NCBI GenBank assembly: GCA_030141605.1
Contig: JAQGDQ010000005.1
Span: 434,001 to 498,000 of the forward strand
DNA length: 64,000 bases
Direction: 5' to 3'
From: Tubiluchus corallicola
Lineage: Eukaryota > Priapulida > Priapulimorpha > Priapulimorphida > Tubiluchidae
A program made the position numbers and the translations under genes. The notes under the pieces were generated by a model that ran no database searches, had not been told where the DNA came from, and saw only the letters and a program-made list of their open reading frames with translations. The stretch's first letter is position 1, and the number at the start of each line of letters is the position of its first letter. This document shows positions 1 through 64,000 of the stretch, in pieces.

Positions 1-54
1 GAAGAAGCGTGTAGGAAGGCAAATTATTATGCAAAGGCAGAAAAGAAGCCCTGA
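1..54 (+). CDS. Possible 3' end of an unidentified coding exon
   Basis: Frame 1 is open from the first base to a TGA at 52-54. It reads as a charged, Lys/Glu/Ala-rich peptide (EEACRKANYYAKAEKKP) that looks more protein-like than the AT-rich noncoding sequence after it. An AATAAA follows at about 358. Seventeen residues are too few for family assignment. It may be a chance open stretch or the last codons of an upstream plus-strand gene. Confidence 0.22.
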   Translation, partial: EEACRKANYYAKAEKKP

Positions 55-2800
55 GAACTCAGAACTAAGTTAAGTCGAATTCAACTTAATGAAGCATAAG
101 GTGTGCTAGGCAATCTAGCTGGTAATGATATTTTCCTGCTCTTTATTTTTGCATACAATGGACAGTTTTGTTTATTTATTATGCAAACAATTGACTGATT
201 CATTCCTATGAAACATTTTCAATGGGGCCAGGTTTTCCAGTGTTAATTATATGGGTCACCTGTTACTGCTGCATATAATTCTAAAACAAATTTTAATCAG
301 AAACACCTATTAGTTCTTAATGAAATTTTTAATTTATTAATAATTTCTTTAAAGCTAAATAAAAAGAATAAACAAAGGTATGCATCACAGTTAACTGAGT
401 AATAATTATACGTTCAGTTTATGATCTTGGTTTCAGGATAAAGCATATTAATTTTCACTTTTTTGCATGTCACCCTGCATGTACACCCTGTTGTACTTAT
501 GAGATATCGGCCATAACATTTGTTACGAAGTCATCAAATGTTTGCCAGTAAAATTCTCTTTCATAAAGAGCCTTCTTAGTTTATTTCTGTTTCAACTTCG
601 ACCCCAGAAAATAACAACACAAAGTAATTTCTAAAATAAAACTCTATGTCAATGCACCCACAATGGCACATCGCAGAAGTTAGAGGTTTTGATCTATATT
701 GCATATATACTATATACACTTTCATTACAAAAAGCTTTGTGTAATGAAATACTTTGTTAACACTAATAAAAAATTAATGAATTGAGTACTGTAACTGAAA
801 AACCTTTGCAGACGGTGATAATTTTTCATTCGTTGATTAACAGTACATTATGTGCTAACTTTCACACACATTTATTAAAAAGCATTTAATCCCAAACATA
901 GCCGCATTTTTTATGTGTATCGGCACACTGCAAGCAGGAATTCAGCACACAGTGACATAGCCTACTAGGCGATACAGTTGCAGTGAGTGCAAAACTGAAC
1001 TCATTAACAAGGGTAATCACCTGAGTAAGACAATGGACCAGTAGGGATGCGGCACACAGATGCTTCAGCTGTGTTTGAATTAGTATACTACCTCCTCCAA
1101 TGAGAGAAGTTGTCGGAAACCGAATCCATGTGCTAACCAAACTCAACATTGTTTTACTTCCACAACAGCGACCACTCAGTTGTTATCACATCCCACCATA
1201 GATGGCAATACAAATAAATGATGTGAGTCATATAACCACAATAAATATAGCAACTTTAACTTTTAACGCATATAAATACTTTTATTACTTTACAAATTAG
1301 CCAGTATTTCAAAGAACATTAATCAAGTTTTTTTGTCACAACCAGCAAAGGTAAATCTCATATAAACATCTCACCACACTCTAAAAATGAGCAAACAGAA
1401 ATTTATACGATTGAGTTCAATTAATAATTTTTTATGTAAATCGGAGAAAAATTAAAGAAGAACACATTAAACAATAAACATGCCCTAACTAGTTAAATGC
1501 AATTTCATACAACTAGCTACACATTGGAATTTATGTTGTAGATTAACATAACCAATAATCACAGGGGGATTAGAAGGTTTACCTGAAATATTATTTGACA
1601 GTATGGAAGCAATGGGTGTAACAAGCCAAATAGAATTCCTACCAGATGTCTACTGTTATGATCTTTATATGGAGTATTTTAACAACAATAGATATAATTT
1701 TCCATTACATAATAATACAGCATATGCACCGTATACATTATTATCCCCAGAATAAACAAATATGAAGGCAACCTGAAGGAAACAGTGTTGTCAAATTTAT
1801 GCTTATGAAATGCCAAAAATAAGATTCAGGTAAGACAACCACTACAATACCACAATAAATGGACGGTTCACATTAGCACTTTTACGAATTCTTTTGTGAA
1901 CACAGTTCATTTTCCAGATTTTTGGCTTTTTGCAAATACCAAATTTTACCAAGAAAATGCTGTTTACCAGAAATAGCTTGTTTCACTAATTGAAACTTAG
2001 TAGCAAAAAAAAACAGCTACAAAGAATTCTGAAAAAAAAACAAGATGTGCTAAATACTGCAGTATGTTGATATGGTTATCATTAACAACACTATTACACA
2101 AATAAAATTAAAAGAACATACAATTACCATAAAGATCAGATACTAACAAGTAATTTTATAGATGACTTTTACAGCATATTCACTGTTTGATAAATACCAC
2201 AAAATTTTTAAAAGTGCTATATATATGTACAAATAATAACAAAGCTCTAGTTAAAATTGCGCAAATTGCAAGCACTGCTTAAAGATTAAAGTACGCAGAA
2301 AAAATACTACAATGGCAGTTTGAAGCTAAGCAAAATCACATATTTAAAACCTAACGTTCCCATTCACAGGTAGTTTAGTTCCCATTACACAGAACATTAT
2401 TCCAGAAACATACTAATACCAGCAAGACACCATTGGACCTAGCTACATAGGCATATCAAATACTAAGTAGCATATAAACAAAAAGTTACAAATCCAGTAT
2501 CACAAACAATAAAGCAAAATTTGAAACATGATGAAACATCTATGATCTCACAACAAGTGTGTAGAACAAGTTGCATATTCTCGAAATTTTAGTTGAAATA
2601 GAATTACTGCTAATATATACAAATTATTAGCTTGAAAGCAATAAACTGTAAAGCTGCACAATACACTGAATACAGCCAATTTCTTGCTGATACATGTAAA
2701 GCACATTTTATAAAAATATATTCATCAAAACATTGAAAGGCACAGAAAAAACGTCCTTTGCAACACAGACAATAACATAATGATGAAATCTAACTAAAAA
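55..2800. other. Intergenic region downstream of the EPB41L5-like gene
   Basis: AT-rich sequence with many short A and T runs. Short open frames (for example 886-1149) show no recognisable motif or low-complexity protein pattern. I see no supported gene here. Confidence 0.5.
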
Positions 2801-2819
2801 TTCCACAAAAATATACAAT

Positions 2820-2825
2820 TTTATT
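2820..2825 (-). terminator. Candidate poly(A) signal of the EPB41L5-like gene
   Basis: AATAAA on the minus strand, about 220 nt past the TGA stop. It is the first canonical hexamer found downstream of the stop. It implies a short 3' UTR ending near 2.8 kb. Not tested against transcript data. Confidence 0.45.
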
Positions 2826-3042
2826 AGAATAAATGAATAAAGGTGGAATATATAATCCTACAACTAATTTATGACATAACCTCACAGATTATAAACTGCA
2901 ACAGCACTCATATATATATAAATTTATAGGAATGTCATAACCAATTTAAACTAAATTAGCATGTACAATATTAATAAAAGTATTCATTTGACATGAGGAA
3001 TGGTTACACTTTCCACGAAAACAAACCATAAAAATTCTCTGG

Positions 3043-6000
3043 TCAAATTTCTGTGATAATAACTCGCCTTTCCACAGTCTGAGCTCCAATGGCAGAAGTA
3101 GGCCGACTTGGTTCTTCCTTGACATCGTCAACTAGCCATGGAGATAACACGGCCTTTTCTTTCTTCACAGATAGCTTTAATGGTTTCACAGATTGGTTAA
3201 CTGGTTGCGCTGTTGGCTCAATGTTGCTACTTGAACTAGCGGATGACGTTGAACGACTGACATTACTGTTATTATCACCTCCATCTTGAGCCACTCTTGC
3301 AGTTGCATGTGACTAACAGGAAGACAAAATTCATAATTATTATTCTGTGGTTGATTCAACTTATCAAATGCCTGCAATAACAAAGTTACATAGCCATGCT
3401 AGCCGAAATGATGAAATGTTTTACTTAAACATTATTTTACTTAAACAAATAAATATAATCAAGTACTAATAGTAACAACTTATTTCTTAATAATATTAGT
3501 CAATGTATGCACAACTAATAAACGTTCTAACAAAATTTGTATAGCGTCTGAGACTGAGTAGATTTCTTATTTTGTTGTTATCATTAATTGATTGATATAA
3601 TAAGTTGTAAATTCATGAAATATGCCAAGTTTACAAAGTCAACAAGGGATCTGGCCAGAATTCTGAGGTGCAGAATTCTTGGATTTGAAGCATAGGTCAA
3701 CGAAATAAAAGAGGAACCAAGTTACAATACAGTTAAAAACACCAAGCAAGGTAAAATTGTAATATTTCTACTAGTGGTAATAGAAGCACTAGATTTGTTT
3801 ATCAAAACTTGATAACAAAGCTAAAGTTGCTTAAACAAATAGAGCTATACTAAGTTATACCTTTGGTGACAGTTGTGCATCACTAGAAGAACTTCGATAG
3901 CCATTAGCGAGAGGGCTCTTTGATCGAGTTAAGGAGTTTTGCAACACATTTGTAGACGAATTAGGAATATTTTGCGCAGTTTCTACAGTCTCCTGGTCAA
4001 CTTCCAATTCTAAAATTTCACTGTAAAAAAATAAAAATATTTAATGCAGCAACATTAAATATTTTCAAAACTAAAATACCAGTACAGTAAATTTATGTAA
4101 TGCAAAACAACGGATTAGGCAAGACTGCTTAGGACAGGGGTCCCCAAACTTTTTAGACAATTGATCCCTTCATGGTGTCATTAATTTCTCATCGACACCC
4201 AGGCAATGCAGGCATGTACAAAAAAGAAATATTAATAATAATTAAGTAGATGCGCAGTTTCGATAAACCAAGCCCTGCAAAACTATTGTTCTGTATCCCC
4301 TCCGCCGCTGCGAACATCTCTCATGAAATATAGGGAAATAAAAGGGAAAAACTGTTTACTGTTATTGTAGAAATCATAAGCAATGTACAAAATATTGAAT
4401 ATAATGTTGGAAATCAACATAAAAGTGTTCAAACTTATTTAAATACTGTAAACACATAATGATAAATGAATATGTCGCACGAAATATGGCCCCAGTGTTT
4501 ATCGACCTCTTGGATAGTCCCATTCGACCCTCAGGCTACAATATCGACCACTTTGAAGACCCCTGGCTTAGGATAAAAATAAGCACATTTTAGATGTACA
4601 ACGAAGCTTCAAACTATAGAACAATATAGGTGCAGTTAGAACCAAAACAAATCCCACAATGTAGTTCATCTATATCACATCCTGTAGATATACATCAGTA
4701 TGAAAAGAGCATAATTTCGGTTAAAGTGCTTCACATGCACTAACAAGACATGAAGTCAACGAATAGATTTTACTTTTAAGTATAAATTTCTGCATATCTC
4801 AAAAGCAAATGATCGAAATTATACCAATTTTCCATGTCACACATTAAGATTTATGTTACACATTTAACAGGATTGGGTAATGAATACGAAAATCGTATTG
4901 CGACACTTTCTTGTATTGCCATACGTATTGCGATATATTGCTATTTTATAATAAACAAGTTTAAATAAGTAGGACTAATTTCAAATCACTGTATTACCTT
5001 ACTCAAGTAAACTCAAATAAGACTGATTTTAAAGTCCTATTTTTTCTGGATTTCAGATCACTCTAACTGGATGACAAGTTTCCATATATTGCCAGTTCAT
5101 TATTACACATAATAATGCTATATGAAAATTAAATTCGAAGAAAAAAATTAAATAATGTTACTGCTGTTAATGTTTTCTACATATTTGTTTAAAAAGGTTT
5201 GACTGCCAGTCCACTTTTACAAAGGTCAAATGTGCATTATAATACGTGAGGTCCATCTTCCAATCATTCTACTTTACATCTGATTTGAGTTTTTGTTACA
5301 GTTTTCATCATTATCAACTATTTTCCGTGCAGCTTTTTCAGTCTACTGTGTGTCCAAGAAAATTCAAAGAGAATTACTCAAAACTTAAAAAATGAAAGCT
5401 ACGTATGCCATCCACAAAATGGGTGCAAACTAGAGAGACCACAACAGTGACTGATAAGTAGCACATATTACTGGCTGCCATGCAGGCAGTAATCTAGTTA
5501 CGAGTCAGTTGTAGATAGGAGTGCCTGAGTGACTCATACATGACAAAAACCTAAAAGCATGCTTAAAATCTGTGTCCAATAAAATTCGCAAAACTGATTT
5601 ATCGAGACTGCACGCTAAAAAAATCTGTGCCCAACATGCAAGTCAGACACATTTTGTATAGTATGTTACCTGTATTACAGGCAGAAAATTGCATGGTGTT
5701 AATTATTATTCCTTACATTGAAATCATTTTACTCGACAGTTATTTACATAGCAGTTTGGTTAAGCTATTTACCAATTAATTTCATTATTATATGGAATTA
5801 ATTAGCCCCTTGGCACACAGGGTACCTCAGAAGTCAGTACACACTTTACATTTTTTATAATTGTCCGCAAATGAAGAAAAACGTTTAAGAACAGATAGAT
5901 GAACTAAAACCTAGGCAATTTTTTTTAGTCAAATTAGGTGAAAATATGAAAAACTACTGCATTAGTGGACTTCACTATTTTTGCTACTTTCATCAGTGAC

Positions 6001-9000
6001 CTCCTGAAGACAAGTTCAATGGCAGGTCAGGTATCTTCAGTCGAAAAAGCCCCTAATAGCTCATGAGTAGTGAAAAATGACTACGTTTGTTGAAAAATTA
6101 TGTTGTCGATAGAAAATACTAAGAAAATAGTGTCTGCTGGACTTCAATTGGTGATCGAAGGGCCTCCTTCCAGGTTGATTTTGCAGTTTGCACCTTATTT
6201 CTAGCATTACAGTCAACACTACAGTAACAGGGTTCCAGTTAAAAAGTAAGCAAAACGAATTGCCGAAGGCCCTTTTGGATTCATGTTGTTCATGGAACTT
6301 GCTGAGATAGAGAAAAAAATTAAAGAAAATTAGAAATAAATGTGTATAGCAAATTTTGACATTGAACCATGTGTATTGTACCACGAAATAGTACAAAAAC
6401 AAAAAAAACAGATATATCGTGTATCACAATATATCGCGCAACCCAAACATTTAAAAACAAAAGGACAATATTGCAGGTTAAAGCCGACTTAGTGAATTTT
6501 GTAATGCCAACACATGACAAACTGGAACAAAAATAAACATCACTTACTCTGTGAAAGCTACATTTACAGGTTTAAATGATTGAAAACTACAGTCACGTTT
6601 ACATGTCAATGTCAAACTAAAACCATTTCACAGAAAATATAATACTTGGTCTCACAGAATCTTATTTTGCACTTATGCAGCTCAATGATGGCACAGGTAC
6701 TAGTATCTTTGTTATTCTGAATAGGTTGTACTAAGGCTGAGACGGTCAAACGTTTAAACGGTTCGCTAACGGTGTAACCTTTTAGAAAATCACTTAGGAA
6801 TGGTTAAACAGTTAACCGACCACAATTAGTAACGTTTAAATGGTTGGATAAAAAGCCTAACCGTCTCAGCCCCAGGTTCTACTTACGACTGATCAACTTT
6901 ATTTTCATTCTTCAGCAGTGGAGCAGTTATTGAAGAAGGACTGTTCAGTGATCGGGGTGACGAGGCCGTAGACGATGACGAATTTGATGACGGAGACACT
7001 AGTGATGTAGGTGAACCAATACTAAAAATTATAAGGAATTATTATAAGGAGCATTATAAGGAACACAAAAATCGCTAATAAATACTTAAAGAATGAAAAT
7101 TAAACATTTTCAAAAAAAATTAGTACAAATAAATGTGCAATCATTTTTTACAATAAAAAGACAAGTTGCTAGTTTCCAATATTTGCATGCATCACATTTA
7201 AAGCACGGTTAATATTTTTGACAGAAGACCTTTTTTTGGTTATTAAACAATAAAACAATGAATTGGCAGTTTAAAACAAAAGAATTCGTATCATGTTGTT
7301 TTATTTCTTTATGATTACAATGCCACAAATGAAACATTCAAGGGTTAATTCAAGAGTTATTTACATTGTAAAGCTCATCTATAGTTAATATCAGCACATT
7401 CTACAGGGATAATAAAAATTATTACCTAAGGCCACTTGGCTCTGCGGACGTTTTTGATAAATTAGGATCTACACGAAGATTATTATTTTTCTCATCTTTG
7501 CTAGATGTCTCTGGTGGAAGTTCGACAGTCAGAACAACATTATCAGCTTTGAAATTATTAAAAATTATTATTAAGAACACCTCAAGACAATTATATATAC
7601 TGCAGTAGTGTATTAACAGAATCTTTATAACTCAGCTTCGTGATGCAGTTTTAAATTCAGTGACCAAAACAAGGCACTGCCAATTTCACACATATTTGAT
7701 ACAGGTAGTATAATGTTCGAAGTAGCCTTAGCTATTGCAAGACATAGAACAAAATGTAAATTGGCTGTAAACTCATTTTGCATCCCCATTCTTAAGTTAC
7801 TAATATTATGGAGATACTAATATTACAAAATGAAATTTATAAATTAATCTTCTCACATTAAAAAATTACCCTACTGATTTTCAAATGTTATAAGACTGCT
7901 GTTAAATCAGTGATTTCTTCAAGATGAAATCAAGTTTATAAACTAATCTTATCTCATGAGTCACAAAGCAGTCATAAATCAAGAGTGTCAGATGGCTTGT
8001 CTAGAAAGAGTACATATATAAAAAGACTTTTTGCAAAAAAAAATAAATGAAAATCATACATTTCATCATTTCTTCTTCCACTTTAGCCTTAAGAATATTA
8101 CACTTCAGCTGATCAGGTGGTATTGTTCCATGGCCACCAGTAAATTTTGTTTGGTTGTTTTTAAACGTGTTTGCTTCCATGGGGTTTGCTCTGGCACTGG
8201 GAGGAGTTAACGGCTTGGTGCTGTCCAAGTTCTTCATCTTAGCTGCCATTGCTTCTGACTTTTCTGCTTCTGTTGCTACAACTAATATTAATGCCAACTT
8301 ACAAAATTGCATAATATTAAATTTATAAAGTTTAATCAAACAGTAACAAAACATTTCGAACAACTGTCCTATTTGCTGTCAAACTAATTATGCACAAAAA
8401 TATTTTCTAAAACATTTTCACAACATGCCCAATATTTTTTTAACCATGTTACAAATACTTATGAGGTAGGCCGAATATATCGATAATATTTAACACACTT
8501 CAATTACAAGAAAGTGTTAAATAAATAAATTTTAGAAAAATTCTTACACTAAAACCCTCCAACACATTTCAGTTACATTTTGTTAATACCAAAAAAGTAA
8601 AAAATGCCGCTTATGTTGTGCTAAAACTAGACTTCTTTAACAAGAATTTCACCGAGGCATAGTTATGATAGTGTACATTTTGTTTTTGCTGAAAAAATTC
8701 ACAGAATGAGGAACATCCACAATCTAATTATGTGAAATGTAGTTATAATAACTGTACTACAAGAGTTACAATTCAAATATTCATAGATACATACAATGTT
8801 AATCAGATATGCTGAGGAAAATAAAATTATATGTCTTATAAATTTGTAAATATGGAAGAAATATGACTTATCTGCTTGAAACTCCATTAAAAAGACAAAA
8901 TATTAACACAAATAAAAATACATTTATTCCAAAATGACAAAATCTGTTGAAAAAGTAGATATCATTAGAAATGAAATGGACATCTAAATATTTCCAAATT

Positions 9001-12000
9001 ATATCAGCAACAATATTTATTACGTAATACCTGTACTGCTTGTAGACTCTGAGGCTGCACTACTAGCAGCAATAGGGACTGTTGGACTAAGTGCTAACTT
9101 TGATTCAGATTTTTCACTTTTCTGTGATTTTTCTGTTGAATTACTTGCTGATTCTGACTTGCTTGTGCCAGCTTCAGGGTTAGATGCTGCTGCTGTTGCA
9201 GTACTAAAATAAAAAATAAACAAAAAGTGAGGACTGCGATTCATGGTAATTAATAAAAGGAAACGTGTTTCTAATGACAAAAGTTCAGGAGTGAAATATG
9301 ATAAATCACCAGTGATAATACAACGCTAGCGGAATTGAAACATGATCCATTTTAACTAAAACATGCAAAAATTTGAAATTTCAGTTGTATTAAGAAAAAC
9401 TTGCAATAATTATTTAGTTACATTTACAAAACTTAATTTCTTTATATAACTTAATTGCTTCATTTAGTGAATACTATTATTCAAGTGCTTAATTTCACAA
9501 GAACTTGCTCCACTCATTAATGTACTTTACTGCTGAAATTAATTTTTGTAAAACACTTAAATAATTACTGATTAATTGCTTTAGTTAAGTTTTAGTTTTC
9601 CAAGATTCGCTATTACATTTGCTTTGCAAGTTGCTAATTCCAGTGTGATTTATACAGTATTAAACCTATTATGAATACCGGAGTTGCACTATTAAAAGAC
9701 TTGCAAGAATTCACCAGGCTTGGCTGTAACATGTGTTTTCTAACTGGACTACACATTAGTTGATCGCTCAGCTCAGTAGCTTTACATCTTAGGCCTAGTA
9801 TAGCATATATTTAATTTAGCTTATCGCAGTTTAGTTTACTTATCAACTGCTGAACAAATTGGAGATTTTGCCACTGGAGAGGAAGGAAAAGGAAATAATT
9901 AACGATTTTTTAGAACTGCTGCACACAGTCAAACACCTTTAGTGAAACTCAAATTGGACTCAAAATCTGAAAAAAGAAAATAACAAAAGATCTATATGGT
10001 CACATTTGCCTGGTTTTCCTTTCCAAGTTATCCAAGTATGTTAAATGGAGTAAGAGTAAAAATCACCTTGATTTTCACAGGCTTAAAAATTATGGATGAA
10101 GAGAATTATAGGACTTTTCACCAAATCGGTAAAGCATAATGCTCTTAAAAAGCAATTTCCAAACAAGTATGTATAATTCTATGTGCATTTTTGTAAGTCA
10201 GCTAGTATTTAGTGATTGCAAACTGCCATTTTAGAGTATAATAGTTGAGCTGCAGTCATTTTTGCTGCCATTTATACAATCAGGCACGATAAATTTGGCA
10301 CATCCTGGCCAAAATATCAAATTTACTCAATATAGGAGTTTGCTCTCAAGAAATTTCTATTTACGCATAGCGCACAGTTAAACACAAAATTTAGTATAAA
10401 GATTATTCTCATATCCAGGTCCAAATACATTATTAATCTTTTAACATATTAGAATTTTATGTTTGTGACACTAATACTTGTGCAGAAAAAGGTGTTTACA
10501 TGGTAAACAGAAATTCACACGTGAATAATCAGTACCTTTTCTTTGGGGTTGAAGTCTGGTTTGGTGGAGACTGTTTAGCCAAACGTTCACGTATAACATG
10601 CGACTGACGACGAGAGAAACGTTGACTAGGTCGTCGTTCAAATGGCACTGTTCTACGTCCACGATTGTTCTGAGCTGTTTGAAACTCAGTTTTTCCGCTG
10701 TATCGGAACCTGGAACCCATCCTCAGAAAACCTTGCTTGTTATGCTTCATTTGCGGTGCTGTTCGTAACCTTCAGATTAAAAAAAGTTTAGCACCCTGTA
10801 CTAAAAACTCTGACATGCATTTGCATTCAATTCAATAACTCAAAAGGGAAGCACAGCAATTAAATTTCATGCAAACAGTTGATGCTACTTTTGAAAGTAA
10901 TGATGCCTTATTTACAAAAACGGTGCAACATAATCAATGTAATACTCGCTTGTTATTACACCGATCTGGAAAAAGTGCAGCAGCAAAAAGGATAGAGAAC
11001 TAAAAACAGCAAAAATAATAAATCGACAGTTACATTTTTTGAATATGTAACAGTTTCAACAAATACAAAAGTTTAACCACTGATGTTCTTTGGTGCACAA
11101 CAGATATATAGATATTTTTATTCACTCACTCTTAAAGAAGAAGCATCAAACTAAACAAAAATATGAGTATACACGTTTATATTTACCTAAATATTTATAT
11201 TGCCTAAACACATTTGTATTTATTATACCTAAAAAATGCATGGTACTCTACAGCACATTTCCATAAATGCTTGCAAGCTTTTTGATTATGTAGCCTAAAC
11301 ACAAACATGTGTTCCTTTTCCTTTCCATCCTCATCATCCTCTACTACCTGTATTGTTAACTTCTTACCCTTGAAATCTAGTCTGGTCATTTTAGGCCTGA
11401 AATAAAATTTGTGCAGAAATTAAACTGTGCCACTGAAGATATGTTTCTCCCTCAACATTTATGTTTATAAATTTGATCAAAATCTCGTGAGTCTTTATAG
11501 ATTTCTGTAAAAATGAGACTAATTCAGCATGTGGAATTTACATGTAATATAACATTAACAATAATAATTCTCTTCTATTCAGATAATATTAAATGGTTTT
11601 GTACAAAGCATTTATGATACAGCAGAACCTTAAATTTGATATTTTTTCTTCTGAGCAAAACTCTTTTAAACAAAAATTAATTATATATGTGTATATATAA
11701 AAAAGAATTATTCAGTTTTAAGACAAACACTGTAGTGTAATAAAAGACCTGTATATAAAACATTTAAGCACTGTGCAGTGTGACAAAGATAAACAGTTAC
11801 CAGAAAAATAAGCCTATTTTCTGTGAATCCTCAAAAACTAGTAGACCTGTTGGAGTTAAACCAAGTCCGTATTGTAGTCCATCTTTGCCCTAAAATATGA
11901 ATAATAATAAAAGAACATGTAGCACTTACATTACTTTCAAGTAATCTACTGAAATCAACAACGTGCCTTTACTGTGCTATTAAAGAACTATTATGTGAAA

Positions 12001-15000
12001 TAAATGAAAACAAATTTGGCTTACAGCAAAAAAGATAGTGTCAGGCTAGTGTTTGTTGTACTGCAGCATGAATGGTGCTACTGTTAGTTTACTGACAGTT
12101 ATCAAAAACCTATATAACCCACTATAATTAGAAATTATTGTATAGAAGTATGTGCTTTTGGACCTTGTGTCAGAGTATGAGACAAACACACATACCATAA
12201 CATGATGCATGTCAACTCCGTATAGCTCTAACCATTTGGCTTTATTTAAAAAGTTCAGTTCAGCTTGAGCAGGATTTTGACCTCTGTAAATACAAATGGA
12301 GTATAAGAACTTAAAACTAACAAATGGCAAAATAAAAAAACAAACATTTACAGTTTATAAAATCAAAATTAGTTTCAAAACCCTTGTTTACAAATAAAGC
12401 CACACAGCCCTGAGTAGATGTCTACTTGGAAATAGGTTGACCAGCAAGTCGTAAGCGGTCCACACTAAAGGGACAATCAACCTGAGTATAGCAGACATTG
12501 GCTTATTTTGAATGAACACCACTCTTTATTAATTAACAATCAAAGGAGGGGGCAGCAGACAACTCATTTGTTAAGCAAATGTGCCCACATGCCCACTCAC
12601 TAGATTGTTATGACTACGATGTATGCCCAAAACAATTATTTTATTTATAACTTGTTCTTGAATAAAGTTGGCTGACATTAAAAAGTAACCGAGTGTTGGA
12701 TGTACCTTGAAAAAGTGTTTACTGTGTTTTTTTAAGTAGTAACTACTACTATGTAGTTGAAGTGCAAATGGCTTACATAAAACAAACTGTGTGTGTTCAG
12801 AAAATCTAGAAACAATTCTAGGTTGCTGTGTGTGGAAAATATCAACAATAATATATTGAATCCTAACGTATTACAATTATATGCGATTACTCTTTAAGGA
12901 AGAAACACAACAGGCTTAAAAGGCATTATTAAAAATAATTTACAAAATTTGTGCATTATTTAGAAATCTAGCCACTGCTGTCCAGTACTTACTTGCACTT
13001 TTTAAATTCTTCCACAACTTGAACTTCAAAATCTTCTGTTTGACTGGGAATGAATCTGAATTCTGAGACAAAAGCTGGTGTATGTTCCTCTGCATCATAA
13101 TCACCCACTTCAGCTGAATTGCAAAGAACCATTGGTAACAACAAGAAACATCATATTTGCAGAAAAAGTGCAGAGTCTGTGTTCCCACAGTAAAGAAAAA
13201 CAAGTTTATTGTATCGATGTTTAACCAGTTCCAAAAGCGAAGACATAATAGAGTATGTCCACACGTTATTATTCTTTGAACAGGCATTAATTACATGGTA
13301 TGAATAACAACTGTCTACAGGCTGAAGAATACGTACATTGTAAGGTGAGTGCTGCAAGTTCTGCTGCTGTATCACGGGGCACCTCTAATTTCCCACTGAG
13401 GATATCATGCTTTAACTGTAAGAACAACTGGTACCTACATAAAGAAAAATCGTAATTTAAAAATGCACTGCACATAATATGAACAAAAACCAAGGTCCCA
13501 ATTCCTACCGTGTCTGCTAAAAAATGAGTTTAAAAAGCGAACAATCATAGTAAGCTTAAATCAGCAACTACATTTCGAAGAAGCAAAACTCACAAAATCT
13601 TTAAAAAAAGCATAGCCGAGTTTTTAAACAAATGTGATAAAATCATGTACAACTACACACACAAAATTTTTAGCAGAGCAAATGGTTTGATTTCAACAAA
13701 GAGTAACAAACATAGAACTTCTGTAAAACTGACTATAATGAATGCAAACAACATAATTATCAGTTCGTAGTGATAGAAGATTAATAAGACATTTATACCA
13801 CACATTGGGAACAAATGTTATAAAAAAGTTGCCCGGTAAATGCATCACTACTACCAAATAAATTTATACAAAATCCCACAATTAAAACAAGGAAAAAGCA
13901 CAATGTTTTAAATTATCTCTGTAGTTTATCAACAGGTGAAAAAAAAAAGAAGAGAGAGGAAACCACATGAAGTTACCTGTAGTAATTTTTTGGGCTTTTG
14001 TGTGTGTGTGTGTGTGCGTATGTGTGTGTTTGTATGCATGCGTGCGTGTGTGTTTGTGTATGTGTATAAAAATGATAGCTTTCAGTATTTCTTACCAATA
14101 TTTGTACAAAATCCAAAAAAAATTGTTCTGTTTGGTAACTTTATTTTTAGTGACTAAAAATACTATTAATTACTGTTTTTATAAGGATGACAAGGTGGAT
14201 TCAAACTGGAAGAGTCCTTGTTGAGTGACAATCGGGCAACACTGGATTACACCTATATAATAACAGATTAAAAGTACAAACCTAGTAAGTTCTTCATGTA
14301 AGTTGTTAGGTTCTGATGAATAAAACTTTACTCGAAGACGGAATGTGTAAGGAGGTCCAACTGAAAAAAACACAGAAATGTTAATCCAAGTTCTGTAAAA
14401 GTAAACGAGCATAGCTAAGAGGCTGTAGGTCAAAGAACCACTAGACAAAGGACCAATGATCAAAGATTCACCTGAAAAGACAAAAGACCACTGGTTAAAT
14501 GACCAATGGTCAAAATTAGCAGACCAGCAAACAACACAAATGCCAACTGAAAAATCATTTGATATAAATTTCGTCTGGCACTCATAGACTATTATTTGCA
14601 GATGTTAAAGTGTAACGTTCTGCATTATTTTTTCGTCAGCACCTAAGGTACTTATACTCACTAGGTGAAAAATCTTCTTTTTATGCATTGAAAAATTTGA
14701 TTGCTATAAATTAAAAAAAATTAAAATGTATAAAAAATGATGTTTAATCTTCATTAGGCTTAACAAAACAGTTAGCAGAAACATATAAATTTACAGAGGT
14801 ATTATTGGCAACTGTTACCAGTTAACCAAAACATCTAATTTTGACAAAGGCTTTTCTTGCTACTGTGCTTGACTTCATTATACATTTAAAAATAGTACTT
14901 TTTTGTCACTTGGAGCTTGTCCAAAAAGCTCTTACCTCGAATCTCATTCATGGAAAACGTTTTTATTAATGTTTTAAAGCATTTACTTAGTTATTCATAG

Positions 15001-18000
15001 TATTTTATCCGTCAGACTTGTGTATAACTGAGTGTTTTTGCCTTTCTTGCAACGCTGTGCACTTTTTACCAAAGGATGTGCTGACAGCAATTTGAATGAA
15101 ATTGCAACTTTTACTTACCAATAATATTTTATTTAACAAAGTGTGCCTGATAATTTTTGGCGATAATAATAATTGATAAATGTTTTGTGTATTTCATTTT
15201 ATTTTTATTTGAAATTTGATTCATACGTTAAAAAAAGGTGGTCCTTTGACCAAAACTTCTCAGTCCATTCTCTGACAAGTGGTGCTTTGAACACTTTTAA
15301 AGTGTTGAAACTGGTTCTTTGACTGGTGGTCCTTTGTCTGGTGTTCTTTTGACCACTAACCATATAAAATGCTCAAAATGTCAGTACATGTATATACAAG
15401 CACATAGCGAGGCAACTACTACAAAAACAAGAAAAAAACACTAAACAGGTCCCACACAGGAAGGAAATAAATAAGCATGCCCTTTAATTACTTGTATTTT
15501 ATTATTTCTACTGATTACTATGTAATACAAAATCACCCAGTAAAGTAACGAAAGGATAAAATTAATAACGTCTGCCGATCTTCATATAAAGTACTAAGTA
15601 CAGTGATGTGCGAACTGAGAAAGCACGTTAATGTTGAGCAAAGCAAACTAAACGTGACTCATTTATATTGACAAACTGGCTACATAGGCCACGCTTTCAC
15701 TACGATTTTGCAGCATAACAGAATAACACACCTGTCCAGAACGAATGAAGGTAAAAATTACGAAGGAAAAGTGGCACGGTAAAAATAGCACAAGAAAATA
15801 TGGCACACGAAAAATGTCACAAATGGAAAAGTAGAAAAAACTGCACAAGAAAAAATGGCACAGTTTGTAAAACATGTGCTTACGGTTAGGGTTATAGAGG
15901 CGGATAATTATTTTAATTATTTTTACCTCTGCTATGGAAGTTATGCTTCAATACATTTTGTTTATTTGTTTGTCTGTTTGGTTGGTTGTTTTTGTCTGCT
16001 ATGGCAGAAAGCTTATCTAACATAAGCAAAATGGCAAAAATTATCTAACAGATTTCCAAGAAACTTTGCGAAGGAAGACGGGCGGCTATCCTTGTCAAAA
16101 TGGGAATCCTTTCGCCGGTTCTTTTTTCTCAAAACTTGATGAAAAACCACGTACAAAAAACATTCACGAAGCACTTCGTGGAGGTCTCAAGAGGAAGTGT
16201 TTAGTACTTCTTTTTTGTTATCTCCAGCTGCACAAACAACTACGAGTTAGAACCCGTTTCATTCGAGAAATTCTCTCTTATAAAACTGTGTAACGATGTC
16301 TATATAACATTTGCTAATTAATGTGTATAGCTTTATAATGTAACTTGGTGCGTATATGTTTGACATTCTATTACCATTGCCAATACTAATGGTGAAAAGG
16401 TAAATAAACACGATGTGGAACATTTTCGTGCATTATTGATTATAAATTCATTAAATTTTAATGAACACATATTTTGTGCGTCTTTTGCTAGTATACGCGA
16501 TACAGGTACATTTTTGTATATTTGAACGTTTATCTTTGTGTTAATTTTTTTGAATCAAAAGAATCAGACGAATAAATTTAGAAAGTTTGACTTTAACAGA
16601 GATTTGCTTCCTACTGAGCACATTCTAGATTTATTATATATCAATTGCATCAAAATAACATATATGCTATTTTTACCCACTTTTCCATTTGTGCCATTTT
16701 TACCGTGCCATTTTTCCTGTTCCATTTTTAATAAAACTTTACCTACTTTTCCATTTTTCCTGTGCCATCTTTACCGCGCACAGTCCAAAACTTCAAGTTT
16801 CAAAACATTTGTTGCAAAACAAAATTGAGAAAGAAAGTGACGAGAAAGGGAGAAGGAAAGAGCAAAGAAGAAAGAGACAGAGAGAGAACGAAACACAAGC
16901 AAAAAAAGAAAAATGATTTCAATAAATTATTTTTATACTGCCAGTAAAAATACGATGTTTGCATTGCAAAATCATTACAAACATTAGGCCTTCAAACTGC
17001 AATTTCCCTCAAATTATTTTTGTAATCTGATAAAAATAACAACACCTGCATAAAACGTTGACTCATACCCGTTTAGCGGTCGTAAGATTTCCTTTCTGTT
17101 CTCAAATTATTGTCGTCGGCATGAATAAAGAAACTAGTTTGACCTACAGCTAGAAATACATTGAATTGCTTTTTACCACTTCTCTCACAATTCACAATCT
17201 CATTCTCTCACACATTAAAAGAATGGCTAAACAGTGTGCATTTTGTGACACACTGATTCATCGAATACAGACAACTACAAATTAGTATGCGGTTACTAAA
17301 TGGTTATCGGTTACTGCTGGTCTTGCAGACTGCTCGACTATTTTATTTTGCCCATTATAATGTCACGAAAATGTGATAAATGGAAGTTAATTTCAAGCAG
17401 ATCTAATGGCAGCGCATTACGTCAAGTTGCATGGAATCTTTGTGAGTTTAGTGTTCTTTACTGCGGGTTAATGACACGTTCCATTACAATTATTCATTTA
17501 TAATTGATATACATACTGCACCAGGCATGTAGAGAATGATTATCCAGGCAGCCAATGGTTAAAGATTAACAGACTCTATATACAGCGTGCTAATAGGAAA
17601 GGTAAACTTTCACCTTTAGCTTGACTGACAACAAACATGAGAATTTGTTGCTACTATCCATCCAACGACCGACCGCTGGATTAAACTTACCACCTATACA
17701 CTAATGTTGACTTAGATCCCTGCATATTTTACGTTATCCCGTTCATAACAACTTTGTGTTCTGCCTAATGCTAATGATCTTGTTGCCTAACTTGTTTGCA
17801 GGCTTAACTACTACTATGATGCACTGAATTCTGTTTCTTTCGGTACTATTTTTACTTTTTTGGACTAGTTAACATTGCTTAGACGAACAAAAAAGTATAA
17901 AAAGTGCACTCCACGTCGCTCAAAAATAACATCTGTGTTCGCTAGACTTCAACACCTCAATTACAGTTCTTTGGTTTGTCAAGAAAAACATTTGAATTCT

Positions 18001-21000
18001 GTAGACCCTGATCTGGAATAGCTTATCGTGTTTTGGGGTTCATTCTTTTAAAAACAGTTGAAATGCCCGTAGACAAAAACTACCAAGTAGACCAACTATG
18101 CCTGTTGAATGTCAACTGAACAGCGTACAACAAATGAAGGAGTCAGTCACAGCGCTCTCGTATGTAAAGAATAACAATGTCAGAGAAGTTACATAACAGC
18201 ATACAGCATGCAGAGGGTAATTAATTGACACGTCTATATAAAATCTTCTTGATTCCCACAGGCCTGTTACTCAGGAAAATATACAACAGAGTCTACCAAA
18301 GAGTAATTAATTTACAAGTCCAGATTAGGGATTTTCTTGATACCCAAAGACATGTTGCATACAACATTGCCCAGCATCTATACTGTTCCAGAGTGATCTA
18401 ACAATCTATGATCTCGAGTTCAGATATGACGTAATTTAATAAAAAAAACACTATACTGGAGCCAAAATGTAAAGACGAAAAATTCGTTTCCTTATTTATG
18501 AAGACTAAAATAAAAGGTCTTCAAAATCAATAATTACCTAGTACAAAGGGTACTCCAATAAAACAGGACAAAGTCTAGCGTTAAATTAAATTTTATTTTC
18601 CCACGATTAATATGTTTCAGATAAGTTAGTTTTGCTTTTATTGTTATCCAACTGAGCAAGTAAAGTCTAGCACCGTTAAAACATGCAGTGGTACAACATC
18701 AGTCACGCTACAGGCTGCATGTCAAACTGTTTGATAAACTGGCAGACGTCACCTGAAATTATCGTTTTGCTAAAACAGGTTCACACGCTGAGTGGGAGTT
18801 ACGCATTCCACAGATGACCATAAATGTAAACCGCAAGAGAAAAAGCACAAGTTCACGTAGGTTTTAGGCGAAAATAAAACTTACGAAAGAGCTAAAACTA
18901 AAAGTTCAATCTTTAAACAAGTCCTGCTTATTCTAATCTTCTTATTTAATGTGTATTAATTCAGAATATCATAACGTTACTAAAAGTAGCTAGCTACTTT
19001 CCAGAACAACTACAAGAAAAACCAAAATTAACCTCGCGTTTACCAAATATTGTCATTTAAAAATTGCTAAACTTCAATTTGCAATTTATACATCAAAATT
19101 TATGTAATCTTGATGATAAGTGCATCATAACCAACCTAATGACTTAACAAAACCAGGTATAACGGGCAGACAATTAAGCTAATGAAATTACAGCAAAGGA
19201 AACACTTTCTTTCAAGATATTAATGAAACCATTCTACCATAAACTCATTGAAAATGGTGACTTGGTAAAAAATCCTTTACATTTTAATTACTAAGTACTT
19301 AATGAATTGCATTTTTGGAAATTACGGGGCAGACGAGAAAACGGTAGTAATTATCTTGAATTAGAATTAGTGTTTACTACATAACAAGTTTGTGGTGCGA
19401 AGTGCTGTCTATCTGAAGCTTCTACGTCAAACTACATGGGAAAAATATTTTTACAATGGTTCGTCAGTCATCTGATACCAAAGTTGCCAAGTTTTGTTTT
19501 TTGAGCTTCTCTAACAAGATCAAAGTCTAAAGAAATTTATTCAGCTAATAGGTAATAACAGTGTTGCCGTACGAGCTAGCAATTAAAATTTTGCTTATAA
19601 ATTACATTTAATAAGAAAAACTGGCAAACTACCATATAAATATTTCGCAACGCAACTTAAAGCTTACAGTTTTTTTATAGCTGCTTACACATTGTTCCAG
19701 GAATAGATGAAATCATAAGATCAATAAAGAAAATTCAGCCAGCATAAATGTAGAAAGCATCGGTTTTGATCCATTCGCATTCTTTTAAACATTTCTTAAT
19801 TAAACATGTTTAAATTCTTGAGTTAAACCCACTACAGCATAATAACTAACTGCATTTGAAAACTGAACTGCTTGAGTATGGATCCTTTGGTAATCAAAGT
19901 GAATAAATATGTTTAAAAACTTTTCCATTTAGTAAAAGTGAATTGGATATATTGAAGTTAACTGAATTACTTTCTTAAGAAATTTAATATAATCAATATA
20001 TATTACATAATTATCTGAAATTTGAAATGTTGCAGCAAATAAGCAGAAATGTCAGGAAAATGAATTAGCTGCACAAAAGCACAGTAAATCAGCCCCACTG
20101 GTCAATCTTTTTACTCAAAAATGAAAATCACGCTACCATAGCTGCTATACACCAGTTTTTTTGCTACAGCTGCAAACTTTCTGGAAATGGCAATAAAAAT
20201 AAAGACAAGGACCACATAAAAAGATATAAGATCTTTACCAACTTAAAATATATTAACAATGCTAAGAGGACAACTCATCACCTTTGCCGCTTTGTCCAAA
20301 GACCATCAAAGAGAGGTCACTCTCAGAGTCTGTAAGAAGTCTACAAACCAGCGTGCGATAAAGTGCTCTGCTAACTCACTGTTCATGGATTATCCAAGTG
20401 AATTATGTTCAATACCTGTGCTTATTCTATCATATATTAAAAAAACTGCTGGTTTTGTCCTTAAAATTGCGAAAAGCATTTGTTTAGCATGGCTAGGAAA
20501 TCTGGTACCTGGTTAGGTTGTACTAACTATTGTCGATTGTAGAACAAAAATTTGGTTCTCTGGTAACCCATAAAAAGTAGTGACTATAAAAGTGACTTGG
20601 CTACACATATCATTCAAGAAAACTGCTATCTTTGGCACCTCAAGTAAAGTTGCCACCTCGTAATGAAGTGAAATCAGTGGTCAAGAGTCAGCTAGGAGGT
20701 CGGGGGCTGGGAGACGTCTTTCTGTTATTATTGCCAGGGTGTTTATAAAGCAAAACCGGACCCAATGTTAAACTGTAGGCCAATAAAATCTACTCTTTAA
20801 AGTATTGGAAGGAACATATTATTTTTTCAAAAGTGACTTACATGAAAGAATTATGACCACATAAATACAATTTTTGCATTTGCGCCACTAGTTCTTAACT
20901 GTTACATGCACTTCGCAATTTGCTAGTCAGACGGGCACTAGTTTCTGCATTTAGGAAACGCATTATATAAAAAGAGGAGCTGTACTTCTCAATTCAGATG

Positions 21001-24000
21001 TGTTAGTTTCTGACGAACTACACACGTTTGACAGCTCATGCTGAGGACAACGGTTAATTTGAAATTTGAATTTTTTCTTAAAACATGCCTAGTTTTAGTA
21101 CAACACACTGAATATAATTAATTAATTAAGATTTTAATCAATTATTTAAGTATCAGAAACGCTTTTCAGTATTAAGTGTGTTAAAATGTATACTTTTTAT
21201 CGGACTTGAAAATGGGGTAGTATATGAAAAATCATCCTGTCTTCCTTTAACTTTAAAATGACCTGAGCTCTGCTAAGCTGCAAAAATATTACAGGAAAAC
21301 ATTGCATATAAGATTTACTGTGCTTTAAAACCAGTTTATGAAACAGAAATTAGAAGAGATCATTAAGCAAACATAAATGTCAAATCATTTCCAAATGTAT
21401 AAGGTCTTGAATACTTCCGGGAGTTCCCAAATGATTTATTTTGTTGGAACACATGCCCATAAGTAATTGAGATTTTATTCAAGGTCTATGGTATTTTTTA
21501 CTTTCCAATATAATTAAGGACTAAGGATGTTAATTTATGCAAGCCAATCATCATTTTACAAATATTGCAACATGGCTATCATGTACTAAAACACCAGTTT
21601 TAAGGGAGGTAACACATACCATATAGTAAAGTATTCCTTTCGTACAAAACATAAAACAAAACTGCATTGTAAAATACCAACATTTACAACTCAAGTCATA
21701 GATATAATAAGCTGGTAAATGGCTAATAACGTAGTATAACAGCCCTGTTATCAATCGTTTGGAACCTATACATCCTGCTAAAAGCAATTATTTGCAATGG
21801 CACACATGCTAACTTTACTATGCTATAAAACTAGGACAAGCACTGGCGGCAAAACATTTATAGTTTTATATCGGTTTATAACTACATGGTAATCAGTAAC
21901 AATGCATAATGCTTGCGAAGTCAATTTTTTGATTCCAAACACTATTTAAAAAAATATCCACATGAACAGCAAAAAAATGCATATAATATTTAATTAAGAA
22001 ACACGAGCATTTCCTAAATTACTATTAAAGAAAATATTCCCAATTAACTACAATGTCACAAGCAGGCCTATTTCTGAGACTAGTCACTACATCTACTATC
22101 TTAAACCATCAGGTTAAACATCCAAGCTACTGTGCTATTACCAATGTGGTGTCTATAGCACTTTTTGCATTTTACATTTTAGCATCAAATGACCACCATA
22201 ATATGTACATATGTCCATCTAAATATAAGTTTTTGTTACAAATTGTATGTACTACTGATATTGTGTAATTATAACTAATAAACTAATATCTGATTTATCA
22301 TCCAGCTATCAGATAAGACCAGATGCAGATCAGAGCCTTTGAAGCATACAAAATAGACAATACAGGAAAAAACTATACCGAATAACACTAGTAATGAGCT
22401 AATAGCTAAGAAAACCAAATAAACAGTTTAGATTCATAATGTCATTTAGTACTTACTTTTTACTTGTTTCTTGACTAATTTGGTCGGATCTAACCAATGC
22501 TGAAACAAACAAATCAAGTAAAAATTTTGCATCTTATTAAGTCATAAAAACAATAACTGGAAATCACAACATCTATCTATGTTGCAACTAAACTGCAACT
22601 AAAAATAAATCTAAATTATATATTTACACTTATTTGTTACAATTACCTGGTGTTAATTATTACCAGCCACAAAAACGGTTACCTGTACGTGGTTATGGTC
22701 CATAAACTGTAAACCAAAATAGTCTTTCTCTATTAAGTCTAGAGAATAATACACTTGTTCCAACAACTGTTGTCCATGTGCTTTTTTCTGAAATACAATG
22801 AGAAAATTTTCTTTTAATAGCCCAAATAACGACCACTGAAAGTATTGAATGCCTATTTTTACAAAAACATCAATGCTCTAACAAAATTACATTTAGATAA
22901 AACTGCTGAGACTCACTGTTAATTCACAGCAGCCTTGTCTTCTAAAAAGCAAAAAAATAAACTTAAAAAATTTTAACAAAAATATAATATATCTGTTTTA
23001 TTGCAACTATTGAAAAATTTTTCAAACAAAGTACAAAGATATAGTTAACTAATCAGAATACGGGCTGAAAGGTCAATAACACAGTTGTGCATTATGACAA
23101 AACCATTGAGTTTCTTTGTCCTCTTTTGCCTTAGGACAGAGACACTAATAATTCCAGCTCCTCCTCTTTCCTCCTACTTCTAAGTTGACAAGTAACTATA
23201 AGCGACAGAAAAAATGTAGCTACACCATTTTTCCTGAGAAAGTTTCATATACCTTCTACCAATGCAGTAAAAAGTAAGTAAATGATAAAATGTCCTTCAA
23301 CAATTTTGATTAATTGTCAGGATAAGGTGAGCTGGTGGACATACAACTTGTTTTACAAAAACTTAAGACCTAATTTGAATGAAATTAATATAAAACTGCA
23401 AAGATTCTTAGTCTTTCTCTCAGTAAATACATTCTAGAATATTGTTCATAAGTTATGTACTAACAACAAAGATATTTACAACCAACTTGACAAGTAAAAC
23501 AGCAAAGAAATTCAATACTGTTCATGCGCTAAACATATCCTTCCTTACTGCTTATAAGTTGTTTATCGATTGCAAATATATTACATTCTGGGTTTACTGG
23601 GTTTATGCGAGTTTAAGTGGAATCAGAATTGTCCAGTCATCCAATAATCACCTAAACTCCATTATCTAAATTAACTATATTATCTTCAAACGATGTAGCG
23701 CAAATTACAAAATTAACACAATCTGACACCAAGTTGGCTAAGTCGACTTACAACAGACCGTTTGAAAAGCTGCAGCACTGTTTTAATGTAACGACCAAGG
23801 CAAATATAAAATTAATACACATACATAGAATGGAATAAAAACTTAACAAGAAAATGCTTCCTGCAGAAGTCACATTATTTTAGCAGTTAAATTTAGATTT
23901 AATATTAGAGCTGAAATAAATTTATGTTGATTTTATTTTTTTTTAATTTTAGCAAAGTATGCAGAAAGATTTAAAACAGTTAAAATCCATATTGCATCTA

Positions 24001-24555
24001 GATGTATACCTTAGCAACATGTATGAGAACACGCTAAACTGAAAGTTACGATTCTAACACAAAAGGAACATACTAAAATTATATTTTGATGTTTTCTCTG
24101 CCTTGCAGCTTTCTATAACTTAATCTGTTATGCATTATGAAATAAGCCCATATCATGTCTTTTGTATAAGCAAATCCTAAACTAACCACAGTGGAAAGTT
24201 GAAGAATGAAGTGAATTAATTTTCTGTTTTCAAACACGAATAATTAAGAAAACATTAATTATGATCCCATATTACACGCATTGCCACAAAGTTCAGCAAA
24301 ATGAAATTGTCAATGACACCATAAAGGCAACAGCTATGTCAATTTTCACTTTAAATGTGCTACACATAACTTACATGTGATACCACAAATGCAAGACTCA
24401 ACTCTTATCACTGATAATTTTGAATTTTGTGTTAAGGCCTACTTCATACAATCAGACTCCATCCAACAATCCTCTTCTTTCTCTTTCTTTCCTCTCTCCC
24501 TACCCCAGCTCTCTCTATCAAATATTTAAAATTCCATATTGCTAAACACACACAT

Positions 24556-24606
<51 letters not shown>

Positions 24607-26835
24607 CAACACACACACACACACTCCTTCCTCTAGCTCCCTCCCTCCCTCTCTTACTGTATTGAAAGTTTAGAACAGCGTATTGCTAATTTATATTTGT
24701 AATAAATGTTTAGGAGAAATGTAATACTCAAGAAAAATGTCTTTCACAATTCTGATAATTCCAAACAGTGATGTGATCACTACAATTAAACAAGTCTCAA
24801 TGTAAGATAGAGACTGTTGGCTCAGTGATATTATACCAATAATGTCCTTACTGTCCCACATGCTGATAAAAATATGTGTGGTAACAAGGTAACATATACA
24901 CAGACAAAAAGTATAAACATCGTGTGTAACCATAACATTGCTATTATTTACAGCAAGCAGTGCCATAATATACTACCATCCAGCACAGTGACTGCTGTCG
25001 TTAAATTCATTATTAAGGTGATGCTCTCATAGTTAGTTATTATCATTGTCACAGTCATCATCATCATCATTATCACCATCATGATCATCACCATCCGGAC
25101 CATCACTATGACTATCATCTTAGTCATCTGATCACCTTCACCATAATCAATGACTCAATGCAGCCAACTCCATAACATTAGATGATAATAAGTAAGATGA
25201 CAACTGTGATGACAGCAATTATAATTCCTACAGCAATGATAACTATACTAATTATTTTAGTAATTTCAATGAGATAACATCCCACTAAAATGACACAATT
25301 TTATTTTTCAGATATATATTATGTGTCATAATTTGACCAATTTGACTAAATAAGGTATGCCAAGTAAATTGTACCATAGATATTAGATAGTTATTTAGGG
25401 TTGCCAGATGTTGCACTTCTTCAGGTGATTATTGCAATTGCTTTAGCTCCAGTCAGCGCTGGATTTATTTTAATAAATGAAACAGACTGGTGTACAGTGA
25501 ACCGAGCCAATGTTCTTGTCACTGTCTCCAGCTACTTAAATTTTCCTGATTTTTTATTCAACTACTCCTCAATTGTACGTTATGTACAACCCATTTCTAG
25601 ATTATTTGTCTGATCATCCACCAAAGTAGAGATGGCATAAAATAGAAACGCAAGAGAAACAAAATTTATATCACGCACCATTTAAATAATAATAATGACA
25701 ATGATAATAATAATAATTAAATTTATAAAACCAACTATCACACAGTAGTAGTAGTATGGTCTATTTAGAGATTTAAGGATACTGTTAACAAAAACAATAA
25801 ATGGAAAGGTTCCAACAATTCAGATGTCATTTTACAAAATTTCAACCTAAATGTTAATTTTCTGGAAAGTCTGCATTTTCTCATCACTGAAACATGCAGA
25901 ACATACAGAAGATAAATGAAAATGACCTGAAGAGCAGACCCTGCAGAGAATTTAATAAGATGATTCTCCAAATACCCCCACAGTTTATTTTCTGTATGGC
26001 ATCTGGCAATTTCAAAGGCTACAAATAGTATAGCATATGTAGTGTAGAAAATTATAGTTAAAGGGAAACAGCAGATTTTTGGTGAATAATCAACAAGAAA
26101 TATAATGATTATTCAACTCAAAAATAAGAATGGTAATTAAATAATAGAAAAATAAGTGTCAATTCTCTGCTTGTGTAACGCAAGATGGCATATACTTAAC
26201 AGGATGTTATACACATGTGTATTCATCGCATTTTGAAAAAAATACATATTTATCGCATTTTCTATTTTTCTAGGAAGTTCTAGAAGAACAACGAGTATTT
26301 CACACCAATTTTTTTAATTTTATCAATGGATAATCAACACTTCTCAAGAATGAGTTTGCCATACCACTGTTACCAGGCAAGTGAAACTAATTATTTTAGT
26401 GAACCAGTAATTATTGCAGCGAAAATCACACATTTACTATCCAATATCCAACGAACTAACACCTGCTTAATAACATTTGTCAGCAAGTGCAATTAACCAT
26501 TTACTGCCTTTTCTAGAATAGCTAATCATAAATTTAAAAAAAACCACTGCAAGAGTTGCTAAAAAATGCACAAACCAAAGCTCTTAAAATTAGATGTGCA
26601 ACTACGACCCTACACCACAGGCTACAGTAACACTTCTAAGAGTAATGTTTAATTAGACAAAAAGTTGTAATATATTCAGAACACATACCGGTAATTCGAC
26701 AGTTATATCACTGTTGTCTAAAAGAATTACTTTGCAGATTAACAAGCGTTTAGACCTGGCTTTCACGGAGTCTTGGTGGCCGGATACTTTTGTTCGATCG
26801 CGAGACCTGCCCCGCTTACTGAAAAACTTGAACAT
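3043..26835 (-). CDS. EPB41L5: EPB41L5/Yurt-like FERM domain protein (complete, 16 coding exons)
   Basis: Band 4.1 family adaptor of the cortical cytoskeleton. Vertebrate EPB41L5 and fly Yurt bind Crumbs and limit apical membrane. Exons in transcript order: 26689-26835, 22683-22787, 22457-22499, 14282-14360, 13337-13434, 12993-13113, 12196-12283, 11801-11889, 11229-11396, 10536-10769, 9031-9203, 8060-8275, 7426-7546, 6887-7021, 3861-4020, 3043-3312. All have GT donors and AG acceptors and compatible phases, giving 748 residues (human is about 730). The FERM domain is about residues 32-316, with family-typical [25 protein letters not shown] and [18 protein letters not shown]. The FERM-adjacent region (about 320-390) has [14 protein letters not shown] and basic RRxS-type sites like the aPKC sites of the family. 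A low-complexity Ser-rich linker follows, with a conserved CNILKAKVE block near residue 510. The tail ends ITEI, a class-I-like PDZ ligand comparable with TTEL in vertebrates. The start is the ATG opening [15 protein letters not shown]. Assignment rests on family recognition by eye. Confidence 0.93.
4135..4565. mobile_element. Non-autonomous hAT-like element, 431 bp, with 8-bp target duplication
   Basis: Starts CAGGGGTCCCCAAACTTTTT and ends with an imperfect inverted copy (reverse complement CCAGGGGTCTTCAAAG). It is flanked by a perfect 8-bp duplication, GCTTAGGA, at 4127-4134 and 4566-4573. The terminal CAGGGGTC and 8-bp duplication are the hallmark of hAT transposons. No transposase is encoded. 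It lies in the intron between coding exons 14 and 15 of the EPB41L5-like gene. Confidence 0.85.
4868..6446. mobile_element. hAT-like element, about 1.58 kb, with 8-bp target duplication
   Basis: The left end begins CAGGATTGGGTAATG and continues with CGTATTGCGA-type repeats. The right end, read in reverse, is TTGGGTTGCGCGATATATTG. A perfect 8-bp duplication ACATTTAA lies at 4860-4867 and 6447-6454. The right terminus lacks the expected CTG, so the end is slightly degraded. The interior has no long open frame and so no transposase. It is in the same intron as the 4135-4565 element. Confidence 0.72.
6732..6874. mobile_element. Miniature hAT-like element, 143 bp, next to a splice donor
   Basis: The inverted ends share GGCTGAGACGG (left) and CCGTCTCAGCC (right). 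The flanks GGTTGTAC (6724-6731) and GGTTCTAC (6875-6882) form an 8-bp duplication with one mismatch. The interior is rich in AACGGTTA-like motifs. The right duplication overlaps the 5' splice site of exon 14 of the EPB41L5-like gene (donor at 6881-6886). Confidence 0.6.
13999..14067. repeat. (TG)n-rich microsatellite
   Basis: About 70 bp of interrupted TG repeat with CG/TA interruptions. It lies in the intron between exons 4 and 5 of the EPB41L5-like gene and accounts for the VCVCVC-type open frames there. Confidence 0.85.
14423..15360. mobile_element. Inverted-repeat element with GACCA/GTCAAAG motif-repeat termini
   Basis: The left end (from about 14428) is a run of GGTCAAAGAACCA, GACAAAGGACCA and GACAAAAGACCA variants. 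The right end (to about 15356) is the same motif set in inverse orientation (TGGTCCTTTGTCTGGTG, TTCTTTTGACCACT). The ends therefore form a long imperfect inverted repeat built from a motif of roughly 13-15 bp. The interior is AT-rich with no coding capacity. I could not find a clear target duplication, so the borders are approximate. It starts about 60 bp from the acceptor of EPB41L5 exon 4, in intron 3. Confidence 0.55.
15768..16786. mobile_element. Inverted-repeat element with GGAAAAATGGCAC motif-repeat termini
   Basis: The left 100 bp repeats motifs such as GTGGCACGGTAAAAATAGCAC and GAAAAAATGGCACAG. The right 120 bp (about 16665-16786) carries the inverse set (TTTCCATTTGTGCCATTTTTACCGTGCC). 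This makes a long imperfect terminal inverted repeat around a roughly 0.75-kb unique core. The core has a 75-codon open frame at 16066-16293 with no recognised motif. Borders are approximate and no target duplication was found. It resembles the 14423-15360 element in design but not in sequence. Confidence 0.55.
16900..22450. other. Interior of EPB41L5 intron 3, no gene recognised
   Basis: AT-rich intron sequence upstream (on the plus strand) of exon 3. Short open frames at 17300, 20259, 21551 and 22053 have no recognisable domain, and their composition matches the surrounding noncoding DNA. I saw no clear terminal repeats here. Confidence 0.5.
24544..24627. repeat. Compound (GCAC)n/(CA)n microsatellite
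   Basis: About 84 bp: CA repeats flank roughly eleven GCAC units, followed by imperfect CA repeats, with CT-rich sequence on both sides. In intron 1 of the EPB41L5-like gene. Confidence 0.9.
25046..25100. repeat. (CAT)n-like imperfect trinucleotide repeat
   Basis: Imperfect CAT/ATC repeats over about 55 bp with ACC and GAT interruptions. Intronic. Confidence 0.7.
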
Positions 26836-27200
26836 TTTTTGACAAAATCCTTTTAAGTCGATTCAAACACGAAAAGTTCCTTAACAAAAACGGACAGTAA
26901 TGAGCTTTAAAGCACACATGTGGAAATGCCAATTTAAAAACACTCAAAGGAAGCATTAATCCATAAATGTTAAAACAGGTGCACAAAATTTACATTCAAC
27001 TAGTCAACAATAATCAACGTCTCTCCATATTGGTTATCGTGGCTGTTCACTTGTTTATCCTCGTTGTTTTCAAACAGCATTGAAAACTATAACTTTGCTG
27101 TACACGGTGCTCATTCCTTGTAAGCATGAGCGGTTCACTGGCTCCTTTTCAAGACGCTCCTTTGTCAAGATGAGCACAACCTAAGTGTACAAGAGCAATG
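26836..27200. promoter_or_regulatory. Putative promoter side of the EPB41L5-like gene
   Basis: Sequence immediately 5' of the EPB41L5 start codon on the minus strand, before recognisable repeats begin. No TATA box at a typical distance and no clear initiator were identified. The call is positional only. The 5' UTR may contain further noncoding exons. Confidence 0.25.
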
Positions 27201-27649
27201 AATCTTTTCTTCAGTGGTCATTATATAGTCATTGCCAGTTCTTTATACAAGTATCGATCTTCGCGCTTCTTACACATTCACTTAACTGCTATCTATTGTC
27301 TCTTAGAAGAGGTACTTAGGCAAATATATTGGTCATGTACTCCACATCGTTTAAATTTGTCATTTATGCTTTGCACAGATTAGTGAAAAGCAATTAGCGC
27401 AATAAATTCGCAACTGTAATTAAATTCAACTCTGCATATAAATATAAAATTAATGGCACAACTGAAATAAAGCTTAAAAGGATTTGAGAGTTTAGCTACT
27501 ATTGAATGCTTTGATTGAAGTTTGAGTAAAATTTTTAAGTGATTTGTTTTTGAAAATGTCAAGCTTAATTTTACTTTGTGTGGCGAAACACACATGCTTG
27601 ATGTAGATAATAAAACTTAAACTTATCATTAATTCTTTGACTTTTGCCG

Positions 27650-28610
27650 TTCCTTAGTGACTAAGTGTTACTATTTAATATTACTTCTTCATCAAAAATT
27701 AGTTCTTTACCAACAGATTCCAAATGAGGCAGTATTCAGCTTTCAAAATATCTGGCAATTAATTCTATTGTTTCTATTTTGTCAGTTATAATATTAAGCC
27801 CTTTTGAAGTTTCTTCTACTATTTTTTCTTTCATTTTGTTTCTGTTAACTTTCCTGTCACCTTTGAAGTCAAACTAAACCCTCAATATAATAAGCTTATA
27901 CAATCTAAAATCTTTCCCTCATTAAGAATATTTAACTTATTTTGCCATAAACTTACTGTAACACTAGTTTCTTTTGATTTTTTATCACTTCCTTGTTTCA
28001 CACATAAAATTTGAAACTCCACCATTCAACCATAATAATATGGCAAAAAACTTCAGTGTCTGTAAACATTCGTATGGAGTCTTCTTTATTTTTCTCTACG
28101 TCCTCAATGCTTTTTAACAGTCATACTTCTTCAATTTATTTAACAGTTTTCTTTAATTTTCTCATCTCATTCCATTTTACTTCTAACACTGATGAATGCG
28201 TTCGCTTTAGAATATAATCTGGTTTATTTTTGCTCAGAGGATAACTGCTCTACGTGTGGATCTTTGACTTTTTGACTTTATCGTATGTGTTAGAATTTTT
28301 TCTGATGCTTCCATGTACAACAATTCACAATGTTAACCGATTAATTGCTGTTGAACATTTTCACCAAAATTTTTTGCATATGATATAACGCTTTTCGTGT
28401 TCTATTTTATTTGTTGATGCTATACTTCCGCACAGTATATTTCTTAGGAGTCTATATCAAAAATCAGTCTATATTATATTTAAGCATAACTAATCGATGA
28501 TCTGAGAAAGTATGTGTCCCAGAGTATGAACGAAAATCATTAATGAAAATTTTGCATTCCCTTCCTACTATAATATACCCTATCAGATTTCTAATCTATT
28601 TATCTGGACT
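27650..28610 (-). mobile_element. Degraded non-LTR retrotransposon, endonuclease/linker remnant
   Basis: Minus-strand translation across frameshifts and stops gives a recognisable stretch near 28460-28560: FINDFRSYSGTHTFSDHRLV. This matches the C-terminal SDHxLV signature of the APE-type endonuclease in LINEs. Downstream fragments rich in Lys/Glu (near 28030-28200 and 27660-27850) resemble the charged linker before the reverse transcriptase. It has multiple stops and is not functional. Borders are approximate. Confidence 0.5.
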
Positions 28611-28984
28611 TGTCTATTAGGTGTTTCCCATGTTGTTCAGTGAGCCACTTTGGGTTGGAGAGTTGTGTTAGTTAATATCAAATTATGACATTGAGCAAAA
28701 GCTAACAGACATTCCCCAATTTCTAAACTGACATTCCCTATTCTCAAAAATCCAACACACATTCCCCAAAAGCCATTTAAGCCCGTCCCTGACTAAGCTG
28801 CAGATTAAATTTACATTGATGCCCTTTTAAAAATATTGCGAAGTGATTAAATGGAAAAGTGGTTCAGTGTATTGTATCTTGCACTTAAATTATTTGAGTG
28901 CCAGCTGTTTAGTAGAGGGGATATTCCGAAGCACGGAACACGAAAAAAAGATTTCTTGTCTTGCAATGATTGATTTTGTTGTGG

Positions 28985-29954
28985 TGTTGGGAGCCGTTTG
29001 GACCACTGCGCCAAGTAGACCAATTGGTCTACTTGGGCTAGCCTAAGTAGACCGCGGTCTACATGGGCTAGCCCAAGTAGACCGCGGTCTACTTGGGCTG
29101 CCCAAGTAGGTAGAGACAGGTCGTGAATTCAGTCGTTAAGTGTACTGACACCGTCCGTTGTGCTTGTTTATGTAATAATAATAATTAAAAACGTTAATAC
29201 ACGTTGAATAATTTATTATACATCTAATAAAATAAAAGAATTTTATTCTGAGCTGGTAGAACGGACAATATTAAATTTGGTTTCGATATTAATGTTGTTG
29301 AAGTGAAAAAACCTCACTTTTTTGCGAATTCAACATTTGTTTAAGGTATATCATTTTTGATTTTGTCTCACTTCACAAACAGGTGATCCGTTTCACTACC
29401 TCTTGGGCAAATAATTGTTTTCTTATAAGTAAACGTTCTAGCGATCTATGTGTCCTACATGGGCTAGCGAGCCATGTAGGACAGTGCCCTACATGTTACA
29501 ATACTACTGATAATATTAAAACTAATTATCCTTGCTTTTCTTAAATGTTAAAAATTACTTTTTGGTGTTGTGAAGGCTTAGCAGCATCTGTCTCATTTTT
29601 AAATTTGCAATTATTTCTGTAATAACTGTGTGCAGAATTTCTCTCTTTAAAGCATTAGATACTAGGTTTGATGTTATGATATATTAATGGAGTTAATCAT
29701 AATGATGAAATTATTGTAAGAAATGCATTTGTAAATTGCCAAGGAATATCCATTTCTAAAAGAAATTTTGTTTTATGCTTTATTATGTCATAACAATACT
29801 TATAAACAATGGTAATATAAACTGGAAACAAGTTTTGCCAGAGCAAGTTTCTCGACAAAACTCGCTAGTGTCCTACTTGGGCTGCCCATGTAGGACACTA
29901 CTTTTAGCGCATCAAGTGGTCTACTTGGCGCAGTGGTCCAAACGGCTCCCAACA
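28985..29954. mobile_element. 970-bp palindrome-rich terminal-inverted-repeat element
   Basis: Perfect 38-bp terminal inverted repeats (28985-29022 and 29917-29954), starting TGTTGGGAGCCGTTTGGACC. They are flanked by GTGG on both sides (28981-28984, 29955-29958), a probable 4-bp target duplication. Perfect palindromes lie at 29011-29036 (26 bp) and 29071-29098 (28 bp), and near-perfect ones around 29045-29064, 29451-29483 and 29867-29899. All are built on a CTAC(A/T)TGGGC core. The AT-rich middle has no transposase, so it is a non-autonomous element. Superfamily not assigned. It appears inserted into LINE-derived sequence. Confidence 0.85.
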
Positions 29955-29958
29955 GTGG

Positions 29959-30060
29959 TAATCATAAGCATGGCCTGTTCTATGGCTTGACGAACTGGAT
30001 TATCATCAGGTAGTCTAAACATATACCCAATCCATCTTTAACGGCGCTTTTTTATTTTTC
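29959..30060 (-). mobile_element. LINE C-terminal remnant
   Basis: Minus-strand translation contains RWIGYMFRLPDDNPVRQAIE, preceded by KKRR and one stop codon. It closely resembles the RRxRWIGHVLRMPDD block at the extreme C-terminus of many LINE reverse transcriptases. The reading continues past the 970-bp element, suggesting that element inserted into this LINE copy. Confidence 0.5.
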
Positions 30061-30101
30061 TTGGCCAAGGTTTTTTTTACTTATTCGTACAGATTTTTAT
30101 T

Positions 30102-30872
30102 TTAGGTTTTCTTTGAGGATCCAAACACCCAAAATGTTTCTGTAATGTCACCTTTGAAACGCATAAAAAAAACTTGCAGGAGGACAAATGTTAATTTAGA
30201 TTTTGCACAGAAAGATTTAAACACTTCAGCACTGATTCTTAGAGATAAATGTACGTGGGGCATTACAGCGAACAATGAGTCCTGGCATAAAGAGGTGAAC
30301 AGAATCTTGTTCCTGGACGTATAATTCATTGGATGATGATGATAATGATGATCATCATGGCTATGATGGTGATTATGTGAGTGCTGACTCAGTGTCAAAC
30401 TGTCTTGAGATCTCAAAGAATGTCTATGAACATAGAAATGGACTAGATCAGCAAGACAAGATGGATCTAGGTCATACAAAAATTCGAAAGTAATCAGCAA
30501 TAGTCTAAAAATGATACGTTGTTTGACGGGGAACCAGTGCAACTCCATTAGAGTCGGAGTAATATGATCAAAACGTTTAGTTTTAGTAACGACTCTAGCA
30601 GCCATATTCTGAAGACGTTGCAAATAATCAACTTCATATGCTGGAATACCAATTAACAAAGAATAACAATAGTCAAGCCTTGATGAGACTGAAACATGAA
30701 GAAGTTGCTCAGTTGCAGATTTTGTCAGAAATTTACGAATCATGCCAATTTTGTAAAGATGAAAATGAACAGATTTACCAATGTTATGAATTTGAGCTTT
30801 CGTGGAACTATGACTTACTAGACACAAGCCATGTTGTCGGATGCCTTGCATGCAGTTGCTGTATTTTTTCAA
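30102..30872 (-). mobile_element. CR1/L2-type LINE reverse transcriptase 3' fragment
   Basis: A 256-residue open frame on the minus strand. It carries the C-terminal reverse-transcriptase thumb signature of CR1/L2/jockey-like elements: IRKFLTKSATEQLLHVSVSS, RLDYCYSLLIGIP, LQRLQNMAARVVT, HWFPVKQRIIFRLLLITFEF. The catalytic palm (FADD/YADD) lies upstream in this family and is absent, so this is a 5'-truncated copy. A His-rich tract (around 30330-30380 on DNA) interrupts the usual tail. It results from CAT/ATG trinucleotide expansion. Confidence 0.8.
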
Positions 30873-31002
30873 ATTAAAACGTGTGTTTGTTATGCTTTAG
30901 CTTTTTGGATAAAATGTCTGCCATTACAAAAATTTTAGATGTAAATTTACTACATTTTTGTTTTTAAAAATTGCCTAGGTCGAAGAGATCAGTACTACAA
31001 AG

Positions 31003-34000
31003 ATGAACCAGTTTAGTAGTTTTGCAAGATATGGTGGAATAGCGTGCACTTTGGCAATACCTATAACATCTTATATGTTACCACAGTGGCTTGCGCTAGA
31101 TTACTACAGAAAGTTTTTCCAGATGTATAAAGGTGGTGAAAACATGCCTATCTCACCTAATGTACTTTTAATGGTAGAGGAGGTAAGAAATGATGTATAA
31201 ATTCTCTTTGATTTTGCGTAATTAAAAAGCTTCAACTTTCGTATCAGAACAAAGCAGCTGTGCAGGTTTTTTCACTTGATACACCTTGGCGTTTGTTCAG
31301 GCTACAGAATTTAGTGTGCAAAAGTGTTTTATTTTTTAATGAAAAAACAATGCATTATGGAGCTCATTTATTTTAGAATGTGACTGTTCTCTGGTCAATG
31401 ATCTTGAACTTCTTACTTTTTCCTTTTGGTCATTGCCTATTGATCCCATGTTACTCCAGAAAAAAACTTGATGTCCATAAGCAGCGTGTAGCATGTAGCA
31501 CTTTAGAAAGCAACTGTACAATGTGCATACACCATGATGGCCCTCCAACACTGCAGCAGTAATTGTTAAATTTGTTATACAAATATTTTTTCTGTAATAC
31601 ATCTTACAAGTTATAATGTTAGCAGTTGACTGGTATGCCGTTTTTCCTTTAAATATTTAATTAAAAATAAGGTGCATAGAGTATGTTTGGATGCAGTTCA
31701 TCACAAAATTTCTCATTGATAAAAATTCTACCAGATGTACATAAATCAAACTGAAGACATAGTTGTCAACTGCAGTATATAGGATAATAACCTTTTTTTG
31801 AGTTACTCGCAAATATCTTTGTCTCCGTAATTTGTATCTCTTAGCCTATTACCATCATTTCAGAAGCAGTAAGTAAAGACTGTGTAGCATATTCGTGTAT
31901 TATTACCATCATTTGAAGCACAGAAAACGAAGACTATATTGATTGTTTGCATATTATTGAACAAATTTATTAGCTATATAAGTCATGTTTTGCAAAAGTT
32001 TTTTATTATTCCTGTTGTTTTATGGCATGATGTGGGTGGTGTCATGTGGTGTGCTTTGGTGTTTTCAACATTGTGACATCACAATAGAGCACTACAGAAA
32101 AGTTATTGAATGACTTAAAGGAGATAATGGAAGTGCTTTCCATTCCAGAATAGTTCACAAATAGGGCTGAAAATTTGTGCAGTGTGACTAAACAAATCTA
32201 GAAAGGCGTTTTCTGTACAGAAAATATTGCATACATATAGAAATGTGTTCTAGTGAATGCTCTGAGCCAGTGAGCTCCAGGTATAGTGGGCTTTAGTCTT
32301 AATGAGCTGTAGCGTGAGGGAATGGTCCAGCTCATAGATCTTCAGGCTTGGCAAGTTCCAGTTTAACTCTTGCCAGGTGACTCCTGTGCGTAAGCCAAAT
32401 ATGCCAATTTCCCCCAATCAGACACTGCACCTCGGCTCAGGAGGCTCCACACTAAAAAGTAGAGTAAGCTACTTTCAGCTCTTTGTGTATGCTTAACAAT
32501 GCATTGCAGCGAGTGATAGCTACCAGTTTTTGCTATCACTTATTGCAGCTATAATTGCCATCAGTTTTAAGCTTCTGAAGATACAGTAAACTCCACGTAA
32601 TTCAGATGTCTCGTGGCCAAAAAATCTGTCAGAATTCCATAGTGAACCGAGTTAGGTGAAGATGCAAATTCGTGCTTGCGTGTAGATATTTATTGAAATG
32701 AGAAACTTCGTGGCCAAATGTTACTTAGTTTGCTTTAAAGTGATTAACTGTCGAGTGACACCATTTGTCTTGAATAATCTATTTAGAAAATGCCCGGCAT
32801 TAGTGGCAGTTACATACCTTCCCCACAGCAATTGAAGATGGGATCGCCTAGTTGTCATAATTAAACAATCAGCAGTGAAGTTTAACATTCGAGATTGGGC
32901 AAGGTTTACAGTTTATACACTCTCGTGCGCACATAAAAATACCTTCTGCATTTATTGAGAAAGATATTCTGTCAGGCCCTACTGATGCCGACACTGGTAG
33001 TCCGATAAATAATACTCAAATTTTTATTGAAAAGGCAGAATCTGTGAATTAAAGAGTAGAGTAAGCTACTTTCAGCTCTTTGTGTATGCTTAACAATGCA
33101 TTGCAGCGAGTGATAGCTACCAGTTTTTGCTATCACTTATTGCAGCTATAATTGCCATCAGTTTTAAGCTTCTGAAGATACAGTAAACTCCACGTAATTC
33201 AGATGTCTCGTGGCCAAAAAATCTGTCAGAATTCCATAGTGAACCGAGTTAGGTGAAGATGCAAATTCGTGCTTGCGTGTAGATATTTATTGAAATGAGA
33301 AACTTCGTGGCCAAATGTTACTTAGTTTGCTTTAAAGTGATTAACTGTCGAGTGACACCATTTGTCTTGAATAATCTATTTAGAAAATGCCCGGCATTAG
33401 TGGCAGTTACATACCTTCCCCACAGCAATTGAAGATGGGATCGCCTAGTTGTCATAATTAAACAATCAGCAGTGAAGTTTAACATTCGAGATTGGGCAAG
33501 GTTTACAGTTTATACACTCTCGTGCGCACATAAAAATACCTTCTGCATTTATTGAGAAAGATATTCTGTCAGGCCCTACTGATGCCGACACTGGTAGTCC
33601 GATAAATAATACTCAAATTTTTATTGAAAAGGCAGAATCTGTGAATTAAAGTTGTGCAAATTATTTAGGAAACAAGGCAATTTACATGTGACACATGCAT
33701 AAATAAACTTGTAGCATTTACTGATTAGTTTTCCCTTTGTTTTACACCACACTGATGGGGCAGCCGGGAATGCCCACATTCATTGTATTGACCATGTTTC
33801 TGCATGTCCGAGATAAGCGGAGTCAATACAATGGGTTTTGCATAATTTGTTCCCTAAAAAATGCTGAATTCAGCAACATATCGCACAAAAAGTTCCAAGT
33901 TTTGCGATTGCTTTATATAAAAAAATTTGTTCTATCAAATCAATCTGAGATGAACAATATTCCCAATTACACGGAACCGAATTACGCAGAGTTTATTGTA

Positions 34001-35483
34001 TTTATATGAGCAACCTAAACTACAATTTCTAAATTTGCTTAGTAGGGCACATTATTACTGTTTTGATTAAACTTTCAATATGGACAACCTGTGTGGCACC
34101 ATAAACAGCTAAAGCAAACATTAACATTTTTTTATTTGTATAAACCTACAGAAGTTTTTACAGTAACCTGTGATAAAATAACTATATTGTAACTTTATGC
34201 GCACTCATGTCTCGACAAAATATAAAGTAGCTATATTCATATAGAATCAGACACAAGTCTCATGCACAGGATGCCCCAGAAATATGTACCGTTTCAGTGA
34301 TGATCTACATATTTCGTTTGGTACGTGTTGGGCTCACATATGAACAATTTTATATAAAAATATAGGTGTTTGGTGTATTAACTATCTTTTTATGTGTACA
34401 TGTTAATTTCTTTCCTTTTTGTCATAAAATATAAAGGCTATAATGACATATTTTTAAGATTGTACAGATTTTAGCTGGGAACCTGGCCAGCCAAAATTGT
34501 TTCTAGTCGAGCCACTTGGGCCCACACCTCCTAAAGCCAGCCCTGCTCCCAAGCTTGTGAGTTCTAGTCTTTTAATTTTTCCCTGCTCGACTATGATAAA
34601 ATTAGTACCATTAAAACAGCTAAGTATTATTACAAAGCCGTTATTAGACATTTTATTATCATATTATGTGAACTATGTGCATCTGTTTTTTTTCTAGGAA
34701 GCTAAGAAATCATTAACACGGCGTCAGCAGAATAAAACAGTGTTTTTCGTGGCATTCGGGTTTGACCCTATACATAAAGGATCTCTTTCTTTTAAAACAG
34801 GTGCTATAGTTGGATTACCAGTTCACTTTGCCTATGAAAATGAAAAACAGATAGACAAAAGTAGTATTCGTGTCGGAACACGTGATGAAGTACATTGGCA
34901 TACAGATGCAGGAGAAAAATTGTTGAAGTCTCTTGTTCTTAGTCCAGAGGGAAAACGTTTTGCCATAGCACGTGAACTGGAATACATAAAATGGCATGCA
35001 CCTTTGTATAATACCCTCATAGCTGCAGCTGCTACCATTATCACATTTTCTCTATATGGCAACCTGGAAGCTACATTTCCTTTTTTTAAAAAGAAAATGT
35101 CTTCGAGACTATCTTTGCTTAGCATTTCAGCTGTAATTGGAAGTACTTTGTTTTGCTTTATGAAAGATGCTTTATCTTGGCATATAGATGAGAAAGTAGA
35201 TGAAAAATTAATTGAAAAAGGATTGCCTTATGTAGAAGGTGGGATAGAATTTTACAGTAAGTTGTTGGCTCGCAATATAGCATTGCGTGATTTGTTAGGA
35301 AAGAAAGGAGAAAAACGTTTCACAGCTTGTGGTAATGATAACAGCATAGTTCGAACTGTAAGCAAGCCTTACACAGCACGTTATGATTATATAAAAAAGT
35401 GTCTTGATAATGTTACAAAAACTTCAAAAGACCTTCATGATGTAACATTGAATGATAAAATGAAACAAACTCATGATAGCTGA
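31003..35483 (+). CDS. TMEM177: TMEM177 homologue, mitochondrial inner-membrane protein (complete, 2 exons)
   Basis: In mammals TMEM177 is an inner-membrane protein that binds COX20 during early cytochrome c oxidase (COX2) assembly. Exon 1 is 31003-31182 (60 codons, donor GTAAGA) and exon 2 is 34698-35483 (acceptor TTTCTAG). Both are in phase 0, giving 321 residues (human is 311). An in-frame TAG at about 30977 supports the chosen ATG. Hydrophobic segments lie at about residues 12-30, 165-182 and 198-216. Family blocks seen: GAIVGLP; SPEGKRFAIARELEYI; and GGIEFYSKLL-(x)n-ALRDLLGKKGEK near residues 241-266. An AATAAA at 35541-35546 follows the stop. The intron carries a transposon and a tandem duplication. 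Human TMEM177 has its coding sequence in one exon, so this intron position is a difference (from memory). Confidence 0.9.
32458..33651. repeat. 597-bp perfect tandem duplication
   Basis: Copy 1 (32458-33054) and copy 2 (33055-33651) look identical by eye along their length. The junction is ...GTGAATTAAAG|AGTAGAGTAAGC. The unit contains the left end of the pogo-like element plus about 126 bp of flank. Identity implies a very recent event or an assembly artefact. In the TMEM177 intron. Confidence 0.92.
32584..33998. mobile_element. pogo/Tigger-like non-autonomous element, internally duplicated
   Basis: The left terminus CAGTAAACTCCACGTAATTC and the reverse-complemented right terminus CAATAAACTCTGCGTAATTC match at about 16 of 20 positions. 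Each is flanked by TA (32582-32583 and 33999-34000), as expected for Tc1/mariner-type insertion. The sequence style resembles Tigger termini. A second copy of the left end at 33181 comes from the 597-bp duplication, so the original element was probably about 818 bp. No transposase. Located in the TMEM177 intron. Confidence 0.65.
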
Positions 35484-35540
35484 TTGTAACTAGAATTATA
35501 ATTTACTTAGTATCAGTTATTACATTGTTCTAGTGGTAAA

Positions 35541-35546
35541 AATAAA
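35541..35546 (+). terminator. Poly(A) signal of TMEM177
   Basis: AATAAA 58 nt after the TGA stop, with no competing canonical hexamer between. Good position for the 3' end of the transcript. Confidence 0.6.
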
Positions 35547-35599
35547 AGTCATGTAACAAGTTTTCTGAAATTTGAAGTGAATTGTTGCTGTTGCATGTG

Positions 35600-36425
35600 T
35601 TCCGAAGTAAGCACTGCTTTTCACGATACAATGTGTATTATACAGTTAAGCTAATATTTTTGTTTTACTCCACAAAGAATTATTATAGTTATCATGTTTC
35701 AAATGTTTTAAAATTTATGGCAGCACAATAATTTACAAACATTACCTAAAATGTCATGTTATGTAAGATCTAAATGTATGTATAAGTCGAATCATTAAAA
35801 TTATAATTATTAATGAACTTCAGTCATTGTCTGCTGCAGGTCATTTTTTAAATTTAGGCTCCTAAAATACTGTACTAAATTGGAAAAATGACAATCATCC
35901 AATATTAACAATTAAAGGTTAAATGACTTAAATGAGGCAAGAAATTATTAACACACATGTGAAAGACAGAGCGTTTTTTATGCAGTAGCCACTAGCCAAA
36001 TTAATTTAGTCATACTTAAACTTTACAACATACTTATTAAAAATCTTATTGTGCACTGCAACCTCTGTAGTTTAGATTGATAGGATGATCAAAGGATACT
36101 ACAAAAAACCATTTTTGTAAAACTGAATTTAGTAAATGAGATATACTCATTAATAACCAGATTTACTTCAGAATATTTTTTCCTGTTGGTTTGTTGTGAT
36201 TGTTTGCACTTTGATGGTGAAATGCGTTAAACATATATTTACTACAGATTACATTGCTTTTTTAACTGATTTATGCCACTTGATGTTACTTTTGAATTTT
36301 TTCATTGTGGCGTACTGATGTCAATGAGGTTAATGAAGACAGAATTTGCCTTCTTGGGCAAGATTTATTTTTTATTTATTTTTTGCTTTTCTGCAGTTTA
36401 ATATATGAAACTTTGTAGAAGTATA
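35600..36425. other. Intergenic region downstream of TMEM177, nothing recognised
   Basis: AT-rich unique-looking sequence. No coding signal, and no terminal repeats that I can identify. Confidence 0.5.
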
Positions 36426-36428
36426 GTT

Positions 36429-37469
36429 ATCATTGGCGTACGGGTGGGGGGGGCGTACTGCCTCCCCAAATTTTCAGGTTTCAAAAGATTCAGGCAAAAT
36501 TGACACCCAAATTTGGGCAGAACTGCCCTTTATGTTTTCAGAAAATAGTCTTTTCAACTTCCTGGAATTCAAATATGGCCCGAATCTTGAGAAAGTGATA
36601 TTTATGCCATGCACCTGGATGCCCGAATCGATCTCACAGGAGGCGTCGTCCGCGCCGACTCCCGGTCCCAGACTGGGAGTTAGAGTGGTCTGGAAAAAAT
36701 TAGCATTTGCAAAATTCAAAATATTCTAATCGCTGGGTTCTCTCCAGGTCTCCGATTGTTTATAAAACTCTTATCGCTTCCTGTCTTCGGTGCTCGCACA
36801 TTGATTGTTCGCCAGTGATTATCAAATACAAATTCCCCATTATTTCATATTATTTACAAAATCCCGACTTTGTGCTTTCCGATTTCTGGTCCTTTGATAA
36901 ATAATTTGACCGACGTGAGAAAGTGGCTAGTGTCTGTGCATAGCTGCATTCTTAATTCTTGCATCTTGCGTGGTGATTGCTGATTTGACAGATTATGTAA
37001 CCAATTCGTATATCAGTCATGAAATATGGATAATTCCTCTTTACTGGTCCATTGCTGTGTCATCTCAGTCATTCAATGTTCACTGGAAGTAAACTGTTCT
37101 GTTCTGGAAGTTAGCGCCGCACTTCTGGTTCTTAGGACACTGTTTCTACCATAATCAATGATAATCTTTGAAACCTAATGATCCAGGTGCTTGTGCATAA
37201 TCAAACCAGCACAGCTTATCAAGATATCTGGTCATATAGGTCATATCATGTGTTGTGCATCACATTTCAAATTGGCTAATAAATAATGTTGATCACCTTC
37301 ATGAGCTCAGTCTTATGTCATCAAAAATGATGCGTTTTTGTATTCGCTATCTGGAACTTAGTAAGGTTGTACTTGTTGAAACGGGGGCCTAATAATCGGG
37401 TGAAATTTTAAGAATTCGGGCAAAGAATGCTCTGCCCCCCACGATTCAGGGACCCCATATGCCTATGAT
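36429..37469. mobile_element. 1.04-kb inverted-repeat DNA element
   Basis: The left end ATCATTGGCGTACGGG and the reverse-complemented right end ATCATAGGCATATGGG match at 13 of 16 positions. AGTT flanks both sides (36425-36428, 37470-37473). The subterminal regions are G-rich on the left and C-rich on the right, unlike the AT-rich surroundings. An open frame at 36433-36729 has no recognised domain. Non-autonomous; superfamily unassigned. Confidence 0.55.
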
Positions 37470-37593
37470 AGTTATCTATTTTTAATGATTGTAATAAGAA
37501 ACAGCACTGGTTGGAATTTAAATTAAATAGACCAGTAACTTTTAATAACTTTTTATTCTTAGTATCCCTGACAATTGATAAGATATACTGATA

Positions 37594-37637
37594 ATAATGA
37601 TGGTGTTAATGATGATGATGAGATGATGATGGTAATG

Positions 37638-37668
<31 letters not shown>

Positions 37669-37680
37669 AAAATAATAATT
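37594..37680. repeat. Compound trinucleotide microsatellite (ATG/AAT)n
   Basis: Imperfect GATGAT repeats run into TAATAATAATATTATTATTATT, itself a small palindromic AT hairpin. Confidence 0.75.
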
Positions 37681-37685
37681 CAAGA

Positions 37686-37970
37686 ATAAAAAATTGCCTT
37701 TCTACAACTGGATCAAGATTTCCCAGTAGATAATGTAGTTAAGCCTTAGGCTTAGACAGATAATCATTCAAAATGATTATCTGGCATGCACTGTTTGTTT
37801 GCATACAGGTTGGTGTTGAAGAATGGCTCAATAAAAAAATTCCCTTTCTACAACTGTATCAAGATTTCCCAGTAGATAATGTAGTTAAGCCTTAAACAGA
37901 AGATTCGGTTAAAATGATTATCTGCCATGCACTGTTTGTTGCATACAGGTTGGTGTTAAAGAATGGCTCG
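37686..37970. repeat. Diverged tandem duplication, about 145 bp x 2
   Basis: The two copies share the block TACAACTG(G/T)ATCAAGATTTC, then CCCAGTAGATAATGTAGTTA, and a 3' block GCATACAGGTTGGTGTT. They start near 37690 and 37838. Small indels separate them, so this duplication is older than the 597-bp one. Confidence 0.7.
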
Positions 37971-38657
37971 CCTGATCAATGATACTACCAATAATACTCA
38001 TAATAAAGAGAAGGCTGCTGATGAATTAAAAATTTTCGCTCAAAAAATAAAAAAATGTTGAAATCACCAAGTTATTAATGACATGTATTGAACAAACTAA
38101 GTCTGCAGTACCACTATACTAGCAACAGGCAGAATGATTTTATGCTCTGGCCCATGACAATGAAGTACAGGACAATTACGTCACTGAATAACACCCCATT
38201 TTGCTGCATTGCGAAACTCACCACGCTCCTAAAATTCCGACACTTCAAACTTTGACTGCATCCAAGTTATAATGGTTTTGCCATTTTACTTTAACCAGTA
38301 GGGTTAATATTCTTTCATAGCTCTGCTACATAGACAATGTATTATTTCTTTACTTTGGATTTGAGTATCATGCCGGTCTTTGGTTGATGTGAAGTATTCG
38401 AATAAACAGCTTGTATAACTCGATGTAATACAGTCAACTAGCTAATGATAAATGGGTCTATAATTAATTTTTCTATTATATTTGCAGGGTGAACTGGATT
38501 AAACAATTAGGCTTCATATATTTTGCAAGCACCTTCTTTTCATTGTTGTACTGGTTCATGACTGAAATGGCAAGTCTGGACAACTAAGCTGACAAGTTGT
38601 GTTGTAACTGATAAAACCATATCAACAACTAGCTTAGGGCAAGAAGAGTTTTGCGGG

Positions 38658-38742
38658 TTTGGCAGCTTGGTGGGTTTGGCAGCATGGCAAGTTTGGCAGC
38701 ATGTCGAGTTTAGCAACGTGACGGATTTGGCAGGGTGGCATG
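38658..38742. repeat. 17-bp minisatellite, five units
   Basis: Units of the form TTTGGCAGCATGGCAAG with variants, in register at 38658, 38675, 38692, 38709 and 38726. This generates the Cys/Pro-rich open frame on the minus strand (38540-38956), which I do not regard as a gene. Confidence 0.85.
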
Positions 38743-39822
38743 TTGGTAAAGTGCATGGGCATGCTGGGGTGTGGTGTGTGCTTAGGCTGTCAGAAATGTG
38801 AAAGCTAAAGCATAGTGTTGGGAGTTGCACTAGTTTTGTAAAAGTTGGGGTGGGAAGTGTATAGGATGAAAGGTTATGTGGCAGAAAGCAGCTTAAGAAA
38901 ATTCCACAATCTTGCATATTTAACTGATACCTATCAGGCACCATATATATATACACCTATTAGTTTTAGCCACTATTGTGTCACGGATTCCTGTGATTGA
39001 GTTCTAGTCTGTTATTATACCTTTCTTTTACAGCATTGCAAACTAGTTTATTCCGGTTCTACAACCTTTGCAAAATTACCTAGAGTCATTCAATTAAGTT
39101 AACCTTGAATTATTTATACGGGCTTCATTCCAAAGCTATAAATTCCTTCGTCACCCTTGTACAGGTGACCATATAACGCTTGCTTTTCCTTCAAGCAAAC
39201 GTCATATGATCCGCCTAATTCGTTAGGTTATTTTTTTCCCTTTCTTCAATAGTTTTTTTATGGTTATGTGCTGATGTGTCTCTGTAATTAGGTTTACTGC
39301 TGTGATAGAAAGTAACTATGTAATTGCGACAAATCTTGTGAGTTGAATAAATTATATTTGGGTGGCCACTCCTTTAATCCAATGGTTATGCGGTTTTTTG
39401 TTAAGAGTCAAAATTTGGTCTAAATTATATGTTTCAGTAGCAGCAAACCATTCTAATTATCAACTCGTAGACTTAAGCGTTATGCACCTTTCTCTATAAA
39501 AAATATACTAGACTATATACACTCCCACGTATTTGTTTAATTAAGAACCAGGCCGATGTCTCTCCCACAAACGTCCGAAAAAATGAGCATTTTTCACATA
39601 TGTAAGCGACTACGATGACAAAATTTACTGCCGTTATACAAGGTTAGAATGGTAATAAAATTCTCTCTCTTTTCGTGTCTAACCATCTGAATTTTGTTTT
39701 ATTGGTCAGGTACTTCCACTGAGAAAAAATAACGAGAAACTCAAATCCTAGTTGGCAGGTTTAAGTAACGATGCTTTCACAATAATTTAAAACCTATGTA
39801 AGGTTATAGTTTAGACTGTAGG

Positions 39823-39898
39823 CATTGTCTAGATATTGAGTCTTCAAGTTGGTGGTTAAGCAATGTCTAGATATTGAGTTTTCAAGTTGGTGGTTAAA
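39823..39898. repeat. 38-bp tandem duplication
   Basis: Two near-identical copies of a unit containing ATGTCTAGATATTGAG and TTCAAGTTGGTGGTTAA. Confidence 0.75.
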
Positions 39899-39999
39899 AA
39901 AGGGAAGCCATGCAACCTGTTAATCAGTGTGACGGTCATTTATCGTTATTTACTAAATATCTATGGTGCGCATTAGACTGTGCACTGACTGAAGTAGTA

Positions 40000-42900
40000 C
40001 CGCTAAATCACGTTATATAAAGGAGGGCACTTTAAAACTTGAGGTTACAGCACACTTGGCACTTCTATAATTCTGGACAAGACGTAAAAAACATGACATT
40101 ACTATCAGTCTGGAGTGAACAATGGGGTAGTGTATACACTACTCAGGTGATTATGCAACGATATCTGGTCATTGGTCAATGTTTGATCATGTGTACAGTA
40201 CTGATAGATGGTCTGCACTGTGCACTGCACATTATTCAGTTTTTAATTCAATTAAATTTATTGCTCAAATACTGTACATAATTATGATGTACATTGGCAA
40301 AATACAATGCAGTCCATACATGGCAAATAGTGCATACATATAATGTTAATTCATAAAAGCTTTGTGCAAAAGATTATTTTCAGTGTTAGTAATAATAATA
40401 ATAATTAACATTTTTGGTATAATTTGTATTAGCATAGATAAGTTAGTTGACTAATTAAATAGAAGTACAGTGATACAAAATGACAGTTAAATGTTGTATT
40501 TTTCAGCAATGAAAGAAAAGGAAAAAATGACTTGAGTAGTATTTGTTTCAGCTATTTGAATAAAAGTTCGTAAAGAATAAAATAATAATAAATGAGTTGT
40601 AAGAGAATTATGATCAAAGTTTGCTGCCGTAATGCTGATTTCTTCCTCCGTGAAGATCGGTGAATCGGAATTTTATTGATAATTGCCATTAGTTGGCATC
40701 GAGGTGTCCGGAGACCTCAAATACTATTTGTCGACAATATTAGCCTGGTAACATATAGTGCTTTCTGCGTGGTTATTTTTTCATTTTCGTAAGTATAGAA
40801 CATGATTATTGTTTGGTTCGTTACTTTTGAAAAGTAATTTGGTATGATTACGTGACTTACATTCGGAAATGTTGTAATCAAATTACGTCATTACTGATAC
40901 TTATAGTATAGGTAATCCCTTACTGATTACTTTTGTGTGCTATTTTGAGTGGTGATTCAGCAGTGTTTAGTGAAATCAGCGGAATGCTTCTGTAATATCC
41001 CTAAATCTGTCCTGAAGCAAAGAATAAATGAAATTGTGTTTGCAAACCTACAAATTCAGATTGTGAACAGAATAAATGATACAGTTAGGTGGCCAGACAG
41101 GAAAATGGAATCAAACTAAATCATGCATACTGCCATTACTGGGAATTTTACAAGAAGGTTAAAAAAATGAAAGAGTATATGTTATCAGTAAGAAATGCTG
41201 ACATTGCCCGCTTAAGTTACAATTACAACAGGGCACGTCTGCATGTGCGTACTTTGTGATACACATTGTTTTACGCACCATTTGTGAATAATACCTATTT
41301 GCCCGTTGTTTAAAACTTGTTCTCGTTACATGCAGGGAAGTACAATCACGGGGCCGGAAAATACGCTCGTAATAAGCAAGAGTCTCATAATATCGGGCCT
41401 CACTGTTAGCAGGGTTTATATACATTATTTAAGCCTAAGATTTGATAGGCCTTTGAAATTTGCTCGAAATATACCAGAGGCTTGTTTTAAATCAGTTTTA
41501 TAAGTAAATGAACTATTGCAGTTAATATTGTGATCAAAGACACTGTAAAGAAGTCCCAACAAAGTAAATTATCTATACAGTGTGATTTACAAGTAAAGCA
41601 AATTTGTGTAACTGATCTCGCAAACAGATACTTTTTATTGATTTCTGTAAGCTCGCCAGTTTTTGTGAAGAGGGTCAATCGTATTCACAGTATCCACCAT
41701 GCAACTATAGTATCCCAATCCCAGGTATAGTGAAACAAACTAATGAAACTTATAATGGCGAACAAAACAATGTTTCACTCTTATTCATTGCAAACAAACA
41801 CAATGGCATTCATGCCGTTCAGCCATATATCTTCCTGGGCTTGGCTTTACTGTCCTACATTGTCTTACAGTATGTGCACATGACCAAGCATATACATAAC
41901 ATTGAGTGTATACAACAATCAGCTACAGGTATGGAAGTTTTTATCACGTAGTCGGATGTCATATAAGGTCATTATTGGAGCAAAGTAATAAACTTGCGTG
42001 TGCATGCAGATGTTGTGTGGCAGAAATAAACAAAAGGCTACACGTTCAAAACAGCCCAAATTTCAAATGTTATTCTTGGATAGATAACTAACGCAGTAGC
42101 ATTGCTGCAAAAGTAACAAGTAATCCAATTAGTTGCACTTCATTACTCGCTGTTATAAAGAGTAATTTGATTACAGTAACTTGTTACTATCCATCATTGA
42201 ATATGACTTAAATTTGTTTTACATTTTCATCGGAAGAAACTTGTAAACCGAGTTTCTTAAATACTGGTCTTATATTTACCTTCGAATAAACTAAGTAGGT
42301 TCATTTATCCCCATTTGTGAGTGTCATATACGTTAATACTGACCTTGGCTAGAAGCAATCCATTTCAGTTAAATTAAAGGCTGGACCAATGTTTATAACA
42401 ACCTTGGTCCTGCATTGCTTGCATATTTCTTCATAGCAAGTTTTGCCAATGTTAAAATCAACATTGGCCCATTGAAGGTAGTCCTGGGCGAACTTTAGTG
42501 CAAAGCTTTGGTCCTGTGCTGTCTTAATTCAAGTATATGCTAGACCAGCGGCATACCCGATGTCGGCCTGTTGCAGGCTGTATATCGTGCCTAAAATTTG
42601 CAAGAGACAAAGTTTTTAAAATAAACCATTTTCACCTCAATTTTTATTTTCAGTCACTGCTCAAGTGTACTTTTATTTCAATCACCTGTCAAGTCAAAAT
42701 TCAAGCATTCTTGGCAACATTTCTAGTGTGTTTTTCATATGGGAAAATTGTTACAAATTCATCTTTTGTCATAGGGCTTGACCCTTGGTGTCATTGGTGC
42801 TTGACTCATGGAGATTTAAAGTGAAAAACTTTTTTGGCAGAAACTTGGCGAGTTTCATTTCAATACTTATGAAACACATAAAAATAACTTATTTGCCATT

Positions 42901-43980
42901 TCAGAAAGCACTTTTGTTATAAACATTGAACATGTGTTAGTCTTAAGCTAGGTGGCAAATCATTATTAACTCCACATAAAAAAAGTTTCGTAATTTGTAT
43001 TTGCTTGCTGAACTCCTAAAGGTTACAAAATGCATGTACTTCGTGCATGCTTACAATATTTTGCTGTCATAATTTTGCCATGACTTATTACCACAAGCAG
43101 AAAGGCATGAGTTCACACTTATTTTGAGTTGCAGTGCTAGATCACAGCTTTGCAGAGATTGGGGTATTTTAGGAAAAGAAGAGGCAATACAGTTGCAAAT
43201 TATGATAAAAATGTGTGGAGCTTGGCAACCATACTTAATATTCAAAGGTGGTTAGACATAGGTGTTGTTAATACCTGTTGCCCTCTTGTAGGTCTTAAGA
43301 TGACTTTTTCTTAAGTTTTGCACTCTATCTTCTAAGGTTTTAAACAGAAAATGCATGGCTGAAGCTGATGTAGATGAACAAAGATGCCAGATTTTAGTGT
43401 GGCACCACATTAAATTATTTCAAGTATTATTGTACAGCCACTGGGAGCCACATCTAAATGGCAAGGATTAAATGAATACCAGTAGGGCAACACTGGTATG
43501 CAGTGATTAAGTCCACTAAGTCAGATGATAAAATTGTTTGCATATTCATATGGAATTCAGTTCTTTTAATAATGCTGGTCTGGGTTTGTATACTATAATC
43601 CCATCCAATTACTTATAAAAAAAATACACAATTGTACGAAAATTTGGCATTTTGTATGAAGCAAAAACCCAATGCAGTTTACTGAACTTAGTATCTTTAA
43701 ATTATATTCAAGTCAAGTATTAATTTCGTTTATCAGTTTATTTAATTTCACATTCTATTAGTTTTAATCGGCTGTATGTCATTGTGCATGTTGTTGTATA
43801 TAAGGTAGTTTCTAAATATCTTATTTATTAACACTGCTGCTAAATATAAACAAGAACAATATCACGTGGTTATACCAACAAAAATTCATTTTGCTCATGA
43901 GTTCCTGTTAATATGGACTAGCTATGAATAGCTAATATATATGAACCAGAACATGCTTGCGCTTATAACGAGAAATGTCT
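40000..43980. other. Intergenic region before the UQCC4-like gene
   Basis: No gene recognised. Around 40820-40930 and 42100-42200 there are GTAATC/GATTAC-rich stretches in roughly inverse orientation (for example TAATCAAATTACTCTTT in reverse near 42150). These resemble the GTTAC...TAATC termini of a hAT family, but I could not define both ends or a target duplication. Open frames at 41159-42091 and 42537-42824 look non-coding. Confidence 0.35.
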
Positions 43981-44066
43981 GTGTTTTCCAGACTCGAAAG
44001 TGTGACTTGGAATAGAACGTTTGACTCTTGTTTTGGCAGTATCAGTTAATTTGCTGATATTCTATT

Positions 44067-44618
44067 ATGGCTGTGCTGCTACTACAGTGTCAACGGTTAA
44101 GTCTGAACCATTTAAACTACAGATTTTCACAACGTCGGGCTATAGCTTCTATGCTGAAAAACTCTAATTTGTACTATGGAACTGAAACTACTGTTGGTTC
44201 TAGCCCATTGTATGGATTTGCTGTGAAAAGTTATTGTTCACAGAAAAGTGAGCCAGTGAAATACTCAACTAGCCGTGCCAGCACTTGGCATGTACGCCAA
44301 ACATTCAACCCTCAAGGAAGCATATCTCAACGGAGTAAAAGTTATGAACTGTTTCGTTTATTAGTTATCCTCGGAAGTATTTCAGTGTTTCTTTTATATT
44401 TTCTTGTTCTTCGAGAAGAAAGTGACATTGATCGTAAATTTGAGAAACCCTTGACTGACCACATCAAAGGATTAGAAGAACAGCAATTAAAAGTAGCCTT
44501 AGAGTACAACAAACAACATGGTCTAAATACTGAAGCCATTGAGAACAGGTTGGCTGAAATAAAGTGTGAGAATGAAATTAAGGAAAAGTTGAAAAAACAG
44601 AAAGAACATTTTCAATAA
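44067..44618 (+). CDS. Mitochondrial single-pass coiled-coil protein, UQCC4/CCSMST1-like
   Basis: A 183-residue single-exon frame with an in-frame TGA 12 nt upstream of the ATG. The basic, Arg/Ser/Leu-rich N-terminus (about residues 1-65) has no acidic residues in the first 38, as in a mitochondrial presequence. Next comes YSTSRASTWHVRQTF (about 66-80). A hydrophobic segment at about 95-115 follows, then LREESDIDRKF immediately after the membrane. A charged helical tail contains GLEEQQLKVALEYNKQHG and TEAIENRLAEI. This layout fits the UQCC4 (CCSMST1) family, a small inner-membrane assembly factor of respiratory complex III. I assign it from the STSxAxxW plus LREExDID pattern recalled for invertebrate members, not from an alignment. 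It could be another small mitochondrial membrane protein. An ATTAAA at 44748-44753 is a possible poly(A) signal. Confidence 0.6.
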   Translation: MAVLLLQCQRLSLNHLNYRFSQRRAIASMLKNSNLYYGTETTVGSSPLYGFAVKSYCSQKSEPVKYSTSRASTWHVRQTFNPQGSISQRSKSYELFRLLVILGSISVFLLYFLVLREESDIDRKFEKPLTDHIKGLEEQQLKVALEYNKQHGLNTEAIENRLAEIKCENEIKEKLKKQKEHFQ

Positions 44619-46435
44619 CAGCATTACATTAAAGGATCACAGAAATCAGTAAGTTTTAAAATGTATGTTTTAAAAGTGAATACAGTCTCGCCATTCAGAA
44701 CTTGTTGAACTAGTTGAAAGCTGATCTTGTATTTTCGTTTTTCTTCTATTAAATGGTATTAATTAACTGCTGCAGCTTTTGATTTTGCACAACTTTTTTT
44801 ACTTTTCAAAGAACTTAATGAAATTTTAGGTTACTTACAAAAACTAAACTTCAAATATTAAAAACGCAAATTAAACACGTCCGCCTTTTACTGCATTGTA
44901 GCAATTGAAAATTTACTTTAACTTGTTTTTTGTTGAATATTATGCAGTTAATTACTTGATGAAAATACAAAAAAAAAACACGAATAATAATTGATAAAAG
45001 ATTGTTGATTGTGTTTTTGTAAATTAATTGACAGTGAAGGATGAGGTGCTGGTGTAATGTTTCCTATTTAGCTCTATGTTTATATAATAGTTTGTTGTGA
45101 AAGATGTGATGTAGCATAAATATCCTGTTTATCACCAAAGCATGAGTCGTCATGAAAAACGAAATTGTGCTAGAGTACGTAACTTCTGAGTACATAATTT
45201 TATACTGACATTTTTTCAATGTGTTGCTTCAGACAGTTTTAATGAACTGAGCCTGATACTTAGTTGATCAGCTGATCTATGATTTTCATAGATGAAAGTG
45301 ATTTTTATAGGAAACACCAAAAAATATAGAAAGCATTGGAATTAATGTATTTTCGTACTTGAAAGTTGTCATTCCCTTGCTGTGCTAGAATTTGGTTTGT
45401 GGGCTTTAGACAATTATTAAACAGTTGATTAAAAGTATTTAAAAAAAGCCCAAATTTAAAATAAATATATATTGTCATTTATAAAACTAATGAAATGTAT
45501 AACTGTATAAGTACTTTGTCACGATTGCATTTACAAAGATTCACAAATAATTGCTGTCATGTCTTTTGGCAGCAGTTGCTAATCTCTGTCTTGAAGTAAT
45601 CCTTTAAAGTTTAAACAATAATTAGTAATGGTGAAAACAATCACATTTCACCTTGCTTGCTCAGTGGTAACTTGGCACAGAATATATGCACTATCCAGTC
45701 ACGTGTTTTTTGTGATTGTGACAATAGTGACAGTAACCTTATTAAGCCTGTTGAAATGTGAATAAATTGAATCAAATAGACATCTTAAAATGGGTGGCGT
45801 GACACAATGTAACAGTCTACTTTCATAATGCCCTAGGCTTTCCTGTGATGCAGACTTATCTTTGTTAATTTTCAGAAAAGTAAATTTTATTCTTTCTTAT
45901 GTAATGTTATGCCTTACCGAAAGTTATGGAAGGCAGACAAGGGTTTTGTCTTTTCATTAACTGCTTTCTTTTCCTACTTCCTAGGACTATTGTTAAGTTA
46001 GTAATTTATTGAACACTAATCGAGGGCATTTAGAATGGACAAAGGCATTTGAAAAAACAATGGAAACAATCAAAATAGATTGAATACACATCAAAATATA
46101 AGTCAGCTCCTGTTGCCTTTGCCGTTGGAAAAACTACTGCTTTTGCCACAAGAAAATCTTGGATAGATTATAATGGGTGGACACAAAAAAGTAAGCTGTA
46201 AGAATCATTCAAAATTTATTTCTCTTTGCATTAGAAAAAATTTTAACCATTAAAATAGGTGCATGTACAATGAATAGTACCAAGTTTTAAATAAAAAATG
46301 CAAAATTTGGATACTTCAATTTTGTTTAATTAAAAAAATCAAATTTGCTGAGATTTAAAAAAACAAAGAAATATAATTTATCTAAAATACCTAAATTCTT
46401 GCGACAAAAAAGTGTAAAAAATGAAAGCTCTGTGA

Positions 46436-46570
46436 GGAGATGCCGAATAATGAAAAAGTGGAACGACACCCCTGCCTCTGAACCCTTGACTAGAGATCAG
46501 AGATTGCCACACTGCCACCCTTCTCACTCCCGGGCTACCTACCTCGTGAGTTTCGTCACCCCAGCTTGTA
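46436..46570 (-). mobile_element. Probable tRNA-derived SINE fragment
   Basis: On the minus strand there is an A-box-like GGTGGCAGTGTGG, followed about 30 nt later by a B-box-like AGGGTTCAGAGGC. These are embedded in a GC-richer 130-bp stretch with CTCTGATCTCTAGTCAAGG between them. The spacing and boxes resemble the tRNA head of a SINE, but it does not fold as a complete tRNA by eye. Tail and target duplication not identified. Confidence 0.4.
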
Positions 46571-46789
46571 ATGGTAATGCATTATTAATAAAATGTTAGC
46601 AGAAAATAAATAATGAAGAAAGAAATAACTATGAGAATATAACTAAGAAGATTTTGCTATAGGTTAAATAATAGCTTATGCAGAGGGGCTAACAGAAATT
46701 TTACTGACAATAATATTTTGTACATTACTAAGTTTTTGCTATATTCTTGAAACTGATGCAGTTACTCCTTTCTGTCTTTAATATTTATT

Positions 46790-47300
46790 TCACTTACTAA
46801 CTCGTAAACCCTGCAAGCTAGGGTCATGAAACTCATATCTGGGGTATATGGGGTCATGTCAATAACTCCATAAGCACGTGAGATAGAATCTTGAAATTTG
46901 CAGGATAGACACTTGAGATATGTGATCAGAGAGTGACATAGGAAGGGTGACCTCTGAGTCAAATGTCATAGTGACAAGAGCCAATGACTTTTTGTCACTC
47001 AGCTGCTCTTTTACAGTATTGGACTAGAAGTCTATATTTTTGCATATGTGAGTAGCCAACTAAGGGTAGATGTACACTAAGTATTTTTCAGAAAGTGGGC
47101 ATGACCAGATCACGTAACATGGGCAAAAGAGTTAAAAGAGGGTCAAGGACAGTAGATATATATATATCTGTTTTTCGCTAGGCTGTATATTCTTCTACAG
47201 TTTTTGAGTTAAAGCCACAATTTTTGGTATGTGACTATGGGCCAAGTTTCTTATGCATGGCTGAATATTGGCAATTTAAAGAGTGAAACGGAAAATGGAT
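46790..47300. repeat. Dispersed repeat, copy A
   Basis: Contains GTCATGAAACTC, GAAATTTGCAGGATAGACAC, TCACTCAGCTGCTCTT and AGTAGATGTACACTAAGTAT blocks. These recur, with substitutions, at 59480-59880 and in part in the 61410-62760 array. Non-coding dispersed family. Confidence 0.65.
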
Positions 47301-49320
47301 GGATCGGCACTACTGTTTACCTAATCTTTATGAATAATGGTTCTTAGAGCTTCAAATGAAAGATCTCGTTGAAAAAAATTGAATGGTATGAGTTATACCA
47401 AGATTGGTTGATCCTGGAGTCACTAGGTGTAAAATAGGTCGAGGTGACAAATGCCTTCCAGTATCGACTGAAACTAACTTGTAGTATATTAATTAAAAGG
47501 CCCCAGTGAGATGAATTAATTGGTGTAAGTTGGCAGGTGATTGGTTGGTCAGGTGCTGAGATGTTAAAAGTTGCGATTTTTTGTGGTGCAGTTAGGGGCT
47601 TATTAACCATAGGCTAACTAGGCTATAGCCTAGGGCGCCAAAGTTTGAGAGCATCACATTTTAGAAAAAATTCTTATTTTCCTCGGATCCTCGGAAAATG
47701 TGTATACTTTCATATTCATGTAACTTTATAACACGCCACAGGCAGTCACTGAGTGCAGCTTTTATATAAGTGCCACATAACGAATAGGTGCAAGGTAATA
47801 CACAACAAACGGTTGCGTAGCCTGCTTGAATATAAGCGCTATGCAAATACGTGTAATTAATAATAACCAGGTAGGAACTAGGTTAAGAGTGTTTCTAATA
47901 CACCACAAGTAACTGCTTAATCTGCTCATTACATGAACAACCATAAATTCACAAAAGAGATGGGCGGTACAGAATTGACGTTTAACATAATGTCAATCAT
48001 TTTCGTTGACTGCCCAATCAGCGTGCAAGTTTTGTCGCACCCACCCCTGCAGAGCTTAACTAACACAGGTACGTTCGGGACATTTAGCTACAACTGTTAC
48101 TGTTATGAAAAATGCTCAACTTTTCATCAGTTAGCAGAAGAATTATTGGTCTGGCTCTAGATTTTTTATTGTCAATTGAAATTGCAAGTGAATTAGTGGA
48201 AATATATAGTCTAGTTTCGTTATAGGAAAAAATGCACAACGCTTACATCTATGAGTTGCTGATTAAATCATTTCGCGATCAAGAAAATACGCAGTGTAGT
48301 TTAGTTTATCGCTTTGCAAGTTAGACAAAAACAACTATTTCATTAACTTTAAATAGGGACAAAACACAATGTTTTCTTTTCTGGCCAGTTTTTATAAACC
48401 TGAATGAGCTTTTCACAGTCAAAATTAATTCAAATGTTTTCAAAACCTATATTATACATCAATGTAATATTAGTTAATTTTACGCTATTTTTCTGGTTAT
48501 AATCATGGTTAAAAGATGCCATTGGGACTTATGTAACTCGGGTATTCACTATAAAGGTCGTCTACGGAATGGAACAATCAAATTTATTCCATTTCCGTAG
48601 CCTAAGAAACGGAAAAATACGAAAACTAAATGAAATTAAATCTTGCACACGAGCACATAATCAGTTAATATAGCAAAATACATCGCAGGCATGATGTTCG
48701 TATGTTTAAAGGCAAGAGAGACAATATTTTCCTTGCTCATCTATTGTAAGGCAAGGCAAAATGCTTAGTTTCTTTATTATACTTATGTTTCTTATTTTGC
48801 AGTGCTTTGAAATTTCGTCTCTACATTCTGTTTAAATTAAAGTCTTTTTTTTGGCTACTTGAAGTGTTAATTTCGTGTAAAAATAGCTGCTGGGCTACAA
48901 ATTTGTGTTTATGAAAAAGTCTAATCAGTTTATCTACTGATCAGACATTAGTTGTGACTGTCGTGTTGTTTAGTTTAGTTTAGTTTAGCTTAAACAGTTA
49001 TTGTCTTGCGTCAGCTGTTGTTCCGAATGCTGCTGAGCGTGTTACGTTACGGAGCGATAGACCAATCTGTTTGACGTCAGTTATCACTTATCAGCCTAGG
49101 GCGTAAAGTCTAGATACGCCCCGAGTGCAGTCCAAGATCACGTATTGTCAAGCAATGCGAATTCAATAAAATCAAAATTATAACTTTCAAACAGGAGGCT
49201 GACGCATTCTCAAGTTTAATTCTGTAACTATTGTTTGCAGAGTCTTCACTTTCTGACCACGTCAGAAACATTGTCAGGTAGTTAGTTGAATAACAGTAAA
49301 TTATGTGCAAGCTGGCTACA
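47300..49320. other. Repeat-like intergenic sequence
   Basis: No gene recognised. A stretch near 47588-47640 (GGCTAACTAGGCTATAGCC palindrome, then TAGGGCGCC) and a related CCTAGGGCG near 49095 in inverse context might be ends of a degenerate element. No target duplication was found. A short TTTAG repeat lies at about 48970-48988. Confidence 0.3.
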
Positions 49321-49330
49321 ATGCTTGAAT

Positions 49331-50030
49331 TTTTTTTATTTATTTAACATTTTACTTAATACAAAACATACTTTACAAATTACAAAAACCAAGACATTTA
49401 CAATAACGTAAACAAATATTAGCATTAACTGACTGTCAATGAATGAATGAATGCAATTAGTTGCAATCAGTAAATATGCATTGACTACGCTCTAGCAATT
49501 TTGGATGTTCAGTAAATCACTAGAATATATGTTTCAAAGGTTACCAACTAGCTTCAACTTTTTCTAGCATCCTAAGGTTGTCACCTGCATATTTCTCCAC
49601 CTTATACATATATTTAATACAGCTCACTGCATTATTAAAATTTAGTGTTGTCACCTGCATATTTCTCCACCTTATACATATATTTAATACAGCTCACTGC
49701 ATTATTAAAATTTAGTGTTTGTAATTTTCTTCGAGTACACCAAATACAATATTTTACTATTAAAACGGTCTTATTTAAACATGGAAATTTTTTATACGGA
49801 AACTATCCAAAAATTACAATAGATTTATCAATTTCCAGTGCATTACTTGTACTTTGCACCCACCATTGTTTGAAATGTTCCCTTATGAGTTTTACTTTAT
49901 TACAAGCCCACTGTATATGTAATATGGTTTCTGTTTCCGAATTGCAAAAATTACAAGTGTCAGAATCAACTTTATTGATTTTGAATAGAAATTTTTTGTG
50001 GTAGTATTCTGTGCAGAACACTAAACTGAT
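49331..50030 (-). mobile_element. Non-LTR retrotransposon 3' fragment (zf-RVT-type C-terminus)
   Basis: A 72-residue minus-strand frame carries CNFCNSETETILHIQWACNK, the CxxC...H...C zinc-binding motif after the reverse transcriptase of L1-like LINEs. After an in-frame TAG near 49800 the same frame continues with VLIVKYCIWCTRRK, typical of the family tail, so the stop is a mutation. A 70-bp tandem duplication shifts the frame further on. A T-run at about 49329-49340 is consistent with the 3' tail in minus orientation. Confidence 0.7.
49577..49716. repeat. 70-bp tandem duplication inside the LINE fragment
   Basis: Two identical-looking 70-bp units (49577-49646, 49647-49716) containing TCACCTGCATATTTCTCCAC. 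The length is not a multiple of three, so it breaks the LINE frame. Confidence 0.88.
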
Positions 50031-50660
50031 AACTGCACATTTTAGTGAAATTGTTTTTCGTGTACTTAATGCACTTTTAACAGCCTAATGAAAAATTCTG
50101 TATGAACAGCGTGTTTGCTGATCATCTGAAGGCTACGCGCACTGCACGGACTCGGGTAATTTCCCAGTATTATTATGTTACTAAGAAACGTAATATTATG
50201 TTACTATTATTATCTGTTACTAAGAAACGAAACCAAAACTACTTTTTACCTGTGTGAACGTGTCGCTCAGCATTCCATTTCCACTGCGTGGTAACAAGTG
50301 TTTTGGCTTGATGTGGTGACTTGTAAAAATTGCAAGTCTGCGACGTATAAAATCTAGAGAAAAAACTCAAGATATACTTCCTAAGCCTTAAAGGTATGTT
50401 TTCGACTTCTTGTCAAAAATCATAAATTTGATGTTTTTCAGGTTGATTTCATTTTGCAGCGGTGTTGTAACTTAGAAGCCAACATAATGTGCTCACAGTG
50501 ATATGACTCATTGACTGCTTGTACTTTACCATGCTTTGAGCATTCAGCTGTGTACCATGTAGCGAAAAGTTATTGTTTTGCCTATGAACAAGAGACGCGT
50601 TACAGAAAGTGAAACTTTTTGAGCAGCTAAATTTAACTCTTATACGTTTCTGAGAAAATT

Positions 50661-53600
50661 ATGCAGACCGGAAACTTTGGTGACAATGTTATGTCGCCTC
50701 TCTACATTTTGGGCTCACATTTTGCTCAAATACTGCAGCATTATCCAAATGGTTTGACGCCAGACTTGCTACGTGCAGAGTACAGAATAGTATTTAAGAG
50801 AGACGTAGATCCAACACAATATGATTTTGATGATTTGCATGAACTATTGGAGTGCTATTCGTGGATGTTGGATCTAGTTCATGGAAAGCAATCGGATGAA
50901 TCCCATTCACCTGCTACTGTTAAATTGAAAACCGACGTTGCGTTAGAGTTGTATGGAGAAAACCTTGATGCTTTTGGTGCTGTATCCAATCCCGAACATC
51001 CTGTCAAAGGTGATTTTTGCATTAAATGAATGGATTTTTCTTATAATAAAGTGGAACAAGAGATATATGGCTTTACCTTCTACTTCTTATTTTTTGTGCA
51101 AGACAAGAATCTTTAATTTTCTAATTTTATAATATGCAAACTTTTCTGCAGACAGCTGCAAAAAATCATTATGACCCATGATTTTAAATACGGTGTATCA
51201 TAATCGAAATGTTGTTTTTTAGCCTGCCTAAGGTAATTGAAAACGCATCGCACCTGTTGCTTGCATCTGCTTGCCAAAAAAATTTTAAAACGAAGTTTTA
51301 GATGCAACTTAATTGTTCGTGAGCAAAACTTTACTTACCTGCAGGGCCGGCTTTAGGTAGTTTGACACCCTAGTCCGGAGTATTTTTAGCGCCCCCTCAA
51401 GTGTCAACCCCTTCTCCATAGTCAACATAACGCGATCCCCCAAAATTGAATTGTTCTTGCATAATGCTGTAATAAAGTATTACACTTACACATGTAGTAT
51501 AATGCACTAATTAAGTGCAGTTAATTATCTATCTAGAGGTTGTGTTGATTGAATTTGAAATTTAACTTATGACTTCGCACGTCCAGGTCGTCAGGAGCAA
51601 TCAAAATTTCTGCAATTTCTACTAAATTTGAGTAGATTTTCCCTCAGTCTTTCCATTATGTATTTATTTATTTATTTATTTTGATATTCTCTCTCTTTTT
51701 TACCTATACGTCCATCTCATTATTTTCGTCATCTTCACAACATCCTAACTCTGCTCTGGTTGCAAATATTTCATTAAAGATTCTTTTGTTGTTCAGTGTC
51801 ACCACACGCCAGCTTTTTGCCTTTCGTTTCCTGTAAGAACTTTTTTATTAACAAAAAGATCATTACTCACTTCTTAGCTCTACTGTTCTAGCAGTGTCTG
51901 AGCGAAATGAGATAGCAGAAGTTCAAATTCTTTTTTTTGTGGGAAGGCACTTGTTAGCCTCGATGAATCATATATTTTTGACAGGAAAATAACAAAAGTA
52001 GTTTGTTTCCTTTAATTAAAGTCTTGTGCACTTAAGCAATTACACACATTATGTATTACTTACACTATATCTAAAAATTAAAGAATTACTTTAAGAATTT
52101 GCTACCCCTAAAATTTTGCACCTTAGACAACAGCGTAGTTTGCCTAGTTGTACAGCTGGCCCTGTTTACTTATGTTACTCTGATATCCATGCACCTCATT
52201 CAAAACCTTTTGCCAAAAAGTCATATTTCCTGTAGTCTAGTCTATAGTTTGCTTATTTATTGCTTTCTAGCCTACTCTGTACATATAAATTGCTTTTTCA
52301 ATTGAGGAAGTTTAGTTTTGCATTGTACCATTTGTCTGGAGTCATTTTATGAAATTTCTGAATCACCCTTGCTCCCAGCCACTCTGGAAGTGGGATAAGA
52401 ACCAGTGGGATTAAGTTACTAGTACAGCAGAGTAATTTTCTTGTTTATGAACATAGTTCCCATAAGTTTATTTCTGGTTTCGATGTAATGTTATCATAAT
52501 ACAATATATATGAAATTTTATTAAAAGTCCATTATGTAAACATTTCAGATCTATGTCATAATGTACTTTGTTCAGATCTATAGTTGTGGTTGTTGGTTGT
52601 TGCCAGACTAATTACCCACAGCATTATGTTGATCAAAAGTCAGCTGAGTTTATTTTAAAGTGTTAACGTATAAATTTGCTGACATACGCACTACCTTATG
52701 CATGAACAAGTTTAATAAAAGAGAGTGTGTTTGGGTTGCTTAAATACGATGGCATAATAAACAGTGAATGTATTTAGTGCCATCTGTATGTCATATATAG
52801 ATATATATTCTTTATCACATAGTTGAGACTGTACGTGAAGCAACAAAGAGGAAGTTGGAAATGTCTAGTTCCGATGAAGATGAAAACATCTTGCTTCAGA
52901 AGAGGGAAAAGGTTGAAAAAGGTTTGTCAAGTTTAAGATACATAACAATTCTGTGGTTAGTTTGTTAATTTTTAACTGTACTTATCTCTGCATTTTGCCT
53001 TTTCTTCTTCCTGGTTAATGATATTAAAAAACTTGGCATTAGATTAACTGGCATTCAGAAAGATTGTACTATATGTCCTATGCTGTAATTATTCATCATA
53101 CTATTCATTATTAGTTCATTCATGAATTGGCTCTATGCTTTCTTCCTAAATTAAAAGCATATGTTTAGTCTTTAACCTGAGGTGTCCAGAAGCAGTGTCA
53201 TGATGTTTTTCATTATCATCTGAAGGATTTCCTTAACAGCAAACTGCAGTTAAAACATCACAGTTACACATGATGATCAATTGAGTTTTTCTAAAAAAAA
53301 GTCCAAACACGAGCAGAGAAAAAAGGAACACAGCAGTGCAAGCTACCACTGAAGTTCTTCTTCAGATAAACAAAAAGGAAAGACAGAAAGAGAAAAAAAA
53401 TCAAGGGAGTACTAGAACTAGTAATATTTGGAGTTTTTTTATTTATATTATTAATATGTAAAAAGGATATCACACTAAAAGGATGTGAGCACATAGAAAA
53501 AAACGCATGCACAGCAGATAAGAATGAAAGACAGAAGTATAAAACCATTTAGCCATGATCATAGAACAGGATGGGACACAACAGGGACCCTGGCTTATAT

Positions 53601-56600
53601 ATGGGAAAAACTTGTCAAACCAGTGGGGTAGAATGTAAACAGAATACAGCATATGGAGTTGGAGTGAATGACGAAAGAGCAAAACTGTATAGAGTGATTA
53701 ATCAGAAGAAAGGTTTGAACACAATACAAGCAATCCATGAGATGAGAGGAGAGGAGAACTTGAAAGAGGACCACGTAGTAACATAATATAGACTATGTTA
53801 TAGAAGTCCGACTTTGAGCAAAGCCCACATGATATAAAATTAACAATCATTTGAAAAAGTTGACTATCAGTGCAGTTAAAATTTTGCTAACTTTAGATGG
53901 TCCTTTTATAATATAAATACATAACATGAACTTAGTAATGTAAGGTCTTAAGACTACACATGCTGGCGAGGTCAGATATTGCGGGCATTTTGCTGGTAGT
54001 ACTGGTGGTACTATGCGGTCGCTAGTAGTGTCTTTATGTTATTAAGGTGGACCGTTTAAATTTACCTAAATTTTAACAGTATCCATAGTTTTCAAATAAT
54101 CTGTTGATACCATGTTGCTCTGCTTGAAGCGCTAGAAAAGCCTGACTTTGCTAGCTTATAAAATTATGTAGTCTTAAATTTAATTTAATTTTTACACAGT
54201 CAGCTTTTTCAAATAATTTAAAATGACTTAATAGTAATAATTAGTAATACTTAATAATAGTAAGCCTTAACACTTCAACAAGTATGTACGCCAAAAAGAA
54301 CAAGAACAACAACAGTTAAGTTTGGATGACAATCTTGGCACCTATGGTGCCAAGTAATATAGAGAATAGGAGGGAAATGGAGCGTTAGGGCCATTTTTTG
54401 TCTCAGTGTACACGTTTTATTTGTTTTGTCAAAAACTCTTTAAAACAGAACCCTAGATGGCAAGACGTGTCATATGTTATTCTTGAACAGTGATTGATGT
54501 TTTAAAATTGCAGGTGCATACTACGAGCCCCTGGTTGAAAATTCTGACTTGCGTCATCATGTTGGAGCTATGCTGTGTCATTTGATGACCACCTTTGTCT
54601 GTGGCATAAGCATAAAAAAACTGTTCGCTCACTTTAAAGATGAGTACAGACAAGAAATTCCAATAAAACAAATGGGCTATGAGAGCAAGTTGGAATTTAT
54701 ATCTCAGTTTGCTCCAGTTTTAAATGTAATCAAGAAAGCAGGCAACAACTCTGTGATAAAGATGAATAGGAATGAAACCACAGCAAAATACAGCTCAAGC
54801 ATTCATCAAAAGTCGTGGAAGGAATTGAACAAAGTGCTTATCAAAAACACTTGTGAGAAGCTGCGTGAGTTGCAGAAATTGCCTGCAAATTCTAAAACCA
54901 AAGAACTTCAGGGTGATAATAATATGGCATGTGCTGGTTCTGTTGTTAATGGTGTCGGCTCATCTAAGAGACTATCTTCCTCTGCTATGGAAAAAAGTGA
55001 AACTGATAGTGATTGTTATATTGTTGGTACAGTGCCTGCAAACGAAGCTAGCAAATTGCAGCCATCCACAGCTGCAACTACTGATCAGAAAGTGATGTCT
55101 CAACAAAGTCAGCAGAACCTGGGCATTACCAACCAATTTAATGCACACTCAAACCAAATGTTGAAACACATGGAGCACAAGTCAACTATTGATACTTTTT
55201 CTGGATGCTCTTCACAAAATCCTGTGTTACCACCACGCTTTCAAGGTTGTTTAGCAAATGCTGGTCCCATTCCATTGTTGTCACTGCCAATACGACATCC
55301 AGAACCATTTATCAATATAAACCAACCGTGCAGACCTAGTTTAGACAGTGGCAGGTTTAATCTACAAGGAGATTCTTGTCTTTCAGATTACAAGTTAAGT
55401 TTTCCTCCGTGCGGTGGGTCAAAAAAATTTTCTGAACCAGAAGGTAATATGAAACAACTTGCAGATTTTGATCAGCCTTTAATAGAAAATGCTAGTCGTT
55501 GCACAGCCAGAACCAAAGAACAAGTAAACAACATTGCTCAGTTTTGCATAGATAGGCTAGCAGAGCTGAACGAATTTGTAAGCTTTTCAGCAATAGAAAA
55601 ACTTCTCTGTCGGGAGCTAAAAATAAACAATGTGGTTGATTTGCGATTGGGGCTACGAAGATTTGACGATCTTGACTGTATTCAACAGCATTTGCGAACA
55701 CAGCGTAGAGTAAATGCATGTGTTCAAGCATTTGTGAAAGTGAGAAACATTTGCACTTTGTTTGAACTTAATGAAAGTTTAGGCGATTATGTGCCCAATA
55801 AAATGGCCTTCGAAACCCTTAAACTTGGTCCTTTGACACGACAACCAATTTTGTATGATATCTTTAAGATTCCGAGTGATATGACTGACATCTTGCCAAT
55901 AAGAACAGCAGATGTATATGAACATCTTCGTAACTACCTGTCTAGAAATGACTTGTGGACGCAGAAGATTGATATGGAGAAATTCATGGAGTATTTAGTT
56001 GAAGTGTATGGTGTAAAAAGTCCATACTATCTAGGAATTAGAATCACTAGTGGAGCTCTAATGATACAACAACTTAAAAAAGCTCAGCGAGATTGTGGCA
56101 GTTGTGTCAGATCAACAAAGGCAGAGCTAATGCAAAATACAGAGAAAAAGCTAACAACAGCATTCCGTCAATTCTGTGAACAGCTTCTAATCGAGGAAAA
56201 TGGCACTTGTAAAATAAAGTCACACTTTGCTCAGTTTGATGCCATGTCTGTTGTTCAGCAGTTTGCCAATGTTTTTAAAGCACTATACGACACTCTCCAT
56301 TTAGCACATCTCATGTCGCAGCCAGGAAACACAGAGGAAAGACACTGGCGGCATGTGGGAGAGGTAATGAAGTTCATGGCTGCGGTGAAAAAGTTGCCTA
56401 TTTTTGCACAGTTGTTTCAGTTGGCACTGATAGTTTGTGCCGATGTTGGAACAGCTACAGGTTACTGTAACCATGTTTTAGAAGTGTTGGCTAATGTTAT
56501 GCCTGCTAGATTAGTCACATCACATGAAATACCTGCTGATTTGGATGTGAAATCTTTGGGACCAGAAGTATCTACAGGTATATTTTATTTGTTTTTTATT

Positions 56601-59425
56601 TTACTTTATCACGTCTTAAATTTTTGAAAAATGACTTGCGAAATTGTTTGTTTTATGCCTAAAATCTGTGTTTGCATTTGCTCTTTTTCTGCAAACATCT
56701 TTTTGTGCCTTTATTTTTAATTTATATTGTTTGCAGTTTGTTTAGCTCTGATAAGTGATGAGTGAGTGATGATGGTTATATTGTGAGATAGAACAACTAT
56801 CAAAACTGTAGAATGGGGGAGGGCAGGTTTTCGTGATTTGTCAACACATATCTTCAGCTAAGTTGGAAATTGGCTATTTGCTTTGCTAATTTTATTAATC
56901 AGTAGAAATGTTCTTTCCTTATAATATATCTCTGTTGGTATTTTATTATTAGTTTTCACTTATTTAGATGAGGTTATTGCCAAGGTAAAAGAATATCTAC
57001 ACAAGTGTTTAATTGCTGGTTCATTGACTCTAACTCATCTGCACAAAATAGAAACTAAGCTCAACAAAGATTATGATGTTAACCATTTTGGCTTACTGAG
57101 GCATGGGAGCTTTTTGGAATTCTTAACAAATCCAGCTATAAAACCGGTATTTGAACTTCTTTTTTACACATGAACCGTTTGAACTGAGATGGAAAGAAGC
57201 TAAACAGCACTTCCCCAAAGGACGGGAAAGTTTTGTTTGATTCTGGTTTCTGCAATATCATTAATTTTTAACTAAATGCAAAACCATCTTATGTTCATAT
57301 TTTAAATATAAAAACATATGTTATTGTTAGTTTACTACCTTATTATAATAGTTAGGCTGTAACTTGTAATATAGTAATATAGTATATAGTTGTGTAGTAA
57401 TTTTCAGCCTTGTGGTTTTTATATATAATGTTTTCGAATTGTCTTGTTAGTTGTAATGGATTGCAGACGTAAGTTTGAATACTAGGCATACATTGTAGTA
57501 CCTGATATGTGACCACCTTTAATTTTTGAAATTATAAAAGCTTTATTTTACGTGTTCGCACACTTGAGCTTTCTACGTGAGTTATCAGTGCTTGTGCTTA
57601 ACTTTGCCGGTCATCGTTTTTTTCCAAATGCTTTGCATAATTTATTTTTATTTTGTGTTAGGTTTTGGAAGAAAGTGTTGGGCAAACATTGGGGAGTGGT
57701 AAAGTTACTACGCGTAGCCTTTACTGTCCATCACGTCATGAACTCGTTGAATTTTTAACTCAGTGCAGAACTATTGGCATGTCTCAGGCAAGTTATTGCA
57801 TTTGGAATTTATAAAAGAATGTGAAAGCTTTAGTTGCTACAGGACTAAAGCAGGTAAAGAGGTAAGGTCAATTTGCTGTTGGAGTTGTTAATTTTCTAGT
57901 CTTGCGCTGTTTGCTAAATCTCACTAACATATCTGGCACATTATCTAACACAACGCACATAACATATAGAGAAATGTAATTATAATGTATAATCTTCTTG
58001 TGATGCATATGTGCATATTGTGTGATATTCATTCTAGGATAACACTGAATACACGGCCTGTGAGTTCTTCAAAGTTAAAGAAATAAAAGACTTTGGACAT
58101 GGTTCACTAAGTCACCTTTTACAAATTGCTGATAAGAGAGTGAAAGACTCTAAGACATTTCCAATAATCTTTGAAAAGCCTCTTTGTGATAACAGTCCGT
58201 AGGTATTTTGATGATAATCTTTTCTTGCATTAAGTTTGCTCATTAGTTGTAATTATATTAGTGTAACAACACATATAAATGGAGATGTTCAATTGAGTTA
58301 CTCTGAATATTTACTGTACTGAGTTTTGCAAATTGAAAGCTGTTTCCTTCACCTATTATAACACATCTCATTTGTTATAACAGTAGTTGTAAACCTTGTC
58401 TTCCTTAACAAGAGTATGCTTATATATATATATTATGTTTATTCGCATATAAATATCAGTTTACATGCTTAGTGTAATAAAAACATATTACATAACAATA
58501 ACAAAAGGTAAGTAATTAGCATGTGCATTCAGTTAGTTACAAGGGTTAGTAACATGGATATTACTTTTTTATTAGTAAAGCCGGGTATATAAAATTCATT
58601 ACGAGCAGTCCAATATAAAACATAGGAGACAACATCACAGTCATTATAATGATCATTCGTAAAATCTATTGCATAAAACAGGATGCGATTTTTCCCTAGT
58701 GATATGCAGTGATGGGCCTGTGCTCACATAATTTCTTTACATTTTCAAATTACTGCTATGGCAAATATATCAGTTAGGTTTACAAAAATGTATGTGTGTT
58801 TGCAAGATTAGCTCTAGTAGATAAGGAGCCTTTGAACATTGATAGCTGTTGATGATACACTTTTACTGGAATTGCATGATAACCAGTTGCTATTATTTGC
58901 TGTCGAAAGGCTTTGACAACGTAATAAATAATCTTAAATTAGTCACTATATTTTTTGTTTGTCCTTTTAATTTTAGGGTGAACAAAAGTAAATGAATGAA
59001 ATTCTTGCTTTTATAATATGTGTAATATGTACAAGCATGCATTCTATACCAACTGAGAATGTCCCAAAGCAACAGGCTATCATTTACATTGCAATTCCTT
59101 CCAAAACTGTTGCAGTTGGAATAAACAGCGTAACATTGTGATGCATATCTAGTAACCAATGTCTAATAACAAATGAATACTAAGCATTTATAAATAATGG
59201 AACAAAAGGCTTGTATGTACTTACATATATAGATCAACGCTGAATCTCGACATTCACGCCACGACAAGTAGATATTTTTTATGTCGCCTAGACTGTTCTG
59301 CCCTGAATGGTGGCTACTGAATGGGCATTCGTTTTTTAAAAATTCATTTCTGTCCGAGATATGAGGGAAGGGAAGTGAGGTGTTGGGTGAGGAGGAGATA
59401 GAAGAGAGAGGGGGAGGAAGTGAGG

Positions 59426-59473
<48 letters not shown>

Positions 59474-61262
59474 ACTAGGAGTCCATGATTTTGCATGTAT
59501 TGGTACCCAGGTAATTAAGCATTTTTCAAAAAATGGGCATAGCCAGGTCGTGTGATACGAGTGAAATGTTGAAATTGGATCAGAGTCCCAGAAATTGGCA
59601 ATGGCACCTTCACTTCTAGGTCAAAGGTCACAGTAATAGGAGCTGTAATGTGAAAATTAGCTTAAATGGATTTGTCATTCAGCTGCTCTTACAGTATGAC
59701 TGCGAGCATATATTTTGGCATGTTTGGGGAGCCAAGTAAGAGTAGATGTGCATTAAGTATTTTTCGGAAAGGAGGCTTGGCCAAGTCAAGATAAATGGAC
59801 AAAAGTGTTAAAATAGCATTTTGTCAATGACTTTGAAAAAAGGATCAAGGTCAGCAAACATTTTCCAGTTCCTAGTACAAACACTTTGCAGACTCAGGCA
59901 ATCATATTGCGTGCTCATGTTATCATTCCAGTTCATTCTAGCAGTCTAATCAGTCTAATACTGTCTAGCAGCAAGCCAGCAACAGTTAATGCACTCGGAA
60001 TGTGAATTTCAAACTAAATCATAAATAGAAAAATAGCGGCCAGTACCATGTCAATGCAATAAATAATAGTGACAGTTAATTTATTGAACTAGACAGTAAT
60101 CTATTCTGCTTGTGCCACCACTTGTATCTACATCACTTAAACAGAATAACTTTGCTTAGTTAGAGTCGTGTAAATGTAACTGAGTTTGATAAGCATGGCA
60201 GCCTTAAACGTAATTGTCATTATTAATAAAACATTTGACACTCTAATTACTATTCACACTAGAATTGTATATAAATATTGAACAGGTGCATTTTTTTTGT
60301 TTTTAGGTGCAAATTTACAGGAAAAACTGGCATACTCGGGCATCAGTCGGAACAAGCTGCTGTTTCCTGCTTAAGAGCTTGTCCACTACTATTTGACATG
60401 GATGAATGGTCTATGTGGGCGTACATTTTTGCTCCACAGTTTGGAACGCTAAAAGAGTTTGTAACGAAACATGGTTCTGTAGCAGTAGTACCTGGCAAGT
60501 AATATGCAAGAATTTATATTTTTTAAATATGGTTCCAACTGTCTTTATACAGTGAGTCACCAGAATTAATATGTGTCTGGAGTGTAATACTCCCAATATG
60601 GTTCCAACTGTCTTTATACAGTGAGTCACCAGAATTAATATGTGTCTGGAGTGTAATACTCCCAATTATAAATTTAGGTAACTGTCTTGCAACGAATGGA
60701 AATTCATCATTTTTTCGTTATTATTTGCACCGAAGATTTTAGAACTCTCACTTCAGTCAGATTATTTTAACAAACGTCTTTACCATTCATTTATTTTTAA
60801 GCCACTCTAAACAGTTTAACTTTTATTTTATGGACTAACATATCAGTTAGTTAAATTATTCCATAAAATAAAATTAAACTATTTAGACTGCCCTTTAAAA
60901 ATGAATGAATGGTAAAGACTTTTTAAAATAAAGTCTAACTTATAGATGATAAGGCACAAGACTGCTGTTTCTTTTATAACTTATTTAGATTTGTCTATAC
61001 TATATAGGTCACAGTGATTCAGAAAATGGAAATTTGCTTGCTTTGGAAGTAGATTCTGGCCGACTACTAAAGCTTCCTTCAACCACAAGTCTTTCTCATT
61101 TTTGTGAAGCTGTTAAACAACGGGATGTTACTTCTACATGTGCTCACCTTGTGTCCTTAGTTGTGCATTACAAAGGAATAAAGTCAACGCCACTTATGTT
61201 ACTATGTAATGCAGTACAAGACAGTATGCAGACTCTACTAAATAATGTGCAAAACAATGCAG
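50661..61262 (+). CDS. Multi-LOTUS (OST-HTH) protein, 5' part; 3' end outside the window
   Basis: Eight coding exons with matching phases: 50661-51009, 52823-52921, 54514-56577, 56968-57146, 57662-57787, 58038-58198, 60307-60494, 61008-61262. Together they give 1140 codons with no stop. An in-frame TAA lies about 27 nt upstream of the ATG. Residues about 12-75 (HFAQILQHYPNGLTPDLL...YDFDDLHELLE) fit the LOTUS winged-helix pattern. So do residues 160-232 (MLCHLMTTFVCGISIKKL...MGYESKLEFISQF). Looser copies lie at about 615-675 and 838-900 (YLHKCLIAGSLTLTHLHKIE...HFGLLRHGSFLEFL). A Ser/Gln-rich linker spans about 233-475. LOTUS domains bind G-rich or structured RNA, or the helicase Vasa, in germ-granule proteins (TDRD5, TDRD7, MARF1, Oskar). 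No Tudor or NYN domain is seen in this part. Large invertebrate NO VEIN-like proteins are another possible family. Introns 5 and 7 use GC donors. Confidence 0.75.
51338..52164. mobile_element. hAT-like element, about 827 bp, with 8-bp target duplication
   Basis: The left end is CCTGCAGGGCCGGCTTTAGG and the right end, in reverse, is CAGGGCCAGCTGTACAAC. TTTACTTA flanks both sides (51330-51337, 52165-52172). CAGGGCCGGC is a common hAT terminus. An extra CCTG at the left is unexplained. The interior has no transposase. In intron 1 of the LOTUS gene. Confidence 0.75.
52922..54513. other. Intron 2 of the LOTUS gene, no element identified
   Basis: Purine-rich and pyrimidine-rich tracts around 53290-53470. 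Open frames at 53291-53786 have low-complexity translations and no recognised motif. Confidence 0.45.
58540..58730 (-). mobile_element. Possible retroelement coding remnant
   Basis: Minus-strand translation gives a continuous stretch including RILFYAIDFTNDHYNDCDVV and YVLYWTARNEFYIPGFTNKK. This looks protein-derived and resembles C-terminal regions of non-LTR elements, but I cannot place it in a family. It lies in intron 6 of the LOTUS gene. Confidence 0.25.
59398..59470. repeat. (AG)n microsatellite with G tract
   Basis: GA/GGA-rich sequence leading into about 20 AG units and a G8 run. In intron 6 of the LOTUS gene. Confidence 0.9.
59480..59880. repeat. Dispersed repeat, copy B
   Basis: Shares TCATTCAGCTGCTCTTACAG, AGTAGATGTGCATTAAGTAT and TTTTTCGGAAAGGAGGC with copy A at 46790-47300 (substitutions only in these blocks). 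Intronic in the LOTUS gene. Confidence 0.65.
60527..60664. repeat. 69-bp tandem duplication
   Basis: Two apparently identical 69-bp units (60527-60595, 60596-60664) containing TGGTTCCAACTGTCTTTATA. They start 32 bp after the GC splice donor of exon 7 of the LOTUS gene. The in-phase length yields a repeated 23-residue open frame on the minus strand that is not a gene. Confidence 0.88.
60763..60930. repeat. Foldback (hairpin) repeat, about 165 bp
   Basis: The left arm (about 60774-60845) contains GTCTTTACCATTCATTTATT and TTTAACTTTTATTTTATGGA. The right arm (about 60848-60922) is its inverted copy (AATGAATGGTAAAGAC, CCATAAAATAAAATTAAA). There is almost no loop. Probably a miniature foldback element, in the intron before exon 8 of the LOTUS gene. 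Confidence 0.8.
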
Positions 61263-61409
61263 GTGCGCACTTATATGTAATTCTACTCTGTTTCATTTTA
61301 TTATTCGTAAACGTTAGCATCAGGGATCTAGGAGAACCCATATGCTATCATTTTATTATGTTAAGCATCCAGTTTTCTACTGTTCAGTTCATATTAACTC
61401 GCAAATGCA

Positions 61410-62760
61410 CGTAAGTATTTAAGTAATGTGGGTAGATGTGTACCTGGGCTTTTAAGAAAGTTGAAATTCTCTAAGAGTCCGAGGCAGGAACCAAAATATG
61501 TAACACTGAATAACTCTAAAACTGTAGTAAGTGGAGTCACGTAACTTGCAGGGACGACAACTAAGATAGGGGCTCAGACAATTGTGTGGTTAAAAAGCTG
61601 GTATTGTCTAAGGACTCGAGTTAGGAGCTAAAATGCGAAATCAGGCAAATTAGTTTTAATTCCTGTTAACTTGCAAACGAAGAAAGCTATGGTCATGAAA
61701 TTTGCAGGGTAGGCACCTGGGGTAGGGGCTTTAAAAATGGTGTGGTGGAACAATGACCTCAGTCAACGGGTCAAGGACATTGGATATTGGTCAGTAATTC
61801 GATTTCCATTCACCCCACTTCTCTTACTGTTTTGAATTAAATTTAATTATTTTCATAAGTATTTAGGTATTGTGCGATAGATGTATAACAAGGCTTTGAA
61901 AAAGCTAGGATTCTTTCAAGGTCTGAGACAAGAACCAAATTGCATAACATTGAACAACTCTGCAACTGTGGTAACTAGAGTCATGAAACTTTCAGGGTAG
62001 AAACCTAGGCCAGAGGCTCAGGCAATGGTGTAGGGTATGGTATAGTTCCAAAGTTGGAATTTTTTAAGGACATGAGACAGAAACCAGAATGTGCAAATTT
62101 GAGCATCCAGTTTTAATTCATGTTAACTCGCAAATGCAGAGTAGATACCTGTGGTAGGAACCTTGAAGATGGTGTGGTGACTTATGACCTTGGTCGAAGG
62201 GTCAAGAACCCTGAACACTCCATCAATTTTTCTATTGTCATTCAAGTCAGCCAAAGACTTTGAGTTCCATTCAAAATATTTTTCACAAGTATTGAGGTAT
62301 TGTGATGTACTTGTGTATGTAGGCTTTTAAAAAGCTGTGGTTCTTTAGAGACCCAAATAGATGCAAAAGTGCATGCTGATGACGTGATGAGTAAGTCTAA
62401 AATTATAGTAGTTAGAGTCACAAAAGCTGTAGGGTAGACACCTGGAGTAGGTGCTTCTACTAACATGTGGTTAGAAAACTTGGAATTATTTAATGGCCCA
62501 AGATAGAAACAAATTGTGAAAATTGGGGTATTGAGTTTTAATTCATGCTAACTTGTGAATCCAGAGCGTTATAGTCATGAAATTTGCAGTGCAGATATCT
62601 GGGATGGCAGTGCCTTAAAGCTGAGCAGTGATGTCAATCAAGGGGCCAAAGGCACAGGATATCAGTCAGTTTTTAAGTGTCATTAACTCCTTCTGGGCCT
62701 TCGTGTAAAATTCATTTATTTCGTAAGCATTTAGTTGTTGTGGGTTAATAATCTATTATC
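61410..62760. repeat. Diverged tandem array, unit about 435 bp, three-plus copies
   Basis: Unit starts recur at about 61417, 61859, 62290 and 62727 with the phrase GTATTTAGGTATTGTG. Each is followed by a GGCTTT(T/G)AAAAAGCT block, an AACTCTAAAACTGTAGTAA block and a TCATGAAATTTGCAGGGTAG block repeated within the unit. Copies differ by many substitutions. No coding potential. It lies 3' of the last visible exon of the LOTUS gene and is related to dispersed copies A and B. Confidence 0.75.
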
Positions 62761-64000
62761 ACTGATTCAAACCAAGAATATTAGGCTTTTTTGACTGTTA
62801 TTACGCTTTAGCTTAATGAAATTTGGCCAGTGTTTAGGAAGGATAAGTGGCATTACTGACTGTGAATAAGACCCCGTAATCTTGTACTATTTGGCCCTCA
62901 GTGTAGCCCTCATTAATAAAATAAAGCCCGAGTGAAAATAGTGAAAATAAAGCCCTCACTATATCATTACCCCTTTTTTCATAAATTTGAACCATATATA
63001 AAGTCTTAAGAAATGCCAACCCATTTCCACTGGACTTAATGACTCAGTGACTAGCTAGGCCAGAAACTGATAATTGTTGGATGTTGGCCAGGCCATGTGT
63101 CTGGGGAACTTAAGTCAAACTTTCAAAATTAGCAAAGCTTATAGCACCATCCAAAAAAGGAAATGTTCTTTGGGTAAAAACTAAGCACAGTTTCTGAAAG
63201 GGTGTTTCTTTGTCTGCCAACTATCTTCTGTCCTTTTGAAAAAGCTTGTAACTTAATATGACGTTCTTGGGTTCATAACTCGGATGGCTTGACCATTGTT
63301 GACCAGTGGTTATAGGACCTGGAAGCCATTTGATCTTCTTACATGCACACTGAATTTGGTCAAGTACGGCTTTCTTGTTTTTATTTATTAAAAAAAAGTC
63401 TGAGTCTTGGAAAATAACCATCATTGAACCAAAAGAATGCCATGTTCTGAATGCTTACATTTTGGGTACGTACATCACCATTTTGTGTAGCTAAACAAAA
63501 CCCGACTTGCAATTTTGACAGAGTGCATTTGATTACACATTTCACGGAACATATCTGTAGGAATTATGGCTTCCATTTACAAATATCATTCCATTTACAA
63601 TATTAAGTATAGTAAAGGTTTTAAGTGTGGAAAAAGTGCCTAACCATGGCAACCCTTCTTAGGTGGCTGTTGTGTGGCGCATCGTTAGATAAACAATTGA
63701 TTGGACTGTTATCACTATTTTGGCAGATGGTGTTTCTGTGATGAGACAGGGCTTACCAAAAGGTACGGGACTGACGTGGGTATAAAAAAGAGCCGTAGTA
63801 TGGCAACCCTATGTGAGTGGCAGTTGTGTGACACCTCGTGGGATAGAGAGTTGATCGCAGTATCACCACCATATACAGTACATCAGTTTAAATGTGTATT
63901 GTACTATTTCTAATAACTACTGGCAAAATGATAGACTGACGAAATGATATACTGGCAAAGTGCAGCTCTGTTTATGTATTGTACTATTTCTAATTGCTAC
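62760..64000. other. Right end of window, presumed intron of the LOTUS gene
   Basis: No further exon with a matching phase was recognised. A diverged direct repeat of about 150 bp starts near 63632 and 63785 (shared ATGGCAACCCT and AGTTGTGTG/TGTTGTGTG blocks). The phrase TGTATTGTACTATTTCTAAT occurs near 63895 and at 63976. Confidence 0.4.

What the first reader, a model, noticed from the sequence alone, without database searches (positions are those of the whole stretch)
50661..64000. Large multi-LOTUS protein of unclear family, cut by the window end
Eight exons join in phase into 1140 codons with at least two good and two weaker LOTUS-like winged-helix modules, plus a long unrecognised region (about residues 480-830). 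Known animal LOTUS proteins combine the fold with Tudor, NYN or helicase parts, none of which is visible so far. Four modules with this spacing would be unusual outside MARF1. The C-terminal partner domain, outside the window, decides what this is.
Basis: partly seen in the sequence, partly recalled or inferred. Interest (0 to 1): 0.75.

Follow-up and report, generated by a model that had tools for sequence, protein, structure and literature searches.

The report
Animal LOTUS and NO VEIN protein
The gene cut by the window end continues into a giant animal protein that joins small LOTUS modules, known from RNA granules, to an ATPase-plus-nuclease body related end to end to proteins filed as bacterial anti-phage defences, which makes a nearly unstudied protein family testable.

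Summary
The eight exons are there and join in phase into exactly 1140 codons. I followed the gene 28 kb past the window: a hand-built model has 40 exons and 3127 codons without a stop. The missing partner is a NO VEIN-type body: a sacsin/Hsp90-like ATPase (Pfam SACS 46.5 bits; P_loop_sacsin 68 bits) and a C-terminal NOV_C domain (61.3 bits). Residues about 1359-3110 match one PADLOC TmtA profile (recalled: Tiamat, an anti-phage system) in one stretch over positions 5-1285 of 1302, 464.8 bits. Residues typical of the ATPase and of a PD-(D/E)xK-like site are kept. LOTUS module 1 passes Pfam's cut-off; module 2 is supported by a profile made here and by a modest fold match; the two weak modules are not supported. 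Pfam shows no Tudor, NYN or helicase domain. NOV_C was found only here in this genome. My reading: a LOTUS-bearing animal NO VEIN protein in which RNA binding licenses an ATP-gated nuclease. Identity is well supported; mechanism and immune role are inferred. Without transcripts, that exons 1-8 and 9-40 are one gene is probable, not shown.

The parts
50661..51009 (+). exon 1, residues 1-116, with LOTUS module 1
   Evidence: open frame and GT donor; Pfam OST-HTH on residues 23-72
50727..50876 (+). LOTUS module 1, residues 23-72
   Evidence: 24.7 bits, cut-off 23.8; home-made profile above all scored shuffles
52823..52921 (+). exon 2, residues 117-149
   Evidence: AG/GT, in phase; its acceptor is weak by my own matrix
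   Evidence: 709-codon stop-free run; AG/GT, in phase
54537..54791 (+). LOTUS module 2, residues 158-242 (profile match 174-222)
   Evidence: home-made profile; TDRD5 fold match Z 8.3
55503..56555 (+). unrecognised region, residues 480-830
   Evidence: no Pfam match to the whole 1140-residue piece at E<=5 other than OST-HTH; one piece has a sub-threshold DHC_N2 match, E 0.049
56968..57146 (+). exon 4, residues 838-897; weak LOTUS-like stretch, not supported
57662..57787 (+). exon 5, residues 898-939, GC donor
58038..58198 (+). exon 6, residues 940-992; weak LOTUS-like stretch, not supported; weak donor
60307..60494 (+). exon 7, residues 993-1055, GC donor
61008..61262 (+). exon 8, residues 1056-1140, last exon inside the window; exons 9-40 follow at C177:498831-526058

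Best explanation
One animal gene encodes a 3127-residue NO VEIN-family protein. From the N terminus: an arm of about 1345 residues with two LOTUS winged-helix modules and otherwise no recognised domain, a GHKL (Hsp90/sacsin-like) ATPase (about 1400-1560), a long sacsin-like body, and a C-terminal NOV_C domain with a PD-(D/E)xK-like nuclease motif (about 3003-3110). The part from ATPase to NOV_C is a full-length relative of prokaryotic TmtA proteins, which begin close before the ATPase; the LOTUS arm is what they lack. Proposed mechanism, inferred: the LOTUS modules bind structured or G-rich RNA and place the protein on RNP granules or foreign RNA; binding drives ATP-dependent closure or dimerisation of the ATPase, as in Hsp90-like enzymes; closure licenses the nuclease to cut nucleic acid nearby. 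Shown: architecture by profiles, homology, kept catalytic-type residues. Inferred: RNA binding, ATP gating, cutting, and a role against foreign or selfish nucleic acid.
For: OST-HTH, SACS and NOV_C are the only Pfam families in the whole protein and each passes its cut-off. P_loop_sacsin 68 bits. TmtA profile 464.8 bits in one stretch over 5-1285 of 1302. An HMM of 16 prokaryotic relatives covers residues 1354-2848 (606.5 bits) and 3012-3112 (40.4 bits), across my exon junctions. E1411, N1415, D1418, G1474, G1477 and G1479 identical in 75 of 75 aligned ATPase stretches; D3043 and K3063 in 20 of 20, E3007 in 19 and E3061 in 14 of 20 NOV_C stretches. LOTUS 2 profile and fold. Minimal LOTUS domains bind G-quadruplex RNA according to PMC8331183 (passage).
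Against: No transcript joins exon 8 to exon 9. LOTUS 1 is barely over the Pfam cut-off and LOTUS 2 has no Pfam match. Only 20 of 73 prokaryotic ORFs could be aligned in the NOV_C part. The TmtA label is not specific: the sacsin-like gene of the same genome also matches TmtA profiles, up to 313 bits. Residues about 243-1345 have no recognised domain. No function of any part was tested, and no animal relative could be searched.
Confidence: 0.5

Rival explanations
1. Two neighbouring genes: a LOTUS gene (exons 1-8) and a separate NO VEIN gene that starts at Met 1142 in exon 9.
For: Intron 8 is the longest of the model (3568 bases). Exon 9 has an in-frame ATG as its second codon. The prokaryotic relatives start close to the ATPase. 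Within intron 8, 20 of 235 GTs score at least as high as the donor used. Sites were chosen by hand.
Against: Exon 8 has no stop before its donor, the phases agree (1 in 3 by chance), the acceptor of exon 9 is beaten by only 2 of 217 AGs of the intron, and both sites are ordinary for this gene (ranks 10 and 27 of 39 from the weakest; matrix made from my own model).
Confidence: 0.17
2. The LOTUS modules dock a DEAD-box helicase such as Vasa, and the protein is a germ-granule scaffold or chaperone in which the nuclease matters little.
For: Extended LOTUS domains bind and stimulate Vasa (PMC5458760, passages). In 3 of 3 tested neighbours of the closest Pseudomonadota/Acidobacteriota relatives the next gene encodes a NERD nuclease-helicase, so a helicase partner would have a parallel.
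Against: The C-terminal extension needed for Vasa binding is not seen by sequence: 642 of 1000 and 782 of 1000 shuffles score as high (a weak test). The nuclease-type residues are kept.
Confidence: 0.13
3. A developmental protein like plant NO VEIN, working as an ATP-dependent chaperone or nuclear factor without cutting nucleic acid and without a role in immunity.
For: NO VEIN was named for a developmental role in Arabidopsis (cited in PMC12289216, passage). Single NOV_C gene in this genome, unlike many expanded immune families.
Against: Nuclease-type residues kept; relatives are filed as anti-phage proteins.
Confidence: 0.17
4. A diverged sacsin paralogue.
For: Pfam SACS match; sacsin also matches TmtA profiles.
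Against: A sacsin-like gene lies on C1476 (SACS 258 and 242.9 bits in one 3721-residue frame); the window protein has NOV_C, found only here in this genome; Pfam found neither DnaJ nor HEPN in it. The 16-protein HMM breaks a 1513-residue piece of the C1476 gene into five pieces of at most 59.9 bits, against one of 606.5 bits here.
Confidence: 0.03

Closest known systems
Protein NO VEIN family (plants; an animal homologue is named wu:fj29h11, recalled as a zebrafish gene)
   Same: Sacsin-like ATPase and NOV_C at the C terminus
   Different: Two LOTUS modules in front; whether other animal NO VEIN proteins have them could not be tested. PMC12690905 says that no metazoan homologue has been characterised (passages)
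TmtA, PADLOC name, recalled as the protein of the anti-phage system Tiamat
   Same: One stretch over profile positions 5-1285 of 1302; ATPase and NOV_C residues kept
   Different: Prokaryotic proteins start within about 40-200 residues of the ATPase match (19 ORFs) and showed no LOTUS match; 40 exons here
MARF1 (limkain b1)
   Same: More than one LOTUS module
   Different: No NYN or RRM by Pfam
TDRD5/TDRD7
   Same: LOTUS; module 2 is nearest to TDRD5 in the PDB
   Different: No Tudor by Pfam; no extended-LOTUS signal
Sacsin
   Same: SACS domain
   Different: NOV_C in place of DnaJ and HEPN; a separate sacsin-like gene exists

Membership tests
LOTUS/OST-HTH proteins | at least one OST-HTH domain over the family cut-off | tested here: met
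   24.7 bits, cut-off 23.8; module 2 only by home-made profile
LOTUS/OST-HTH proteins | extended (Vasa-binding) C-terminal helix | tested here: inconclusive
   no similarity above shuffles to the extensions of two LOTUS genes of this genome; sequence test only
Protein NO VEIN | NOV_C domain at the C terminus | tested here: met
   61.3 bits, cut-off 22.1, residues 3007-3106 of 3127
Protein NO VEIN | sacsin/Hsp90-like ATPase upstream of NOV_C | tested here: met
   SACS 46.5 bits; P_loop_sacsin 68 bits, cut-off 50
Protein NO VEIN | orthology to plant NO VEIN | not testable with these tools
   no plant or named animal proteomes held
TmtA (Tiamat) | full-length match to a TmtA profile, ATPase to nuclease | tested here: met
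   464.8 bits, 5-1285 of 1302, one stretch; the tool gives no curated cut-off, and a sacsin-like control matches TmtA profiles in part
TmtA (Tiamat) | protects cells from viruses | not testable with these tools
   needs experiment
MARF1 | NYN domain and RRM with LOTUS modules | tested here: not met
   neither in the Pfam scan of the whole protein at E<=5
TDRD5/TDRD7 | Tudor domains | tested here: not met
   none in the Pfam scan of the whole protein at E<=5
Sacsin | repeated SACS units with DnaJ and HEPN | tested here: not met
   one SACS match in two stretches, no DnaJ or HEPN; separate sacsin-like gene at C1476

The most novel reading that the evidence does not exclude
An animal has kept a whole prokaryotic-type anti-viral machine (TmtA/Tiamat, ATPase to nuclease) and put RNA-recognising LOTUS modules in front of it, giving an RNA-directed, ATP-gated nuclease that polices viral or transposon RNA, perhaps in germ granules.
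Probability: 0.22. Interest if true: 0.88.

Novelty: new variant of a known kind. Interest (0 to 1): 0.62.

Why it matters
NO VEIN proteins are close to unstudied in animals (PMC12690905, passages) and Tiamat's mechanism is listed as unknown (PMC10482375 and PMC12926258, passages). An animal protein that is colinear with TmtA and carries a LOTUS arm gives both fields a concrete hypothesis, RNA or RNP recognition controlling an ATP-gated nuclease, and named residues to test. No paper found in the searches links the two.

Tried and rejected
MARF1 or TDRD identity: rejected, no NYN, RRM or Tudor by Pfam. Sacsin paralogue: rejected. Third and fourth LOTUS modules: not supported. A fifth candidate of my own at 995-1085: 168 of 300 shuffles as high. 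Extended-LOTUS reading: no sequence support; two control stretches scored better than either module. ATPase and NOV_C against PDB sequences: best E 0.77 (Hsp90) and 0.86 (sacsin) for the first, 0.59 (an OTU protein, taken as chance) for the second. LOTUS region against PDB sequences: TDRD5 at E 0.5. Fold match lists of module 2 also hold unrelated helical folds at Z 5.8 and 5.7, and the tool warns that helical models reach high Z by chance. Viral contigs: six relatives of the ATPase, 28-35% identical, not studied beyond the ORF count and the tree. Profile of nine LOTUS domains (seven of other loci plus modules 1 and 2) against forward-frame ORFs over 150 residues of the 86 prokaryotic and viral loci: no hit at E<=0.01. 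Paralogues of exons 1-3 in this genome: only a chance-like hit, E 0.025 with a stop.

Literature (10 searches): 'NO VEIN' with 'LOTUS domain' 0 papers; 'LOTUS domain' with 'sacsin' 0; any two of Tiamat, NO VEIN, sacsin and OST-HTH 2 papers, whose passages that I saw do not make the link. Only open-licence PMC papers are held, so this does not show absence from print, and public protein databases, where such fusions may already sit, could not be searched. The 2009 Arabidopsis NO VEIN paper is not held.

Full report
The genome has 92 wnt matches, so I take it for an animal; its phylum was not determined.

Checking the observation. Exon 3 sits in a 709-codon stop-free run, against 147 codons at most in the 32,014 intron bases of my model. 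Codon usage of codons 1-837 agrees with the downstream core (correlation 0.89; 200 intron pieces: mean 0.53, max 0.62). Pfam finds OST-HTH at residues 23-72 just over its cut-off (24.7 against 23.8); the genome-wide search with PF12872 at E<=0.001 lists seven matches on four other contigs and not this one. The second module is missed by Pfam, also as a separate piece. A profile built from those seven domains (letters) gives its best window 19.5 bits and that of module 1 12.5; of 1510 shuffled windows 1132 returned a score, the best 6.2. A low-confidence model of module 2 (pLDDT 61) has two LOTUS structures, TDRD5 and Tejas, as its top matches, at E 1.1 and 5.2 and Z 8.3 and 7.6; unrelated folds follow at Z 5.8 and 5.7, so this is support, not proof.

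Extending the gene. With 29 kb of downstream sequence a hand-built model runs through 40 exons to a stop at C177:526058, 3127 codons, no internal stop. All 39 introns end in AG; 37 donors are GT and two GC. Because sites were chosen by hand to keep the frame, openness alone is weak evidence. Support for the core comes from prokaryotic proteins, which know nothing of my splice sites: an HMM of 16 of them covers residues 1354-2848 (606.5 bits) and 3012-3112 (40.4 bits). Weak sites by a matrix made from the model itself are the donors of introns 6, 28 and 33 and the acceptors of introns 1 and 15; these junctions may shift. Exons 1-10 and the stretch of about 2849-3000 have no outside support apart from the LOTUS modules.

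What the partner is. Pfam scans of the whole protein in three pieces give three families: OST-HTH, SACS (46.5 bits, cut-off 32.8) and NOV_C (61.3 bits, cut-off 22.1). NCBIfam gives P_loop_sacsin, 68 bits, cut-off 50 (residues 1141-2000 only). In this genome NOV_C was found only at this gene, and the nearest other match to the ATPase is a separate sacsin-like gene on C1476, E 0.066; the tool says that missing matches do not show absence.

Prokaryotic relatives. A scan of genome contigs with the ATPase (residues 1400-1515) found 240 relatives; the best 80 were kept, at 32-59% identity. Of 86 loci (80 prokaryotic, 6 viral contigs), 73 gave an ORF that matches the core. In the 19 ORFs laid out the ATPase match starts 41-200 residues from the ORF's start, and no LOTUS match at E<=0.01 was found in the loci's forward ORFs. 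PADLOC calls five of five tested TmtA and gives the animal core 464.8 bits to TmtA PDLC03972 in a single stretch, residues 1359-3110, over 5-1285 of 1302. That TmtA is the protein of Tiamat is recalled; PADLOC's output has no description. As a control, a 1513-residue piece of the sacsin-like gene also matches TmtA profiles, 313 bits for the best, but its best stretch there covers profile 15-353 of 1370, and my 16-protein HMM breaks it into five pieces of at most 59.9 bits. So the label is shared with sacsin in the ATPase part; the colinear match through to NOV_C sets this gene apart. In a 70-row tree of the ATPase region the animal row lies in a supported group of 13 (98/97) with Pseudomonadota, Acidobacteriota, Cyanobacteriota, Spirochaetota and a Thermococcus bin; its place inside is open (89/31) and the root is by midpoint. 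Direction and time of any transfer cannot be read from this without other eukaryotes.

Catalytic residues. In 75 aligned prokaryotic and viral ATPase stretches from 73 ORFs, E1411, N1415, D1418, G1474, G1477 and G1479 are identical in all 75. In the NOV_C part 20 of the 73 ORFs could be aligned; there D3043 and K3063 are identical in 20, E3007 in 19 and E3061 in 14. Reading these as the N- and G2-boxes of a GHKL ATPase and a PD-(D/E)xK-like site rests on recalled motifs; PMC3710099 calls DUF3883 (recalled as the earlier name of NOV_C) a novel REase domain (passage).

Neighbours. I listed ORFs around eight close relatives and tested ten neighbours from seven of these loci. In the Pseudomonadota/Acidobacteriota group the gene just downstream is a NERD nuclease-helicase in 3 of 3 tested (L008, L010, L018); L011 has an ORF of like size there, untested. 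L012 has an RmuC gene downstream, L008 a UvrD-type helicase and L010 an integrase upstream. The single neighbours tested at L015, L017 and L024 and the upstream one at L018 matched no PADLOC model.

How it may work. Minimal LOTUS domains bind G-quadruplex RNA, and extended ones bind and stimulate Vasa (PMC8331183 and PMC5458760, passages). The extension is not seen here, which weakly favours RNA over Vasa. A GHKL-type ATPase, a long sacsin-like body and a kept nuclease motif then suggest recognition, ATP-driven closure, and cutting; all three steps are inference. Plant material gives a parallel: a metagenome study found all Tiamat hits of its plant-associated samples on plant sequences (PMC12409356, passages); I suspect that these are plant NO VEIN genes, which the passages do not say. 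In an acanthocephalan the NO VEIN-like transcript is female-biased (PMC12690905, passages), a weak hint at the germ line.

Novelty. NO VEIN-like genes are known from plants and have been named in animals; PMC12690905 states that no metazoan homologue has been characterised, while PMC12289216 calls NO VEIN plant-specific (passage). The OST-HTH survey of 2010 (PMC2848206, three of four parts read; word search of the text without hits for HSP90, ATPase or DUF3883) does not mention such a fusion in its text; its figure and supplement were not seen. I rate it a new variant of a known kind, with the caveat that protein databases may already hold such fusions.

Noticed in passing
L003:3096-3326 (+), inside intron 34 of the model (C177:520096-520326): A stop-bounded 77-codon stretch with a partial BTB/POZ domain (34.7 bits, cut-off 20.5) that my model skips; perhaps a nested or broken copy of another gene.
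   Followed up: partly
G000 contigs C2, C14, C457, C628, C1781, C1850, C2066, C2159, C2185, C2200, C2228, C2254, C2271: A wnt exon with the same score (91.3 bits) appears on 13 contigs: repeated haplotigs, an assembly artefact or a real spread duplication.
   Followed up: no
window about 60529-60666: Two copies, 69 bases apart, of the same stretch stand head to tail just after exon 7 (read by eye).
   Followed up: no
window 49803-50081 (-): Fragment with a sub-threshold zf-RVT match (18.3 bits, cut-off 27.5), just upstream of the gene: probably a piece of a retroelement.
   Followed up: partly
L008:14569-16275, L010:14608-16338, L018:5524-7236: In close prokaryotic relatives a NERD nuclease-helicase gene directly follows TmtA; it may be a second gene of the system.
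   Followed up: partly
L005 about 1791-2638 (C106): Between two LOTUS exons of another gene lies a repeat array that is open in a frame on each strand.
   Followed up: no
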